Below are positions 1 through 64,000 of a stretch of DNA of 64,000 nucleotides, piece by piece. The stretch is from Sagittula marina (lineage in GTDB: Bacteria > Pseudomonadota > Alphaproteobacteria > Rhodobacterales > Rhodobacteraceae), in contig NZ_JACIEJ010000012.1 of the NCBI RefSeq assembly GCF_014196795.1, forward strand, positions 62,001 to 126,000. The letters are read 5' to 3'. The position numbers and the translations under genes were made by a program. How positions within the stretch are numbered: the stretch's first letter is position 1; each line of letters begins with the position of its first letter. Under the pieces are notes generated by a model that was given only the letters and a program-made list of their open reading frames with translations, was not told the DNA's origin and made no database searches.

Positions 1-546
1 CCCGGCGGCCCCTCCGTTGAAGAGCAGGCAAAGCACGGCATCGAAAGGGCCTACCGATTGCCGCGCCCGCTTCTGGATCGGCCCGGATGCGATATGTCCT
101 TTTCCGGACTCAAAACAGCTTTGATGCGGCAACGTGATGGAATAATTACAGAAAATGGCGGCCTGACACGTCAGAATCGCGCAGATCTCTGTGCCGAATT
201 TCAAGCGGCAGTGCGTGATGTTCTGGCGGAGAAGACGCGACGCGCCGTTGCGCTTTACCTTGAAGAAGAGCCCGCCGAGCCCGCTTTTGCCGTGGCGGGC
301 GGGGTGGCCGCCAATATGGCGATACGCGCGGCCCTGCAAAAAATTTGCGAAACCGCTAAGGTGACATTTACTGCCCCTCCCCTAAGGCTGTGCACAGATA
401 ATGCCGCAATGATTGCCTATGCAGGATCGGAATTGCTGGCGAAAGGAATCACGCACGATATGACTTTGTCTGCTCGCCCGCGTTGGCCACTTGATCGCAA
501 GGCCTCTCCGCTAGTGGGACATGGCAAGAAAGGAGCCAAGGCATGA
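1..546 (+). CDS. tsaD: tRNA N6-threonylcarbamoyladenosine synthase TsaD, 3' part
   Basis: The reading frame is open from base 1, so the 5' end lies outside the window. The product is the C-terminal half of TsaD (Kae1/YgjD), the ASKHA-fold enzyme that transfers threonylcarbamoyl to A37 of ANN-decoding tRNAs in the cytoplasm. It begins with a PGGP motif typical of the family. It continues with the FSGLKTAL stretch, the VAGGVAAN nucleotide-binding loop and [15 protein letters not shown], all family hallmarks. The stop overlaps the gpsA start as ATGA, which indicates translational coupling. Assignment is secure; only the N-terminal metal-binding half is missing. Confidence 0.95.
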
Positions 547-1505
547 GTGTTTCGATTATTGGCACGGGAGCCTTTGGCACCGCCTTGGGCATCGCACTGG
601 CCCGCGATGAGCGCGAAGTGACCATCTGGGGCCGCGATCCATACGCCGTCTCGCGCATCCGCGACCATAAGTCGTCACCGCGGCTACCGGGTGTGAAGAT
701 GCCACATAGCCTGAGCGCCACAACCGACCTGGAAAAAGCCGCTGCGGCGGAGACCGTCCTGATCGCTGTCCCGGCTCAAAGCCTGCATATGGTGTTGAAA
801 CGAATAAAATCCGCAATGGTCGGCACGCGTATCGTGTTGTGTTGCAAGGGCATTGACCTGGAAAGCGGCCTTGGCGTGACGGAGTTGACGCAGCAAGTCA
901 AACCAAGCGTCACCGTTGCGGTTCTGACGGGCCCCAGCTTTGCAGCCGACATTGCAAACGGATTGCCGACGGCGCTGACACTGGCCTGCGCGGACGAGCC
1001 CTCGGCCCGCATATTGCAGGAGAAACTGTCTACACCTGTGCTCCGGCTTTACACCACGACCGACTTGGTGGGGGCAGAGCTCGGTGGCGCGTTGAAAAAC
1101 GTCATAGCCATCGCCTGCGGTGCCTGTATCGGTGCCGGACTGGGCGACAGCGCCCGCGCCGCTCTGATGACCCGTGGATTCGCGGAGATGACGCGACTTG
1201 CCTCTGCGCTTGGTGCCCGCCCCGAAACGCTGGCCGGACTGTCTGGATTGGGCGACCTGACCCTGACCTGTACGTCCGAGGGGTCGCGCAACTTCCGTTT
1301 CGGCCTGTCACTGGGCCGAGGCGAGGATTTCGAGCCCACCATCACGGTAGAGGGTGCCGCCACCGCCCGCGCCGCGGCAAAACTGTCAGATCTTCACGGG
1401 ATTCCGCTGCCAATCACTCAGGCGACCGCGGCCTTGACCACGGGTGACCTGACGGTGCAGGAGGCAATGGACCAATTGCTGTCCAGACCCCTGAAGGAAG
1501 AATAG
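543..1505 (+). CDS. gpsA: NAD(P)H-dependent glycerol-3-phosphate dehydrogenase
   Basis: This 320-residue protein is the normal length for GpsA, which reduces dihydroxyacetone phosphate to sn-glycerol-3-phosphate for phospholipid synthesis. An N-terminal Rossmann motif ([12 protein letters not shown], residues 5-16) binds NAD(P)H. Further family motifs are [10 protein letters not shown] near residue 130, the catalytic-lysine region [12 protein letters not shown] near residue 183, and [11 protein letters not shown] near residue 230. The ATG overlaps the tsaD stop (ATGA) and yciI follows after 3 bp, so tsaD-gpsA-yciI is probably one transcription unit. Confidence 0.96.
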
Positions 1506-1508
1506 ATC

Positions 1509-1778
1509 ATGCTTATTGCCCTTATGGCCTTTGACAAAACCGGCGCGCTGCAAATCCGCAAGGACAACCGAGAGGCTCATCTTGCCTACATCGAGGCCAC
1601 AGGCGTGGTCACTCAGGCCGGGCCGCTGCTTGATGAGACGGGCGAAATGACTGGATCGCTGGTTGTCTTGGATGTCCCAGATATGCCTGCCGCGCAGGAT
1701 TGGGCAGACAACGATCCCTACGCAAAGGCCGGGCTATTTGAAACCGTGACCCTACGCGCTTGGAAAAAAGTGATCTGA
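1509..1778 (+). CDS. YciI family protein
   Basis: This is an 89-residue single-domain protein of the YciI/YCII fold (ferredoxin-like, dimeric). It keeps the conserved His in REAHLAYI and the Asp-Pro in NDPYAKAGLF that form the putative active-site pair of the family. The substrate is unknown. It starts 3 bp after gpsA. A truncated EVE-domain frame begins inside its last codons, suggesting that the ancestral operon order was tsaD-gpsA-yciI-EVE. Confidence 0.88.
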   Translation: MLIALMAFDKTGALQIRKDNREAHLAYIEATGVVTQAGPLLDETGEMTGSLVVLDVPDMPAAQDWADNDPYAKAGLFETVTLRAWKKVI

Positions 1779-1850
1779 CGACCTTTTGGCTATTCAAGTC
1801 GGAGACAGCCAACTGGTCGTGGGACGATCAGTTGGTGAAAGACGGCATGA
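1760..1850 (+). pseudogene. Truncated 5' fragment of an EVE-domain gene
   Basis: Translation in this frame gives FWLFKSETANWSWDDQLVKDG, the diagnostic N-terminus of EVE-domain proteins (compare YWLFKTEKSTWSWENQVARGD in the intact gene at 2484-2930). Homology stops after about 25 residues. The frame then runs into unrelated sequence up to a stop near 2029, and an IS3 transposase remnant begins at about 2079. No ATG is present at the expected position: CTG or TTG occurs where related genes overlap the yciI stop. I read this as an EVE gene cut by an insertion or deletion, not a functional short gene. Confidence 0.7.
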
Positions 1851-2078
1851 TGTTCGGAAATCCCGAACGCTCATTTGAACGCGCGAATTGGTTTTCGGTG
1901 ACCTGGATTTGTCCTTTGGCAAAAGCCAAATGGCCCCAATGGAAAAACAAAATAAGGTCGATATTTTACAGAGGTCGAGACGACACGCCTCAAGACTGCT
2001 TCAGCTCGCGTAATCCCACCCGACCTTGAGGGGATGCGGAGATAGAATTTTCTCGGCAGGATGAACGAGGCGTTTCTG

Positions 2079-2440
2079 ATGAAGAAAACACGATTGACCG
2101 AAGCGCAGATCATGAGTGTGCTGCGCCAGATTGAGTGTCGTGTCCCTGCCGCCGAGCTGAAGCGCATGTATGCCGACGTCAGCATGCAGAACGATCTGCT
2201 CAAGGAGGCTTTTGGAAAAAAGTCATTAGGCCAGCGAACCGCCGCGCGGTGGCCGAGAGAGCGATCGCAACGAAAGGCGTCACTATCGCGCTGGCGTTTT
2301 GGGCATTCTTCAGCGAGACCTGCTGCCGCTACATCCCGAAACTCGATGATAATAACGAGCAGATTGACGACCTGCCACTCGGGTTGACGAAGGCAAAGAA
2401 GAGGTGGGGCTTTGGCCTTTGTCTCCTGTACATGCGCAAC
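2079..2440 (+). mobile_element. IS3-family transposase remnant (orfA/orfB, internally deleted)
   Basis: The first frame gives MKKTRLTEAQIMSVLRQ, an OrfA N-terminus. It then jumps in frame to KRMYADVSMQNDLLKEAFGKK, normally found about 40 codons later in OrfA, so the middle of OrfA is deleted. A second frame, near 2215-2440, carries OrfB-like text (RPANRRAVAERA, SETCCRYIPKLDDNNEQIDD, RRWGFGLCLLYMRNV with K for the first R). No DDE catalytic core, complete inverted repeats or target duplication can be recognised. This is a dead element and probably the agent that broke the neighbouring EVE gene. Confidence 0.8.
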
Positions 2441-2483
2441 GTGCGCGCTAGCCGTAGGTTGTTTTCAACCCTCCTCGGTGTCG

Positions 2484-2930
2484 TCAATCCAGTGGCCGAC
2501 AGTGCTCAGGTGAGAGGCCACCCAAGTCACACACAATGCGCCATTCATCTTCTTTTACGGGCTGGACCGAGAGGCGGGAATTTTTGACCAAGACCATTTC
2601 GGCAAGCCGAGGATCGGCCTTGATCTGATCGAGCGAAACGGGTGTCGGCAGACTTTTGATCGCCTTGATATCCACGCATTCCCACCGCTGATCTTCCGTC
2701 GAACTTTCAGGGTGGGCGACAGTAATAACTTCGACGATACCTACAATCACTCTATCTCGCTGCGATAGGTAGAAGAACCCTTGGTCGCCCACTTTCATCT
2801 CGCGCATGAAGTTGCGCGCTTGGTAGTTGCGCACGCCGTCCCATTCTTCACCCGTATCGCCCCGCGCGACCTGATTTTCCCAAGACCACGTGGACTTCTC
2901 CGTCTTGAACAACCAGTATTTCTTTGACAC
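2484..2930 (-). CDS. EVE domain-containing protein
   Basis: This is a 148-residue, full-length single-domain EVE protein (PUA-like fold related to YTH readers, thought to bind modified bases). Visible motifs are YWLFKTE near the N-terminus, TWSWENQV, EEWDGVRNYQARNFMR (residues about 28-43) and GDQGFFYLSQ. The C-terminus (VCDLGGLSPE) is intact. It lies inverted relative to the truncated EVE fragment at 1760, with a dead IS3 element between. The two N-termini are alike but not identical, so this is either a relocated or duplicated copy or an independent paralogue. EVE proteins are often near defence or base-modification genes, but none is adjacent here. Confidence 0.88.
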   Translation of the reverse strand: MSKKYWLFKTEKSTWSWENQVARGDTGEEWDGVRNYQARNFMREMKVGDQGFFYLSQRDRVIVGIVEVITVAHPESSTEDQRWECVDIKAIKSLPTPVSLDQIKADPRLAEMVLVKNSRLSVQPVKEDEWRIVCDLGGLSPEHCRPLD

Positions 2931-3547
2931 TTGAGCGATCCTTCTGGGCTGGCGCCACTCAAGGCTGAGGTTCGCGACGCCTCAATCTTCCCGGGCGCAA
3001 ATTCGTTCTACGTTGGTTGAACAGTTTTTATTTGGCGACAGTTGGAAGCAGTAAGCTGATTCAGCCGGAAATGGAAACTGGAGTTGTGAGGACAATGACC
3101 GAACACCAAGCTAAACGGCACCGTCGTCACACAAATACATTCATGAATGAAGCGGAGAAGGCTGCCGCTCTGTCAAGCGCGTCTCAGAGCGAAACCACAT
3201 ACTGGTAATCCGACACACGGTTGCCGAGGTAGGCCTTGCTGAAGAAAGAGATGTCGACGTGGTCACTCGCGCAAAAGGCGCTCACAATGCTGACCGTCAA
3301 AAATAGGAACGCTTGCAGACGCGCCCGCCGATGACACCACGCGTCTCGCCAAAATCCACGACCCTTGGCTGGGAGCCTGCGGCAGTGGGACGATCCCTTC
3401 CTTCGATCCGCGTTCGTTGATGGGCGTTGCTTTTCGCGGATATAATTCGTGACGATCATTATCCTACCTGTGACGTCATGCATGACCCGCGGCTGTGCTT
3501 ACATCGACAAGCGGAATCTGCCCAGGTTAGGCCGCAAATGTGAATGC
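2931..3547 (+). other. Unassigned stretch between the EVE gene and an IS3 remnant
   Basis: About 600 bp without a supportable gene. A 63-codon frame at 3017-3208 and a 99-codon minus-strand frame at 3184-3483 are open, but neither resembles a known family, has a convincing ribosome binding site or fits the neighbouring codon style. Given the IS debris on both sides, this is most simply decayed sequence. Confidence 0.5.
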
Positions 3548-4095
3548 CTAGGCAGGCGTGCGGCGCTGGCCGTCGTCAGCCTTGCCAGACATTGACAGTT
3601 GCCAGCCCTTTGTCTGGAGTGAGGCATCGAACGTCATCCGCTCGAGAGAGATGCCGAAACCGTCTTGTTGAATCCCAGCAGCAACGCCACCGTGCGAAAG
3701 CCGAAGGAGGGTTCCTCCTCGGTTCACTGCCCGGCAGCACATGCGCGGCATGTGTGAGAGGGATATTCTTGATCGGTTCGGCCAAGCGAGAATAGACCTT
3801 CGGCGCGGATTTCACCGGCGTGGAATAGACCGTTCACCTCGGAACACCGAACCACCAGGCAAAGAGCTTGGCGATTAAAACAGCGCCGCCGTCCGCCAGG
3901 TGGCCCTGCAGCTTTTTTCGGGTCAGAAGCTCCGGCATGGCCTCGCCCTAGGCCTCCTGAAGGTCTCTGAGCTGCTTCTCGTATTGCTCACGGTTGTCTT
4001 GCCCTAGATGATCTCGTTGACAAGCGCGGTCTTACGCTTCGCCGACACCACCGTTTGGTGCCGTCGTCCATCGCCATACTCATCGCTACTTTCTC
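3548..4095 (-). mobile_element. IS3-family transposase remnant (orfA + orfB start), frameshifted
   Basis: Reading the minus strand in shifting frames recovers OrfA text (AKRKTALVNEII then GKTT after a stop, then an EQYEKQLRDLQEA-like stretch, a stop, GEAMPELLTRKKLQGHL). It also recovers the OrfB N-terminus (KLFAWWFGVPR, TVYSTPVKSAPKVYSRLAEPIK, FGFRTVALLLGFNK, KGWQ). Several stop codons and frameshifts interrupt the frames and the DDE core is absent. The group differs from the remnant at 2079-2440. Sequence near 4110-4130 (TGAATTGACCCACT on the minus strand) could be the outer end. Confidence 0.8.
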
Positions 4096-4504
4096 CCGCC
4101 CAGCATGAGCAGAAAGACAGTGGGTCAATTCAAGCTGTTATCGCAAGCCAACCACTTCATGGTCTCATCGGTTTTTAGCTGCCTTTGCGTTTCAGAAGTC
4201 ATGCTGGGAGTCGCACAATATACCCCTCCGACGAGGCTCGTGCAAAAACGCCGATCACCCTACCACCGATCGCGGTAGAACCAGACCTGCTTGTGAAAAC
4301 CGAAAAGGGAGACCCTGGCTATAGCCAAGGCCCCCCTCTCACCCACGTGCTCCCTACGCACCACACGTGTAACTGAATTTCGGGCCCAGCCGTTCTAGCC
4401 AGATTTGAATCCAAATTACCCGCGATGGTCTTTCTTGGCAAATCCGAAGTCATAGCAATTTGGTGCAATTCCGAAGTGTCGCGGATCGCCTTGGCGAGGT
4501 GAGC
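4096..4504 (+). other. Non-coding or decayed stretch left of the DUF2853 gene
   Basis: About 400 bp with no supportable gene. A 63-codon plus frame at 4185-4376 has no recognisable features. A short inverted repeat (CCTTGGCTATAGCCAGG-like, around 4312-4332) is visible but no T-tract follows, so I do not call it a terminator. Confidence 0.45.
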
Positions 4505-4846
4505 TTAAACGTAAAGGGACTCTTTCCCGAAATGCTTTGTCAGCATGTAGTAGACAACCGCGCGATACTTGTTGCGCTCTGATTTACCGTAGGTGTCGAT
4601 CACCTGGTTGATCGCCTCCATCAGGTCCGGACCGTCGGGCAAGCCCAGCTTTTTCATCAAAAAATTGACTTTCACCGTCTCCAATTCGCCGTCTTGGCTG
4701 GAGGCTACAATCGAACTGTCAGCGTTGTAGATTGACGGTCCGCATCCGATCGTGACTTTCGTCAGCAGGTCCATGTCCGGTTGCATGCCGCATTTGCTAC
4801 GCAGATCATCGGCATATTTTTCTATCAACTCATCACGTTTTCCCAT
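4505..4846 (-). CDS. DUF2853 family protein
   Basis: This is a 113-residue soluble protein that I recognise as DUF2853, a small alpha-helical family of unknown function. Characteristic text includes KRDELIEKYADDLR at the start, MDLLTKVTIGCGPSIYNADS in the middle, and NKYRAVVYYMLTKHFGKES at the end. It has no signal peptide and no membrane segment. It is transcribed away from the histidine kinase to its right; the two starts are about 210 bp apart. The family name is from memory of its conserved text and no biochemical role is implied. Confidence 0.82.
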   Translation of the reverse strand: MGKRDELIEKYADDLRSKCGMQPDMDLLTKVTIGCGPSIYNADSSIVASSQDGELETVKVNFLMKKLGLPDGPDLMEAINQVIDTYGKSERNKYRAVVYYMLTKHFGKESLYV

Positions 4847-4940
4847 GACAGTCGCTCCCTCTCATTGGACGGCAAATTGGTGCTCGTCTTTGGTTTTCCC
4901 GGCCGTTCAGACCTTGGGCACCATGGTTAACGAGAGGGTC

Positions 4941-5028
4941 AAGGAGGGCAAGGAAAATGCGCCTGCAGAGCTTCCCGCTCCGTCTGCGTGTTGCGCGAGC
5001 TGGCTCGGGACTGTTCAGAAGACCTTAA
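4941..5028 (+). other. Strong Shine-Dalgarno and 23-codon leader ORF upstream of the kinase
   Basis: AAGGAGGG at 4941-4948 stands 8 nt before an ATG at 4957, making the best ribosome binding site in the region. The frame opened by that ATG ends after 23 codons at 5028, only 29 bp before the kinase ATG at 5058, and is not in the kinase frame. The peptide is Arg-rich. It could be a leader peptide that couples translation to the kinase, or the relic of an original kinase start lost by frameshift. Only the SD and the short frame are seen directly. Confidence 0.4.
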
Positions 5029-5057
5029 TCTCGCTCCCGTATGCCTGCGGCGGTATC

Positions 5058-7319
5058 ATGGGATTTTGGCGCATGCGTCGCTTCTTTTACATCTTGGCTG
5101 CGACCGTGATGGCAATAGCGCTCGCGCTGTGGCTTGGAAATCGTTTTGCTTTGCATACGGCAGATGTGGATTTGCACAACCGGGCGCGGGCGGCGGCCTA
5201 CGTTTGGGGCAACCATCTGGAGATTTACGCCAATGAGCTTGCCGACGCCCGCAAAGGTATCTCCTTTCCCCAGTCTGCGTTCAACGATCTCAACAGACAT
5301 GCGACAGCCGAAAATGTTTTTGATTTCAAAATCTTCGATACGGACGGTCGCATTTTACTTTCGAAGCTCAACCCGGAAAGGCCCGTGAATCGCGGCGTCG
5401 TGTACAAGGACACCTCAATCGTCCAAAGGGTCGCTCGTACGGGGCAGTCAGAGATTACATTCGCGACAAAAGATGGCGAAAATGGTCAGGTCCGTCACTA
5501 CGCCGAAGTCTTTCATCCCCTTGTAAGGGGAGGCAACGTGATTGGCGTTTACGAAGTGTACATGGATGTCACTGACGCTGCAGAGGATATCCAGTCGCTT
5601 TATCGTCACTTGGTTCTGGAGGTGGGTCTCCTCATCGCTGCTCTGACGCTCATCCCCTTTGCGGTGGGACTGTTCTTCTGGTTTCAGTTGAAGAAAACCG
5701 CCCAAAATCTGGACCTTGCCCGGCAACAGGCGGAAGAGGCGGAAAAAATAAAATCCGCATTTCTTGCAAACATGAGCCACGAAATTCGCACGCCCATGAA
5801 CGGCGTCATAGCCATGGCCGAACTTCTGGAGCAGACCAGTCTGTCATGTGAGCAGCGCTCTGTAACCGCGACCATCACATCGTCCGCAGTCGCACTTTTA
5901 TCAATCATAAATGATATTCTCGACTTCTCCAAGATTGAGGCGGGGAAGATGAAGGTGCGTCCTGAACCGTTCGATTTGCTGGCTTTGGTCGAGGACGTGG
6001 CTTGTCTGTTTTCGCCGTCCGCTGCTTCGAAAGAGGTGGAAATCTGTGTTGAAAGCGTGCTCATGGCACCTGTGTATGTGCATGGCGACTCGGCACGACT
6101 TCGCCAATGCTTGCTGAACGTGGTTGGCAACGCAGTAAAATTTACGCCACGCGGCCACGTGCACATCACCGTCGACCGTAATAAAAGCGGCCTGCTTCTC
6201 ATCAAGGTTGCAGACACCGGGGTTGGTATTCCCGAAGACAAGCTCGACCATGTATTCGAAGAGTTCTCACAAATTGACGATACGGACACGCGCCAGTTCG
6301 AAGGTACAGGCCTTGGCCTTGCAATCACGCTGCGGCTGGTGCGCTTGATGGGGGGGACCCTGTCGGCGCATTCACAAGCTGGGACCGGGTCGACATTCGA
6401 GATTCTCGCGCCCATGCCGGACACAGCGGTGCCTGTAGCAGACGCAAGCTTTTGGCAGACTGCGAGACGTGCGCTGTCTGGTGTGAAGGTTCTCGTGGTT
6501 GAGCGCGACCCTTCCACGCGCTCCGCCTTAGGGCAATTGCTCAAGAACCTCGGGATCAGGCCGGTCCTGGCGGCCACGGTTGCGGAATGCGTGGAGCTGT
6601 CCAGACATGCAAACGTGGACGGAGATGCCTTCGATCTTCTCCTTATAGAATACGGTTTGTCGGACCTGGCTGTGGATGGATTGCTTGCTCACCGCCAGAC
6701 GCAAGGCGCAATCACGCTGCCTCCGGCCATCATGACATTGCGCGCGGACCGCAATCTTGCGAAATCCGAAATCACCGCAATGGGCTTCGCCAACGTCCTG
6801 CGCAAACCGCTTACGCTTGAAACCACGGCTCGTGCTCTTTGTGAAACCCTGGGACGACAGCTTGAACACGACGGCCCCTCATCGGACAATGGAGCAGCAA
6901 CTGAGAATACACTGCTCGGGAAACGCATTTTACTGGCCGAAGACAACGCTACAAATCAGTTGGTCATCCAAAAACTACTGGGAAAAAGTGGTGCGACAAT
7001 CCACATTGCCTCGAACGGTCAGGAGGCCGTTGACCTTTTCTGCCGTCTCAAGCCCGATGTTGTTCTGATGGATGTGTCGATGCCCCTGATGAACGGCTAC
7101 GATGCCACGCGAATGATACGCACAATTGAGGCGCGCGGAGCACGTGACGCCGTGCCAATTATTGCGTTGACCGCCAATGCCATGGCAGAGGATCGTCTCG
7201 CCTGTCTCAACGCCGGCATGTCTGATTTCCTTTCAAAGCCTGTACGTCGCGCAAAGCTACTCGCCAAGTTGGCAAAATGGAGCGATGACACAAAAGCTCC
7301 ACACTCACGTCGTGCCTAG
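5058..7319 (+). CDS. Hybrid sensor histidine kinase with two receiver domains (first degenerate)
   Basis: The start is placed at ATG 5058, just before a membrane anchor; an open frame runs upstream to 4752, but that part lacks kinase-like text. From 5058 the protein has 753 residues: TM1 (about 6-27), a periplasmic sensor of about 150 residues, TM2 (about 190-212), then HisKA with phospho-His H241 in MSHEIRTP. The HATPase domain follows, with N box (NVVGNAVKF), G1 (DTGVGIP) and G2 (GTGLGLAI). A first receiver-like domain (about 475-600) has Glu531 where the phospho-Asp should be. The second receiver carries LMDVSMP with Asp672, the phosphorylation site. The stop overlaps the stop of an IS5-like remnant on the other strand (CTAG), so the extreme C-terminus may have been altered by the insertion. 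The ligand is unknown. Confidence 0.85.
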   Translation: MGFWRMRRFFYILAATVMAIALALWLGNRFALHTADVDLHNRARAAAYVWGNHLEIYANELADARKGISFPQSAFNDLNRHATAENVFDFKIFDTDGRILLSKLNPERPVNRGVVYKDTSIVQRVARTGQSEITFATKDGENGQVRHYAEVFHPLVRGGNVIGVYEVYMDVTDAAEDIQSLYRHLVLEVGLLIAALTLIPFAVGLFFWFQLKKTAQNLDLARQQAEEAEKIKSAFLANMSHEIRTPMNGVIAMAELLEQTSLSCEQRSVTATITSSAVALLSIINDILDFSKIEAGKMKVRPEPFDLLALVEDVACLFSPSAASKEVEICVESVLMAPVYVHGDSARLRQCLLNVVGNAVKFTPRGHVHITVDRNKSGLLLIKVADTGVGIPEDKLDHVFEEFSQIDDTDTRQFEGTGLGLAITLRLVRLMGGTLSAHSQAGTGSTFEILAPMPDTAVPVADASFWQTARRALSGVKVLVVERDPSTRSALGQLLKNLGIRPVLAATVAECVELSRHANVDGDAFDLLLIEYGLSDLAVDGLLAHRQTQGAITLPPAIMTLRADRNLAKSEITAMGFANVLRKPLTLETTARALCETLGRQLEHDGPSSDNGAATENTLLGKRILLAEDNATNQLVIQKLLGKSGATIHIASNGQEAVDLFCRLKPDVVLMDVSMPLMNGYDATRMIRTIEARGARDAVPIIALTANAMAEDRLACLNAGMSDFLSKPVRRAKLLAKLAKWSDDTKAPHSRRA

Positions 7320-7455
7320 GTCATGTTGACAAAAGGCGGGAGCCAAAGTCGGATAGCGGCGATACCGATAAAGCCCAAGAAGCTTTTAGCGGGTTTATTG
7401 TAGCGTGTAGCGACACGGCCTACGCTTTTAATCGTATTGAAGCACTGCTCGACGA
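7316..7455 (-). mobile_element. IS5-like transposase 3' remnant
   Basis: The minus strand encodes the C-terminal end of an IS5-type transposase: VEQCFNTIKSVGRVATRYNK, then LGFIGIAAIRLW and a terminal VNMT before the stop at 7316. The rest of the gene is gone. Upstream it is fused in the same open frame to IS3 OrfB text, so the 107-codon frame at 7316-7639 is a chimera of two dead elements. No inverted repeat was found between this stop and the kinase stop. Confidence 0.75.
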
Positions 7456-7469
7456 GGTGTTCAAGGAAT

Positions 7470-7970
7470 CGAGCGATTGATTCCCCGACGCGCATCTTGC
7501 GTGATTTGCGCATGACAACTTGGCTGAGCACATCAAGCGCCTCCGAGAGGCCCTCGGAACGACGGTTGCCATAGACTGTAATCCAGTCACCAATGAAGCG
7601 CATCGCGTGCTGGATGCTCTCGAAGCGGTGGCAAGGCACGCGCTACTCCCTCAGCATCCAGAAGAAGCGTTCAAAAATGCCGTTCTGCTGCGGACAGTCG
7701 GGCGTGATAGATTCCTGTTTCAGCCCGTAGCTTCATACAATGTCCGTAAAGCGATGGCAGGTGAATACCAGGCCATTGTCCCAACGCAGCAGGGTTCTGT
7801 CACGCTTTGCTGACATTGATGCCGCCAGACTTGGCCTTCCATTTGGAGGCAGTTGCATCGCTGACCCCGTGCTTGCGGCACAGATCAGCCACGGAAATCG
7901 CGCTCACGTGTTCCTTCAAAATGCTAATGATCTGGTCTTCGGTAAATGAGCTGCGCCTCGTCTCTGGTCC
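7470..7970 (-). mobile_element. IS3-family transposase remnant (orfA and orfB pieces)
   Basis: From right to left on the minus strand, an OrfA N-terminal half (SFTEDQIISILKEH, VADLCRKHGVSDATASKWKA) ends at a stop near 7801. OrfB text follows directly in another frame: LRWDNGLVFTCHRFT, SYGLKQESITPDCPQQNG, FERFFWMLRE, a stop, then HRFESIQHAMRFIGDWITVY and NRRSEGLSEAL. More than 200 codons between the OrfA and OrfB parts are missing. The element is inactive. Confidence 0.8.
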
Positions 7971-8185
7971 GTTGGCTTGAGCCAGAGCCTATAATGCCGA
8001 CAGCACAGGGAAGAAGGTGAAAGCGCGAAACAAAAGACAGTACGGGTGCGTACATCGCGACTTGCCGGTCAGTCGGCCTCAATAGATCGCTTAACTAATT
8101 AGCGCAAAAGACATGCTAGAGCTGCGGACGCACGTGATATTGAACTTGCAGAATTGCGCCTCGGGCCGCACAGCGCCTAGGGCTG

Positions 8186-8620
8186 GTGACGAAAGGCATG
8201 CGCTTTCTGACGCGCAACACGGAGAAGTTGACTGTGGTCTGGATCATGGTTCTGGGATTGGGGATTGCTTTGGCGATTGGCGTCAGCGCCCGGTCACGGC
8301 CCCGCCAGTTCGCTTCAGAGGAGGAGGCCCGCCGCGCTTGGGCGCGACGTTATCCCGAATTGCCCGCAGGGACCGTAACCCTCACCGCGCACAGTGCCGC
8401 CGCTTTGGTGATGACGGCCGATGGGCCCGGTCTGGTCTGGCCAGCGGGAAGTGGTAACGAAACGCGACTGCTTCACGGTGCGCGTGCGCGTCCGACCCCA
8501 AAGGGACTGGACCTGCGCCTGCCCGATCCATCCGCCCCGCGCTTGCGGCTTGTGCTGCCTGCTCAACAAGTGGCGGCATGGGCCCGCATCATCGACATCC
8601 TCGCCCGGATGCAGCGATAG
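8186..8620 (+). CDS. Hypothetical membrane-anchored protein
   Basis: The protein has 144 residues from GTG 8186 (ATG 8198 would give 140; no strong SD decides between them). A single hydrophobic segment (VVWIMVLGLGIALAIGV, about residues 17-33) follows a basic N-terminus, suggesting an inner-membrane anchor with the rest in the periplasm. The soluble part starts with an acidic/Arg-rich EEEARRAWARRYPELP. No family is recognised. It converges tail-to-tail with the extensin-like gene, whose stop is 7 bp away. Confidence 0.6.
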   Translation: MTKGMRFLTRNTEKLTVVWIMVLGLGIALAIGVSARSRPRQFASEEEARRAWARRYPELPAGTVTLTAHSAAALVMTADGPGLVWPAGSGNETRLLHGARARPTPKGLDLRLPDPSAPRLRLVLPAQQVAAWARIIDILARMQR

Positions 8621-8627
8621 CGTCGTC

Positions 8628-9263
8628 TCACTTGCAGTATGGGCCACCGCGATAGTCAGCCACGTCGTAGTGGAAATGATCTTCGTGAAAGCCGTCGGAC
8701 CCGGGGCCCAAGGTCGTGCCAAAGGTCCCGCAGGCCCCTTTGTGCATCTGCTTCAACATCGGACCATAGGTGCGACTGCGCCAATCGCGCAGAACCGACA
8801 TCTCTGTACCGTCCACCAGGCGCACCGCCGCGATGTCGATGGCGTTGCCCTTCGAATGCTCCGAAAGCTTTGCGCCAACCTTATGATTTCGCGTCCGGCA
8901 CGCATAAGATGCAGCCACCTTCAGCTCAGCCACACCGCCGCCTTCGTTGCCCACAGCGGGACGGGCGGCGGTGTTGATCCATGTCTTGAGCTGGCGCGCG
9001 GTCTCGCACCGGATCGTGGCGGGTTGCGACAGCGCGACACCGTCCACAGCCCGCAGGCGAATGCCGTTGCGCATCCCACACTCCCCGCGCCCGTCGACCA
9101 CGCCGATCGTCTCACCGATCAGGGAGGGATCGCCACAGACAGAGCCCATGCCGTCAAACCGCGCGCGCAGTGCATCGATACTGTCCGACGCCCGATCCCG
9201 CGCAGACCCGCACCCCGTAAGGATCACCAGCACGGCCAGCATCACATAACGCATCACACCCAT
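8628..9263 (-). CDS. Extensin-like C-terminal domain lipoprotein
   Basis: A protein of 211 residues. A short signal peptide with a lipobox (VILTGC, Cys at about 18) predicts an outer- or inner-membrane lipoprotein. The C-terminal half matches the bacterial extensin-like domain (Pfam Extensin-like_C). It carries HSKGNAIDIAAVRL and HEDHFHYDVADYRGG, a His/Asp/HxH pattern resembling LAS-type zinc peptidases, so a cell-wall peptidase role is plausible but unproven. AGGTGG shortly before ATG 9263 supports the start. It lies 12 bp downstream of tyrA on the same strand, so it may be the last gene of a hisC-tyrA-extensin unit. Confidence 0.82.
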   Translation of the reverse strand: MGVMRYVMLAVLVILTGCGSARDRASDSIDALRARFDGMGSVCGDPSLIGETIGVVDGRGECGMRNGIRLRAVDGVALSQPATIRCETARQLKTWINTAARPAVGNEGGGVAELKVAASYACRTRNHKVGAKLSEHSKGNAIDIAAVRLVDGTEMSVLRDWRSRTYGPMLKQMHKGACGTFGTTLGPGSDGFHEDHFHYDVADYRGGPYCK

Positions 9264-9275
9264 TGTCCCACCTGA

Positions 9276-10202
9276 TTACCGAGTCCGGCCAAAGTCCGGT
9301 TCATTCGTATCCTGCCCGGCCTCCAGAATGCTACGACGGATGGCACGGGTGCGTGTGAAATAGGCGTGAAGCTGCTCACCATCGCCGGTGCGAATGGCGC
9401 GTTGCAGGGCGAACAATTCCTCGGTGAAGCGGCCAAGAATTTCCAGCGTGGCTTCCTTGTTGGTCAGGAACACGTCACGCCACATCGTCGGGTCACTGGC
9501 GGCAATCCGGGTAAAGTCGCGAAACCCAGCGGCAGAGAACTTGATGACTTCCTGGTCGCTGACGCGGCTCAGATCGTCGGCCACACCCACCATCGTGTAG
9601 GCGATCAGGTGCGGAATGTGGCTCACCACGGCACATACGAGGTCGTGATGCTCCGGGTCCATCCGTTCGGTCATGGCGCCAAGGCGGCTCCAGAACTGCT
9701 CCAGCCGCGCGACCTCTGCATCGGGCGTGTGGTCCACCGGCACGATCAGGCACCAGCGGTTGTCAAACAGGCTGGCAAAGCCCGCGTCCGGTCCGGAATG
9801 CTCTGTCCCGGCCATGGGGTGACAGGGGATGAAATGCACGCCCTCCGGGATGTGCGGCTGCACCTCCTCGATCACCGTACGCTTGACCGATCCGACGTCG
9901 ATCACCACGGCGCCGGGCTTCAGATGCGGGGCGATGGACGCGGCCACGGCGCCCATGACACCCACGGGGGTCGCCAGGACGATCAGATCCGCGTCCTGCA
10001 CCGCCTCCTCGGCGCTGTCACAGACCACGTCGCAGAACCCAAGTCGGCGCGTCATCTCGCGGCTCTTCTCGGAGCGTGCATAGCCCCGGATCTCGGTCGC
10101 CATGCCGTCGCGGCGGCAGGCCCAGGCCATGGAGCCGGCGATCAGACCCAGACCGATCAGCGCGATCTTGCGGTAGGCGGGGGCCGGGGTGGCCTCCGTC
10201 AT
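9276..10202 (-). CDS. tyrA: Prephenate/arogenate dehydrogenase family protein
   Basis: The protein has 308 residues from the ATG at 10202, which overlaps the hisC stop (ATGA); an upstream in-frame start at 10232 would lie inside hisC and is not favoured. The N-terminal Rossmann motif [10 protein letters not shown] (about residues 14-23) binds NAD(P). The family motif [13 protein letters not shown] and [18 protein letters not shown] text ([17 protein letters not shown]) are typical of TyrA/TyrC. It performs oxidative decarboxylation of prephenate or arogenate in tyrosine synthesis. Coupling to hisC, an aminotransferase that can use aromatic substrates, fits a joint role in aromatic amino acid synthesis. 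Confidence 0.92.
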
Positions 10203-11284
10203 CGGGCACCTGCCTTGAACTGGCCGATGCAATAGGCGACGCGACGCACCGACGGTTCATCGCCTACGGTGATGCGCAGGCAGTTGGGCAGGTTGTACCC
10301 CGCCACGCGGCGCACGATCAGCCCCTGCTTTTGCAGATACAGATCGCAATCCTCCGCCTCTTGCTGATCGGCAAAGCGCGCCAGCACAAAGTTCGCAACC
10401 GACGTGTCACAAGGCACACCATGTTCTGCCAGAGCTTCTGACAAGATGGTGCGCAACCGCGTGTTATCGTTGCGACATTTCTCGGCATAGGCGGTGTCGC
10501 GCAGGGCGGCCTCTGCCGCTGCCAGCGCCGTAGAGGACAGGTTGAACGGCCCGCGCACACGGTTCAAAACGTCGATCACATGACGCGGCCCATAGCCCCA
10601 GCCGACGCGCAAACCGCCCAGACCATACAGTTTTGAGAACGTGCGCGTCATCACCACGTTGTTGCGCATGTCGACCAGCTTGGCGCCGCCATCGTATCCT
10701 TCGACGTATTCCGCGTAGGCCCCGTCAAGCACCAGCAGGCACTGATCCGGCAGCCCTTCGGCCAGCCGTTCGATCTCTGCCATGCCGATCATGGTGCCGG
10801 TGGGGTTGTTGGGGTTGGCGATGAACACCAAGCGCGTCTTGTCGGTGCAGCCGTCCAGCAGGTTGTCCACGCAGGTCACGCGGTCGCGTTCCTTGACCTC
10901 GACCGGGGTCGCGCCAGCCGCAAGCGCGCTGATGCGATACATGGCAAAGCCGTGCTCGGTGTACAGCACCTCGGTGCCCTCACCCGCGTAGGCCTGGCAC
11001 AGGAAGGTGATGATCTCGTCCGATCCAACGCCACAGATCACCCGCTCCCAATCGACGCCATGCACCTCGCCAATGGCACGGCGCAGATCCTCGTGGTCGG
11101 TCGGGGGATAGCGATGCAGCTCGTGCACGGAGCGCGCCACCGCGTCTTTCGCCGCAGGGCTTGCGCCAAAGGGGTTCTCGTTCGAGCTAAGCTTCACCAC
11201 GTTGGTGACGCCTTCCACCTTGGATTTCCCGCCCTGATACAGGGCGATGTCCATGATGCCGGGCTGCGGGTCGATGGGGGCCAT
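10199..11284 (-). CDS. hisC: Histidinol-phosphate aminotransferase
   Basis: This 361-residue class II PLP aminotransferase carries [12 protein letters not shown] at residues 31-42 (substrate-binding loop), [10 protein letters not shown] (155-164), the internal aldimine Lys218 in [18 protein letters not shown], and a C-terminal NCLRITVG. It converts imidazole-acetol phosphate to histidinol phosphate. Members of this group also transaminate aromatic keto acids or prephenate, which agrees with the overlapping tyrA downstream. A GGAGTT SD precedes the ATG. Its leader (11285-11394) contains a GGGGCTT...AAGCCCC inverted repeat on the minus strand, but a regulatory role is only a guess. Confidence 0.94.
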
Positions 11285-11394
11285 TGGTAACTCCTTCGCA
11301 CAGGGGCTTACCCCCGTCCGCGGGCCAAGAAAAGCCCCACAAAGGACGCGGGTCGACGCTCAGGTGTCGGTGACGTTTTCCGGCAACCCGGACG

Positions 11395-12684
11395 TCAGAC
11401 GACCACCTTTTGCGCAACTTGTTCGCCGACCCCAAAAACACGCTTGTAGCGCGCGATTTCCTCGGCCGGGCCCATCGCCTTGTTGGGGTTGTCGGACAGC
11501 TTCACCGTGGGGTTGCCGTTGGCCGACACCGCCTTGCAGACAAGGCTGAATGGCGCCAGGGCATCGTTTGGAACAAGCCCGCGGAAATCATTGGTCAACA
11601 GCGTGCCCCAGCCAAAGGACACACGAACACGCCCCGTAAACTGATGATACAACTCGACGATTTTCTGCTCATCCAGGCCATCGGAAAAGATCACCAGCTT
11701 CTTCGTGGGGTCTTCGCCCCGGTCTTGCCACCAACGGATCGCGGTTTCTGCACCGGCGGCAGGATCGCCGCTGTCGATACGAATGCCGGTCCACCCCGCC
11801 AGCCAGTCTGGCGCGTGCTTCAGAAAGCCATCGGTGCCGTAAGTGTCGGGCAGGATCATGCGCAGATTGCCGGAATGCTCCTCGTGCCAATCCGCCAGCA
11901 CGTCATAAGGGGCCTGCGCCAGTGCGGCATCATCCTTGGCCAGCGCAGCGTAGACCATGGGCAACTCGTGTGCGTTGGTGCCAATCGCCTCAAGATCGCG
12001 GTTCTTTGCGATCAGGCAATTCGACGTGCCGGTGAAATTCTTGCCCAGCCCTTCGAGCATCGCCTGCACGCACCAGTCCTGCCAGAGGAACGAATGCCGC
12101 CGCCGCGTACCGAAATCGGCGATCTTCAGATCCGGCACCTGTCGCAGGTGTTCGACCTTTTCCCACAGCTTCGTGGCGGCACGCGCGTACAGCACCTGAA
12201 GCTCGAACTTGCCCATGTCGTGCAGCACGGCGCGGCCGCGCAGCTCCATCAACACGGCCAGCGCGGGAATTTCCCACAGCATGACCTCGGGCCACTTGCC
12301 TTCAAAGGTCAGCTCGTATTGGTCGCCGACCCGTTCCAGATGGTAGGCGGGCAGTTGCAGGGTCTCGAACCACTTCATGAAATCCGGGCGGAACATCTGG
12401 CGCTTGCCATAAAACGTGTTGCCGCGCAGCCAGGTGCTTTCGCCGCGGGTCAGGGACAGCGACCGGATGTGGTCAAGCTGCTCGCGCAGCTCGCCCTCGT
12501 CGATCAGCTTGGCCAGAGGCACCTCGCTGGACCGGTTGATCAGGCTGAACGTTACGTTGGTGTCGCGATGATTGCGAAACACCGACTGGCACATCAACAG
12601 CTTGTAGAAATCCGTATCGATCAGGGACCGGACGATCGGATCGATTTTCCACTTGTGGTTCCAGACTCTTGTCGCGATGTCCAC
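11395..12684 (-). CDS. pncB: Nicotinate phosphoribosyltransferase
   Basis: The 429 residues fit PncB (about 400-435). The N-terminus SLIDTDFYKLLMCQSVF holds the conserved D-T-D-x-Y-K motif. Later come FGTRRRHSF (PRPP/nicotinate site with the catalytic-loop region), GTSNCLIAK, WTGIRIDSGDP and VIFSDGLDE. It makes nicotinate mononucleotide from nicotinate and PRPP in the Preiss-Handler NAD salvage pathway. Its start overlaps the 3' end of the upstream histidine kinase by 64 bp in another frame. pncA, which makes nicotinate from nicotinamide, lies beyond that kinase on the same strand. Confidence 0.95.
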   Translation of the reverse strand: MDIATRVWNHKWKIDPIVRSLIDTDFYKLLMCQSVFRNHRDTNVTFSLINRSSEVPLAKLIDEGELREQLDHIRSLSLTRGESTWLRGNTFYGKRQMFRPDFMKWFETLQLPAYHLERVGDQYELTFEGKWPEVMLWEIPALAVLMELRGRAVLHDMGKFELQVLYARAATKLWEKVEHLRQVPDLKIADFGTRRRHSFLWQDWCVQAMLEGLGKNFTGTSNCLIAKNRDLEAIGTNAHELPMVYAALAKDDAALAQAPYDVLADWHEEHSGNLRMILPDTYGTDGFLKHAPDWLAGWTGIRIDSGDPAAGAETAIRWWQDRGEDPTKKLVIFSDGLDEQKIVELYHQFTGRVRVSFGWGTLLTNDFRGLVPNDALAPFSLVCKAVSANGNPTVKLSDNPNKAMGPAEEIARYKRVFGVGEQVAQKVVV

Positions 12685-14585
12685 GGCGTGCTCCCTTCCG
12701 AACGGTCGAGCCCTGTTACGGCATCGGTTCCCGGTTGTGAAACACCTTTATGAAGTCGGGACGCACGCGCAAGTGCCGCGATGAGCACGGATTTCCGAAT
12801 GGGTTTCGTAAGGAAGTCATCCATCCCCGCCGCCTGACACGCCGCCTGATCAGAGGCAAAGGCGTTGGCGGTCAGCGCGATAATATGCGGCTGCGGGATA
12901 TCAAGCGTTCGGATACGGCGCGAGGCCTCCAGCCCGTCGAGTTCCGGCATGGCCATATCCATCAGCACCACGTCCGGCTTTATCCGCGCAGTCAAATCCA
13001 GCGCTTCGCGCCCGTTCACCACCTGATACAGCGTCACTTGCTCTGCCTTCAGCAACTGCTGCACCAGCAGGCGGTTGGTTTCGTTGTCGTCAGCAAGGAT
13101 CACGCGCAATGGTCTTGCGATACCCTTGTCCACGGGCACCAGACCGGGTCCGCGCGCCGAAGCCTCTGCCGGCGCACGCTTCAGCGCGACGGTCAGCTCG
13201 AAGGTCGCGCCGGGACGGTCCGGATCCGGCGGCAACAGCTGGATGTCGCCATCCATGCGTCGCGCCAACGCCCGGCTGATCGGCAAACCCAGGCCCGTCC
13301 CGCCAAACCGTCGCGTGGTGGCCGCATCCGCCTGTTGAAACACCTCGAAAATGGCATCGCTCCGATCAGGCCGCACGCCGACTCCGGTGTCCATCACACG
13401 GATCACCATGCGCCAACCGTCCGGTGTCTGCTCCGCCCGAGAGATCACCTTGACCTCGCCCTGTTCGGTAAATTTGATTGCATTTCCCATCAGGTTCAGC
13501 AGGATTTGCCGCAGCCTTCCTTCATCCGCACTGGCCCGCGCCGGCAGCGAACCGTCGTCCGCGATCACGACTGTCAGTCCTTTGGCCTGCGCCAAAGGCA
13601 TCAATAGCCGTGCCGCCGCGCTGATAGATTCGGACGGCGCAAAGGGCAGCGACTCGAACGCCATCTGGCCCGCATCCAGCCGCGAGAAATCCAACACGTC
13701 GTTTATGATCCCCAACAACGATGTCGACGCCGTGCGGATCGTATCAACATAGCCGCGCCCCTCGTGGCCGAGCTCGGCCTGGGCCAGCAGATCGCTCATG
13801 CCGATCACGGCATTCAACGGTGTGCGGATCTCGTGGCTCATGGTCGCGAGGAAGGCGGATTTGGCCTGTGCCGCCTGCTCTGCCTCTTTCTTCGCCGCCA
13901 GCAACTCGCGGTTGGTCAGCTCTTGTCGTGCCGCGCTCTGCATCAGGTCGCGCTCATTGGCCAGCCGCCGCTTCCAACTGCGCACTGCAAATGCAACAAA
14001 GGAGAAGGTGAAATAGCTCAACATCGCCACCTGAAGCAGATGGATCAGTTGTGGAATCCCGAAACCGCCCGCTGTCACCACATCCGCCACCAGATAGATT
14101 GGCACGCAGGACGACAGCACGCCCAGCTTGACACACGACGCCAGCCGATGATGCGTCATGACAAACCCGGCATTCACAGCCCCCGCCATGAGAAAGCACA
14201 GCGCGATCAAAGATGCCTCACCCGTCGTCGCAAAGGCCAGAAGCAGCAAGACACACACGGCAATGGTCAGCGACTGCACCCCGGCGGTGAAGGCCGTGAT
14301 CCTCAACAAGGGTGTCAACGACGCTCCCAGTCGCAATCGCTTGCGCGCATACTGCAAGCTGAGCAGGTCGATCCCCTCCCCCGCCAGGGCGAGGAAGAGA
14401 CAGACCATCGCGGCCGCAGGATTGACCACATACCAGACCACCACAGTCCCGATGAGCGTCGCCACCTGCCGAACCAGAAAATCCCGGATGCGCGCGCGCG
14501 CATACCGGTCAAGCAAGGCAGCCTGACCGTAGCGGGATTCGAATTTGGCATCTGCGGTCGCTTGGACCGCATCGGGTTGCGACAT
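12621..14585 (-). CDS. Hybrid histidine kinase (multi-TM sensor, HisKA-HATPase-REC)
   Basis: A protein of 654 residues. The N-terminal region (about 36-203) contains roughly six hydrophobic helices and no large periplasmic domain, suggesting a membrane-embedded sensor. A short coiled coil leads to HisKA with H251 in MSHEIRTP. The HATPase domain has an N box (NLMGNAIKF, about 364-372), DTGVG (399-403) and GGTGLGLPIS. The receiver domain has acidic pair DD (499-500) and phospho-Asp543 in LMDMAMP. No HPt domain is present. The gene sits between pncA and pncB on the same strand, and its last 64 bp overlap pncB. Context suggests, but does not show, a link to nicotinamide/NAD status. Confidence 0.85.
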   Translation of the reverse strand: MSQPDAVQATADAKFESRYGQAALLDRYARARIRDFLVRQVATLIGTVVVWYVVNPAAAMVCLFLALAGEGIDLLSLQYARKRLRLGASLTPLLRITAFTAGVQSLTIAVCVLLLLAFATTGEASLIALCFLMAGAVNAGFVMTHHRLASCVKLGVLSSCVPIYLVADVVTAGGFGIPQLIHLLQVAMLSYFTFSFVAFAVRSWKRRLANERDLMQSAARQELTNRELLAAKKEAEQAAQAKSAFLATMSHEIRTPLNAVIGMSDLLAQAELGHEGRGYVDTIRTASTSLLGIINDVLDFSRLDAGQMAFESLPFAPSESISAAARLLMPLAQAKGLTVVIADDGSLPARASADEGRLRQILLNLMGNAIKFTEQGEVKVISRAEQTPDGWRMVIRVMDTGVGVRPDRSDAIFEVFQQADAATTRRFGGTGLGLPISRALARRMDGDIQLLPPDPDRPGATFELTVALKRAPAEASARGPGLVPVDKGIARPLRVILADDNETNRLLVQQLLKAEQVTLYQVVNGREALDLTARIKPDVVLMDMAMPELDGLEASRRIRTLDIPQPHIIALTANAFASDQAACQAAGMDDFLTKPIRKSVLIAALARASRLHKGVSQPGTDAVTGLDRSEGSTPWTSRQESGTTSGKSIRSSGP

Positions 14586-14698
14586 GAGGCGGGGCTTCCG
14601 TCTGAAATAGATGCTAGGTCAACAGAATGTACAAAACCCAATAGTCAGGGAAGACTACAAATCCGGTTACTTTTCGTCTTCATTTCAAACTCTAGTGG

Positions 14699-15292
14699 CT
14701 AAACCAGCGCCACGCCCGCCTGCTGCATCCCCGTCTTTGCCGCCTGAAGGGAGCCGTCAAAATCAATGGCACGGCATAGATGTTCCCGCACCTCCACCCC
14801 AAATCCCAGCTTTGCCGCATCCACGGCGGAAAAGTTCACGCAAAAATCCAACGCCAGCCCCACCATGGTCAGCCGGTCGATCCCCCGCGTGCGCAGATAA
14901 CCCTCCAGCCCGGTTGGCGTGCGATGGTCGTTCTCGAAGAACGCGCTGTAGCTGTCGATCTCCGTGCGGAACCCCTTTCGCAGGATCAGGTCAGCGCGGT
15001 CCGCTTCCAGCGCCATATGGAACTGCGCGCCCGGAGAGGCCTGTATACAATGGTCGGGCCACAGCACCTGCGGTCCGTAGGGCATCTCGATCATCTCCAT
15101 CGGCGCGCGGCCGTCGTGGGTGGAGGCAAAGGACGAATGCCCCGCCGGATGCCAGTCCTGCGTCAGCACCACCGCATCGAACTCTGACATCAGTGCATTA
15201 ATATCCTGCACGATCTCATCCCCGCCCGGCACGGCAAGCGCGCCCCCGGGGCAGAAATCGTTTTGAACGTCGATCACGATCAGCGCGTGCAT
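14699..15292 (-). CDS. pncA: Nicotinamidase
   Basis: This 197-residue isochorismatase-fold amidohydrolase has the catalytic triad Asp8 (VIDVQNDF), Lys106 (LRKGF) and Cys151 (ALDFCV). Metal ligands are visible in TQDWHPAGH (D46, H48) and PDHC (H81). It deaminates nicotinamide to nicotinate, feeding PncB. The length and PGGALAV loop agree with bacterial PncA. It is divergent from the Hsp70-like gene and heads the pncA-kinase-pncB block. A 113-bp AT-richer gap separates it from the kinase, which may therefore have its own promoter. Confidence 0.95.
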   Translation of the reverse strand: MHALIVIDVQNDFCPGGALAVPGGDEIVQDINALMSEFDAVVLTQDWHPAGHSSFASTHDGRAPMEMIEMPYGPQVLWPDHCIQASPGAQFHMALEADRADLILRKGFRTEIDSYSAFFENDHRTPTGLEGYLRTRGIDRLTMVGLALDFCVNFSAVDAAKLGFGVEVREHLCRAIDFDGSLQAAKTGMQQAGVALV

Positions 15293-15394
15293 GGCGGTCT
15301 CCCTATCGTTTGGGCAACCCTAGGATGGCCACAGATGGATTGCCATAGCCGCAACTTCTGGCTATTCCGCCCGCTTCGAACGAAAGGGATTCCC

Positions 15395-16612
15395 ATGGCT
15401 CGGCTCGGATTGGATTTCGGCACCTCGAACACCGCCGCTGGCGTGATGGCGGGCAACCAGCCCTACGTGATCCCGCTGGAACCCGGCGAACAGACCTTGC
15501 CCACCGCCGTCTTCATCGACTTTGCCGACAAGAAATATGTCTATGGCTCCGCCGCCGCCCGCGCCATGCGCGACGGGGCGGAGGGACGTTTCATGCGCGC
15601 GCTGAAATCCATTCTCGGCACGCCGCTGGCCCGCGAACCGCGCCGCATCCTGAACGAGCGCATCACCCTGATCGAGGTCATCGCCCGCTTCCTGTCAGAG
15701 ATCCGCGAACGCGCCGAGACGCACACGCACATGACTTTCGACACCGCGCTGTCGGGGCGTCCGGTGCGATTTCACTCCGCCTCTGACGAGCGTGACGCGC
15801 AGGCGCTGGCCGACCTGACAGAGGCCTACCACCTCGCCGGGTTCAAGCATGTCGACTTCCTCCCCGAACCGGAGGCCGCCGCGCTGGCCTCTGGCGTGCA
15901 GGGGCGGTCGCTGATCGTCGACATCGGCGGCGGCACCTCCGACTTTACGCTGTGCGACCGCGCCGGGTCAGACACGCAGGTGATCCATTCCACCGGCCTG
16001 CGGCTGGGCGGGACCGACTTCGACAAGGCCCTGAGCCTCGATTTCGCCATGCCGCTGTTCGGTTACGGTGCCGAGATCGGCGCAGAAATGGGCAGCAGCA
16101 CCCACGCCGCGCCCAAGGCCCTGTTTCACGATCTGGCAAGCTGGGAAAAGATCCCGTTTGTCTACGATGCTGCCCAGTTGCGCGAAGTGGGCCGCTGGAT
16201 TCGCCTCGCCCCCGACCCCGAACCATTTGAACGGCTGTCCGACGTGCTCGAAAGCCATCTTGGCCACGACATTGCCTACGCGGTCGAGGCCGGGAAGATC
16301 GCGGCCAACAGCGCGGACATGGGGCGAATCGATCTGCGTGAAATCGAAAAAGGGCTTGGACTCGATCTGTCTCAACAGGCGATGAACGCAACGCTCACCG
16401 ACTTCGCCAACCAGATCGCCGCTCAAGCGATGGAGACGCTGCGCGAGGCAGACGTTGCCCCCGCCACCGTGGACAGCGTCGTCTTTGTCGGCGGCTCCTC
16501 CCTGCTGGGGGCCGTGCGCAGCGCCATGGCCACCGCCCTGCCCGATGCCCAACCCGTCGACACCGAGGTCTTTACCGCCGTGGTCCATGGCCTTGCCATT
16601 GCGGCAGAATAG
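15395..16612 (+). CDS. Hsp70-family (YegD/DnaK-like) ATPase
   Basis: The ATG at 15395 follows a GAAAGGGA SD and immediately precedes the actin-fold phosphate-1 motif (LGLDFGTSNTAAGV), so it is preferred over an in-frame upstream start at 15263. The protein has 405 residues: nucleotide-binding domain with phosphate-2 motif LIVDIGGGTSDFTL (about 174-187), EPEAAALA adjacent, and adenosine motif VVFVGGSSLLGAVR near residue 365. It lacks a canonical DnaK substrate-binding and lid domain, and resembles E. coli YegD. No dnaJ or grpE neighbour is present. The client is unknown. Confidence 0.85.
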   Translation: MARLGLDFGTSNTAAGVMAGNQPYVIPLEPGEQTLPTAVFIDFADKKYVYGSAAARAMRDGAEGRFMRALKSILGTPLAREPRRILNERITLIEVIARFLSEIRERAETHTHMTFDTALSGRPVRFHSASDERDAQALADLTEAYHLAGFKHVDFLPEPEAAALASGVQGRSLIVDIGGGTSDFTLCDRAGSDTQVIHSTGLRLGGTDFDKALSLDFAMPLFGYGAEIGAEMGSSTHAAPKALFHDLASWEKIPFVYDAAQLREVGRWIRLAPDPEPFERLSDVLESHLGHDIAYAVEAGKIAANSADMGRIDLREIEKGLGLDLSQQAMNATLTDFANQIAAQAMETLREADVAPATVDSVVFVGGSSLLGAVRSAMATALPDAQPVDTEVFTAVVHGLAIAAE

Positions 16613-16615
16613 CCG

Positions 16616-16631
16616 ATTGTCAGCTGACAAT
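16616..16631. promoter_or_regulatory. Perfect 16-bp palindrome upstream of trhO
   Basis: ATTGTCAGCTGACAAT is fully self-complementary. It sits 4 bp after the Hsp70-like stop and 20 bp before the trhO ATG. It could be a dimeric repressor operator for trhO. It has no following T-tract, which argues against a terminator. No regulator can be named from the sequence. Confidence 0.45.
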
Positions 16632-16651
16632 TCTGGGAGTACCGCACGCTC

Positions 16652-17581
16652 ATGTACACTGTTTGCGCCCTCTACCACTTCACCCGCTTTCCCGATCACA
16701 CCGCTCTGCGTGACCCGCTGCTGGCGCTCTGCCGCGAGGCCCATGTGACCGGCTCGCTGCTGCTGGCCGCCGAGGGGATCAACGGCACCATCGCTGGCCC
16801 GCGCGACGGCATAGACGCGGTGCTGGCCCATCTGCGCGGCCTGCCCGGCTGTGCCGATCTGGAATGGAAGCTCTCCACCGCCGAGGTGCGCCCCTTCGCC
16901 CGCATGAAGGTGCGGCTGAAGAAAGAGATCGTCACCATGGGCCAGCCTGACGTGGACCCCAAGGCCCGCGTCGGTCATTACGTCGACCCTTCGGATTGGA
17001 ACGACCTCATCCGGTCTCCGGACGTGGCGGTCATCGACACGCGCAATGACTACGAGATCGCCATCGGCACCTTCGAAGGCGCGGTCGACCCCGAGACGAC
17101 CAGCTTTCGCGAATTCCCGGCTTGGTGGGAAAAGAACAAGGACCGCTTTCACAACAAGCGCATCGCCATGTTCTGCACCGGTGGCATCCGCTGTGAGAAA
17201 TCCACCAACTACCTGATTGGACAGGGGGTCGAAGAGGTCTTCCACCTCAAAGGCGGCATCCTGAAATATCTCGAAGAGGTCCCGCAAGAGGACAGCACAT
17301 GGAATGGATCCTGCTTTGTGTTTGATGGTCGTGTGTCGGTTGATCACGGGCTGACCGAGGGGCCCCACGTGATGTGCCACGCTTGCCGTCGACCCATTCT
17401 GCCCGAGGATCGCGCGCGCCCGGAATACGAACATGGCGTCAGCTGTCACCTTTGCGTCGAAGAAACCTCTGATGAGGACAAGGCGCGCTTCCGCGAGCGG
17501 CAAAAGCAGATCGCCCTGGCCCATGCCCGTGGCGAGCGGCACCTGCACGCCGACGAGGATGATCACCCCCTCGAACGCTAG
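16652..17581 (+). CDS. trhO: tRNA uridine(34) hydroxylase, rhodanese-like
   Basis: This 309-residue protein of the YceA/UPF0176 family has an N-terminal ferredoxin-like domain ([18 protein letters not shown], about 32-49) and a rhodanese domain with the loop [12 protein letters not shown] holding catalytic Cys175 and Cys181. A C-terminal Cys-rich segment ([12 protein letters not shown]) probably binds zinc. TrhO performs O2-dependent 5-hydroxylation of U34 in certain tRNAs. The SD is weak and a perfect palindrome lies just upstream. It converges with the MFS gene, and the two stops share the palindromic tetranucleotide CTAG. Confidence 0.92.
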
Positions 17582-18789
17582 GCCAGGGCCGCGTTCGCCC
17601 GTCTGCCGCGCGTCAGGATCAACACCATCACCGCGATGTTCATGGCGTTCCAGCCGATGCCGTTGATGAAGGCCCATTCGTAACTGCCGGTCAGATCGTA
17701 GATCACCCCGGACAGCCAACCGCCCAGCGCCATGCCGATGATCGTGAGCATGATAACGAAGCCCACCCGCTCGCCCGCTTCGCGCGCAGGCAGATATTCC
17801 CGGACGATCACCGCGTAGGCCGGGACGATGCCTCCTTGGCTGAGACCGAAGATAAGACTGACGACGTACAAGCTGACCAAACCGCCCGCCGGCAGGTAAA
17901 GGAACAGCGCAAGCGCTTGCAGCACCGATCCGATGAGCAGGGTCCGCACCCCGCCCAGCCGATCAGACAACAGGCCAAAGCCGATGCGTGAGACAACGCC
18001 GCCCATCAGCATCACTGACAACATCTGCGCCCCCGCCATCGCGCCGAAGCCGTAGTCAACGCACAGCGCGACGATGTGCACCTGCGGCATGGACATGGCC
18101 ACACAACACCCGATGCCCGCCGCCCCCAAGAGCCAGACCAGTTGGCGGGAGGAGAAACCCGTGGCTCTTGCCTTCTCCCGCGCCTGAGCCTCGGCTTGGC
18201 TGAGCGCGTCCTCCGGTACGGTGCGGCCCAGCAGCAATACCAGAGGGATAAAGATCGTGATCGTGAGAACAGCAAGCGCCATGTAGCTCCACCGCCAGCC
18301 TGCGTCGCCCGAGAGGCCGGCAAGGACCAACGGCCAGATCGCCCCGGCCAGATAGTTGCCCGAGGCCGTGACCGCCACAGCCAGCCCGCGCCAGCGTTGG
18401 AACCACAGCGACACATCGGCAATCAACGGACCAAAGGCAGCTGCCGTGCCGAAGCCAATGAAGAATTGAACCACGCTCAGAATGAGGATCGAGGGCGCGA
18501 GGGAGGCCAGCATGTAAGCCAGCGCGATCAGCACGCCCGCCCCGGTCAGCGCCCTCTTCACGCCGTAGCGGTCCACGGCGCGACCGATGAACAGATTGCC
18601 CAGCGCAAAGCCGACCATGGTGATGGTGTAGGGCATTGCCGCACCGGCACGGCCCGCATCAAATTCGTTGGCCACATCAGGCAGGATCACAACGATAGCC
18701 CACATGCCCGCGTTGCCCATCACGGCAATCGCCAAGGTCAGGGCGAGCCGCCACCACGAGTAGCCACTGTCAAAAGGGGACGGATTCAT
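17578..18789 (-). CDS. MFS transporter
   Basis: A 403-residue polytopic protein from the ATG at 18789; an in-frame extension to 18936 would run into fliP and is not hydrophobic in an MFS manner. About 12 membrane segments are evident, with a motif-A-like loop after TM2 ([18 protein letters not shown]) and a repeat after TM8 ([10 protein letters not shown]). It resembles OFA/monocarboxylate-type transporters ([19 protein letters not shown]). The substrate is unknown. It lies 58 bp downstream of fliP on the same strand but has no obvious functional tie to flagella. Confidence 0.88.
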
Positions 18790-18847
18790 GGTGAAACCAT
18801 ATGAGGGGCAAACCCTGCACACCAGTCCGAAAACGCCGCTTTGTGTG

Positions 18848-19579
18848 CTAGAAGTACCCTCTGACGAGACTGCCGGCCAGCAGGCTCCATCCGTCGGCCA
18901 CCACGAAGAAGGCCAGTTTGAAAGGCAAAGACACAATGGCCGGTGGCACCATCATCATGCCCATGGACATCAACACAGCCGCCACAACAAGGTCGATGAT
19001 CAGAAATGGCAGGAAGATCAGGAAGCCCACCTGAAAGGCGCGCGCGACCTCTGACAGCATGAAGCTGGGCACCAGAACGGACAGCGGCGATGCAGGTTCC
19101 AGGGTCGTCATCGCCGCGTCAGGGCGAAGGTCGGCCATGGCTTGATAGGTATCGGCGTCCGTGCGCCCGGCCATAAACTCGCGGAACGGCGCGATGGCCC
19201 GAACGGCAGCCTCTTCAATTTCAATCTGCTCTTCGATCAGGGGTTGAACCCCTGCTTGGTAAGCCTCTGTAAACACAGGCTCCATCACGAAATAGGTCAG
19301 GAACAATGCGAGGCTGACGATCAACATGTTGGGGGGTGACTGTTGCAGCCCCACGGCCTGCCGCAAGATCGCCAGAACCGTGACCATAAACGGAAAGCAG
19401 GTGATCATGATCCCGATGCCGGGCGCGAGGCTCAGCAAGGTAATCAGCGCGATCAACTGGACCGACGTGGCGGTGATTGATCCACCCTCCCCCACGTCTA
19501 TGGAAACGGATTGCGCGAGCGCAGGCTGCGCGAGGAGAACCGCCCCGAAGGACAGCGCCAAAATGACCCCCAATCGCAT
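18848..19579 (-). CDS. fliP: Flagellar type III export gate protein FliP
   Basis: A protein of 243 residues with a cleavable signal peptide (ends PALAQ, about residue 23), as FliP has. Hallmarks are LSLAPGIGIMITCFPFMVTVLAILRQ (read in two halves, about 49-74), QSPPNMLIVSLALFLTYFVM, and a C-terminal FLPFLIIDLVVAAVLMSMGM and MMVPPAIVSLPFKLAFFVV. It forms the export gate with FliQ and FliR, which are not in this window. It is the last of the fliF-fliH-fliN-fliP block and starts 4 bp after fliN. Confidence 0.96.
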   Translation of the reverse strand: MRLGVILALSFGAVLLAQPALAQSVSIDVGEGGSITATSVQLIALITLLSLAPGIGIMITCFPFMVTVLAILRQAVGLQQSPPNMLIVSLALFLTYFVMEPVFTEAYQAGVQPLIEEQIEIEEAAVRAIAPFREFMAGRTDADTYQAMADLRPDAAMTTLEPASPLSVLVPSFMLSEVARAFQVGFLIFLPFLIIDLVVAAVLMSMGMMMVPPAIVSLPFKLAFFVVADGWSLLAGSLVRGYF

Positions 19580-19583
19580 GGCG

Positions 19584-19868
19584 TCAGGCCGGGCTTTGCA
19601 AGTCGACCACTTCGGTCAGACGTACGGCCAATTGGCCGTGGCCGTCTCCCTCCACCACCTCCAAAACGCCGATTCCAATGAGCTTTTCCCCGACATAAAG
19701 TTCCACCGGGTCGTCCAGCTGCTTATCGAGGGTGAGAACAGACCCTTCGTTGAGCTGTAAAAGCTCGCGCACAAGAGGGCGTGCCTTGCCGACGGATACG
19801 GTGATCTCGATCGGAACGGAGGTAAAAGGCGTGCTGCCCTGCGCCTGTCCGGCCTGCGCATTATCCAT
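19584..19868 (-). CDS. fliN: Flagellar C-ring switch protein FliN
   Basis: A 94-residue protein consisting essentially of one SpoA/surface-presentation domain (PIEITVSVGKARPLVRELL, GSVLTLDKQLDDPVELYV, KLIGIGVLEVVEG). The ATG at 19868 is chosen because it overlaps the fliH stop by 8 bp; the upstream in-frame start is inside fliH. FliN is part of the rotor switch complex. No fliM or fliG is visible nearby, so those genes must be elsewhere. Confidence 0.92.
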   Translation of the reverse strand: MDNAQAGQAQGSTPFTSVPIEITVSVGKARPLVRELLQLNEGSVLTLDKQLDDPVELYVGEKLIGIGVLEVVEGDGHGQLAVRLTEVVDLQSPA

Positions 19869-20478
19869 GGTTCGTTTTCCTTTGGTTTTCGTAGGCAAAT
19901 CCCTGCACGGCCTCACTTACGGACGCGATAAGGTCGCCAAGATCAATCTGGCGTTCTTGTTGGGAGAAACGGATGTCGGCCTGTTCTTCGGAGAGGGTAT
20001 CGTCCTCAACCAGCTGGATCGGAAAGCCGAAATCGGCGTCAAGCACGGACCCGACGGCCTCGAGCTTACCCGGGGCGACCGCGATCTCCACGCTCGCGCC
20101 CCCGATTTCGTTACTGAGTTTTTCGAGTTGCTCGGCGATGTGATGGCCCAGGGTGGCTCGGGCCATTTCGGGCAACAGCGCGCCGACCATCTCCGTCAGC
20201 AAAGGGCTGACCGCATTCATCATCTGGCTATAGGCCTCCTGATAAGTGAAAGACAGATCCTGCAGATGCTGACCCAACGCGCTGGTGATGTGCGTGCGAT
20301 CATCGGAATGCGCCTTCACCGCGTCATCCCATCCTGCGCGATAGCCTTTTTCGAAGGCTTCGAGCTTCTGCCCCTCCAGTTCGGATTCGCTGATCGATGC
20401 TTCGGGCTGGTTGAGGGAAGGCAAGGTCACAGAGCTGCCGGTTCCGAAGTCTTCCAATAGGTCCTCTAGCGCGCTCAA
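19861..20478 (-). CDS. fliH: FliH-like flagellar export ATPase regulator
   Basis: I place the start at a TTG (20478) that overlaps the fliF stop as TTGA and has GGAG about 8 nt upstream; it yields LSALEDLLEDFG at the N-terminus and 205 residues. An ATG at 20508 lies inside fliF and is less likely. The protein is acidic, with a central coiled coil (about 40-130, EAFEKGYRAGWDDAVKAH) and a C-terminal E/Q-rich domain, matching FliH/YscL-type stators rather than an enzyme. Position between fliF and fliN supports the call. Sequence similarity to FliH is weak by nature, so the name rests partly on context. Confidence 0.8.
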   Translation of the reverse strand: MSALEDLLEDFGTGSSVTLPSLNQPEASISESELEGQKLEAFEKGYRAGWDDAVKAHSDDRTHITSALGQHLQDLSFTYQEAYSQMMNAVSPLLTEMVGALLPEMARATLGHHIAEQLEKLSNEIGGASVEIAVAPGKLEAVGSVLDADFGFPIQLVEDDTLSEEQADIRFSQQERQIDLGDLIASVSEAVQGFAYENQRKTNHG

Positions 20479-22091
20479 CTTGTTTTCTCCTTGTCCTCTT
20501 CCAGCCAACTGCGCAGGATTTCCACGGTCTCCGTCTTGCGTTCCTCGATGAGGTTGCGCAGGCGATCGACAGGATCGTCATCAGAGGATGACCCATCAAA
20601 ATCGCCCATGCCCATGCCGCTGAAATCTGGTCCATCGCCCATCATCGGCAGATCGCCAAAGCCACCCATCGGCTCGATCTCGCCATCCAGTGCTGGTCCG
20701 GCATCATAGGCGCCATCGGGTGGGGGCAAAGCTCCCGCGGCCCCGGCTGCATCAGCACTGGCGAGAACGGGACGCACCACGAACAACCCGAGGATGAGGG
20801 CAACGACGGCGAGCACAGCTATCTGAATCAGGCGCATCGTGTCGATCACACCTGTGAAGAGACCGGGTTCGATTGGGCCGGTCCCAAGACCTTCCGGACG
20901 CTCGAAGGGCAGCGAGCGAAGTGTGATTTCATCCCCGCGCTCCTGATCGTATCCTACGGCGGAGGACACCAGGTCACGCAACGCTTCGAGTTCGCCATCC
21001 GGCAAGGGAACAAAGGTCTGCCCACCATTCCCGTCGTCTGTGTAGGTGCCGTTCACCAAGACAGCCACTGTCAGACGTTTGATCGCGCCCGGCACCTTCG
21101 TGATTTCGCGCGTGGTTTCTGATACTTCGTAGTTAATCCGTTCACGCGTTTCGGCGCTCTGGGACGAGGAAGTCTCTCCGCCACCAGCGTTCCCGTCTGG
21201 CAGATTGGAGGCCACCGTCACGTCGCCGCCGTCCTGATTCTGCGAGGTATCGGTGCTTTCCTCCGTATCTGTGGAAATGACCACGCGCCCTTCCGGGTCA
21301 AAGCTGCGCTGGCGGATCATCTCGCTTTCAGTGACGGTGTCGACACTGACCTCGACCACGGCGTTGCCCTGGCCGACGCGCGCCTCCATCAGGCGTTGCA
21401 CACGATCGCGCAGCAAAGCGGCCTTGTCATCCGCGCTGGGCCCGCCAGTGTTGTCATCCTCGGCACCGATCAGGCCACCTTTACCGTCGATCACCGCGAC
21501 GCTTTCGGGTTCTAGGCCGGGGACGGCAGAGGCCACGAGGTACTTGAGCGCTCGCGCTTGGGTCGCCGATAGCGACCCTCCTGTCGTGGTGACCGAGATT
21601 GACGCCGTTGGAGTCACATTGCGCTGAAACGGGTTCGCAGAGCTGTTGGCGATGTGCACACGCGCACTGGCGATTTGGGCATTCGCGACGATTGTTCGCG
21701 CCAATTCCCCCTCTTTCGCGCGCCAGTACGCCGCATCGAACATCTGGCTGGTGGTGCCAAAGCCCGACAGTCCATCAAGCAACTCATAGCCTTGCCCGCT
21801 GTTGGCCGGCAGCCCCTCGCTCGCCAAGGTGAGCCGCAGCTCATCACGCTGCGATTCGGGAACAAAGATTGCCCCGCCGCGCACCTCAAACGGTACGTTG
21901 CGCTGTTCGAGCGCTGTAACAACATCCCCGGCGGCTCCGTTTTCGAGCCCGGCGTACAGGAGCGAATAATTCGGGGCGGAAGCGATTCTCGCCAATCCCC
22001 AGACTGCCAACACCATGGCCAGGGTTGCACCCAAAACCACCATTCTCTGACGTCCACCAAGGGCCGCCCAACTGTTCATGATCTGGCTCAA
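20475..22091 (-). CDS. fliF: Flagellar MS-ring protein FliF
   Basis: A protein of 538 residues. TM1 (about 19-37, MVVLGATLAMVLAVWGLA) is followed by the ring-building motifs NYSLLYAGLE, RNVPFEVRGGAIFVP and EGELARTIVANAQIASARVHIA. A Ser/Asp/Gly-rich variable loop spans about 280-320, a second TM lies near 425-445 (IQIAVLAVVALILGLFVV), and the C-terminal tail carries RLRNLIEERKTETVEILRSW, the FliG-binding region. It is the first gene of the minus-strand flagellar block. Divergent fliL starts 114 bp away across a region with a CtrA-like box. Confidence 0.95.
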   Translation of the reverse strand: MSQIMNSWAALGGRQRMVVLGATLAMVLAVWGLARIASAPNYSLLYAGLENGAAGDVVTALEQRNVPFEVRGGAIFVPESQRDELRLTLASEGLPANSGQGYELLDGLSGFGTTSQMFDAAYWRAKEGELARTIVANAQIASARVHIANSSANPFQRNVTPTASISVTTTGGSLSATQARALKYLVASAVPGLEPESVAVIDGKGGLIGAEDDNTGGPSADDKAALLRDRVQRLMEARVGQGNAVVEVSVDTVTESEMIRQRSFDPEGRVVISTDTEESTDTSQNQDGGDVTVASNLPDGNAGGGETSSSQSAETRERINYEVSETTREITKVPGAIKRLTVAVLVNGTYTDDGNGGQTFVPLPDGELEALRDLVSSAVGYDQERGDEITLRSLPFERPEGLGTGPIEPGLFTGVIDTMRLIQIAVLAVVALILGLFVVRPVLASADAAGAAGALPPPDGAYDAGPALDGEIEPMGGFGDLPMMGDGPDFSGMGMGDFDGSSSDDDPVDRLRNLIEERKTETVEILRSWLEEDKEKTS

Positions 22092-22146
22092 TCCAACCTC
22101 CGTCCAAACCTTCTGTTCGGTTGTTCAGAGTTTTGGCGCATTCGAC

Positions 22147-22161
22147 TTAACAATCAGTTAG
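22147..22161. promoter_or_regulatory. CtrA-like box between fliF and fliL
   Basis: TTAA-N7-TTAG (TTAA at 22147-22150, TTAG at 22158-22161) differs at one position from the CtrA consensus TTAA-N7-TTAA. It lies in the divergent promoter region, 44 bp before the fliL ATG and 55 bp before fliF. CtrA activates flagellar genes in many Rhodobacterales. The match is short and could be chance. Confidence 0.45.
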
Positions 22162-22205
22162 CCCCTTTCCTTTAAAACGGCTGCAGATCGGAAAAGAGGT
22201 TCTGC

Positions 22206-22727
22206 ATGTCGGATGCGACGGTCGACGACGAAAACGTCGAAGAAAAGAAGCCTTCAAAGTTGCCGCTTATCATCGGCATTGTTCTGGCCCTCGCGGGTGG
22301 CGGTGGCGGTTTTTTTGCCGTGCAGTCAGGAATGCTGGGGGGTGACGGTGATCATACTGCGGAGGACAGCGCCGGGAGTGACAGCGGCGCCGAGTCGGAA
22401 GAGCAGGTCGATACACCTGCCTTGCCTGCAGTGTCGTTTATCGAGGTGCCGCAGGTGGTTGTGTCGCTTGGCCCCGGGACACGGGCAGCGCATCTGCGAT
22501 TTCGCGCCAGCCTGGAGGTACCGCAAAACTACGCCGCCGAGGTCGAGGGAATCCTGCCGCGCGTCCAAGACGTACTGAACAGTTATCTTCGCGCGCTTGA
22601 ACCGCGCGATCTCGAAGCGCCGGGCGCGCTGGTGAAGCTGCGCGGACAAATGCTGCGACGTGTGCGCCTTGTCGCCGGGGAGGACCGGGTCCGCGACCTC
22701 CTGGTCCTCGAATTCGTTCTGAATTGA
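22206..22727 (+). CDS. fliL: Flagellar basal body-associated protein FliL
   Basis: A protein of 173 residues. A basic/acidic cytoplasmic N-terminus leads to one TM segment (LPLIIGIVLALAGGGGGFFAV, about 19-39), a Ser/Asp/Glu-rich linker, and a C-terminal FliL domain. That domain has the usual ends VSFIEVPQVVVSLG and RVRDLLVLEFVLN. FliL associates with the stator and modulates motor torque. GGAAAAGAGG precedes the ATG. It starts the plus-strand flagellar set fliL-ORF-motE-like. Confidence 0.93.
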   Translation: MSDATVDDENVEEKKPSKLPLIIGIVLALAGGGGGFFAVQSGMLGGDGDHTAEDSAGSDSGAESEEQVDTPALPAVSFIEVPQVVVSLGPGTRAAHLRFRASLEVPQNYAAEVEGILPRVQDVLNSYLRALEPRDLEAPGALVKLRGQMLRRVRLVAGEDRVRDLLVLEFVLN

Positions 22728-22738
22728 GGAAGAATCCT

Positions 22739-23083
22739 ATGGAAATGATTGCAGATATTCTGTTGGTGGCCGGTGCGCTCGGGGCGGGGTTTTACTGCTT
22801 CATCCTGGCCCGCAGGTTAAGCAAGTTTACCGATCTGGAGAACGGCGTCGGCGGTGCCGTGGCTGTTCTGTCCGCCCAGGTCGACGATTTGACGCGCACG
22901 CTGACGGCGGCTCAGGACAGTGCCGGCGATTCGTCAAAGTCCCTGCAAGAGCTGACAGACCGGGCGGAAGATGTCGCGCGAAGATTGGAGTTACTTGTCG
23001 CGTCAATGCACGACCTGCCTCAAAAGCCACAACCGGCCCCGGAAGCGTCGGAACCGGTCTTTGTCCGCCATTCTCGAAACTGA
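22739..23083 (+). CDS. Small membrane-anchored coiled-coil protein in the flagellar cluster
   Basis: The ATG at 22739 is preferred, with GAGGAAG 5-6 nt upstream, over a TTG at 22724 that overlaps the fliL stop. The 114-residue product has one N-terminal TM helix (ADILLVAGALGAGFYCFILA) and a long predicted coiled coil (about 30-90) with a Pro-rich tail. No family name is recognised. Its fixed place between fliL and the MotE-like gene argues for a motility role, perhaps in stator or basal-body assembly. Confidence 0.7.
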   Translation: MEMIADILLVAGALGAGFYCFILARRLSKFTDLENGVGGAVAVLSAQVDDLTRTLTAAQDSAGDSSKSLQELTDRAEDVARRLELLVASMHDLPQKPQPAPEASEPVFVRHSRN

Positions 23084-23092
23084 GGTCGACTT

Positions 23093-23749
23093 ATGAAACT
23101 GTTTAAAAAGCAGGCTGATGTTCAGGCGCCCAAAGCGAAATCCGTCCGCAAGTCTCGTAAAAAGCCGAAAGGCACCCTGGCCGCGATCGGCGCTCTGCTT
23201 CTGGCGTCGGCCTTGGTGCGCGTTGGTGTTGGCGCTGGCGAGGCCATGGCGAAAGCGGATGCGGACGCGGAAAGCCACGCGCCCGAGGTCCGCGAAGAGC
23301 AGCACGCAGCTCAGGGCAGCGCCGCTTCGAGTGTGTCCGACGCCGAGATCGTTCCCCTGATCGCCGCCTTGAAGGCGCGGGAGGCGCGTGTCTCAAAGCG
23401 CGAAGAAGACATGAATGTGCGAATGCAGGCACTTTCGGTCGCGGAACAAGAAATTGAGCGCAAAATGCAGGCTCTTGAGGACGCAGAGAAACGATTGCGC
23501 GATACGCTGGCCTTGGCTCGGACGGCGGCAGAAGATGACTTGACGCAGTTGACGGACGTTTACGCCAATATGAAGCCCAAGCAGGCTGCGGCACTCTTCC
23601 AGGAGATGGATCCGCAATTTGCAGCCGGTTTTCTATCCCGCATGCGGCCCAATTCGGCTGCGGCAATCATGGCCGGGATGGACCCGCAAAAAGCCTATTT
23701 GATCAGCGTGATCCTTGCTGGCCGCAACGCGAACGTCCCCAAAGAGTGA
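23093..23749 (+). CDS. motE: MotE-like motility protein (MgtE N-domain type)
   Basis: A protein of 218 residues with a Lys/Arg-rich N-terminus, one TM or signal segment (TLAAIGALLLASALVRVGVG, about 28-47), a long coiled coil (about 85-155) and a C-terminal MgtE intracellular N-like domain. That domain reads VYANMKPKQAAALFQEMDPQFAAGFLSRM, seen at about 159-187. This architecture matches MotE, a periplasmic chaperone for the stator protein MotC in rhizobia. The symbol is given by similarity of architecture; the gene could also be called a flagellar FlbB/MgtE-domain protein. Confidence 0.75.
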   Translation: MKLFKKQADVQAPKAKSVRKSRKKPKGTLAAIGALLLASALVRVGVGAGEAMAKADADAESHAPEVREEQHAAQGSAASSVSDAEIVPLIAALKAREARVSKREEDMNVRMQALSVAEQEIERKMQALEDAEKRLRDTLALARTAAEDDLTQLTDVYANMKPKQAAALFQEMDPQFAAGFLSRMRPNSAAAIMAGMDPQKAYLISVILAGRNANVPKE

Positions 23750-23871
23750 TAATGGGTGTTGCCTATACGCCACACACAACACACCCCCCACGCCCTTGTG
23801 ACCCCTCTCACCGGGAAGCCGGGATTGCTTTTCGACCGGCCAGAGGCCACATGTCTAAGATAAACCAATAG

Positions 23872-24432
23872 ATGAGTGTCGCCATGATCAGCCGTCGTAC
23901 ATTTGTCGCCGCAGCAGCAGCGACGCTTGCTACCCCCGCCCTCGCCTTTGAGGTCGATCCCATGTTCAAACCCCAGCGCGTGGGGATGAAGCCGGACGCG
24001 GCGACGGGCCAAATCCTGATTCTGCCGCGCGCGCACTTCCTGTATTACATTGACCAGCCTGGCTCAGCGATGCGTTACGGGGTTGGTTTCGGCAAGGCAG
24101 GTCAAGCGATATCCGGTGAATTTTACGTCGGTGGCAAAAAAGAGTGGCCGACGTGGCGTCCGACCAACGCGATGATCGAACGCGATCCGCAGTCCTACAG
24201 CAAGTTTATCGACAACGACTATGTCCAGCCGGGTGGTCCGGGTAACCCGCTTGGTGCACGCGCCCTGTATCTCTATCGCGACGGTCGATACACCTACAAC
24301 GCAATCCACGGTACAACGTCGCCCCGGTCTATCGGGCGCTCTGTATCCAACGGGTGCGTTCGGATGATCAATGAGCATGTCCAAGACCTGTATCCGCGGG
24401 TGCCCGTAGGAACCAAAGTTACGGTTCTGTGA
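23872..24432 (+). CDS. L,D-transpeptidase (YkuD domain), Tat-exported
   Basis: A protein of 186 residues. A twin-arginine-like signal (SRRTFVAAAAATLATPALA) ends near residue 26. The YkuD catalytic motif is intact: HGT (IHGTTSPRSIG) followed by SNGCVRM with the nucleophilic Cys. Such enzymes form 3-3 peptidoglycan cross-links or anchor lipoproteins in the periplasm. Two ATGs (23872 and 23884) are possible and the second sits directly before the RR motif. The stop overlaps the GTG start of the following oxidoreductase (GTGA). Confidence 0.92.
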   Translation: MSVAMISRRTFVAAAAATLATPALAFEVDPMFKPQRVGMKPDAATGQILILPRAHFLYYIDQPGSAMRYGVGFGKAGQAISGEFYVGGKKEWPTWRPTNAMIERDPQSYSKFIDNDYVQPGGPGNPLGARALYLYRDGRYTYNAIHGTTSPRSIGRSVSNGCVRMINEHVQDLYPRVPVGTKVTVL

Positions 24433-25625
24433 CAGGACGGCCGACGCGATCCTTCGATCTAATTGTGATCGGAGCGGGTCCCGCGGGCACCTCGGCTGCG
24501 TGTACTGCCTTGAGGAATGGTCTGCGGACCGCTCTGATCGACAAGCATGACTTTCCTCGGGACAAGTTATGCGGTGGTGGCCTGACCGGACGTGCGATCG
24601 GCCATTACGCTCGGATTTTCGGCAAAACCATGCCGGAAATTCCGTTGGAGAAACGGAAGTCTTTCGAGTTTTACGCCTTCGGTCAGAATCTTGAGGCCGG
24701 AGAAGATGCACCGCCGATCCACCTGTGTATGCGGCATGATCTCGACGCCTATTTGGTGCGGCTTGCCGTCGAGGCGGGCGCCGAAGACTTCACCGGGCAA
24801 TCTGGCACGCTCGATCTGGATGCCACTGCCGTGGATTTACCGAACATTCGACTGGTGGCGCCTGTCATTATCGCAGCGGATGGGGTGAACAGTCCGACAG
24901 CCAAGTTACTGTTTGGGGAAGCATTCGATCGGAAGCAAATTGGCTTTGCTTTGGAAGTCGAGCGTCCCGGGCCCGCAACGGATGTGCCGCTGCGCATTGA
25001 CTTTGGTGCAGCTGAATGGGGCTATGGTTGGCAGTTCCCGAAAACCGGCAGCACCACGATTGGTGTTGGCGGCGTGATGCACCGCAACGCTGATATGAAG
25101 GCTAAAATGGCCGCGTATCTTGAGCAGCTTGGCGTGACTGAACCGCTGAAGGTGAAGGGGCAATTCTTGCCGTTCGGCGGCTTTCGCGCGACGCCGGGAA
25201 AGGGCTGTGTTCTGTTGGCCGGAGATGCCGCGGGTCTGGTGGACCCGATTACGGGAGAGGGCATTGCCCACGCCATGCGCAGCGGAGAACTGGCTGGCAT
25301 CGCGGTCGCGCAGGCCTTGGCCAATCAAGCACCGCAATCAGCATTGAAGCGATACAAACGGTCCCTGAAGCCTATCCACTCCAGCCTGAAACAGGCGCGC
25401 GTCCTGCGTCAGATCATGTTCCGCGAAGCCCTGCGTCCGACTTTTATCCAAAGCTTTCGGCGCTCCAAAACCCTGAAGTCGGAATACTTGAGGCTGCTGG
25501 CGGGAGAAACAGAATACGGCGCGATCATGCGGCAGATGGCAATACGTGCGCCCGGTTTTGCGCTGCGCGCCCTTAGAGACGCAAAATCGCCCAGCAAAGG
25601 CCCTGATAAGTTCATCTCGCGTTAA
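24429..25625 (+). CDS. Geranylgeranyl reductase-family FAD-dependent oxidoreductase
   Basis: 398 residues from a GTG start overlapping the previous stop. The N-terminal FAD motif is VIGAGPAGTSAACTAL (about 12-27), followed by the family signature FPRDKLCGGGLTGRA. A second FAD motif, VLLAGDAAGLVDPITGEGI, lies near residue 260. This is the GGR/menaquinone-type reductase superfamily (COG0644), acting on isoprenoid or other lipid substrates. No bacteriochlorophyll genes are nearby, so a role as bchP is not supported. The cytoplasmic enzyme is translationally coupled to a periplasmic transpeptidase, a pairing I cannot explain. Confidence 0.87.
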   Translation: MTGRPTRSFDLIVIGAGPAGTSAACTALRNGLRTALIDKHDFPRDKLCGGGLTGRAIGHYARIFGKTMPEIPLEKRKSFEFYAFGQNLEAGEDAPPIHLCMRHDLDAYLVRLAVEAGAEDFTGQSGTLDLDATAVDLPNIRLVAPVIIAADGVNSPTAKLLFGEAFDRKQIGFALEVERPGPATDVPLRIDFGAAEWGYGWQFPKTGSTTIGVGGVMHRNADMKAKMAAYLEQLGVTEPLKVKGQFLPFGGFRATPGKGCVLLAGDAAGLVDPITGEGIAHAMRSGELAGIAVAQALANQAPQSALKRYKRSLKPIHSSLKQARVLRQIMFREALRPTFIQSFRRSKTLKSEYLRLLAGETEYGAIMRQMAIRAPGFALRALRDAKSPSKGPDKFISR

Positions 25626-25661
25626 CGATTTGGCGCGTATGATCGGGTAAGAGGTTTTGTC

Positions 25662-25859
25662 ATGGCTATAATTGCATTCTTGTTCAGCAGTATTCTGGGT
25701 ACCCTCGTTGGGGTTGCCGCTTGGGCCGTGGCCAGCGTTCCGCCAATGGCCGCATTCGGCCTTTACCTCAGCCTGTCAGTCGTTCTGGGCTTTGCTTTTC
25801 TGCTGTACAGCTGGACTTTGCCACCGCAAATGCCGGGTCGAGAGAACGCGGCGGTCTGA
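25662..25859 (+). CDS. Small two-helix membrane protein, hypothetical
   Basis: The 65-residue product is almost entirely two hydrophobic helices (about 2-24 and 29-50) with a short polar C-terminus. GTAAGAGGTTTTGTC with AGAGG before ATG 25662 serves as ribosome binding site. It follows the reductase by 36 bp and converges with tesA; the stops are 1 bp apart. No family is recognised. Confidence 0.6.
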   Translation: MAIIAFLFSSILGTLVGVAAWAVASVPPMAAFGLYLSLSVVLGFAFLLYSWTLPPQMPGRENAAV

Positions 25860-25860
25860 A

Positions 25861-26544
25861 TCACCCTTCAATCCGCGCAATCAAATCTTCGACCTTTGGT
25901 CCGACGGCCTCGATAACTTGCTTTACGCCTAGGGCGTTCGGATGGATGCCGTCGCTTTGCATAACGTTGCCGACGTCTGCTGGCATCTCCCCATCCTGCA
26001 AGACACCTGTGAAAAAATTATCAAGGTAGAGTGTGCCATAGCCCTCGGCGAGTTCCGGGTAAATCCGTTCAAAATCAGCCTTGTAATCAGCGCCATAGTT
26101 TCCCGGCGCGGTCATGCCTATCAAAAGGACGTCAACATCCTGCGCCTCGGCCACTTGTAGAATGCCTTCAATGTTGGCGCGAGAGACCGATGGATCAATG
26201 CCACGCAACAAGTCGTTGCCGCCAAGCGTGACAATCATACCCTCTATTTCCGGCGTCAGCGACCATTCCACCCGTGACAAGCCGCCAGCAGTCGTGTCTC
26301 CGGACACGCCACCGTTCACGATCCTGACATCATGGCCGCGCTCCGTCAGCCATTCCCGCAGCTGCGGCACGAAACCTTCGTCTTCAAGCAAGCCATAGCC
26401 TTGCGTCAGACTGTCGCCCAACGCCAACAAATGCACCGTATCGGCACGTGTCATCGCCGGTGTTGTCAACCCAATCGTTACCAAGCCGACCAGTGCTGCC
26501 TTGCTGCATCCGCGAAAAACACCATATCTGAATACTGACCACAT
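25861..26544 (-). CDS. tesA: Arylesterase / SGNH hydrolase (TesA-like)
   Basis: The start is placed at ATG 26544, which has GAAAGG 7-8 nt upstream and opens a signal peptide (ending about residue 34, ...TTPAMTRA). 227 residues result. SGNH blocks are complete: GDSLTQGYG (block I Ser), GGVSGDT (block II Gly), GGNDLLRGI (block III Asn) and DGIHPNALG (block V Asp/His). It is a periplasmic esterase or thioesterase. It diverges from ybbA with only 13 bp between start codons, the same divergent tesA/ybbA-ybbP arrangement known from E. coli. Confidence 0.9.
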   Translation of the reverse strand: MWSVFRYGVFRGCSKAALVGLVTIGLTTPAMTRADTVHLLALGDSLTQGYGLLEDEGFVPQLREWLTERGHDVRIVNGGVSGDTTAGGLSRVEWSLTPEIEGMIVTLGGNDLLRGIDPSVSRANIEGILQVAEAQDVDVLLIGMTAPGNYGADYKADFERIYPELAEGYGTLYLDNFFTGVLQDGEMPADVGNVMQSDGIHPNALGVKQVIEAVGPKVEDLIARIEG

Positions 26545-26557
26545 CGCGGAGCCTTTC

Positions 26558-27256
26558 ATGACCGAACCTGTTCTCTCTCTCCAAGATGTCACTCTGAGCC
26601 TCAGGGGCAATGCCGGGATGGTGAAAATCCTTCACGGCATATCGCTGGATGTTGCTGCCGGAGAGACGCTTGGCCTGATTGGCCCCTCCGGTTCTGGCAA
26701 GTCGTCGCTGCTGATGATCATGGGCGGGTTGGAGCGTGCGACCTCAGGCGCGGTCTTGGCGCTTGGCCAAGATCTGACGGACATGGACGAAGATGCGTTG
26801 GCCAGGTTTCGGCGCGACAACATGGGCGTGGTCTTCCAACGCTTTCATCTTATTCCCACGATGACCGCGCTGGAGAATGTTGCCACGCCGTTGGAACTGG
26901 CGGGCAAGGCCGATGCGTTTGGTCGCGCGCAAGCCATGCTGGACAAGGTTGGCCTGGGCCATCGCGGCGATCACTATCCGGCGCAGCTATCCGGCGGGGA
27001 ACAACAACGCGTGGCGCTTGCGCGGGCCTTGGCGCCGCAGCCGCGCATTCTGCTCGCGGATGAACCGACGGGCAACCTCGATGGGGCCAATGGTCAGGCC
27101 ATCACCGATCTCCTGTTCGACCTGTCGCGCGAACACGGGGCGACCCTCGTGCTCGTGACCCACGCGCCTGAGCTGGCCACACTTTGCGACCGGACCATTC
27201 CGTTGCGAGATGGCTTGATTGACGCTGAGGCCACCGCGACACAGGCTGCCGAATGA
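26558..27256 (+). CDS. ybbA: ABC transporter ATP-binding protein YbbA-like
   Basis: The protein has 232 residues from ATG 26558 (GGAG upstream); a longer frame to 26501 would enter tesA. It has Walker [10 protein letters not shown], the Q-loop [11 protein letters not shown], signature [11 protein letters not shown], Walker [14 protein letters not shown] and a switch His in VTHAPELA. It belongs to the LolD/MacB/YbbA group that powers FtsX-like permeases. Its stop overlaps the start of the permease gene (ATGA), so the two form a transporter. Confidence 0.92.
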
Positions 27257-29769
27257 GTTTCAAGACGTCCGCCCGTTTCGCCCGCCGGGAACTGCGCGGC
27301 GGCCTGTCCGGCTTTCGCATTTTCCTTGCCTGCCTGGCCCTTGGGGTCGCGGCCATCGCCGGTGTCGGATCCGTCCGGTCGGCCATTCAAGCCGGCCTTC
27401 AGGACCAGGGCGCAGTCCTGCTGGGCGGCGATGCACAAGCTGAATTCACCTATCGTTTCGCCAATGACGAAGAGCGCGCCTACCTCGACGATATTTCGAC
27501 CAAGATGTCCGAAATTACTGATTTCAGATCAATGGCGACGGTCACGCGGAATGGCGAAACCGAGCGAGGCCTGACACAAGTAAAGTCTGTCGACGCGGCC
27601 TATCCTTTGCTTGGCTCGGTTGCGCTGGACCCGGCCATATCGTTGGATGAAGCGTTGGCAGAACGCGGCGCCGTGATGGCCCCGGTTCTCGCGGATCGGC
27701 TTGCGCTGTCGCCGGGCGACACATTTCGCCTTGGCGAGGCGGATTTCACACTACGCGCTATTCTCGTGACGGAGCCGGATGACGCGGGCGACGGGTTCGG
27801 GTTGGGGCCAAGGACGCTTGTACGGACCGACGATTTGGACGGCTCAGGCTTGCTGGCACCCGGTTCACTGTTCGAAACGGAATACCGTTTGCTGTTGCCC
27901 GAGGGCACGGATCTTGATCTGGCACGCCAAGACGCAGAGGCCAAATACCAGTCGAGCGGTTTGCGGTGGCGCGATTCTCGCCGCGGTGCGCCTGGAATTG
28001 CGCGTTTCGTGGACCGCCTGGGCAGTTTCCTTGTGCTGGTCGGGCTGTCCGGCTTGGCCGTCGGCGGCATCGGCGTGTCAGCCGCGGTGAGGGCGTACCT
28101 CGCGAACAAGACATCCGTCATCGCGACTCTACGGACGCTTGGGGCCACACGGCAAACGATTTTCTTGACGTATTTTCTACAGATCGGCGTTCTGTCCGTG
28201 CTTGGCATTGTGATGGGTCTGATCCTCGGCGCGGGGATACCGTTGCTGCTGTCCCCGATCATCGCCACAGCCTTACCAATCCCTACAATTTTCACCCTTT
28301 ATCCGGCCCCCCTGATCGAGGCCGCGCTTTACGGGACCCTCACGGCGTTGCTCTTCACCCTGTGGCCACTTGCCCGCGCAGAGGAGGTTCGCGCCGCTAC
28401 ATTGTTCCGCGATGCTTTGTCCGGTGCGAAGGTGCTGCCCGGACCGCGATACATCGTTGCCACGGTTATTCTAGTCATCGGATTGGTGGGCACGGCAGCG
28501 GTGTTTTCCGGCAACGCGCGCCTGACGTTTGCAACCGCTGGCGGCATACTCGGCGCACTGATCCTGTTGGCCGGTGCCGCGTGGCTTATCCAACGCGCCG
28601 CGCGGCGCGCCACGCGCATCACGCGCGGACGCCCAGCACTTCGGTGGGCTGTGTCCAGCATCGGCGGACCTCGGGAAAGCGCATCTGCCGTGGTTCTTTC
28701 ACTGGGTCTTGGACTGGCCGTTCTTGCCGCAATCGGACAAATTGATGGCAATTTCAGGCAAGCTATCCAGCGAGAGTTGCCGGAACGTGCGCCCTCCTAT
28801 TTCTTTGTTGATATCCAAAAGGATCAGATCGACGGGTTCAGGGATCGTGTGGAAAACGATCCCGCTGTAAGCCGCGTCGACAGCGCCCCGATGATGCGCG
28901 GCATCGTCACGCGGATAAATGACAAGTCTGCCCAGGAGGTCGCCGGCGGTCACTGGGTTGTGCGCGGGGATCGGGGCATCACCTACGCCGCCCAGCCTGA
29001 CAGCCGCACCACAGTGACCGCGGGAGAGTGGTGGCCCGAGGACTACACCGGACCACCCCAGGTCAGTTTCGCAGCAGAGGAAGCAGAAGAAATCGGGCTC
29101 TCTCTGGGTGATACGATCACGATCAACATCCTCGGTCGCGACATCACCGCGACGATCACGTCCTTCCGCGAAGTGGATTTTTCAACCGCGGGGATTGGTT
29201 TTGTCATGACCTTGAATCCGGCAGCGGTCTCTGCTGCGCCGCATACCTTCATTTCCACCGTTTACGCAGAACCTCAGGCCGAAGCTCAGATCTTGCGCGA
29301 TCTCGCCGACGCCTACCCCAATATCACCGCGATCCGGGTGCGCGATGCGATCGACCGCGTGTCCGAATTGGTTGACGGCATCGCCACGGCGGTCCGTTGG
29401 GGGGCTGCTGCCACCTTGGTAACAGGTTTCCTCGTGCTGATCGGTGCGGCGGCGGCGGGAGAAACCGCGCGTACATATGAATCAGCCGTGTTGAAAACGC
29501 TGGGCGCGTCCCGATCAAAGATATTGCAGAGTTTCGCCCTACGCTCTGCCTTGCTGGGCGCAAGCGCAGGACTGGTGGCCCTGGCGGCTGGCATCCTCGG
29601 CGGGTGGGCGATCATGACATTCGTGATGGACACAACTTTCTCCGTAGTCTGGCCAAATGCGATTGGCGTCGTCACTGGCGGCGTGCTCGCCACATTGATC
29701 GCAAACCTGATGTTCGCATGGCGCCCGCTTGCCGTGCGTCCGGCGCAGGTGCTGCGCGCCAGTGAATAG
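27253..29769 (+). CDS. ybbP: FtsX-like ABC permease YbbP
   Basis: This 838-residue permease has the long YbbP layout: TM1 near residue 20-40, a large periplasmic domain (about 45-255), three TMs (255-380), two more (395-450), TM near 475-490, a second periplasmic domain (about 500-690) and a final FtsX core of three TMs (710-838). The last FtsX block contains YESAVLKTLGASRSKIL. With YbbA it forms a mechanotransmission-type ABC system, probably for envelope lipids or small molecules. Divergence from tesA suggests linkage to a periplasmic esterase. Confidence 0.9.
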   Translation: MSFKTSARFARRELRGGLSGFRIFLACLALGVAAIAGVGSVRSAIQAGLQDQGAVLLGGDAQAEFTYRFANDEERAYLDDISTKMSEITDFRSMATVTRNGETERGLTQVKSVDAAYPLLGSVALDPAISLDEALAERGAVMAPVLADRLALSPGDTFRLGEADFTLRAILVTEPDDAGDGFGLGPRTLVRTDDLDGSGLLAPGSLFETEYRLLLPEGTDLDLARQDAEAKYQSSGLRWRDSRRGAPGIARFVDRLGSFLVLVGLSGLAVGGIGVSAAVRAYLANKTSVIATLRTLGATRQTIFLTYFLQIGVLSVLGIVMGLILGAGIPLLLSPIIATALPIPTIFTLYPAPLIEAALYGTLTALLFTLWPLARAEEVRAATLFRDALSGAKVLPGPRYIVATVILVIGLVGTAAVFSGNARLTFATAGGILGALILLAGAAWLIQRAARRATRITRGRPALRWAVSSIGGPRESASAVVLSLGLGLAVLAAIGQIDGNFRQAIQRELPERAPSYFFVDIQKDQIDGFRDRVENDPAVSRVDSAPMMRGIVTRINDKSAQEVAGGHWVVRGDRGITYAAQPDSRTTVTAGEWWPEDYTGPPQVSFAAEEAEEIGLSLGDTITINILGRDITATITSFREVDFSTAGIGFVMTLNPAAVSAAPHTFISTVYAEPQAEAQILRDLADAYPNITAIRVRDAIDRVSELVDGIATAVRWGAAATLVTGFLVLIGAAAAGETARTYESAVLKTLGASRSKILQSFALRSALLGASAGLVALAAGILGGWAIMTFVMDTTFSVVWPNAIGVVTGGVLATLIANLMFAWRPLAVRPAQVLRASE

Positions 29770-29786
29770 GGCGTTTTTGCCCCGAG

Positions 29787-29817
29787 AGGCGCAGGGCGGA
29801 GTGAAGCCCCTGCGCCT
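29787..29817 (+). terminator. Stem-loop after ybbP
   Basis: AGGCGCAGGG (29787-29796) pairs perfectly with CCCTGCGCCT (29808-29817) around an 11-nt loop. Only a weak T-containing stretch (TTCCGATTT) follows, so it is a plausible but not ideal intrinsic terminator between ybbP and the phosphatase gene. Confidence 0.5.
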
Positions 29818-29914
29818 TCCGATTTGCCAACATTCAGCCGTCCCCGCCCTTGAACCCCGGCGATGGCGCTGTCACTTCATGATGCAACCGCAGCAGAATG
29901 CCGGAGCGCACCCA

Positions 29915-30799
29915 ATGACCGATTCTCTTCCCGTGCCTGTAACGGCCCCCCTGACGATGGCGCAGCGCGCACAGATCCTGAACCTCATTCGACGCGCCGC
30001 CAAGACGGAAATTTTGCCCAGGTTTCGCAAATTGTCGTCGCATCAAATCGATACGAAAACCGGCATCCATGATCTTGTCACGGAGGCTGACAAAGGCGCG
30101 GAGGCTATGATTGCCCGCGCGTTGCAAACCATGTTTCCCCACGCGCTGATCGTTGGGGAAGAGCATGCGTCACTGAATCCGGAGATCCTCGAAAAAATTG
30201 CCGAAGCCGAGATCTGTTTCACCATCGACCCGGTCGACGGCACCTGGAATTATGCAAAGGGCTTGCCGCTGTTTGGCGTGATGCTGTCCGTCCTTCGGTA
30301 CGGGCGACCGGTTTACGGTCTGCTCTATGACCCGATGGTTAACGATTTCATCACCGCCTCCGCCGGAGGTCCGACAGAGTTGGTCATGCCACGCAATCTG
30401 CGTCGCACGTTGGAAACCACCAAAGGCGGCCCAATCGAAGACCTCGTTGGCTTTGCGCCCGTTGCGCTGGTCCCGAAAGACAAGCAAGCACAGCTTGCCG
30501 CAACGTTCCCTAAATTTGCGCGCATCACCTCCCTTCGGTGCGCTTGCCACGAGGCACGAATGGTCGCCTCCGGCAATGCGGATTTCGTTCTATTCGCCAA
30601 GATGACCGCTTGGGATCATCCGGCGGGCGCTATCGCAATCCAGCAAGCTGGCGGTCATGTGGCCATGCTTGACGGCTCCGACTATTTGGTCGGAAAGGAA
30701 GGCTATTTGTTGTGCGCCTCCGACGCGGCGACTTGGGGGCGGTTGCGCGACCTCTTTGACTTCTTGCTCGACGCGCCGGCGAAGCCCGTCAACGCCTGA
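29915..30799 (+). CDS. Inositol-monophosphatase family phosphatase (probable histidinol-phosphatase HisN)
   Basis: 294 residues from ATG 29915, with GGAG 9 nt upstream; the frame upstream to 29729 is in the ybbP tail and the terminator and is not used. The Mg2+-binding IMPase motifs are complete: GEEHAS, DPVDGTWNYAKGLPLFG and TAWDHPAGAIAIQQAGG. The family hydrolyses phosphate monoesters of inositol, histidinol or PAP. The family is certain but the substrate is not. It precedes the LexA-box region and is probably a separate transcription unit from the repair genes. Confidence 0.87.
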   Translation: MTDSLPVPVTAPLTMAQRAQILNLIRRAAKTEILPRFRKLSSHQIDTKTGIHDLVTEADKGAEAMIARALQTMFPHALIVGEEHASLNPEILEKIAEAEICFTIDPVDGTWNYAKGLPLFGVMLSVLRYGRPVYGLLYDPMVNDFITASAGGPTELVMPRNLRRTLETTKGGPIEDLVGFAPVALVPKDKQAQLAATFPKFARITSLRCACHEARMVASGNADFVLFAKMTAWDHPAGAIAIQQAGGHVAMLDGSDYLVGKEGYLLCASDAATWGRLRDLFDFLLDAPAKPVNA

Positions 30800-30812
30800 C
30801 AAAGCCGTTACT

Positions 30813-30827
30813 GTTCCCCTCTTGTTC
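30813..30827. promoter_or_regulatory. LexA (SOS) box, distal copy
   Basis: GTTC-N7-GTTC exactly matches the alphaproteobacterial LexA consensus. It lies 30 bp before the rSAM start codon and 14 bp after the phosphatase stop, where a promoter for the repair operon must be. Confidence 0.75.
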
Positions 30828-30839
30828 GCACATCGATGT

Positions 30840-30854
30840 GAACGTAGAGTGAAC
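30840..30854. promoter_or_regulatory. LexA (SOS) box, proximal copy
   Basis: GAAC-N7-GAAC is the reverse complement of the GTTC-N7-GTTC consensus and is again an exact match. It ends 2 bp before the ATG of the rSAM gene, so bound LexA would also cover the ribosome-loading site. The two boxes are 12 bp apart. Confidence 0.75.
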
Positions 30855-30856
30855 AC

Positions 30857-32092
30857 ATGAGCACAAAATCGTTGGACCACAAATTGGCGATTCTGTCGGA
30901 CGCCGCCAAATATGACGCCTCTTGCGCATCAAGCGGGGGGCAAAAGCGGGATTCGCGGGATGGCAAGGGCCTCGGAAGCGTCACCGGGGCGGGCATCTGT
31001 CATGCCTATGCGCCGGACGGTCGCTGCATTTCGCTGCTCAAGATTCTGATGACAAATTTCTGCATTTACGACTGCGCCTATTGCATCAATCGTGTCAGCA
31101 GCAATGTGGAGCGTGCGCGGTTTTCGCCCGAGGAAGTGGTTCATCTCACTTTGGAGTTCTACCGCCGCAACTATATCGAAGGGCTGTTTCTATCCTCCGG
31201 GATTATCCGGTCGCCCGACGACACGATGATCGACATGGTGCGCATTGCGCGATCGCTGCGGCAGGAACATCATTTTCGCGGCTACATTCATCTTAAAACG
31301 ATTCCGGATGCAGATCCGAAACTGATCGAGGAGGCCGGTCTTTACGCTGACCGGCTGTCGATCAACGTCGAATTGCCCACGGATCGCGCGGTCAAAGATT
31401 ACGCACCGGAGAAGTCACCCGATCAGATCCGTCGAGCCATGGCCGACGTGCGCGTGCTGAAAGAGGCGCAAAAGGATAAATCGCACACTGGAAAACGGCC
31501 GCCGAAATTCGCGCCCGCAGGGCAGTCGACGCAAATGATCGTTGGCGCGGACGGCGCCAATGACGCGACTATTTTGCAAAGCAGTACAAGGCTTTACAGC
31601 TCTTACAAACTGAAACGCGTGTATTATTCTGCGTTCTCGCCGATCCCGGACGCGTCCAAGGTGCTGCCGTTGGTCAAGCCGCCCTTGATCCGCGAACATC
31701 GGCTGTATCAGGCGGATTGGTTGATGCGGTTTTACGGATTCGAGGTGGATGAGATCACCGCCAATCGCAACGATGGCAACCTTGATCTGGAGATTGACCC
31801 AAAGCTCGCCTGGGCCTTGGCAAACCGGACGATTTTCCCCGTTAACGTCAACACCGCGGTGCGTGAAGTGCTGCTGAGGGTCCCGGGTTTCGGCACCAAA
31901 ACTGTTAACCGCATTCTGACAACCCGCCGGCATCGCACTCTGCGGTATGACGATTTACGGCGCATGGGCGCGAACCTGAAAAATGCGAAACCCTTCATTC
32001 ATGCACTCGATTGGTCGCCGCGTGCCTTGACGGACACCGTTGATTTACGCGCGCGATTTGCGCCGCCCCCGGAACAGCTTTCGCTCTTCTGA
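30857..32092 (+). CDS. Putative DNA modification/repair radical SAM protein (UdgX-linked)
   Basis: 411 residues. The radical-SAM cluster motif is CxxxCxxC at Cys69, Cys73 and Cys76 (FCIYDCAYCINR). The C-terminal part contains a helix-hairpin-helix segment (REVLLRVPGFGTKTVNRILTTRR read across 330-353), a DNA-binding element. This combination is the family found next to UdgX-type uracil-DNA glycosylases (rSAM_link_UDG). It probably acts on a DNA lesion or modified base; no substrate is established. The ATG is 2 bp after a LexA box, and the stop overlaps the udgX start by one base (TGATG). Confidence 0.9.
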   Translation: MSTKSLDHKLAILSDAAKYDASCASSGGQKRDSRDGKGLGSVTGAGICHAYAPDGRCISLLKILMTNFCIYDCAYCINRVSSNVERARFSPEEVVHLTLEFYRRNYIEGLFLSSGIIRSPDDTMIDMVRIARSLRQEHHFRGYIHLKTIPDADPKLIEEAGLYADRLSINVELPTDRAVKDYAPEKSPDQIRRAMADVRVLKEAQKDKSHTGKRPPKFAPAGQSTQMIVGADGANDATILQSSTRLYSSYKLKRVYYSAFSPIPDASKVLPLVKPPLIREHRLYQADWLMRFYGFEVDEITANRNDGNLDLEIDPKLAWALANRTIFPVNVNTAVREVLLRVPGFGTKTVNRILTTRRHRTLRYDDLRRMGANLKNAKPFIHALDWSPRALTDTVDLRARFAPPPEQLSLF

Positions 32093-33510
32093 TGCACAGC
32101 GTTTCGCTTCCGCAGGTTGGGACGTTTGGCGCATGGCGGGATGCGGCGCGGACGTTGTTGTCGGCGGAAACGCCGCCTGAGGACATCCTGTGGTCCTTCG
32201 GTGATGACAGCGCGGATCTGTTTGGCGCAAAAATACCACTGCCGAAAGGCGACAAAGCGGTCACAGCGTCCAAACAATTCATTTCACTCGCAAATCTTGT
32301 CATTTGGAACCGTGATCCAGAACGGTTTGCGCGTCTCTACGCGGTGCTTCATGCGTTGCAAAGGGACAAGGGCCTGCTGGCAGACCGCGGCGATCCGCGT
32401 ATCGACCGGCTGCACAAAATGGCCAAAGAGGTCAGTCGGGACAAACACAAGATGACGGCCTTTGTACGCTTTCGGGAAGTGTCACAGCCGGGCGCGAACC
32501 GTCGTGCATTTGCCGCCTGGTTTGAGCCGTCGCACTTCATCATGGAACCGAGCGCGCCATTTTTTGCCAAGCGGTTTGGCGACATGGACTGGACGATTTT
32601 CACCCCGCATCTGACGGCGCATTACGATGGGGCTGTGACATTTTCGGACGGCGTGACGAAACCGCCCTTGCCCGAAGATGCGACCGAAGAGCTTTGGCGT
32701 ACTTATTTCCGGTCGATCTTCAATCCCGCGCGGGTGAAGGTGAAGGCAATGCAGGCAGAGATGCCAAAAAAGTACTGGAAAAATCTGCCTGAGGCCGATC
32801 TGATCCCCGAGATGATCGCAACGGCTCAGGCCCGCGCGGCCGAGATGGCCGCAAAGGCGCCGACACTGGCCCCGGCCCGCGCCGCGCCGATTCTTGATCG
32901 GCTCCATTCCCAACAAGCCGCCAAGCTGGAGACCCAGGATCAGTTCCTGATCGCGCTGCAGGGCTGTCGGCGCTGTCCTTTGTGGGAAAACGCGACTCAG
33001 CCAGTGCCAGGCGAGGGGCCGTTGGACGCCGCGCTGATGATCGTGGGGGAGCAACCGGGCGATCAAGAGGATCTGACAGGGCGTCCCTTTGCCGGCCCCG
33101 CCGGGGCGGTGTTTGATGCGGCCTTGGAACAGGTCGGAATTGATCGTGACGGGATCTATGTCACCAATGCTGTGAAGCATTTCAAATTCAAGCCGCGCGG
33201 CAAACGTCGCCTGCACCAGAACCCGAACCGCGATGAAATTCAGCACTGCAAATGGTGGCTCGACCTAGAAGTTGCGCGCGTTCAGCCGAAACTGATCGTC
33301 GCGATGGGCGGCACTGCGCTGGAAAGCCTCACCGGCACGCGAGAAGGTTTGCTGAGAAGACGCGGGCGGTTTGAGCAGACGCAGGATGGAATTCCGTTCA
33401 TGGTTACCGTGCATCCCAGCTACATTCTGCGCCTGCCCGACGCGGGGCTGAGGGCCGAGGAAGAGGCGCGTTATCGGGCCGACCTCGCACTGGCGGCGAG
33501 GTCGGTTTAA
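32092..33510 (+). CDS. udgX: DUF4130 domain fused to UdgX-type uracil-DNA glycosylase
   Basis: 472 residues in two parts. The N-terminal about 250 residues are the rSAM-linked DUF4130 domain (FEPSHFIMEPSAPFFAKRF and MPKKYWKNLPEADLIPEM seen). The C-terminal about 190 residues are a family-4/UdgX uracil-DNA glycosylase. UdgX features are the active-site loop GEQPGDQED (319-327) and the insertion loop KRRLH (371-375) whose His375 corresponds to the residue that becomes covalently attached to uracil-DNA sites in mycobacterial UdgX. The HPSYILRLPD motif closes the site. CRRCPLWE and later cysteines probably bind a 4Fe-4S cluster. It is coupled to the rSAM gene and converges with gcvP, whose stop is 5 bp away. 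Confidence 0.92.
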   Translation: MHSVSLPQVGTFGAWRDAARTLLSAETPPEDILWSFGDDSADLFGAKIPLPKGDKAVTASKQFISLANLVIWNRDPERFARLYAVLHALQRDKGLLADRGDPRIDRLHKMAKEVSRDKHKMTAFVRFREVSQPGANRRAFAAWFEPSHFIMEPSAPFFAKRFGDMDWTIFTPHLTAHYDGAVTFSDGVTKPPLPEDATEELWRTYFRSIFNPARVKVKAMQAEMPKKYWKNLPEADLIPEMIATAQARAAEMAAKAPTLAPARAAPILDRLHSQQAAKLETQDQFLIALQGCRRCPLWENATQPVPGEGPLDAALMIVGEQPGDQEDLTGRPFAGPAGAVFDAALEQVGIDRDGIYVTNAVKHFKFKPRGKRRLHQNPNRDEIQHCKWWLDLEVARVQPKLIVAMGGTALESLTGTREGLLRRRGRFEQTQDGIPFMVTVHPSYILRLPDAGLRAEEEARYRADLALAARSV

Positions 33511-33515
33511 CGCAC

Positions 33516-36362
<2,847 letters not shown>

Positions 36363-36458
36363 CGTCGCAGTCCTTCCATGAGACGCCAACAGCCCAATGG
36401 CTCTGGTGTCTTCTTGGTCATGTTATCCATAGGTCGCCCGCGATTGCGGGCGCCAGTG

Positions 36459-36782
36459 TCAGGCTTTTGCTTTCGCCGCTTCGAGCAGCATCAACAGCGC
36501 CATGCGCGCGTCGCGCGGTCCGCCGAACCCAATTTCAGCGCCGGAGGCCGCCCAGGCATCACGCGCGTCGCCGTCAGCGGCCAGACCTGAGATGATGCCT
36601 TGCAAGGCTGCACGCTCCTCGGCGGTAAACGCATCCAGCGCGGCGCCGAGCGCGGCCTCGAAGCTGTCGAACCGGTCAAAGACGCCATCCGACAGCTCCG
36701 CCCCGAGACGACGCCACAGCGCCATCTCGGGTTTGCCGAGGGCAACAGGTTCAGGAGATGAACTTTTTGTACGCCGCTTCAT
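36459..36782 (-). CDS. Small hypothetical protein between gcvH and gcvP
   Basis: 107 residues if started at ATG 36782 (overlapping the gcvH 3' end by 32 bp); an ATG at 36725 would give 88 residues and a cleaner start ([16 protein letters not shown]). The sequence is Ala-rich and helical, with an acidic central part and [21 protein letters not shown] at the C-terminus. It has no signal peptide or TM and no family is recognised. The codon style matches the neighbours and the gene sits inside the gcv unit, so it may be translated with them. Confidence 0.6.
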
Positions 36783-37110
36783 CCATCAACTCATCCAGCT
36801 CGGACATGTCCTCGATCTTCATCTTGAAGAACCAGGCGTCCCCTTCGGGGTCTTCGTTTACTTTGCCCGGATCAGCGACGAGGGCCTCGTTGACCTCCAC
36901 AATCTCGCCGTCCAATGGCGCAAGGATATCTGACGCCGCCTTGACCGACTCGATCACCACGACCTCGTCATCCTTGGACACCTCGCCGCCCGGATCCGGC
37001 AGTTCGACGAACACAACGTCGCCCAACTGTTCCGCTGCGTGCGCCGTGATGCCCACAACGACGAGGTCGCCGTCTATCATCAACCACTCATGTTCCTCGG
37101 TAAACTTCAT
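36751..37110 (-). CDS. gcvH: Glycine cleavage system H-protein
   Basis: 119 residues from ATG 37110. The lipoylated lysine is Lys57 in [11 protein letters not shown], and other conserved text is [24 protein letters not shown] and [16 protein letters not shown]. It carries the aminomethyl group between P- and T-proteins. It follows gcvT by 17 bp. An upstream in-frame extension to 37206 lies inside gcvT and is not used. Confidence 0.97.
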
Positions 37111-37127
37111 GCCTGTCTCCTGTCGGC

Positions 37128-38249
37128 TTACCTTTTGAATCCATTGGGAACAAAGGGCAGCGAAACGACGTCGACCGCCATCCGCTTGCCGCGCACTTCG
37201 CCCCATAGCCGTGTGTCCGTGGCCGCGCTTTCCACCGCCACATAGCCCATCGCCACCGGGCCACCGACCGTCGGGCCAAACCCGCCAGACGTCACTTCGC
37301 CAACCTGCGCGCCTCCCTCGGCGGCGTCAAACAGCAAAACGCCGGCACGCATGGGCGCACGCCCTTCGGGGCGCAGTCCGACACGTTTGCGGGCAACGCC
37401 ATCGGCCAGTTGGGCCTGGACAATATCCGCGCCGATGAAACCGCCCTCGGCGCGCCGACGCTTGCCCATGGCCCATGTCAGACCCGCCTCAACCGGGCTG
37501 GTGGTGCTGTCGATATCAGACCCGTAGAGGCACAGACCGGCCTCAAGGCGCAGCGAATCGCGCGCGCCAAGGCCGATGGCTTCGACCCGATCATCGGAAA
37601 GAAGGCGTTTGGCCAAGGCCTCCGCCGCCGCGTTGGGCACGGAGATTTCATAGCCGTCCTCGCCGGTGTAGCCGGAGCGGGAAACCCACGCCTCTGCCCC
37701 ATCCAGTGTCACTGTGGCCACATCCATGAAACGCATGGCCCGCACTTCGGGGGCCAATTCCGCCAGCACGTCCTCGGCTGACGGCCCCTGCAAGGCGATC
37801 AAAGCGCGGTCAAGCACCTCAACCGTGATGTCCTTCGGTTCCAAAGCAGCGCGCAGCAAAGCGATATCCGCTGACTTGCAGGCCGCGTTAACCACAATGA
37901 AAAGATGATCCGCGCGACGGGCGATCATCAGGTCATCCTCGATCCCGCCCTCGGCGTTCATGAGGAAACCGTAGCGTTGCCGATCAACAGGCAGCCCGGC
38001 CACGTCAACGGGAACGAGATGCTCCAACGCGTCATCCAGACCGTCACCGCGCAACACCACCTGCCCCATATGCGACACGTCGAAAAGACCGGCGTGCGCA
38101 CGCGTGTGCAGGTGCTCTTTCATGACGCCAAGGCCATATTGCACGGGCATGTCGTAGCCCGCGAAGGGCACCATCTTTGCGCCCAGCGCACGGTGCAGAC
38201 CGTTCAGCACGGTCTCTTGCAAATCAGTGTTGGTATCGTCCTGCGCCAT
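37128..38249 (-). CDS. gcvT: Aminomethyltransferase, T-protein
   Basis: 373 residues from ATG 38249. Folate-binding and core motifs are present: [53 protein letters not shown] and [17 protein letters not shown]. It releases ammonia and makes 5,10-methylene-THF. It is the first gene of the glycine cleavage operon; its 5' leader contains a tandem glycine riboswitch and a short inverted repeat. Confidence 0.96.
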
Positions 38250-38281
38250 AAGGCCCCCGTTCGTTCGCCGGGACCCATGCA

Positions 38282-38296
38282 CCCGGACAGTCCGGG
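38282..38296 (-). promoter_or_regulatory. Inverted repeat between the glycine riboswitch and gcvT
   Basis: CCCGGAC-A-GTCCGGG is a perfect inverted repeat located about 33 bp before the gcvT ATG and about 12 bp after the second aptamer. It has no U-tract, so it is not a classical terminator. It could be part of the expression platform or a dimeric operator. Confidence 0.4.
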
Positions 38297-38307
38297 CACC
38301 GCGATGC

Positions 38308-38490
38308 CCATTCTGCCCCCTCTGTCTGTCGGCCTATGGCCTGCCTGAGATCGTTATCCCTTCGGCGGGCGCTGGTGCGCCACTCTCCAGAGTCTGTACC
38401 CCTCGACGGTCCGTGGGCCTGAGCGTTTCCGGGGCGGTTGCGCCTTCGGCACTGTGCCGCCAAATCGGGCGGAACAGTTCTCCCATCGAG
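38308..38490 (-). ncRNA. Tandem glycine riboswitch (gcvT RNA)
   Basis: On the minus strand two consecutive aptamers are recognisable from their conserved cores. The first has GGGAGAAC, GCCGAAGGCGCAACCGCCC and GGAAACGCTCAGGC, followed by a GGACCG element. The second has CTCTGGAGAGTG, CGCCGAAGGGATAAC, GATCTCAGGCA and a closing GACAGAGGGG. These are the textbook blocks of the glycine riboswitch. It lies in the 5' leader of gcvT, matching the classic use: glycine binding switches on the glycine cleavage operon. Boundaries are good to about 10 nt. Confidence 0.93.
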
Positions 38491-38503
38491 ATTTGGCCGG
38501 ACG

Positions 38504-39022
38504 CTAGTCCAGAAGCGTCACATTGGCAAGAGGGGGCGACGCCTGTCTGTCAACCGAGACTTCCGAAGGTGTCGCCGTCTTGCAAATGGCTTGCGGCGAG
38601 ATGATCTGCAAAAGTTCACCGTTGTCACAGACCAAGGCGTCCAGCGTCACCGGATCCAGCGTTGCATAGAAAGAGTTTGCCGCATTTGTCAGCAAATCGC
38701 GCAGGCGACAGGCCTCCGTCAGCGGGCAGGTGTTGTCCACGTCGGCAAAACACTCGGCGAGGGGCACAGGCTGTTCCAGATGGCGAAAGACCTCTCCGAT
38801 GACGATTTCCGATGCCGGACGGGCCAGTTCCAAACCGCCGTTCCGCCCCCTTTGGGTATGCAAAAACCCAAGTTGCGCCAACTGGTTGATAACCTGCGCC
38901 AGATGGTTCTCTGACACATTGCACACGCCGGCGATCTCGTGCTTGGTCACAAGCCGGTCTGTGTGGGCGGCACAGTACATCAGCACCCGCATGGCAATAT
39001 TCGTTCTCTTGGTCACTCGCAT
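38504..39022 (-). CDS. Rrf2-family transcriptional regulator (NsrR-like)
   Basis: 172 residues from ATG 39022; an upstream ATG at 39088 would cross the divergent promoter region. The N-terminal winged helix reads TKRTNIAMRVLMYCAAH and NVSENHLAQVINQLAQLGF, with wing RGRNGGLELARP. Three cysteines, C91, C99 and C105 (C-X7-C-X5-C), can hold an Fe-S cluster, as in NsrR and other Rrf2 sensors of NO or iron-sulfur status. It is just upstream of the glycine riboswitch on the same strand and divergent from a GGCT-like gene. Its targets are unknown. Confidence 0.85.
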   Translation of the reverse strand: MRVTKRTNIAMRVLMYCAAHTDRLVTKHEIAGVCNVSENHLAQVINQLAQLGFLHTQRGRNGGLELARPASEIVIGEVFRHLEQPVPLAECFADVDNTCPLTEACRLRDLLTNAANSFYATLDPVTLDALVCDNGELLQIISPQAICKTATPSEVSVDRQASPPLANVTLLD

Positions 39023-39081
39023 AACACAGCTCTCTGCAAATCCTGGCTCATGGTTTGTGTCAGGTTTTTGCAACCATGTGT

Positions 39082-39095
39082 TTGACATGCATCAA
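39082..39095. promoter_or_regulatory. FNR/CRP-family operator candidate
   Basis: TTGAC-ATGC-ATCAA matches the FNR consensus TTGAT-N4-ATCAA at 9 of 10 fixed positions. It lies in the divergent gap between the Rrf2 regulator and the GGCT-like gene. It overlaps the -35 hexamer of the GGCT promoter, so it would repress that gene, and is suitably placed to activate the rrf2 gene. Confidence 0.55.
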
Positions 39096-39110
39096 TTGGG
39101 CGCTTTACGA
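39082..39110 (+). promoter_or_regulatory. Sigma70-type promoter of the GGCT-like gene
   Basis: A perfect -35 TTGACA (39082-39087) and a -10-like TTACGA (39105-39110) are separated by 17 bp. Transcription would start at about 39117-39118, which is the ATG itself, so the mRNA may be leaderless. Consistent with that, no Shine-Dalgarno precedes the ATG. Confidence 0.5.
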
Positions 39111-39117
39111 CAACGCC

Positions 39118-39705
39118 ATGCAGCATATGTATTTCTTCGGCTACGGGTCGCTGGTCAACGCGGGCACCCACGACCACGCACCGCTTTACCCTGCACGTGC
39201 CCACGGCTGGCGCCGCGCCTGGGTCGCCGTCCCCAACCAGGAGCTTTGCTTTCTCAGCGCGATAGCGGACCCGGCAAGCTACACCGACGGCGCTATCGCC
39301 CCTGTGCCTGGCACCGGCAAGGGCGGTGCGGAAGATCGCGCCTGGGCGGCGCTGGATCTGCGCGAAAGTGGCTACGAGCGTCACGAGCAAAGCGGAGCCA
39401 TCACCCATGACAGCCCAGCCGAGATCATCGCGCTCTACGCGGTGCCGCCGGAAACCCACCTGCCGTCAAACGAAGATCACCCGGTGCTGCTCAGCTATCT
39501 CGATACGGTGATTGCAGGATTTCTGGACATCCACGGGCCGCAGGGGGCGAAGGACTTCTTCGCCACCACCGAAGGATGGAGCGCTCCGATCCTCAACGAC
39601 CGTGACCGCCCGCGCTATCCACGCACCACCGCCCCGAACCAAGAGGCGCGTGCCATCGTGGATCAAGGACTGATCGACCGTCGCAGCCGCATCCTGACCA
39701 CCTGA
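39118..39705 (+). CDS. Gamma-glutamylcyclotransferase-like family protein
   Basis: 195 residues from ATG 39118 (or 39127). The N-terminal signature YFFGYGSLVN matches the GGCT fold YGSL motif that binds the gamma-glutamyl group; a proline- and acid-rich C-terminus follows. The family includes enzymes that make 5-oxoproline from gamma-glutamyl peptides, but the catalytic Glu cannot be placed with confidence by eye. An upstream in-frame ATG (39055) lies before the promoter and is not used. A clear terminator follows. Confidence 0.75.
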   Translation: MQHMYFFGYGSLVNAGTHDHAPLYPARAHGWRRAWVAVPNQELCFLSAIADPASYTDGAIAPVPGTGKGGAEDRAWAALDLRESGYERHEQSGAITHDSPAEIIALYAVPPETHLPSNEDHPVLLSYLDTVIAGFLDIHGPQGAKDFFATTEGWSAPILNDRDRPRYPRTTAPNQEARAIVDQGLIDRRSRILTT

Positions 39706-39713
39706 AACGACGA

Positions 39714-39750
39714 GGGGCGCTCCCTTGGAACGCCCCCGTTTCTTTGCTTT
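39714..39750 (+). terminator. Rho-independent terminator after the GGCT-like gene
   Basis: GGGGCGCTCC (39714-39723) pairs with GGAACGCCCC (39727-39736) with one mismatch and a 3-nt loop, followed by a T-rich run (GTTTCTTTGCTTTT). This is a good intrinsic terminator, 9 bp after the stop codon. Confidence 0.8.
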
Positions 39751-39783
39751 TCAAATACTCGATCGAGCTACGCCAAAAGCACC

Positions 39784-41103
39784 TCAGCCGGGGCGCTTTT
39801 GCAGCAACTGCATAACAGCAGCCATGTCCGGACCACGCTCCATGCCGGTGATTGCCTTGCGCAGCGGCATGAACAGGCCTTTGCCTTTGCGACCGGTTTT
39901 TTCCTTTGCCGCGTCAGTGAATGTCTTCCAGGTGGTCGCATCATAGGGCGGCTCGCCAAGAAGCGGCATGGCTTCGGCGATGAAATCGCGGTCTTCGTCT
40001 GCCACCATCGGCTCTGCGCCGTCGCGGAACAGCGCCCACCACGGGCCCATATCCTTGCGCGTGGTCAGGTTGTCGCGCACTACGGACCAGAACAGCTCTG
40101 CCTTGTCCGCTGGAACGCCCAGCGCCACGACCTCGTCCTGCACTTCCGTGAACGGCAGATCGTGCAGCTTTCGGGCGGTCAGCGGATAGAGATCCTCGGC
40201 GTCGAACTTGGTCGGGGCGGAGCCGAACTGCGACAGCTCCCAGCCCTCGGCCACCTCGTCCATGCTCATCCGCAGCTCCACCGGCTGCGAGGACCCCAGA
40301 CGGGCCATGAGCGAGATCAGCGCCTCCGGCTCCACGCCGTTTTCGCGCAGATCCTTCAGGGCCAGCGTGCCAAGACGCTTGGACAGCGCCTCGCCTTGCG
40401 GGCCGGTGAGCAGCGAGAAGTGCGCAAACTCTGGCGGTGTAAAGCCCAACGCCTCGATCATCTGGATCTGTGTTGCCGTGTTGGTCACGTGGTCGTTGCC
40501 GCGCACCACATGGGTGATGCCCATATCCGTGTCGTCCACGACAGAAGCCAGAGTATAAAGGAACTGGCCGTCCGCACGGATCAACACAGGGTCCGACACC
40601 GAGGCCGCGTCGATAGACACGTCGCCCAGAATGCCGTCATTCCATTCAATCCGTTCGTGCGCCAGCTTGAAGCGCCAGACCCCGGCGCCCCGCTCTGCGC
40701 GAAGGGTCGCCTTTTCTTCGTTCGACAAGCTCAGCGCGGCACGGTCGTAGACCGGCGGCTTGCCCATGTTCAGCTGCTTCTTGCGCTTCAGGTCCAGCTC
40801 TGTCGGCGTTTCCCATGCCTCGTAAAAGCGGCCCATCTCGCGCAGCTTGTCCGCTGCTTCGACGTAGCGGTCGAGCCGCTCGGACTGGCGCTCTACCTTG
40901 TCCCAATGAATGCCCAACCATTCGAGGTCACGCTTGATACCGTCGACGTATTCTTCTTTCGACCGCTCAGGGTCGGTGTCGTCGATGCGCAGGATGAACG
41001 TGCCCCCCGCCTTTTTGGCGATGAGGTAGTTGAACAGCGCGGCGCGCAGGTTTCCGACGTGAATCCAGCCGGTGGGCGACGGGGCAAAGCGGGTTACGGT
41101 CAT
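39784..41103 (-). CDS. gltX: Glutamyl-tRNA synthetase
   Basis: 439 residues from ATG 41103. The class I signature is FAPSPTGWIHVGNLRAALFN (HVGN in place of HIGH) and the KMSKS-type loop is ALSKRLG near residue 240. FILRIDDTDPERS confirms GluRS. The C-terminal anticodon-binding region is present, so this is not a truncated Glu-Q-RS. The length is slightly short, as in the second GltX often carried by Rhodobacterales; the other copy would be elsewhere. It diverges from the PfkB kinase gene with 144 bp between starts. Confidence 0.93.
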   Translation of the reverse strand: MTVTRFAPSPTGWIHVGNLRAALFNYLIAKKAGGTFILRIDDTDPERSKEEYVDGIKRDLEWLGIHWDKVERQSERLDRYVEAADKLREMGRFYEAWETPTELDLKRKKQLNMGKPPVYDRAALSLSNEEKATLRAERGAGVWRFKLAHERIEWNDGILGDVSIDAASVSDPVLIRADGQFLYTLASVVDDTDMGITHVVRGNDHVTNTATQIQMIEALGFTPPEFAHFSLLTGPQGEALSKRLGTLALKDLRENGVEPEALISLMARLGSSQPVELRMSMDEVAEGWELSQFGSAPTKFDAEDLYPLTARKLHDLPFTEVQDEVVALGVPADKAELFWSVVRDNLTTRKDMGPWWALFRDGAEPMVADEDRDFIAEAMPLLGEPPYDATTWKTFTDAAKEKTGRKGKGLFMPLRKAITGMERGPDMAAVMQLLQKRPG

Positions 41104-41247
41104 GATATGGGGCCTCCTGACAGAAAGCGCTGTTTTCACATTGCGCCAGAATTGTCTAGGCTGACGCGCGCCAGGCAGGGCAAATCCGACTTGTCCTCAG
41201 GGGCGCTTGTGCCAAAGTCGCGGCAAGACCTGAGCAGAGGACCGCAC

Positions 41248-42189
41248 ATGTCACAAATTCTCACCGTCACGCTGAACCCGGCTCTCGACCTTGCGACGTC
41301 GACGGCGCAGGTGTCGCCCAATCGAAAGCTGCGCTGCGGACCGGAAAGCGCCGAGCCCGGTGGCGGCGGGGTGAATGTGGCGCGGGCCATTACGCAACTT
41401 GGCGGCGCGGCGCGACCTTTGGTGGCCTTGGGTGGACCGACAGGCGACGCTTTGGCGGCACTATTGGTGGACTACGGCTTGGACCCCTTGCGCGTTGATG
41501 CCCCGGGAGAGACCCGCCACAGCTTTGCCGTCACCGACACGGCCAGCGGGGACCAGTATCGGTTCGTGCTGAACGGCCCCATCTGGACCGAGGCGCAATT
41601 GGACAGCGTGCTGGATCAGATCGTCGCGCAGGCGCCGGAGGATGCTTTGATCGTATTTTCCGGGTCGATGCCGCCGGGGGCGGAGCCGGGCTTCCTGCCG
41701 CGTGCCTGCACGCGCCTGGCACCGCGTCGGGTGATTATCGACACATCCGGGCCGCATCTGGATCTGCAAGCGCAAGGCGTATCGCCCGCACCATATGTTT
41801 TGCGGATGGATAGTCACGAGGCGCGCGACCTGTCCGGGTTGCCGCTGGAGACCCGCGCCGACAGCGCCGCCTTTGCCGAGACTCTGCGCCAACGCGGCGC
41901 GGGAGAGCTGGTGATTATCGCACGCGGGGCGGATGGCTCGGTCATGGCGACACCGGATGGCCAATGGCACACCTCTGCCGCCAACGACCGTGTGGTGTCG
42001 GCCATCGGCGCGGGGGACAGCTTTGTCGGTGGGTTCACTCTGGCCATCGCAAAAGGAGAGTCCCCACCCGAGGCCCTGCGCAGGGGGGCCGCTGCGGCGG
42101 CGGCTGCCGTCATCAGCCCGGGCACGCAGCTTTGCCGCCCGGAGGATTACGCCGAGATGCTGCCACGCACGACTCTGCTCAAACTGTAA
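41248..42189 (+). CDS. PfkB-family hexose-phosphate kinase (1-phosphofructokinase-like)
   Basis: 313 residues from ATG 41248, preceded by AGAGGA. N-terminal LTVTLNPALDLA is the PfkB/FruK signature. The second PfkB signature contains the catalytic Asp in SAIGAGDSFVGGFTLAIA. GGGGVNVARAITQLGG (about 37-52) binds substrate. It phosphorylates fructose-1-phosphate, fructose-6-phosphate or tagatose-6-phosphate. No PTS or fru genes are adjacent, so the substrate is uncertain. The frame stays open far upstream on the antisense of gltX, but that part is not coding. Confidence 0.88.
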   Translation: MSQILTVTLNPALDLATSTAQVSPNRKLRCGPESAEPGGGGVNVARAITQLGGAARPLVALGGPTGDALAALLVDYGLDPLRVDAPGETRHSFAVTDTASGDQYRFVLNGPIWTEAQLDSVLDQIVAQAPEDALIVFSGSMPPGAEPGFLPRACTRLAPRRVIIDTSGPHLDLQAQGVSPAPYVLRMDSHEARDLSGLPLETRADSAAFAETLRQRGAGELVIIARGADGSVMATPDGQWHTSAANDRVVSAIGAGDSFVGGFTLAIAKGESPPEALRRGAAAAAAAVISPGTQLCRPEDYAEMLPRTTLLKL

Positions 42190-42270
42190 ACGGTGTGTTA
42201 ACCTGCTGAGACCCCAAGGAAAGCCCTCCGGCTCTGGCGCTGGTCGGTCCTTCCGTGGCAGTGTCGCGGA

Positions 42271-42795
42271 ATGCGCTTGTTCATTGCCCTGACCCTTCCG
42301 CCGGAAACCCGTGCCGCCCTGACTGATCTACAGGCCCAGCTGCCGATAGGTCGACCTGTGCCGGAGGAAAACCTGCACCTGACACTGGCCTTTCTTGGCG
42401 ACCAACCCGAGCAAATCGCGCAAGCGCTGCATGAAGGGCTGGAAACGCTGCGCGCGCCGCAAATCCCCCTGACATTGAGCGGTGCCGCCCTGTTGGGCGG
42501 ACGTGACGGGCAGGTCGTTGGCTTGGAGGTCGACGGCGACGCGCCCTTGATGGAGCTGTATGACCGGGTCCGCTCACGCCTGCGCGGCGCGGGTCTGACG
42601 CTGGAGCGGCGGCGCTTTCGGCCCCACGTCACGCTGGCGCGGCTCAAGGGGGGGGCCAATGCATCTGGTGCGCTGGCAGCGCTGGCCGGAGCACGGATGC
42701 CAACGGCGGTTTGCACCAACTTTGCGCTCTTTCAGTCGCATCTGAACAGCGACGGTGCAGTGCATGAATTGCTGGGCTCTTATCCGCTGGGCTGA
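42271..42795 (+). CDS. thpR: RNA 2',3'-cyclic phosphodiesterase
   Basis: 174 residues of the 2H phosphoesterase superfamily. The two catalytic HxTx motifs are HLTLAFLG (about 42-49) and HVTLARLK (about 115-122). The N-terminus MRLFIALTLPPETRAAL is typical of ThpR/LigT. It opens 2',3'-cyclic phosphates on RNA ends. It is the second gene of a pfkB-thpR-zincin series on the plus strand, 81 bp after pfkB. Confidence 0.92.
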   Translation: MRLFIALTLPPETRAALTDLQAQLPIGRPVPEENLHLTLAFLGDQPEQIAQALHEGLETLRAPQIPLTLSGAALLGGRDGQVVGLEVDGDAPLMELYDRVRSRLRGAGLTLERRRFRPHVTLARLKGGANASGALAALAGARMPTAVCTNFALFQSHLNSDGAVHELLGSYPLG

Positions 42796-42854
42796 TCTGG
42801 GTATTTCACCAAGAGATGCTTTCGCTTGGCGTGCGGCCCGCATATCTGAACCCC

Positions 42855-43244
42855 ATGACACGCACAGATCCTGATGCCTTTCGCGCCATGGCCGAAACCG
42901 CGCTGGCCGAATTGCCAGATCCCTTTGGCGCCCCTGCTGCGCAAATATTGCTGCGCGTGGAAGATTGGCCGCCTCAACATATCCTCGATGAAATGCAGAT
43001 CGATGACCCGGTGGAGCTGACCGGGCTTTACGACGGTGTACCGCTGCCGTTCAAATCCGTGTCCGACCCGGCGCCCTTCCCCGATACGGTCTGGCTGTTT
43101 CGACAGCCTATCCTGCATGAATGGAAGACCCGCGGCGATGTGGACCTGCAGGATTTGGTGACGCATGTGGTGGTGCATGAAATCGCGCATCACTTTGGTT
43201 GGTCAGATGGCGACATCGCCGCCATTGACCCGTGGTGGGAATAG
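42855..43244 (+). CDS. Zincin-like metallopeptidase family protein
   Basis: 129 residues from ATG 42855 (142 from an upstream ATG at 42816; neither has a clear SD). The C-terminus carries the zinc motif HEIAHHFGWSD (HExxH plus downstream His/Asp), characteristic of the small minimal-gluzincin family once called DUF1025. PLPFKSVSDPAPFPDTVWLF is also family-like. The function is unknown; these are small cytoplasmic proteins without a propeptide. Confidence 0.85.
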   Translation: MTRTDPDAFRAMAETALAELPDPFGAPAAQILLRVEDWPPQHILDEMQIDDPVELTGLYDGVPLPFKSVSDPAPFPDTVWLFRQPILHEWKTRGDVDLQDLVTHVVVHEIAHHFGWSDGDIAAIDPWWE

Positions 43245-43322
43245 GACGCGGTTAACACATTCCACACCCTCAATACGGGAAAAGTTCCAGAACGATTAAA
43301 AAATATTCAGTCGAAACAAACT

Positions 43323-43349
43323 GGAACGACTTGCCGCTCTCCCCCGTTA
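43323..43349 (+). promoter_or_regulatory. EcfG-type (general stress response) promoter
   Basis: GGAAC (43323-43327), a 17-bp spacer and CGTTA (43345-43349) match the alphaproteobacterial EcfG/SigT promoter GGAAC-N16-17-CGTT. The predicted start near 43356 leaves a leader of about 24 nt with AGGGAG before the PRC-barrel ATG. Confidence 0.65.
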
Positions 43350-43379
43350 GATACCCAGAAACCAACTAGGGAGCACACC

Positions 43380-43901
43380 ATGAAAACCTTTTATGCATCC
43401 GCACTCGCACTGTCCGTAGCCGCAACCGGCGCATTCGCCGAGAGCCACTCCGCCGACGACGCGATGGCCAAGGACACCACGAAGATGGAATCCACTCAGA
43501 TGGAGACCAACGGGATGGAGACGACCGATACTGCGATGAACGACGGCATGGAGTCTGACGCCAAGCTGATCCGTACCCGCGATATCACCGGCGGCAACAT
43601 CTACACCATGAACGAAGCCAACGACGAAGGCTCCGCATGGGACATGACTTACGACAAAGTCGGCGCTGACTGGAACGAGATCGGCGAGATCGAAGACATC
43701 GTGCTCGACTCCAACGGTCAGATGATCGGCGTTGTGGCTGAGGTCGGCGGTTTCCTCGACATCGGTGACAAGCACGTGATGCTGGAAATGAACGACGTCA
43801 AACTGGTCCCGGTCGACGACAAGACCTACGCCATCGTGACGCGTCTGAACGAAGAGCAGCTGGAACAGCGTGAGAGCGTTGACGAAGCGCCCTGGAACTA
43901 A
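43380..43901 (+). CDS. Secreted PRC-barrel domain protein
   Basis: 173 residues. A Sec signal peptide (ending SVAATGAFA, about residue 20) is followed by a Met/Thr/Asp-rich low-complexity linker (about 25-60) and a PRC-barrel domain (WNEIGEIEDIVLDSNGQMIGVVAEVGGFLDIG, seen in parts around 100-131). Periplasmic PRC-barrel proteins are common in alphaproteobacteria and often stress-induced. That agrees with the EcfG-type promoter just upstream. It is a single-gene unit closed by a strong terminator. Confidence 0.87.
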   Translation: MKTFYASALALSVAATGAFAESHSADDAMAKDTTKMESTQMETNGMETTDTAMNDGMESDAKLIRTRDITGGNIYTMNEANDEGSAWDMTYDKVGADWNEIGEIEDIVLDSNGQMIGVVAEVGGFLDIGDKHVMLEMNDVKLVPVDDKTYAIVTRLNEEQLEQRESVDEAPWN

Positions 43902-43922
43902 TTCGGTTCTAGTTTGATGGGG

Positions 43923-43951
43923 AAAGGGGCCTTTATGGCCCCTTTTTCTTT
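43923..43951 (+). terminator. Rho-independent terminator after the PRC-barrel gene
   Basis: AAAGGGGCC (43923-43931) pairs with GGCCCCTTT (43937-43945) around a 5-nt loop, continuing into TTCTTT. It is a textbook hairpin with T-tract lying between the PRC-barrel stop and the convergent nadE stop. Confidence 0.9.
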
Positions 43952-43955
43952 GCGT

Positions 43956-45614
43956 TCAGCCTTCGTCGCGCCACCGATTTACAATGGGATACCGACGATC
44001 CAGCCAGAAGGCGCGCGGCGTCAGCCGGGCTCCGGGTGCGGATTGGTATCTCTTGTATTCACTGATGTAGAGCAGGTGCTGCACCCGCTGCGCATCTTCA
44101 CGCGTGTATCCGGCATCGACGCAATCCGCGACAGAGCCGTCCTGATCCACAAGAATATCGAGGATCGCATCAAGCACAGGGTAGTCGGGCAGCGAGTCGC
44201 TGTCCTTCTGGTCTTCACGCAGTTCGGCACTGGGCGGTTTGGTGATAATTCGGTCGGGAATGACCTCACCCTCGGGAGCATTCATCCATGCGCGGTGATT
44301 GGCGTTGCGCCAGCGGCACGTTTCGAACACACGGGTTTTGTATAGATCCTTGATCGGATTATAGCCGCCTGCCATATCGCCGTAGATTGTGGCATAACCC
44401 ACTGCGACCTCGGATTTGTTGCCGGTGGTCAGCAGCATTTCCCCAAACTTGTTCGACAGCGCCATGAGCAGCAGCCCCCGCAGGCGGCTTTGGATATTCT
44501 CCTCCGCAAGATCGGGCTGCGTGCCCTCGAACAGTGGGGCAAGCGTGTTGGTAATCGCATCGCGCCCTTCGGTGATCGGCACGAAATCATAGCGGACCCC
44601 CAGCGCCTCGGCGCAGGCTTTGGCATCTTCCAGCGAATGATCCGACGTGTATTCCGAGGGCAGCATGACGCAGCGCACGTTGTCCGCGCCCAGCGCATCA
44701 GTGGCAATCGTTGCCACCAAGGCGGAGTCGATGCCGCCCGACATGCCCAGCAGCACCTTGCCAAATCCGGTCTTGCCGCAATAATCGCGCAAGGATTCGA
44801 CCATGACGCGGTAATCCTGCTCCCAGGCGTCGGGATGTTTGTCAAAGCGGCCCGGCTCTGCAACCCAGCCGTTGTCGCCTCGGGTAAATTCCACTGTTTC
44901 AACCACTTCGTCAAAAACGGGGAACTGCACCGCCGGCGCGCCGTGGGCGTTCAGGACAAAAGAACCACCGTCGAACACCTGATCGTCCTGCCCACCCACC
45001 ATGTTCAGGTAGGCCAACGGCAAGCTGCTTTCGATCACCCGGGCGACCATCTTGTTCAGGCGGGTTTCGTACTTGTTGCGGAAATAGGGGGAGCCATTGG
45101 GCACCACCAGGATCTCCGCACCCGATTCTTCCATCGCCTCGACCACGTCCGGATACCAGGCATCTTCGCAGATCGGCATCCCGAGGCGGACGCCGTTGAC
45201 CGAGACCGGCCCTTGCATCTGATCGCGGGAAAACAGGCGCACCTCGTCAAAGACGTTGAAATTGGGCAGGAAAAACTTGTGAGTGATGGAGGCAACCTTG
45301 CCATCCTGCAGCACGTAGTAGGAATTGTGCAGCTTCGTTCCTTCGGGACATGGACCGCCGATGGCCAGCGCAGGGCCGTCGGCACAGTCGCGCGCCAGTG
45401 CCTCGATCGTCGCAACCGCGTCGTTGATGAAGGCGGGCTTCATCACCAGATCCTGCGTCTGGTAGCCCGTGATGAACATCTCTGGCAGCGCCACAAGGTC
45501 GGCCCCGGCCTCGCGCCCCTGCGCCCAGGCGGCACGCGCCTTTTCAGCGTTGCCCCTGAGATCACCCACGGTTGGGTTCAGCTGCGCCATGGTCAGGCGG
45601 AAACGATCGGTCAT
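43956..45614 (-). CDS. nadE: NAD+ synthase, glutamine-hydrolysing
   Basis: 552 residues from ATG 45614. The N-terminal nitrilase-type amidase has the triad Glu45 (LPEMF), Lys113 (THKFFLPNF) and Cys149 (PICEDAW). The C-terminal synthetase has the ATP-binding P-loop SGGIDS (292-297), MLPSEYTS, NIQSRLRG, LLTTGNKSE and GDMAGGYNPIKDLYK. It forms NAD from nicotinate adenine dinucleotide, ending the pathway fed by pncA/pncB at 11-15 kb. It diverges from the MORN gene. Confidence 0.96.
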   Translation of the reverse strand: MTDRFRLTMAQLNPTVGDLRGNAEKARAAWAQGREAGADLVALPEMFITGYQTQDLVMKPAFINDAVATIEALARDCADGPALAIGGPCPEGTKLHNSYYVLQDGKVASITHKFFLPNFNVFDEVRLFSRDQMQGPVSVNGVRLGMPICEDAWYPDVVEAMEESGAEILVVPNGSPYFRNKYETRLNKMVARVIESSLPLAYLNMVGGQDDQVFDGGSFVLNAHGAPAVQFPVFDEVVETVEFTRGDNGWVAEPGRFDKHPDAWEQDYRVMVESLRDYCGKTGFGKVLLGMSGGIDSALVATIATDALGADNVRCVMLPSEYTSDHSLEDAKACAEALGVRYDFVPITEGRDAITNTLAPLFEGTQPDLAEENIQSRLRGLLLMALSNKFGEMLLTTGNKSEVAVGYATIYGDMAGGYNPIKDLYKTRVFETCRWRNANHRAWMNAPEGEVIPDRIITKPPSAELREDQKDSDSLPDYPVLDAILDILVDQDGSVADCVDAGYTREDAQRVQHLLYISEYKRYQSAPGARLTPRAFWLDRRYPIVNRWRDEG

Positions 45615-45763
45615 CGCGCGTCCTTTCAACTTTGCCCTCCACATAGCAGACCAGAGGGCGGATGAAAGCCGCCCGCAAAGTCATCACCAAAACGGCGTTG
45701 CCCCGTGTCGCCCCCTCCTTTACCAATTCCCTACCGGAACACCCGCTGGGAGGGCGGCAGCTC

Positions 45764-47215
45764 ATGAAGACCAAGGCCATTCTCACCCTGATCGCGACGC
45801 TCGCCACAACACCTGTGGCGTTTGCGCAGGACGGCGATGTCGTGACCAAGGAATATGACGACGGCGGCGTCTACGAAGGCACCTTTCAGGACGGGTTGCA
45901 GCACGGCCAGGGCACTTACCGCCTGCCCAATGGCTACGAATACGATGGCGCATGGGTTGAGGGCGAGATCCGCGGCCAAGGCGTGGCACGCTTTCCGAAC
46001 GGATCAGTGTACCAAGGCACCTTTGCCAAGGGAAAGCCGGAGGGCGCGGGCCGCATCACCTTTGCCGACGGTGGCACCTACGAAGGGTCTTGGCTGGACG
46101 GAAAGATCACCGGACAAGGTGTCGCGACCTATGCCAATGGCGTGCGCTACGAGGGGTCCTTCCGCAACGCGCTGCACCACGGCAAGGGCGTGATGACCGC
46201 GCCCAACGGCTACGTCTATGACGGCCAGTGGGTGAACGGTGTGAAAGAAGGCAATGCCGACATCAACTACCCCGATGGTTCGGTCTACGAGGGGCGTGTG
46301 GCCAATGGCGAGCGCGACGGCATGGGCAAGCTCACCATGACCGACGGGCTGGTCTACGAGGGCACATGGCGCGACGGTCAGATCGACGGACGCGGCAAGC
46401 TGACCCAACCCAACGGCGATATTTACGAAGGCGATCTGGTCGATGGCCGCCGCGAGGGGCTGGGCAAAGTCACCTACAAGAACGGCGACACCTACGAGGG
46501 CGCGTTCAACAACGACCAGCGGCACGGCGTTGGCACCTTTACCGGGCAGGACGGCTATCAATACACCGGCGACTGGGTTTCCGGTCAGATCGAAGGTCAG
46601 GGTAAAGTCACCTACCCCGACGGATCAGTCTATGAGGGTGAATTTCAGGGCGACCTGGCGAACGGCACGGGCAAGATCACCTATCCCGATGGCGCGACGT
46701 ATGAGGGCACCTGGATCGATGGTGTGATCGACGGTCAGGGCCGCGCGACCTACCCCAATGGCCTGGTTTACGAGGGCGATTTCATCAACGCGCGCAATGA
46801 AGGCCAGGGCGTTATGACATACCCGGACGGCTACCGTTACGAAGGCGCATGGCAGGACGGCGAGCGCCACGGCACCGGCACGGCAACCTACCCCGACGGG
46901 ACGGTGTACGAGGGGCAGTTCCGCGATGGCCTGCGTCATGGGCAAGGCACAATCGTCATGCCATCGGGCTTCCGCTACGAAGGCGGCTGGTCCAACGGCG
47001 AGATCAACGGCAAGGGCGTGGCAACCTACGCCAATGGCGATGTCTACGAGGGCGACTTTGTCGACGGCAAGCGACAGGGCGAAGGCACCATGCGCTACGC
47101 CTCTGGTGAACAGGCCACGGGGGAGTGGATCGGCGGCGCGCTGACCCGAAACTCGACGACGACCCCTGCCCCGGATGAGACGCCAGAGGCACCCGAGGTT
47201 CCGACGGATCAGTAA
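45764..47215 (+). CDS. Exported MORN-repeat protein, 18 repeats
   Basis: 483 residues from ATG 45764, with GGGAGGG upstream. A Sec signal peptide ends near residue 21 (AFA-Q). From residue 37 to 450 the protein is 18 uninterrupted 23-residue MORN repeats (YEGxFxDGxxHGxGTxTYPDGxV type), then a partial repeat and a Thr/Pro/Glu-rich tail. MORN arrays make an elongated beta scaffold; the eukaryotic ones bind membranes or proteins. The signal peptide places this one in the periplasm or outside. No enzymatic domain is present. Neighbours (nadE, photolyase) give no clue to function. Confidence 0.88.
   Translation: MKTKAILTLIATLATTPVAFAQDGDVVTKEYDDGGVYEGTFQDGLQHGQGTYRLPNGYEYDGAWVEGEIRGQGVARFPNGSVYQGTFAKGKPEGAGRITFADGGTYEGSWLDGKITGQGVATYANGVRYEGSFRNALHHGKGVMTAPNGYVYDGQWVNGVKEGNADINYPDGSVYEGRVANGERDGMGKLTMTDGLVYEGTWRDGQIDGRGKLTQPNGDIYEGDLVDGRREGLGKVTYKNGDTYEGAFNNDQRHGVGTFTGQDGYQYTGDWVSGQIEGQGKVTYPDGSVYEGEFQGDLANGTGKITYPDGATYEGTWIDGVIDGQGRATYPNGLVYEGDFINARNEGQGVMTYPDGYRYEGAWQDGERHGTGTATYPDGTVYEGQFRDGLRHGQGTIVMPSGFRYEGGWSNGEINGKGVATYANGDVYEGDFVDGKRQGEGTMRYASGEQATGEWIGGALTRNSTTTPAPDETPEAPEVPTDQ
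45872..47113 (+). repeat. 18 x 69-bp coding tandem repeat (MORN array)
   Basis: Exactly 18 units of 23 codons with no insertion or deletion between units. Units alternate between a form with Trp at position 5 (YxGxW, followed by G-x-I-x-G) and a form with Phe or Leu at that position, giving a 46-residue super-period. The phase slips once: units 9 and 10 are both of the Phe/Leu type. Confidence 0.85.
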
Positions 47216-47286
47216 CGGGTCGATTGATGGTCCAAGGCGTTGCCCACTGATCCGAGCTGCATTGCCCTCGACGGGGCGGCAATCTG

Positions 47287-48810
47287 TTAGACCGTTTGGC
47301 CGTTGTCCATGCTTTTCAGGAATGCGTTGGCGCGGTCCAATATTCGACCGCGCTTATCCTCTGCCATACGATCCCACGTGCGGTACATGTTCCCCATACG
47401 ACCATTGTCCGAGAACCGGTCGCGGTGCCGATCAAGGAAATGCCAATATAGCAGGTTGAAGGGGCAGGCGTCGTCCTCTCCATCCTTCGCATTGACGTTA
47501 TAACTGCACTTGCCGCAGTGATCCGACATCTTCTTGATGTAGTTTCCGGACGAGACATAGGGCTTTGACGCGATCACGCCGCCGTCCGCGAACTGGCTCA
47601 TGCCGATGGTGTTGGGCGCCTCCACCCACTCGAAGGCATCAATGTAGACGCTCAGGTACCATTCGTGCACCTGATGCGGGTCTATCCCGGCCAACAGGGC
47701 GAAATTGCCCGTGACCATGAGGCGCTGAATGTGATGAGCATACCCTTCGGTGCGGGTCTGGTCGACCGCTTGGCCCACGCAGCGCATCCGCGTCTCGCCG
47801 CCCCAGTAAAACCACGGCAGGTCCCGGGCATGCTGCAAACCATTGCGCTGGGTGTAATCCGGCCCCTCGTGGAAATAGATGCCGCGCACATACTCCCGCC
47901 AGCCGATGATCTGACGGATGAATCCTTCGGCGGCGTTGATCGGCGCGTCCCCATTTTTCCAAGCCTGCTCGACCGCTTGGCAGACTTCCAGCGGATCAAG
48001 CAGGCCAATGTTGATGTAAGCAGACAGATGCGCGTGCCAGAGAAAGGCCTCCCCCTCCATCATCGCATCCTGATAGTCACCGAATTTCGGCAGCGTGGAT
48101 TTGACGAAATGCGCAAGCGCACGGCGGGCTTGCGCCTGATCCGTGGCGAGGGTGAAAGGTCGAAGTTCTCCGAAATTTTCACCGAATCTCGCCTCGACCA
48201 GATCCAAGACCTCCTCAACCGTCTCATCCGGCGTGAATTGCATCGGGGCTGTATCCACCTCGCCAGAGGCCGGTTTGCGGTTGTCGTGATCGTAGTTCCA
48301 CTGATCGCCAGCGGGCTGATCACCGTCCATCATCAAATCGGTCTTGCGCCGCATGTCGCGGTAAAAATACTCCATACGCAGGGCATTGCGACCCTTGGCC
48401 CACTCATTGAAATCCCGGTGCGTGGCGATGAAACGATCATCCTCCACCTGCTGCACCTTGAGCGGGCAGTGGTTCAAAGCATCGATCAACCGCCATTCGC
48501 CGGGTTCGGTGGCGATGACATCGCTGGCGCTGAACTGCTCTGCACGACGCAGCAGCTCTCCACAGATGCTGCCGGAATTGTCGGTGTCGTCGAGCTCAGT
48601 ATAAGCGACCTGCCAGCCATCGTCCTGAAGGCGCGCCGCGAATTTGCGCATGGCTGCGAAGATCAGCGCGATCTTCTTGGGGTGGTGGCCAACATAGGCC
48701 GTCTCATCCGCGACCTCGGCCATCACGACCACATCCCGCGATTTATCGGCGGCTTTCAACGCCGCCATGCGGTCGGACAGCTGGTCCCCAAGGACGAGGA
48801 CAAGGTTCAC
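47287..48810 (-). CDS. Cryptochrome/photolyase family protein, FeS type
   Basis: 507 residues from a GTG at 48810 preceded by AAAGGA and overlapping the SDR stop (GTGA). The N-terminus NLVLVLGDQLS and the C-terminal text GNFALLAGIDPHQVHEWYLSVY and NTIGMSQFADGG match the prokaryotic FeS-BCP/CryPro group (PhrB/CryB). Cysteines for a 4Fe-4S cluster are present in MRCVGQ, HCGKCSYN and ACPFN. Members repair (6-4) photoproducts or act as light-responsive regulators with FAD and a lumazine cofactor. It is encoded downstream of, and coupled to, an SDR gene. Confidence 0.9.
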   Translation of the reverse strand: MNLVLVLGDQLSDRMAALKAADKSRDVVVMAEVADETAYVGHHPKKIALIFAAMRKFAARLQDDGWQVAYTELDDTDNSGSICGELLRRAEQFSASDVIATEPGEWRLIDALNHCPLKVQQVEDDRFIATHRDFNEWAKGRNALRMEYFYRDMRRKTDLMMDGDQPAGDQWNYDHDNRKPASGEVDTAPMQFTPDETVEEVLDLVEARFGENFGELRPFTLATDQAQARRALAHFVKSTLPKFGDYQDAMMEGEAFLWHAHLSAYINIGLLDPLEVCQAVEQAWKNGDAPINAAEGFIRQIIGWREYVRGIYFHEGPDYTQRNGLQHARDLPWFYWGGETRMRCVGQAVDQTRTEGYAHHIQRLMVTGNFALLAGIDPHQVHEWYLSVYIDAFEWVEAPNTIGMSQFADGGVIASKPYVSSGNYIKKMSDHCGKCSYNVNAKDGEDDACPFNLLYWHFLDRHRDRFSDNGRMGNMYRTWDRMAEDKRGRILDRANAFLKSMDNGQTV

Positions 48811-49475
48811 CACGGAATGTCCTTTCCGGTGTAATCGAGGAAGCGGCCACTGTCCCGTGACGTCAGGCCGCAGACCACATCCAACAGGCGTGCCGCCGCG
48901 ACGTCGGGTGTGACCGTTGCATGGCGGTCCTGATAGCCGTTGGTGAAGTCCGTTTCCACCGTGCCGGGGTGCAGGCAGATGCAGCAAAGACCTTTGTATT
49001 TACGCCCTAATTCTATCGACGCCCCGTGAATAAATTGGTTCACGCCCGCCTTTGCTGCCCGATATCCATACCAGCCGCCCAACCGGTTGTCGCCGATAGA
49101 GCCGACCCGCGCTGACAGAACCGCAAAGACCGATGTATCATGTCGTGGCAGCAGGCGGCGGGCGTGTTTCAGGATCAGGAGCGGTCCGATCGCGTTGACC
49201 GCATATTGGTCCGCCAAGGCCCGTGCATCCACCGCGTCCAATGATTTTTCCGGCGCTGCGCCGTTGATCCGCAGCGCACCTGTGGCGACAAAGATCAGGT
49301 CAAATGTCCCCTCCAGATGACCCAATGCCTCGGCCACGCTGTCCTCGGAGGTGATGTCCAGCCCGTCGACGGAGCGTGACAGGCCGACGGTCTCTATATC
49401 TCGAGCCTCAAGCGCCTGCGCCAAGGCTGCGCCTATGCCGCCGGACGACCCTATGATCAATGCGCGTTTCATCAT
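48807..49475 (-). CDS. Short-chain dehydrogenase/reductase
   Basis: 222 residues from ATG 49475 (ATG 49472 is adjacent). The Rossmann motif is ALIIGSSGGIGAALAQAL (about 4-21) and the catalytic Tyr-Lys pair is in YGYRAAKAGVN. It is short, with C-factor/CsgA-like features. The substrate is unknown. The stop overlaps the photolyase start, so the two are probably co-expressed, a pairing seen in several marine bacteria. Confidence 0.88.
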   Translation of the reverse strand: MMKRALIIGSSGGIGAALAQALEARDIETVGLSRSVDGLDITSEDSVAEALGHLEGTFDLIFVATGALRINGAAPEKSLDAVDARALADQYAVNAIGPLLILKHARRLLPRHDTSVFAVLSARVGSIGDNRLGGWYGYRAAKAGVNQFIHGASIELGRKYKGLCCICLHPGTVETDFTNGYQDRHATVTPDVAAARLLDVVCGLTSRDSGRFLDYTGKDIPW

Positions 49476-49503
49476 GCGCCAGTTAGGGGGCGCGTCACTG
49501 GCT

Positions 49504-50571
49504 TCAACCCCGGCCGATGTCCTCCGGCGCAATGGCCACAGTCTTGACCACCGCATGGCACGATACGCCCTCCGCCAGTCCAAGCGCCTGGGCAGAGCGT
49601 TGCGTGACCCGGGCGAGCACCCGACCGGCGGGCGTGCGCAAGGCCACCAGCGCGCCGGGGCCATCCCCTGAGCGGATGCTATCCACATGACCCGGAAGGA
49701 TATTCAGCGCGGACAAACCTTCAGGACGCGACCGAGACAGAATGACCTCCTGCGCCGCGATACGAATGCGCACGACGTCACCGACTGATGAGGAGACGCG
49801 CGGCAGAAACAACGGCACGCCACTGGCATCCAGTTCAGTCAGTCCGTCATCGTGATGGCGGGCAACTCGCGCTTCGAGCACGGCACCGACGCCGCGGATG
49901 CCTGCTGGCACCAGAGCCGGGTCGCCCAAAACGTCGCGCGCCGTGCCTTGACGCAGCACGCGTCCCTCGTCGAGAACGACGACTTGCGTTGCAAGACGGG
50001 CGACTTCTGCCGGCGAATGGGTGACGTAAAGGATCGGGATGTCCCGATCCCTGAGCATTTCGAAATACGGAAGAATGTCGCCCTTTCGCGCCTCGTCCAG
50101 CGCGGCAAGCGGTTCGTCGGCAAGGATCACGCCAGGATTCGCCAAAAGCGCCCGACCGATGGCCACGCGCTGCTGTTCACCACCAGAAAGGCCTGCGGGG
50201 CGGCGGTGTATCAGATCACCTATGCCCAGCATGTCCACCACATCGGACAGCTCGCCTGTGCCTCCACGCCTTTGCCCGTAAAGTAAATTTTGACGCACTG
50301 TCAGATGTGGAAACAGGCGGCCTTCCTGAAATATAACTCCAAGCCCGCGTTTGTGCGGCGGCAGCCAGATGTTGCGGTCGGTGTCCCCCAGCACGCGGTC
50401 CTGGAGCACGATCCGCCCCTTGTCCGGACGTAACAGGCCGGCGACCGCCTTGATCACGCTGCTTTTCCCGGAGCCGGAACGGCCAAAAAGCACTGTCAGT
50501 CCGGGTGGTAAATGCAGGTCGACGTCCAGCGCAAAGTCGCCAAAACGGTGAGACAGCGCGATCTCAAGCAT
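49504..50571 (-). CDS. modC: Molybdate ABC transporter ATP-binding protein
   Basis: 355 residues from ATG 50571, overlapping the modB stop (ATGA). It has Walker A GRSGSGKSS, Q-loop GVIFQEGRLFPH, signature [15 protein letters not shown], Walker B VILADEPLAALD and a switch His in VTHSPAEV. A C-terminal TOBE/MOP domain (about 290-355, LSALNILPGHVDSI) is typical of ModC and binds molybdate. A longer open frame to 51255 lies over modB and is not coding. Confidence 0.95.
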   Translation of the reverse strand: MLEIALSHRFGDFALDVDLHLPPGLTVLFGRSGSGKSSVIKAVAGLLRPDKGRIVLQDRVLGDTDRNIWLPPHKRGLGVIFQEGRLFPHLTVRQNLLYGQRRGGTGELSDVVDMLGIGDLIHRRPAGLSGGEQQRVAIGRALLANPGVILADEPLAALDEARKGDILPYFEMLRDRDIPILYVTHSPAEVARLATQVVVLDEGRVLRQGTARDVLGDPALVPAGIRGVGAVLEARVARHHDDGLTELDASGVPLFLPRVSSSVGDVVRIRIAAQEVILSRSRPEGLSALNILPGHVDSIRSGDGPGALVALRTPAGRVLARVTQRSAQALGLAEGVSCHAVVKTVAIAPEDIGRG

Positions 50572-51260
50572 CACGCGCCAACCCGCGCGGCAATCTTGCG
50601 CGACACCCATTCGGACAGCATCAGCGCCGTCATGGCCACCACCACGGACACAACGACCAGCCGCAGCGCAGAGGATTCGCCACCCGGCACCTGCAGAAAC
50701 GCGTAGATCGCGGACGGCAGCGTTTGTGTTTGGCCCGGAATGTTGGAAACGAAGGTGATCGTGGCCCCGAATTCTCCCATCGCCTTGGCAAACGCAAGAA
50801 TTGCGCCGGTCAGAACGCCCGGCAGGATCAAAGGCAGGGTGATGGTGCAAAAGACCCCGGCGCGAGACGCCCCAAGCGTGGCTGCGGCTTCTTCTAGTTT
50901 GGGATCGACGGCCTCGATGGACAGACGCATGGCACGCACCATCAAAGGGAAGCCCATGATAGCCGCAGCCAGGGCCGCGCCGGTCCAACGGAACGCCAGC
51001 GGCAGGCCAATGGTGTCGAGCAGTTGCCCCACCGGAGCCCGCGGGCTGAAGGTCATCAACAACAGATAGCCTGTCACAACCGGCGGCAGGATCAGGGGCA
51101 AATGCACCAGACCGTTCAGGACCTGTCGCCCGGGAAACCGCCAGCGGGCCAGGGCGTAGGCGCAGAGCATCCCAAATGGCAGTGAGGACAGCATGGCCCA
51201 GAACGACACCTTTAACGACAGGGCCACGGCGGCCCATTCCTGCGGCCCGAGCCAACTCAT
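50571..51260 (-). CDS. modB: Molybdate ABC transporter permease
   Basis: 229 residues from ATG 51260 (a GTG at 51263 directly follows the modA stop). Five or six TM helices are evident. The EAA cytoplasmic loop is EAVDPKLEEAAATLGASRAGVFCTI, seen around residues 125-149. LPLILPPVVTGYLLL and FGATITFVSNIPGQTQTL are ModB-like. It forms the membrane channel of the ModABC molybdate importer. Confidence 0.95.
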   Translation of the reverse strand: MSWLGPQEWAAVALSLKVSFWAMLSSLPFGMLCAYALARWRFPGRQVLNGLVHLPLILPPVVTGYLLLMTFSPRAPVGQLLDTIGLPLAFRWTGAALAAAIMGFPLMVRAMRLSIEAVDPKLEEAAATLGASRAGVFCTITLPLILPGVLTGAILAFAKAMGEFGATITFVSNIPGQTQTLPSAIYAFLQVPGGESSALRLVVVSVVVAMTALMLSEWVSRKIAARVGA

Positions 51261-51263
51261 CAC

Positions 51264-52013
51264 TCAGTCACCCAGAACACGGAAGCCATTGGATTCGAAA
51301 AGGGTTTTGGCCTCAGGCGTTTTCAGAAATGACACGAAAGGCAAGGCCTCCTGTGCTTGTCCATCCAGTGCGGCCACCGGGTAGATGACAGGGGGATGGC
51401 TGTCGGACGGAAAACTGGCGCGTGCATAAACCCTCGGTTCTGCCTGCGCATCGGTGGCGTACACGATCCCAAACGGTGCGGCGCCCAGCGCGACCAAAGC
51501 CAGTGCCGCCCGCACATTATCAGTCTGCGCAACCTGCGGCGCGACGCTGTCCCACAGCGTCAGATGCTCCAAAGCTGCTTTGCCATAGATGCCGGCGGGC
51601 ACTGCATCCACCAACGCCATGGCCAGTTTGCCGCCGCCCAAGAGCCCCACCAGATCCGTTTCCGGTCCGAGAGTTACAGGGTCACCGGGCGTGCCAGAGA
51701 CCAGGACCAACGCATTGCCGAGCAAATCGGTGCGCGTGCCCTCGGCCAGCAGTCCCGCGTCCTCCAGACTGTCCATCCAGCCCACGTTTGCCGACAGGAA
51801 TACATCCGCCGGAGCCCCCTGCTGGATCTGTCGCGCCAGCGCCGACGATCCAGCATAGCTGACCACGACCTCGTCGGCGGTCTCTTGTTCGTAGGCCGCG
51901 ATGACCTCGTCCAAGGCGGTGCGGAGGGAGGCCGCGGCAAAGACCGTCACCTCGCGCGCGGCCAAAGGCGTGGCGAGACTGAGAGCGACAAGCGAGGCGA
52001 CGATGCGTTTCAT
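51264..52013 (-). CDS. modA: Molybdate-binding periplasmic protein
   Basis: 249 residues from ATG 52013; an in-frame ATG at 52043 would add a non-signal-like extension. A signal peptide ends at about residue 18 (TPLAA-R). The mature protein starts EVTVFAAASLRTALDEV and has YAGSSALARQIQQGAPADVFLSA, the oxyanion-binding loop of ModA. GIYGKAALEHLTLW and DNVRAALALVALGAAPFGIVYATDA are also family text. It delivers molybdate to ModBC. The gene follows dgt by 79 bp on the same strand. Confidence 0.95.
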   Translation of the reverse strand: MKRIVASLVALSLATPLAAREVTVFAAASLRTALDEVIAAYEQETADEVVVSYAGSSALARQIQQGAPADVFLSANVGWMDSLEDAGLLAEGTRTDLLGNALVLVSGTPGDPVTLGPETDLVGLLGGGKLAMALVDAVPAGIYGKAALEHLTLWDSVAPQVAQTDNVRAALALVALGAAPFGIVYATDAQAEPRVYARASFPSDSHPPVIYPVAALDGQAQEALPFVSFLKTPEAKTLFESNGFRVLGD

Positions 52014-52092
52014 ATCAAAGGTGTCGCATGTGGGCAGACACATCGCCAGATGAAAATCACCGGCAGAACCGGATGTTTCAGCTATGGGGCGG

Positions 52093-53442
52093 TTACGTTC
52101 CGGATAGCATTCGCGACATCCTCAGTGCATATCGATCTGTCATGCCAGAAGTAAAATCAGCCAAAGCGTGCAAGGCGCTCTCGGGATCGGTCACGTCGCG
52201 CAGGTCCAACTTCAAAGCCCGCACAAGGTGTGTCGAATGCTCTGACAGGTGTTCTGTGTTCCAATTAGAAGACGCAAGATCCTCGTAAACCGGAAGAATG
52301 CCGGACATGACATTCGCTATGATCCGACGGCCAGAAATCTCCAGCTCGGTCTTGCGCGTGGCCGTAAAGATCCGCTCGCGCGCCGTGCGTTTGATCCCGG
52401 CAAATACCTCGCTCAAACGGCTTGCGCCGACCAGATCGTCCGAAAACCTGCCTGACATGATGTCGGCGTAATTGTTTTGAAATGCTGTGGCGCAAGCGTC
52501 GATTGCTGCCCCTATGGCGCGGGCGCGCAGATAGGCGATCTGTTCTTCTTCTGTCATGTCCGCGCGCTGTTGCACATGCGCGCCGATCACATCGGCCAAT
52601 AGATCACGGACAGTCTGGAACGGCAGTTCACCCGTGGTGAAGGCGTCTTCCAGATCTACGATATTGTACGTGATGTCGTCGGCGGCCTCGACCAAAAACA
52701 CCAAGGGATGTCGGGCCCAAGCCGATGCGGAATCCGCCCCGATCTGCGACAGACCAAGCCCCTCCGCCACGTTGGAGAATATTGCCAACTCATTGTTGAA
52801 AATGCCGAACTTTTTCAGGCCGACGTAATTTTTGCTGCCGAGAAGCGCCTTTCGGTCCGCTGCGGTGACCGGGTATTTGGTAAAGGCTCCGAGGACGGCC
52901 TTCGACAAACGCATGCCACCATCGTTGCGGTACATTTCCAGCCGCGTCAGAATGCGAAATCCTTGTGCGTTGCCCTCGAACGCGGTGAATTGGTGCCGAA
53001 GCTCTTTGGGAAGGTCCGCGCAGAGGCCACGCTCCTTGGCGAAGGCCTCCGCAAACCAGGCGCCCATGGACTCCTCACCGGAATGTCCAAAGGGCGGATT
53101 GCCTATGTCATGCGCAACACAAGCGGCCTGAACGATGTCTGGCAGATCTTGCGCCTGGGCACCGGTCACGTGACCGGTTTCTTCGAGCCAGTCGCTTACT
53201 CTCATAGCGAGTGATCGACCTACGCTGCCAACCTCGATTGAATGGATCAGTCGATGATGCACGTGATCGTGGGCATAGAGCGGCTGAACCTGTGTTTTGT
53301 TCGCCAACCGACGGAACGGGGCGGAGAACACGATGCGGTCATGATCTTGTAGAAAGATCGAGCGACTCCGGCGGGGTATGTAGTCGTCATCACCCAGCCG
53401 TTGCGCGTTTAGCAGGGCGTCCCACGTCATGTTTGTGGTCAT
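52093..53442 (-). CDS. dgt: Deoxyguanosinetriphosphate triphosphohydrolase-like protein
   Basis: 449 residues from ATG 53442 (GGAGAG upstream). HD-domain metal ligands are seen in HHRLIHSIEV and CVAHDIGNPPFGHSGEE (HD motif), with NDGGMRLSKAVLG and LVEAADDITYNIVDLEDA further on. It cleaves dGTP to deoxyguanosine and triphosphate, so controls dNTP pools. It resembles the short dGTPase-like type. It lies upstream of modABC on the same strand, but a functional tie is not obvious. Confidence 0.93.
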   Translation of the reverse strand: MTTNMTWDALLNAQRLGDDDYIPRRSRSIFLQDHDRIVFSAPFRRLANKTQVQPLYAHDHVHHRLIHSIEVGSVGRSLAMRVSDWLEETGHVTGAQAQDLPDIVQAACVAHDIGNPPFGHSGEESMGAWFAEAFAKERGLCADLPKELRHQFTAFEGNAQGFRILTRLEMYRNDGGMRLSKAVLGAFTKYPVTAADRKALLGSKNYVGLKKFGIFNNELAIFSNVAEGLGLSQIGADSASAWARHPLVFLVEAADDITYNIVDLEDAFTTGELPFQTVRDLLADVIGAHVQQRADMTEEEQIAYLRARAIGAAIDACATAFQNNYADIMSGRFSDDLVGASRLSEVFAGIKRTARERIFTATRKTELEISGRRIIANVMSGILPVYEDLASSNWNTEHLSEHSTHLVRALKLDLRDVTDPESALHALADFTSGMTDRYALRMSRMLSGT

Positions 53443-53754
53443 ATTCTCTCCGCACCGAATTGAGCAACTGTCTGCTGCGCACCATAGACCGGTCTGTGTA
53501 CGCGCTGTTTTCGCCGATTTCCACTGCCTCACAGGGCGTCGGTCAAGACGTTAAAACCCATGCAGCCGCCCGCGACAACCACGGCAAGTCGCGCACGCAG
53601 GCTTGGCATGTTAAAATGCAAGATACGGAGAAAACAGACCGGAACACGATCCTAATGACACTGAGGAAGACGTCGGACTCCATGTCTTTGCCGTAGATGT
53701 GCGCACCTTTGGGGTCCCGATATCTTGCGGGATATCAAACCATAGTGAAACGCC
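53443..53754. other. Intergenic region between lysR and dgt
   Basis: About 310 bp without a supportable gene. Two short motifs are visible: AGACCGGTCT, a 10-bp palindrome near 53490-53500, and GATATC-TTGCGG-GATATC near 53720-53738. The promoter of dgt must lie here, but no clear -35/-10 pair stands out. Confidence 0.5.
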
Positions 53755-54624
53755 TCACCCCAGCAGTTCCGCAACAAGGGGATTTGGGAAACGCCGGTCA
53801 AGCGTCACGACAAAGAAGGCCTCTACGATACCGTCCAGTTGCGCGGCCTCGGTCAGCAGACCATCCGCCAACTCGTCCTGTACAACAATTGGCGGGATCA
53901 CGGCGAGGCCAGCATCCTCTCGTGTCAGCAGACGCAGCATCGCCATATCGTCAGCCTCTGCCGCGACCTGTGGCGACACGCCAAGTCGCGACAGCAACCC
54001 GTCGAACGCTGTGCGAATGGCGGTTTCGGGCGTCGGCAGGATCAGAGGCTCGGACGCCAAGAGGTCGGCCAACGCGCGCGGGGGCCGACCCACGCGGTCT
54101 GCTGTGCCGATCAGGCTGACGGGTTGTTCCGAGAGCCGCTGCACAATGTACCGGCTGGCGGCATCGCGGGCGGGGGCGAGGTTGGTGAGGACCATATCGA
54201 GCGCCATGCCTTCAAGACCGCGCAAGAGGTCAGTCTGGCGCCCCGAGCGCAGCACAACCTCTACGTCACGGCGGCCGATAAAGGGGCGTAAAAGCTGCAT
54301 CTGAAAGTTCCGCGACAGGGTGGCAAGAGCCCCGACCCGCAACGCCCGTCTTCCGCCACCGCTTTCACGCAACGTGGCGCTGAGATCTTCGGCCGTTCGA
54401 AATATAGCCTCGGCATGGTCGAGCGCGATCCGGCCCGCCTCCGTCAGCAGCAATCTGCGACCACGGCGTTCAAAAAGATCGTGCCCGAGAGACACCTCCA
54501 GCGTCTTTATCTGTGTGGACAGGGCCGATTGCGACAGGTTCAAAGTGCGCGCCGCGCCGGTCAGCGTACCGTCGTGGGCGACAGCGCGAAAGAGGCGCAA
54601 ATGGTGCAGGTTGAGACTCGACAT
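53755..54624 (-). CDS. LysR-family transcriptional regulator divergent from dabBA
   Basis: 289 residues. The N-terminal helix-turn-helix reads LHHLRLFRAVAHDGTLTGAARTLNLSQSALSTQIKTLE (seen across residues 6-43) and is followed by the usual linker helix and a LysR substrate-binding domain. Divergence from the DIC-uptake genes suggests it regulates them, perhaps sensing a carbon metabolite as CbbR/CcmR do. Its start codon is 1 bp from a perfect 17-bp palindrome, suggesting autoregulation. Confidence 0.9.
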   Translation of the reverse strand: MSSLNLHHLRLFRAVAHDGTLTGAARTLNLSQSALSTQIKTLEVSLGHDLFERRGRRLLLTEAGRIALDHAEAIFRTAEDLSATLRESGGGRRALRVGALATLSRNFQMQLLRPFIGRRDVEVVLRSGRQTDLLRGLEGMALDMVLTNLAPARDAASRYIVQRLSEQPVSLIGTADRVGRPPRALADLLASEPLILPTPETAIRTAFDGLLSRLGVSPQVAAEADDMAMLRLLTREDAGLAVIPPIVVQDELADGLLTEAAQLDGIVEAFFVVTLDRRFPNPLVAELLG

Positions 54625-54625
54625 A

Positions 54626-54642
54626 GTTCTATTATATAGAAC
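54626..54642. promoter_or_regulatory. Palindromic LysR operator candidate
   Basis: GTTCTAT-TAT-ATAGAAC has perfect 7-bp arms and contains a T-N11-A core, the LysR-type site. It lies directly upstream of the lysR ATG and about 86 bp before dabB, inside an AT-rich divergent promoter region (54626-54680). Confidence 0.6.
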
Positions 54643-54727
54643 GTTTCTGAATATTATTAGTATTTTTTTTATTTAATCAGCGCCGCTATTCCGGCTCGGG
54701 AGACCTGACCCGAAACGGAGTTGCGCG

Positions 54728-56287
54728 ATGTTGCCTGTTCTGACGATCCTTCTTCTTGCTCCACTGGCGCTTATGACTGCGGCCGGTGTCTATGCCCTGC
54801 GTCCGGGCGGTTGGCCGCAACGGCGCAGTCATCTGTCAGAAGGCGCCGCGCTTGTTGCGGTGCTGTTCGCCGTCGCGGCAGTTTTGATGCTTTTGGACGG
54901 GGGCCCCGTTACGCTGGAGGCCCCCTTTGCCACATGGCTTGCGCTGCGGCTCGATTCAGTCAGCGCGACCATGATGCTTCTGGTTGCCTTCATCGGCTGG
55001 GTGGTGATGCGGTACGCGCGACCTTACCTGGACGGCGAACCGCGCGAAGCGGCGTTTCACGGTCTGATGCTGGTCACGCTGGCGGCGGTGCTGCTTCTGG
55101 CGCTGGCAGGCAGCTTTGCCGTGCTGGTGACTGCTTTCGGTTTGATCGGACTAAGCCTTCGGGCACTGCTGCTGTTCTACGGAGAGCGCCCGGAAGCCAA
55201 ACGGGCAGCAAACAAATTCACATTGGTCTGGGGCCTGGGCGATGCGGCGTTGATCGGAGCGGCCTGCGTTTTCTGGCTGGACCAAGGAAGCCTGAGCTTT
55301 GCGGACATCACGGCAAGCGCACAGGACGGGCTTTCCCTTGCGGGCAAGATCGGCTTGGCTCTGTTGATCCTGGGCGCAGTACTGAAGACGGCCACATTCC
55401 CAATGCATGGGTGGCTGACCGAGGTGATGGAGGCGCCGACGCCGGTATCGGCACTGCTGCATGCGGGGATCATCAATTCCGGTGGCATCGTCCTGATCCG
55501 CATGGCTGAGGTCGTACAGGCCAGCCCCGGAAGCATGGCCGCGCTCGTGATGATCGGCGGTCTCACCGCCCTGTTCGGTGCGGTGGTTATGCTGACCCAA
55601 AGTGCGGTCAAGACGGCACTTGCCTGGTCCACGATCAGCCAGATGGGATTCATGCTGTTGCAATGCGGTCTGGGGCTCTGGACGCTCGCGCTGCTGCATA
55701 TTGTGGCGCACTCGCTATACAAGGCCCATGCTTTCCTGAGTTCAGGCTCTGCGGTGCAAGCGGTCGCGGCCGTGCGCAAACCGGGCCCCGTGGCCGTGCC
55801 CAACCTGAAGGCAGTGGCGCGGGCCTTTGCAATTGCGCTCGTTCTCTACGCCCTTGTGGCAAGTGGGTTCATTGCACTGATAGGTCCGAAATCAGAACAG
55901 GCGCTGGCGCTTGGGGTGATCCTGGTCTTTGGCGTGGCCTACCTGGTCGCACAGGGGTTGGCGGATGCCGCCCCGGCTGCGCTGACCCAGCGGACGACGT
56001 TGGCCTCCGTAGCAACCGCGCTGGGGTATTTCACATTTCAACTGATCGCAGGTGGTCTTTGGGGCGCGCAACTGCCCGCGCCGCCGGTTCCCGGAGCGCT
56101 GGAGTGGGCCATGATCGTGCTCGCCTTGGTGTCCTTCGGGCTGGTGGCATTCGCGCAATCCCTGTTCCCGCTCTGGGCACATCACCCGTCGATGGCCGGG
56201 CTGCGGGTGCATATCGCAAACGGGCTTTACCTGAATACGCTCCTCGACCGGCTGATCGGCGGGCTGCGCGCGCAAAAAACGTCTTGA
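54728..56287 (+). CDS. dabB: DAB complex membrane subunit DabB (NuoL/NdhF-like)
   Basis: 519 residues with about 13-14 TM helices of the proton-pumping NADH dehydrogenase/Mrp antiporter family. The hallmark KTATFPMHGWLTEVM and EAPTPVSALLHAG segments (about 219-245) hold the conserved Lys/His/Glu of the proton path. It is not part of a nuo operon: the partner downstream is dabA. DabB is the cation-channel subunit that drives DabA to trap CO2 as bicarbonate. GGAG precedes the ATG by about 8 nt. Confidence 0.9.
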   Translation: MLPVLTILLLAPLALMTAAGVYALRPGGWPQRRSHLSEGAALVAVLFAVAAVLMLLDGGPVTLEAPFATWLALRLDSVSATMMLLVAFIGWVVMRYARPYLDGEPREAAFHGLMLVTLAAVLLLALAGSFAVLVTAFGLIGLSLRALLLFYGERPEAKRAANKFTLVWGLGDAALIGAACVFWLDQGSLSFADITASAQDGLSLAGKIGLALLILGAVLKTATFPMHGWLTEVMEAPTPVSALLHAGIINSGGIVLIRMAEVVQASPGSMAALVMIGGLTALFGAVVMLTQSAVKTALAWSTISQMGFMLLQCGLGLWTLALLHIVAHSLYKAHAFLSSGSAVQAVAAVRKPGPVAVPNLKAVARAFAIALVLYALVASGFIALIGPKSEQALALGVILVFGVAYLVAQGLADAAPAALTQRTTLASVATALGYFTFQLIAGGLWGAQLPAPPVPGALEWAMIVLALVSFGLVAFAQSLFPLWAHHPSMAGLRVHIANGLYLNTLLDRLIGGLRAQKTS

Positions 56288-56303
56288 TACAAGGAAGAAA
56301 CCG

Positions 56304-58664
56304 ATGTTCCTCAAGCATACTCAAATCGAACCTGAGCGCGCCAATGGCCTGCTGCAAGCTGCCGAAGCTGCCGCACGCCACGTGCCGCCCGCCTTTCCAC
56401 TGGACGCGACTGTCGCGGTCAACCCGTTTCTGGGTCAGGCCGGCGAGGATCTTGCCCACGCCTCCGCGCGGCTGGCAAGAGTGGCGGGTGCGCGGCTGAC
56501 TTCGCCGCGGGAAACCTACAGGCAGCTGATTGACGACGGCGAGATCACGGATGAGGACCTGGCAGACGCACTGGACGATTGTACTTCGTCGGTGAAACCC
56601 GTGGACCTTGCAGACCTCAAGGCGCAGGCGCGGCTGCCCGGGAAAGCAACGGAGCCGCTGCCGACGATCGCTGATCTTGCGACACAGGCAACCGGCACGG
56701 ACTGGATTGCCGTGATCAGGCGCAGCGTGGGGCTTTGGGCCGCCGGGTACTTTGACCGGGGGCAGGCATTGTGGACACCTGCACCGGGGCGCGGCGCATT
56801 TGCGTCTTGGCGGGAGTGGGCCACAAATGACCTTACGCCGGAAATCAGCGGGTTGCGCGGGTTCTGCGCCCATGTCGCAGAAGCGCCGGACACGGCAGAG
56901 CGCGCCATTCTGCGCGCGACAGAGACGCTGACACTGAACCATACCGCTGCGGAAACTGTGTTTCACCGGTATTATATAGACCTCGGCGGCTGGGCGCAGC
57001 ACGCACGCTGGTTGCTATGGACCGCCGAACTGGACGGGCAGACGGATCACACGCTGTGCGATCTTCTGGCGATCCGGATGCTCTGGGAAGAAGCATTGTT
57101 GCGCCACGTGCCGGAGCTCGCGGACGCGTGGTCGAAAGTCGTGAAAGCTCACGAAATGCCAATCGCGCCTGATCAGGACGGCGTGGTGGATGTCATCCTG
57201 CAAGAGGCGCGCGAGCGCGGCTTTCAGAGGTGCATGGCGACGGATCTCGAAGTCCCTGCGCGCAAACAGCAACGTCCAAAGCTTCAGGTGGCCTGCTGCA
57301 TTGACGTGCGTTCGGGGCCCCTTCGCCGTGCGCTTGAAGACATTGATCCAGACATCGAGACGATCGGTTTTGCCGGGTTCTTTGGTCTGCCGGTGGCACA
57401 CCGGAGCCACGGCACCGAGGATGTCGTCCCTCATCTGCCGGTGCTTTTGCAACCGACTCTGCAAACATCGAGCCATCTGGCACCAGCACAAGAGCAGCAG
57501 GTGCGCATCCAGTCCAGAACCGTGCGTGCCTGGGCGCGGTTTCGGCAGGCCGCAGTGTCCTCTTTCGCCTTTGTTGAGGCTGCAGGGCCAGTCTACGGGG
57601 CCAAGCTGGTTCGGGATGCCCTCGGATTGGGGCACAAGACGGCAACCGCTGCGCCGGCCCCGCGTTTTGAGGGCGAGATGTCGGCCGAGGAGAAAGCCGG
57701 TCTGGCCGCGAAGGTTCTGACCGCGATGAGCCTGACGCAAGGCCATGCTCCAATGGTGCTGCTGCTGGGTCACGGGGCATCGACGACCAACAATCCGCAT
57801 GAGAGTGCCTATCAGTGTGGCGCCTGCGGCGGGCAGGCAGGGGATGTGTCGGCACGCCTTCTGGCTGCGCTTTTGAACGACGCCGAAACCCGCGCCGGCC
57901 TGCAGTGGCATGGAATCGAGGTCCCCGCGGACACTGTTTTCGTGGCCGGTCTACACGACACCACCACTGACCGTGTCACGCTATATCCCGACGGACTCGG
58001 GAAAGCCCATGAGGAGACCCTGGCCAAGGCGCGCGAATTGCTGTCCCGGGCGGGCCGTGAGGTGGCGGCGGGGCGCGCCAAACGCCTGCCCGGCGCACGG
58101 CCCGATACGGTCGACCGGCGCGCGCTGGACTGGGCGGAGGTGAGACCGGAATGGGGGCTGGCGGGCTGTGCCGCGTTCATTGCAGCGCCCCGGACGCAGG
58201 TTGCCAAAGAACGGCTCGACGGGCGGTGCTTCCTGCACAGCTACGACTGGACCACCGATGCTGATTTTGAGACTCTGACACTTATCCTGACCGCGCCCGC
58301 CGTCGTGGCAAGCTGGATCAGTCTGCAGTATTACGGCTCTACGGTTGCGCCCAATCTCTTTGGAGCGGGCAATAAGCTGATCCATAATGTGACAAGCGGC
58401 ATCGGCGTCGTGGAGGGGAACGGTGGTATTCTGCGGCCGGGTCTGCCGCGGCAAGCACTTTATGACGGCGACCGGTCGATACACGACCCGCTTCGGCTGT
58501 CGGTCCTGATCGAGGCACCGGAAGAGGCCATTCAGACAGTTCTAGATGCTCATGACGATGTTCGTGCGCTTTTTGAAAACCGGTGGATGCATCTTTTTGC
58601 TTTGAAGGACGGGCACGTCAGCGCGCGTTACAAACCCGGCAAAGGATGGGTAGCGGCCCGGTGA
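56304..58664 (+). CDS. dabA: DAB complex inorganic-carbon uptake subunit DabA (UPF0753/DUF2309)
   Basis: 786 residues. The beta-carbonic-anhydrase-like zinc site is complete by spacing: Cys332 and Asp334 in CCIDVRSGP, His490 in LLGHGASTTNNP and Cys505 in YQCGACGG (15 residues between His and the last Cys, as in characterised DabA). N-terminal FPLDATVAVNPFLGQ and the C-terminal YYGSTVAPNLFGAGNKLIHNV are family text. DabA is membrane-associated and, with DabB, performs energy-coupled unidirectional hydration of CO2. AGGAAG precedes the ATG; it starts 16 bp after dabB. Confidence 0.94.
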   Translation: MFLKHTQIEPERANGLLQAAEAAARHVPPAFPLDATVAVNPFLGQAGEDLAHASARLARVAGARLTSPRETYRQLIDDGEITDEDLADALDDCTSSVKPVDLADLKAQARLPGKATEPLPTIADLATQATGTDWIAVIRRSVGLWAAGYFDRGQALWTPAPGRGAFASWREWATNDLTPEISGLRGFCAHVAEAPDTAERAILRATETLTLNHTAAETVFHRYYIDLGGWAQHARWLLWTAELDGQTDHTLCDLLAIRMLWEEALLRHVPELADAWSKVVKAHEMPIAPDQDGVVDVILQEARERGFQRCMATDLEVPARKQQRPKLQVACCIDVRSGPLRRALEDIDPDIETIGFAGFFGLPVAHRSHGTEDVVPHLPVLLQPTLQTSSHLAPAQEQQVRIQSRTVRAWARFRQAAVSSFAFVEAAGPVYGAKLVRDALGLGHKTATAAPAPRFEGEMSAEEKAGLAAKVLTAMSLTQGHAPMVLLLGHGASTTNNPHESAYQCGACGGQAGDVSARLLAALLNDAETRAGLQWHGIEVPADTVFVAGLHDTTTDRVTLYPDGLGKAHEETLAKARELLSRAGREVAAGRAKRLPGARPDTVDRRALDWAEVRPEWGLAGCAAFIAAPRTQVAKERLDGRCFLHSYDWTTDADFETLTLILTAPAVVASWISLQYYGSTVAPNLFGAGNKLIHNVTSGIGVVEGNGGILRPGLPRQALYDGDRSIHDPLRLSVLIEAPEEAIQTVLDAHDDVRALFENRWMHLFALKDGHVSARYKPGKGWVAAR

Positions 58665-58876
58665 CCGCCGCCGCCGAACGGATGATTGAAAGACATTGGC
58701 TGAAAAAGGAAGTCGCGTTTGCCGACCGGTTTGATCGCTTCCGCGCACATCTTGGGCTTGCCCCCTCTGCGGGTATCGTTGGTGCTCCGGTTCCGGATTT
58801 ACTCCGCGAACTGGATCCCGTTATCCATTGCCCGGCAAAGGTATTCGCAGCAATACTCCCTAGGGGTTCCTGGTGA
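58661..58876 (+). CDS. Truncated ORF coupled to dabA
   Basis: A GTG at 58661 overlaps the dabA stop (GTGA) and opens a 71-codon frame with normal-looking composition (ERMIERHWLKKEVAFADRF, GAPVPDLLRELDP). It ends in PRGSW shortly before dead IS3 sequence. No family is recognised. It looks like the 5' part of a third gene of the dab operon whose 3' part was lost to IS activity, but it could be a fortuitous frame. Confidence 0.4.
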   Translation: MTAAAERMIERHWLKKEVAFADRFDRFRAHLGLAPSAGIVGAPVPDLLRELDPVIHCPAKVFAAILPRGSW

Positions 58877-58984
58877 GGCGCGCCTTCCAGCATACGCCGG
58901 AGAAATCCCTCTGTCGTATTTTTGCGCGCCTTTTCAAAGCGTTGATTCACCGGAAAGTTAAAAACGCTATCACGAGCGACCGAT

Positions 58985-59095
58985 AGATACGCGGGCGTAG
59001 ACGCGAGATAGACCTCCTCCTATTTGATGGTCCGCCAGAGGAGTTCGACGAAGACGTTGTCCCGCCAGCCAAGCCCCTTTTCCAGCTATCCCCGG
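58985..59095 (-). mobile_element. IS3-family OrfB fragment
   Basis: The minus strand gives KGLGWRDNVFVELLWRTIK, then a stop, then EEVYLAS, which is the end-of-core region of IS3 OrfB (normally RWRDNVFVERLWR-type text followed by KYEEVYL). Only about 35 codons remain and one stop interrupts them. Confidence 0.7.
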
Positions 59096-59599
59096 CAGGA
59101 GATTGCATTCAATCATCGCAAGGCATGCGGATCATGATCCCCCGGCGCGCCAGAACATTGCTAAAGTCGGTTCATGTGAATCGGCTGACTTGAAGGGAGG
59201 GCTCGTGGCACCGTGTACCCCTAGCCGGCAACACACGCATGAATGTGGGAAAGGTGCCGTTCTCAATGAGGGGGCGGAGATCCTAAAATGAGGTAAGCAG
59301 GATCAGAAAAGAATCGATTGGATCGCTTTCCTGACGTCCGGTTCCTTGGGCCAAAAGCCGTATTGTTTGAGTTTATTGAGGAACCTTGTGAGGCTTTCCA
59401 GACGGCCCTTTTCTGCGCGATCATGGTGTCAGCTCCCGAAAACGACCGGCGTTCCGCAGCCGTTCAGCCGATCGTAAGGCAGCGAACTGATATGGTGACG
59501 GCGGCCGTATTTTGACAATAAGTCGATCACGCAGAGCAGCGGGTGTCGTGGACCACGTCGGGTCAGGTGATCCGGTCCGGGGCGACCGAACTGGTCTGC
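59096..59599 (+). other. Unassigned decayed stretch between IS3 and IS21 remnants
   Basis: About 500 bp in which only short unsupported frames (62-65 codons) occur. It probably contains degraded ends of the flanking elements; I could not identify inverted repeats or N-terminal IstA sequence. Confidence 0.45.
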
Positions 59600-60120
59600 G
59601 TGCGCACGAAACAGCCGCGCCCTACGTGCCGCTGAACTTCGATCCCGGGGAAGCCCGCCAGTTTTAACGAAGCCGCGAGATCGTAGTGATCGGGGGCGTG
59701 CCCATCACCGTGGAGATCGCCCGTGCCCATTTCTGCCACAGCCGAATGCTTTTCGTGCGAGCCTACTCGCGCGAGATGCTGGAGCATGGTACCGGCGCGC
59801 ATGGCAATGCAATTGCTTTCTCCAACGGGGCCTGCCCGCGCGGCACCTGCGACAATATGAAGAGGGCGGTGAACAGGGAATGCGTAGGCCGCGACAGCGC
59901 GTACAATCGCCGGTTCCAGCAGATGTGTGGACGCTATCTGGGTAATTCCGTCGCTCGCCCCCGCGTCCGGTTGGGAGAAGCGGCAAGTCTAGAACCAAGT
60001 CGGCACGATCCGACGGTTGTTCTTCGTGCCGCGACCGAAACTTCGGCCGCGACAAGGCGATTTACGACCCGCTGCACTACAACCGATGTAGCCGCGCGCG
60101 TAGTGCTTCGCTCTCGCCTT
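59600..60120 (+). mobile_element. IS21-family transposase (istA) remnant
   Basis: Frames on the plus strand give AAPYVPLNFDPGEARQF, a stop, then EIVVIGGVPITVEIARAHFC, HSRMLFVRAYSREMLE, GACPRGTCDNMKRAV, YNRRFQQMCGRYLG. After a frameshift come PASGWEKRQV, a stop, and NQVGTIRRLFFVPRPKLR. This is the central-to-distal part of IstA with stops and frameshifts. istB is not seen downstream. The element is inactive. Confidence 0.8.
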
Positions 60121-60956
60121 TAAGATTTCAATGGGTTAGGTGAAGCTTTGCGCACAAAGGATTTCGTGGACTACGCACAAAGGTTTTCACGGTCAGACTT
60201 CCACCCACACCCGCCACTGATATTGCGCTACCCTTCCCCAACTCTACTCTTTTCATAGCGAGCATGGAAATGCAGATGCTCCTCGCAGTAGTTTCCCGTT
60301 TTTCACGTGAGCTGGCAAAAACGCACCCTTCGGCTGCATGCGTCAGCTGCGCAGGAACTTCCTTCCGTCCGGCGCACGTGCTCGCGTCTCCCCTCGGCCT
60401 CCACGGCCATTCGGCAGTGAGGGCGGATACCGGGCCTTCACTGCACTCAGTGCCAAAGTGCACTTAATCTTGGGCTGCAACAACATATGCTATTGGAGCG
60501 CCGTAAATCTATCGGGAGGAATCGATCGCTAGCGGGCAAATGCTCTGAGGGTTGACGGCTATCGCTGCCCTCCGGCGAGGCAGTCCCGTTGGAGGGCCTT
60601 TGGCATCGCCAAGACACCAGCCGCAAACAATTGAAGGGCTAACCAAACGCCGAGGAACACTTCATACTGCGCGTTCTTGCGTGCCCTGTGAGACTCTGGA
60701 AACAGTGTCCAGAGGAGGGGCAAAGCAAAAGTCGGTCATGGGACGCGAGCCGACTAGTGCTGCCGCCGGCAGAAATCCATGGTTTCTTTTGGTGTCAAAG
60801 ACCAGCTCCCCACGCCTCCGGTGGGACGCGATCAGCGTGGCATCGCCAATACAATAGCACTCAATCAGCGCATCTTTGCAGCAAACCAGTGTAGAGGACA
60901 AAGCAACCTCGGGTAGCGACTGCCGAGCAGCAATTGTCGGGATCTTCCACGCCATC
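60121..60956. other. 836-bp region without a recognisable gene
   Basis: Frames of 60-100 codons occur on both strands (for example 60552-60857 plus and part of 60662-61105 minus), but none has family text, a good SD or codon use like nearby genes. The sequence is less GC-skewed by codon position than the flanking genes, which fits decayed mobile DNA. No tRNA or hairpin terminator was found. Confidence 0.5.
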
Positions 60957-62039
60957 TCAGTGGATGTTGGTTCCGAGCGCCGAGCCCACGTGCGGGTCGT
61001 CATGACGCTGCCAGAGCGCGCCTTCGCGCAGGATCCAGCCGCCTTCGGGATCGGGCACGGCATGGCGGTCCAGTAGGTCGAGGATCGCGGGGTTCGGTCT
61101 GGCAACGTCAGCGTCGATCAGGGCGCGCACCGCCTGTTGCACCTGCCAGAGCTTATGTCGTTCAGTGGCACCGCTGGCCTCTCCGTAGTGTTCGAGATGA
61201 CCCCGCAGGGTCTCCTGAATGATCTCGTGATAGAGCGGTTGATCAGGTGGACGCAGCAAACCCTTTTCTGCCAATAGCGCGATCTGCTCCGCGTAATCCG
61301 GCGCTCTGGCTCCCCAGATCAGCGCGCCCAAGGCCGAGGTCGGGAAACGAAGTCGACTGGGGGAATGCGACGTGTACCAGGGGTCGGCCCCGTTCTCCAA
61401 CAGGAAGACCCGGGCCGCCAGATTTGACGTCGTGGAACTGAGCAAAGGTACGTCGCCCGTCCCGCCGCCGTCGGCGGTATTCACCTTTCCGCCATGGTCA
61501 ATATAGGCCCGCAGGAACACCGTTGCAGGCGACCCGTCGTTGAATATGTGCAGCAACGGCGAGCCGGGGTGGAATATCTGCACTGCCGAGTAGGCCATGA
61601 CACTGCCTGATGCGTTCGGGTCGGCCCCGGCCTCCAGTAGCGCCCGGGTCCAGCGGATGTTCTGCTGCCGCACAGCCTCATTCAGCAGCGTGGTCACCGG
61701 CGGCGCGACGCCCTGCGGCGTACGCATCACCCGATCGAGCCGCCCGCCCATGTCCCGGAGGGCGGCTAGGTCGGGGGCGGCATCGGTATAGAGGGCTTTG
61801 AGCATGGTCTGCATTTGCGCATCGTCGTCGCCCGCGACTGCAGAGGCCCGGTCGATGGCAGAGGCCTCATCAAGGCACCGGACCATATTGGACAAAACCT
61901 TGTCCATCGTCTGCTCGTCTTCTGGCAGGTCGAAATAGACCCGTGTCTGAGGTGTGTTGGTGCAGTCCTGATCGCCTGGCCGACATGCAGCCAAGGCAAT
62001 GAGGACAACCCCGAACAGCCGAGCGCGGCGCGGACTCAT
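60957..62039 (-). CDS. Ankyrin-like repeat lipoprotein, hypothetical
   Basis: 360 residues from ATG 62039, which opens a lipoprotein signal (RRARLFGVVLIALAAC, lipobox Cys at about 19); ATG 62066 would add nine residues. Ankyrin-like units are visible: LLNEAVRQQNIRWTRALLEAGADPNA, AARVFLLENGADPW and LIWGARAPDYAEQIALLAEKG, each with the helix-helix-GADP pattern. It is probably an envelope lipoprotein that binds a partner protein. Such proteins often sit beside effector/immunity genes; the DUF3396-like gene to the right fits this. Confidence 0.72.
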   Translation of the reverse strand: MSPRRARLFGVVLIALAACRPGDQDCTNTPQTRVYFDLPEDEQTMDKVLSNMVRCLDEASAIDRASAVAGDDDAQMQTMLKALYTDAAPDLAALRDMGGRLDRVMRTPQGVAPPVTTLLNEAVRQQNIRWTRALLEAGADPNASGSVMAYSAVQIFHPGSPLLHIFNDGSPATVFLRAYIDHGGKVNTADGGGTGDVPLLSSTTSNLAARVFLLENGADPWYTSHSPSRLRFPTSALGALIWGARAPDYAEQIALLAEKGLLRPPDQPLYHEIIQETLRGHLEHYGEASGATERHKLWQVQQAVRALIDADVARPNPAILDLLDRHAVPDPEGGWILREGALWQRHDDPHVGSALGTNIH

Positions 62040-62112
62040 CTCTGAGCCGGTTAATGTCCTGTTCATCAGCGCACCGCCAATTTGCGCGATCAAGCGCACG
62101 CAACTTGCGTGT

Positions 62113-62490
62113 TCAATACGTGTCACAGCAGTGTCGCGTCCTCGCCATACGCTGTTGTTCAGCCGATCTGAACTGTCCCGGTTTTCCCCGAGACAGATGC
62201 TCGGTTTCACGCGACATTATCGAAATCGTCGCATGTTCATAGACCTTCTCATTTGCCTCGGCTGATGGGATATTCGCGATTGCATGAAGAAAGCGGCCCT
62301 TTTTGAACCGCTCGACCCAATACAGGGTCTCCCATACGACAGCATAAGTGCTTTTCCACGGGTCCCGGCGCGTGATCTCGCGCGGGTCAACCTGCCGCGC
62401 CAGAAGCGGTGTGATCCGTTCGCGGTCCAGAGCCCGAAGAGAGCGTCGGGATGGCGGCGGAGCGAATGGCGCAATGACCGCAGGCGACAA
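62113..62490 (-). CDS. Hypothetical small ORF upstream of the ankyrin-like lipoprotein
   Basis: 125 codons ending 73 bp before the lipoprotein start on the same strand. The middle part (ITPLLARQVDPREITRRDPWKSTYAVVWETLYWVERFKKG, seen across residues 26-65) looks protein-like, while the last 35 residues are Arg/Ser-rich and less so. That suggests a frameshift or truncation. No family, signal peptide or TM is seen. It may be the remains of an effector gene. Confidence 0.35.
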   Translation of the reverse strand: MSPAVIAPFAPPPSRRSLRALDRERITPLLARQVDPREITRRDPWKSTYAVVWETLYWVERFKKGRFLHAIANIPSAEANEKVYEHATISIMSRETEHLSRGKPGQFRSAEQQRMARTRHCCDTY

Positions 62491-62569
62491 TTGGAGCGTC
62501 CAACCCTTGACCCGCTGACCTACTCACGCAATCTCTATTCTATGCAACACCACACTCGGGGGATATGGA

Positions 62570-63586
62570 TTGGAACCGCTATACTCCGAAAAGTGCCATA
62601 AGGACGGCCCGCCGATCGCGACGCCAGTACTGCGGTTCCACTTGTGGATTACCGGGACCTTTGCCGATGCGCCAGTCCGCACGGCCTCCGCGCGGGCCGT
62701 CGAGGCATTCATCGACCATCTGGGCAAAACCCAGGCCTTCTACGCGATGGTCCGGCCGACAGGGTCCAAGTCGCTGAAACTGTCCCGCGCGGGCAAGGCA
62801 AGGCTGACCGAGATCTCCCGAGCCGTCGCTACCGGGCTGCCAGATCACCGTTATCTCTACCTGACTGGAACGGACGCGGAGGGACACCCGGGCCACCCGA
62901 TGCTGGCCCTTGCGCATGCGCCTCTGCCAATGGCCGAGATCCGGATCGAATTGCCATGGCAGGCGGAGGGAGCGCTGGACCTGATGGCCAAGGTTGATGC
63001 TGCTCTCGAGGGAATGCCGGTCCTTGCCGGTTATATGGGCTATGGCTTTGCCCCGCGCCCGCTTGGCGTAAACTATGCCAGCTTCGTCCCGCCAGCCCAT
63101 CGACGCTATCGCTGCGCATTGATGTTGGACCCAGTGCCCTTCTCGCCTCTGGTCCGTCACGACCAATCCTTCGTGACCATGCGCCGGCTTGAACAAAAGC
63201 GCGCCGCAAAGGGTCGGGCAATTGGCGAGGCGGACCTGTTCGACTATGGCCCCGGGCTGCCCGACGTCGGTTGGCGAACCTATATCGGCGGCACCTTCCG
63301 CGACCGACTGGCTGTTACCGCCGAGGCGCCAGGGACGGACCTGGCAATTGAAGACAGAGGAACTTTTACGACCCTCACCGCCGGGCCCGCACCGATGTGG
63401 GGCGACCTCAACCTGAAAGAGGACATCAGCGCCTACCAGGCCGCCTTTGCCTATCTTGAATCCGCCATGAGCGACTGGAACATGCGTCTGCGATCCGCAC
63501 CGGGGTACAGCATAAAAGAGGAGGAACGGGTCCGGCAGGCAAAAGCCTATGTGGATCGGTTCGCGGTCGCGGAAAGACAAGCCTGA
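62570..63586 (+). CDS. Type VI immunity-family protein (TsiV/DUF3396-like)
   Basis: 338 residues from a TTG at 62570 with GGGGGA 7 nt upstream; no ATG fits. The fold text resembles DUF3396/TsiV: FHLWITGTFADAP near the start, MPVLAGYMGYGFAPRPLG in the middle, and GLPDVGWRTYIGGTFRDRLA, which parallels the family's NWLTLLG-type segment. It has no signal peptide or TM, as expected for a cytoplasmic immunity protein. The assignment is by eye and moderate. No vgrG, PAAR or effector gene is in view. Confidence 0.6.
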   Translation: MEPLYSEKCHKDGPPIATPVLRFHLWITGTFADAPVRTASARAVEAFIDHLGKTQAFYAMVRPTGSKSLKLSRAGKARLTEISRAVATGLPDHRYLYLTGTDAEGHPGHPMLALAHAPLPMAEIRIELPWQAEGALDLMAKVDAALEGMPVLAGYMGYGFAPRPLGVNYASFVPPAHRRYRCALMLDPVPFSPLVRHDQSFVTMRRLEQKRAAKGRAIGEADLFDYGPGLPDVGWRTYIGGTFRDRLAVTAEAPGTDLAIEDRGTFTTLTAGPAPMWGDLNLKEDISAYQAAFAYLESAMSDWNMRLRSAPGYSIKEEERVRQAKAYVDRFAVAERQA

Positions 63587-63587
63587 G

Positions 63588-63788
63588 ATGCCGAAGCAGA
63601 CAGATTTCAGGGCCGGGCTGCATTTGCTCCCCGTGATCTCGGCGGCCCGAACCTCCAGCGTTCTTGCAAAGGGTACGCTGGCGGCCAAATCCGCTGCTAT
63701 TACTTATCGGTCTTCAGCAACTTTCCAAAGACAGCATGCAGCTCACGATCTCTATCCGAGAGCGCTTCACCTATGCGCCAAGTGGTAA
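63588..63788 (+). CDS. Possible small or truncated ORF after the immunity-like gene
   Basis: ATG 63588 is 1 bp after the previous stop and opens a 66-codon frame (MPKQTDFRAGLHLLPVISAA, then SSVLAKGTLAAKSAAITY). The first 40 residues look like an exported or hydrophobic N-terminus. The remainder overlaps the minus-strand partial gene and is Arg/His-rich, so a frameshift near 63705 is likely. Low confidence. Confidence 0.3.
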   Translation: MPKQTDFRAGLHLLPVISAARTSSVLAKGTLAAKSAAITYRSSATFQRQHAAHDLYPRALHLCAKW

Positions 63789-64000
63789 TGCGTAGCGTTT
63801 TTGTCGGGCCCACAGAGACCGTATTCACGTAGATGTTGGATCGGCCATTCAATGACCCGCGCGCTGCGTAGACAAAGTTGCCGCTTGGCACCTTTCCCGC
63901 TTTCAAGAGAGTAAAATCTTGAGTTTCCTGACTGTCGGACCTCACCATGACACGTGCAGCGCGTTCGCTTTCCAGCCCGTCCTCCGTGCCCCCGTCAAAA
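63700..64000 (-). CDS. Partial gene of unknown function at the right edge
   Basis: The minus-strand frame is open from base 64000 to a stop at 63700, so at least 99 residues are visible and the 5' end lies outside. Text such as VPSGNFVYAARGSLNGRSNIYVNTVSVGP and LRITTWRIGEALSDRDRELH (shown in parts) looks like a soluble or periplasmic beta-rich domain. No family is recognised. It converges with the immunity-like gene. Confidence 0.55.
   Translation of the reverse strand, partial: FDGGTEDGLESERAARVMVRSDSQETQDFTLLKAGKVPSGNFVYAARGSLNGRSNIYVNTVSVGPTKTLRITTWRIGEALSDRDRELHAVFGKLLKTDK

Follow-up and report, generated by a model that had tools for sequence, protein, structure and literature searches.

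The question raised by this locus is whether an operon coding for a radical SAM protein and a DUF4130-UdgX fusion is placed under the control of the SOS repressor LexA, and whether by one operator or by two. The window, that is the whole 64,000-nucleotide stretch of DNA that was analysed (C12:62001-126000 of a 5.04-Mb genome; all coordinates below are those of the window), holds a radical SAM gene at 30857..32092 (+ strand) which scores 582.5 bits against TIGR03916 for a curated cut-off of 343.5. Its linked partner, the DUF4130-UdgX fusion gene at 32092..33510 (+), matches both TIGR03915 and TIGR03914 above their cut-offs, and the stop codon of the first gene and the start codon of the second share one base (TGATG). 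By the description given in the excerpted text of PMC8565304, the radical SAM gene is of the COG4277 type. An inositol-monophosphatase-like gene ends at 30799 and leaves a gap of 57 bp before the radical SAM ATG, within which both candidate operators are located. The radical SAM gene was found in 84 of 394 genomes of the same family (E 1e-50), the operon being therefore patchy in its distribution.

The distal candidate operator, GTTC-CCCTCTT-GTTC (GTTCCCCTCTTGTTC; 30813..30827, +), and the proximal one, GAAC-GTAGAGT-GAAC (GAACGTAGAGTGAAC; 30840..30854, +), which is the conserved one of the two, stand 12 bp apart in opposite orientations. As announced in the preliminary description of this DNA, both carry all eight fixed bases of the alphaproteobacterial LexA operator pattern GTTC-N7-GTTC, the motif named in the excerpted text of PMC8565304, this being a match of sequence. 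The proximal box, on the other hand, does not touch the start codon as had been written, since 2 bp separate it from the ATG at 30857.

Taken by itself, an exact match to this pattern is weak evidence, since 139 of them were counted in the genome as compared with 158 for the reversed control pattern and since the window contains three more besides the operon pair. The exact matches at 3711-3725 and 59451-59465 are not crossed by any open frame of 100 codons, and no plausible target gene was seen there. When 400,000 stretches of 57 bp were simulated as first-order Markov sequences of the window composition, 0.12% of them showed at least one match and none showed two, and about 0.10 close pairs of boxes are expected across the whole genome. 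Among the 84 genome sites of the form GAACR-N6-GAAC, ranked with a profile derived from the orthologues, the proximal box comes 12th and the distal box 26th, and neither appears by this ranking to be a strong consensus site. The boxes of recA and lexA rank only 47th and 54th of the same sites, which makes the profile rank a poor guide. The significance of the operon boxes therefore comes from their conservation before orthologous genes.

In the own-family set of 84 orthologous promoters (a fragmented gene in G147 and a contig-edge copy in G763 were dropped, and G532 and G533 were added from a genus search), an exact box was found within 60 bp of the start codon in 81, and the three others (L057, L093 and L136) have boxes with one mismatch. 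The same was observed in 20 of the 22 class promoters outside the own family, with an exact box at -97 in L066 and none in L065; these 22 are the ones outside the family among the 25 matches kept over the cut-off, from 41 genomes with any match. Start codons were chosen by script, with preference for the nearest in-frame ATG. Spacer controls with N3-N6 and N8-N12 gave 0-2 matches in these family and class promoters and the reversed pattern gave 0, as did the positional controls, which were the stretch from -260 to -200 and the initial 60 bases of the coding sequence. Eighteen more promoters of the class or the family were analysed, these being the new ones with loci among 55 own-class rows of a phylum-wide search, in which the remaining rows had either been counted before or came without loci. 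Thirteen of the eighteen have an exact box no more than 60 bp from the start, and five have it near -97. Among the best 80 named relatives listed, a set which overlaps the others, 77 have a box no further than 60 bp from the start, and the box-bearing records include Phaeobacter, Paracoccus, Rhizobium, Mesorhizobium, Brevundimonas, Acetobacter and Devosia. In G147 (L058/L059, contig C212), the radical SAM gene is split over two frames; the assembly is 73% complete and the split may be an assembly fault.

A single LexA-type protein, recognised by its DNA-binding domain, and a single RecA were found in the host genome, and the same operator stands before both lexA (L162) and recA (L161). It also precedes uvrA (L149), a dnaE2-type polymerase gene (L152) and the gene of an ImuB-like IMS-domain protein (L008), these three genes being cut at the ends of their loci, as well as genes for a PA0069-family radical SAM protein (L151) and a small OB-fold protein (L020). 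All of these come from the 20 genome sites, out of 84, that were viewed, those of recA and lexA together with 18 chosen for their sequence; several others among the 20 are located within genes or precede unrelated ones. The L151 box (L151:1501-2610; C7, about 273212) is located 12 bp before a possible start of the PA0069-family gene. The L020 gene (1501-1871; C2, about 87517) codes for an OB-fold protein of 118 aa that looks like the C-terminal part of error-prone polymerase; only 2 bp lie between the end of its box, GTTCTATTTATGTTC, and its ATG, which makes it a second gene of the genome with a predicted near-zero leader geometry. The box GAACATATAGGGAAC at L154:1501-1515 (C9:141222), third of 84 by rank, has no ORF of at least 80 aa starting within 170 bp.

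The conservation of the box before orthologues, together with its occurrence in front of recA, lexA and further genes of the damage response, leads us to place the rSAM/DUF4130-UdgX operon in the SOS regulon with both boxes as predicted LexA operators, a reading to which we give a probability of about 90% from sequence. The earlier proposal that this operon takes part in the SOS response is in this way strongly supported by the family and class counts, and by a different LexA-type box outside the class that is described below.

The position of the proximal box suggests how repression could operate. A predicted -35 element, TTGTTC (30822..30827, +), is formed by the last six bases of the distal box and starts 18 bp before the proximal box, and a predicted -10 element, TAGAGT (30845..30850, +), is contained in the proximal operator, with 17 bp between it and the -35. 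A strict sigma-70 scan reported no sigma-70 site at this promoter, so that a standard promoter by that definition was set aside and the assignment rests on conservation in the family. There, a TTG starts 17-19 bp before the box for 61 of 70 GAAC-oriented boxes (exactly 18 bp in 47), the hexamer at box positions 6-11 begins with TA in 59 of 70 promoters, and the last box starts between -16 and -20 in 72 of the 81 box-bearing promoters, most commonly at -17. The usual step from the -10 element to the transcription start is 7 nt. With this geometry, transcription is predicted to start at position 30857, the A of the ATG, or adjacent to it, and the mRNA may consequently be leaderless. Shine-Dalgarno-like 4-mers do not help to tell leaderless from leadered promoters, being rare in both own-family groups, with 2 of 72 in the predicted leaderless and 1 of 9 in the predicted leadered one.

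This geometry is not universal, since 13 of 20 boxes in the class outside the own family are found beyond -20 and since family f171 has its box near -97. In the latter (L066, L180, L181, L182, L185 and L186), the box is fixed as GTTCATGATATGTTC, away from the start codon; for the last five, the exact match was read from the printed sequence. The predicted leaderless model does not fit these six promoters, and their position near -97 rather than at the start codon makes a leadered form of the promoter probable in family f171.

The role of the distal box is less straightforward. At the identical 12-bp spacing, it is exact in the host genome, in two congeners (L091 and L092) and in a neighbouring genus (L094), and a third congener (L093) has one mismatch in the distal box and one in the proximal box, so that this closest clade counts four exact boxes out of five and one with a single mismatch. 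The distal operator is therefore not conserved before orthologues beyond this clade. No distal box with up to one mismatch was found at that place in the other 79 own-family promoters (five of them, without a GAAC-oriented reference box, were unscored), and none with up to two mismatches in the 22 class, the 80 best-listed named and the 18 further promoters, of which two, nine and seven respectively were unscored for the same reason. The double LexA control proposed initially is thus compatible with two exact boxes in this genome but would be, by its restriction to the closest clade, a local addition.

It is possible, although less likely, that LexA operates at the proximal box alone and that the distal one is a by-product of the -35 region (CTTGTTC) combined with a chance GTTC eleven bases upstream, without any added control. 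The absence of the distal box from the rest of the family would be expected in that case, and its right half-site, being in part the TTG of the -35, is constrained anyway. Near versions of it are also seen: in L095 and L036 the sequence is CTTGCTC, which differs from CTTGTTC by one substitution and lies one position further upstream, and L053 has two mismatches at the distal-box place with a left half-site GTTC. The left half-site, on the contrary, has no promoter role and yet, with the 12-bp spacing unchanged, reads GTTC in four of the five clade members and GCTC in the other. The eight fixed columns of the distal box are identical in 5, 4, 5, 5, 5, 5, 5 and 5 of the five members, whereas the 30 columns upstream reach a maximum of 4 of 5 and most of the 12-bp spacer varies; these are, however, five related sequences, two of them alike. 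Because most of this spacer varies within the clade, the idea of one long palindrome built around CACATCGATGTG, between the two boxes, was also dropped. A second exact LexA box, differently arranged, was observed in L117 (boxes at -43 and -19) and in the named record L235 (boxes at -50 and -17), apparently independent of the clade of the window.

Another alternative is that the repeats serve a different repressor, or are mere promoter sequence around a conserved -10, which we consider very improbable. A -10-like ATAT..T inside the box could indeed persist without LexA, but GAAC on both sides at a fixed N7 is no promoter element, and the same operator stands before recA, lexA, uvrA and the dnaE2-type gene of the host genome. 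The search of the phylum provides additional evidence against it. The gene was found in 84 of 398 genomes, 29 of them outside the class, and in 19 of these 29 promoters CTGT-N8-ACAG replaces the box within 70 bp of the start, other spacers giving 0-1; five further outside-class promoters (L197, L200, L201, L206 and L208) have CTGT-N8-CCAG. CTGT-N8-ACAG, which we take to be the LexA box of the beta and gamma groups, was met in 0 of 106 distinct alphaproteobacterial promoters. LexA was looked for in 72 chosen genomes in addition to the host genome. Two genomes, G837 (L164, outside the class) and G345 (L065, within the class), have neither box nor LexA, and of 60 other genomes holding the gene, most of them box-bearing, 59 gave a LexA match; in G193, the assembly of which is 85% complete, the box is present with no LexA match. 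The association of the box with LexA rests on the two LexA-less genomes, which together with the class-specific switch of motif make another regulator unlikely.

As for chance matches, their probability is negligible: exact matches are genome-wide as common as reversed controls and three more lie in the window, but orthologue conservation together with the spacer controls rules chance out for the proximal box, and no simulated stretch held two.

With LexA as the predicted repressor, the following sequence of events can be proposed. In the undamaged cell, LexA bound to the proximal box would cover the predicted -10 so that RNA polymerase could not open the promoter and, in this clade, the -35 would be covered as well by another LexA dimer, bound to the distal box. 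Upon DNA damage, activated RecA would promote the self-cleavage of LexA and the promoter would fire, giving a damage-induced base-repair module in which UdgX would remove uracil and stay covalently attached to the abasic site, while the radical SAM enzyme and DUF4130 would act on some base lesion.

The UdgX domain is compatible with such a function. According to the excerpted text of PMC10359453, UdgX excises uracil and bonds to the abasic site, which it is proposed to protect, and is characterized by motif A (GEQPG), an R-loop KRRIH with its His and motif B, HPS(S/A)(L/V)(L/V)R; it is used in genome-wide uracil methods and its physiological role is there described as largely unknown. In an alignment of the window protein with UdgX structures, GEQPG, KRRLH and HPS are in register: motif A is intact, the R-loop keeps the His with L in place of I, and motif B, HPSYILR, departs from the stated motif. 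A crosslinking activity of the window UdgX is thus likely as judged from these motifs. The alignment of GEQPG, the KRR-x-H R-loop and HPS is shared with Mycobacterium smegmatis UdgX as presented in that text, from which the window protein differs by KRRLH rather than KRRIH, by HPSYILR, by its fusion to DUF4130 and by its radical SAM partner.

The same source text suggests that RecA-dependent pathways or proteases may resolve UdgX-DNA complexes. Since resolution by RecA-dependent pathways is proposed, it would make sense for UdgX to be off until RecA is induced, and a predicted co-induction with RecA fits with the resolution of such complexes. We tentatively extend this to the whole promoter: the mirror array GTTC-N7-GTTC-N12-GAAC-N7-GAAC could allow two LexA dimers to hold the -35 and the -10 elements of a leaderless promoter at once, the distal operator being derived from the -35 hexamer itself, and might so shut off a crosslinking suicide glycosylase unless RecA is available for crosslink repair. 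This is a speculative extension, which we regard as possible at best.

SOS regulation of such a glycosylase system is known in kind. In its excerpted text, PMC8565304 places a COG1573-COG4277 operon in the predicted SOS network of Bacteroidetes and mentions an SOS-regulated uracil-glycosylase repair system for Verrucomicrobia and Alphaproteobacteria, citing Erill 2016 and Paes da Rocha 2008. The present operon resembles that one as a two-gene unit of a uracil-DNA-glycosylase-family protein and a radical SAM protein placed under LexA. It differs from the Bacteroidetes case, which was predicted from another LexA motif. The present operon shares its motif with the alphaproteobacterial operators of the same text, the motif being found here also before recA, lexA, uvrA and the dnaE2-type gene; it differs by having, in this clade, two predicted operators in opposite orientation and 12 bp apart.

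Tandem or double LexA operators occur at E. coli lexA and at colicin genes, with two LexA dimers per promoter. Two dimers on one promoter are likewise predicted here, although the sequence is another one, the half-sites are mirror-arranged and both predicted promoter elements are overlapped.

What is new is the promoter geometry, the second operator and the breadth of the conservation. No mention of a double operator, of a box with an embedded -10 or of a leaderless start was found in the excerpted text of PMC8565304 or in the open-licence literature searched, where no paper treating UdgX and LexA together was found either and a single one came up for each of COG4277 and DUF4130; the main text of the D. 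shibae LexA paper (PMC6473078) contains neither 'glycosylase' nor 'radical SAM'. A LexA box before nearly all the orthologues examined in the class and another LexA-type box before most of those examined outside suggest that the module works in the DNA-damage response. The operator with an embedded -10 and a predicted leaderless start represents a clean, testable type of promoter, and the clade with the second operator offers a natural comparison between one and two LexA sites.

A minor observation concerns four of the 29 promoters from outside the class that do not follow this scheme, L192, L204 and L215 of family f196 and L211 (G1084), which have no recognised box at the radical SAM gene in genomes where LexA is present. 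An f196 lexA gene (L299) carries TTAGTAGTAATACTACTAA; this TTAG-type box was rejected for the three f196 radical SAM promoters, the best match in their 200 bp upstream having 10-11 mismatches out of 19. At the expected place of the LexA box, these three promoters have in common the inverted repeat TCTCATCCAATGAGAC, and the radical SAM promoter of family f196 is perhaps served by another regulator.
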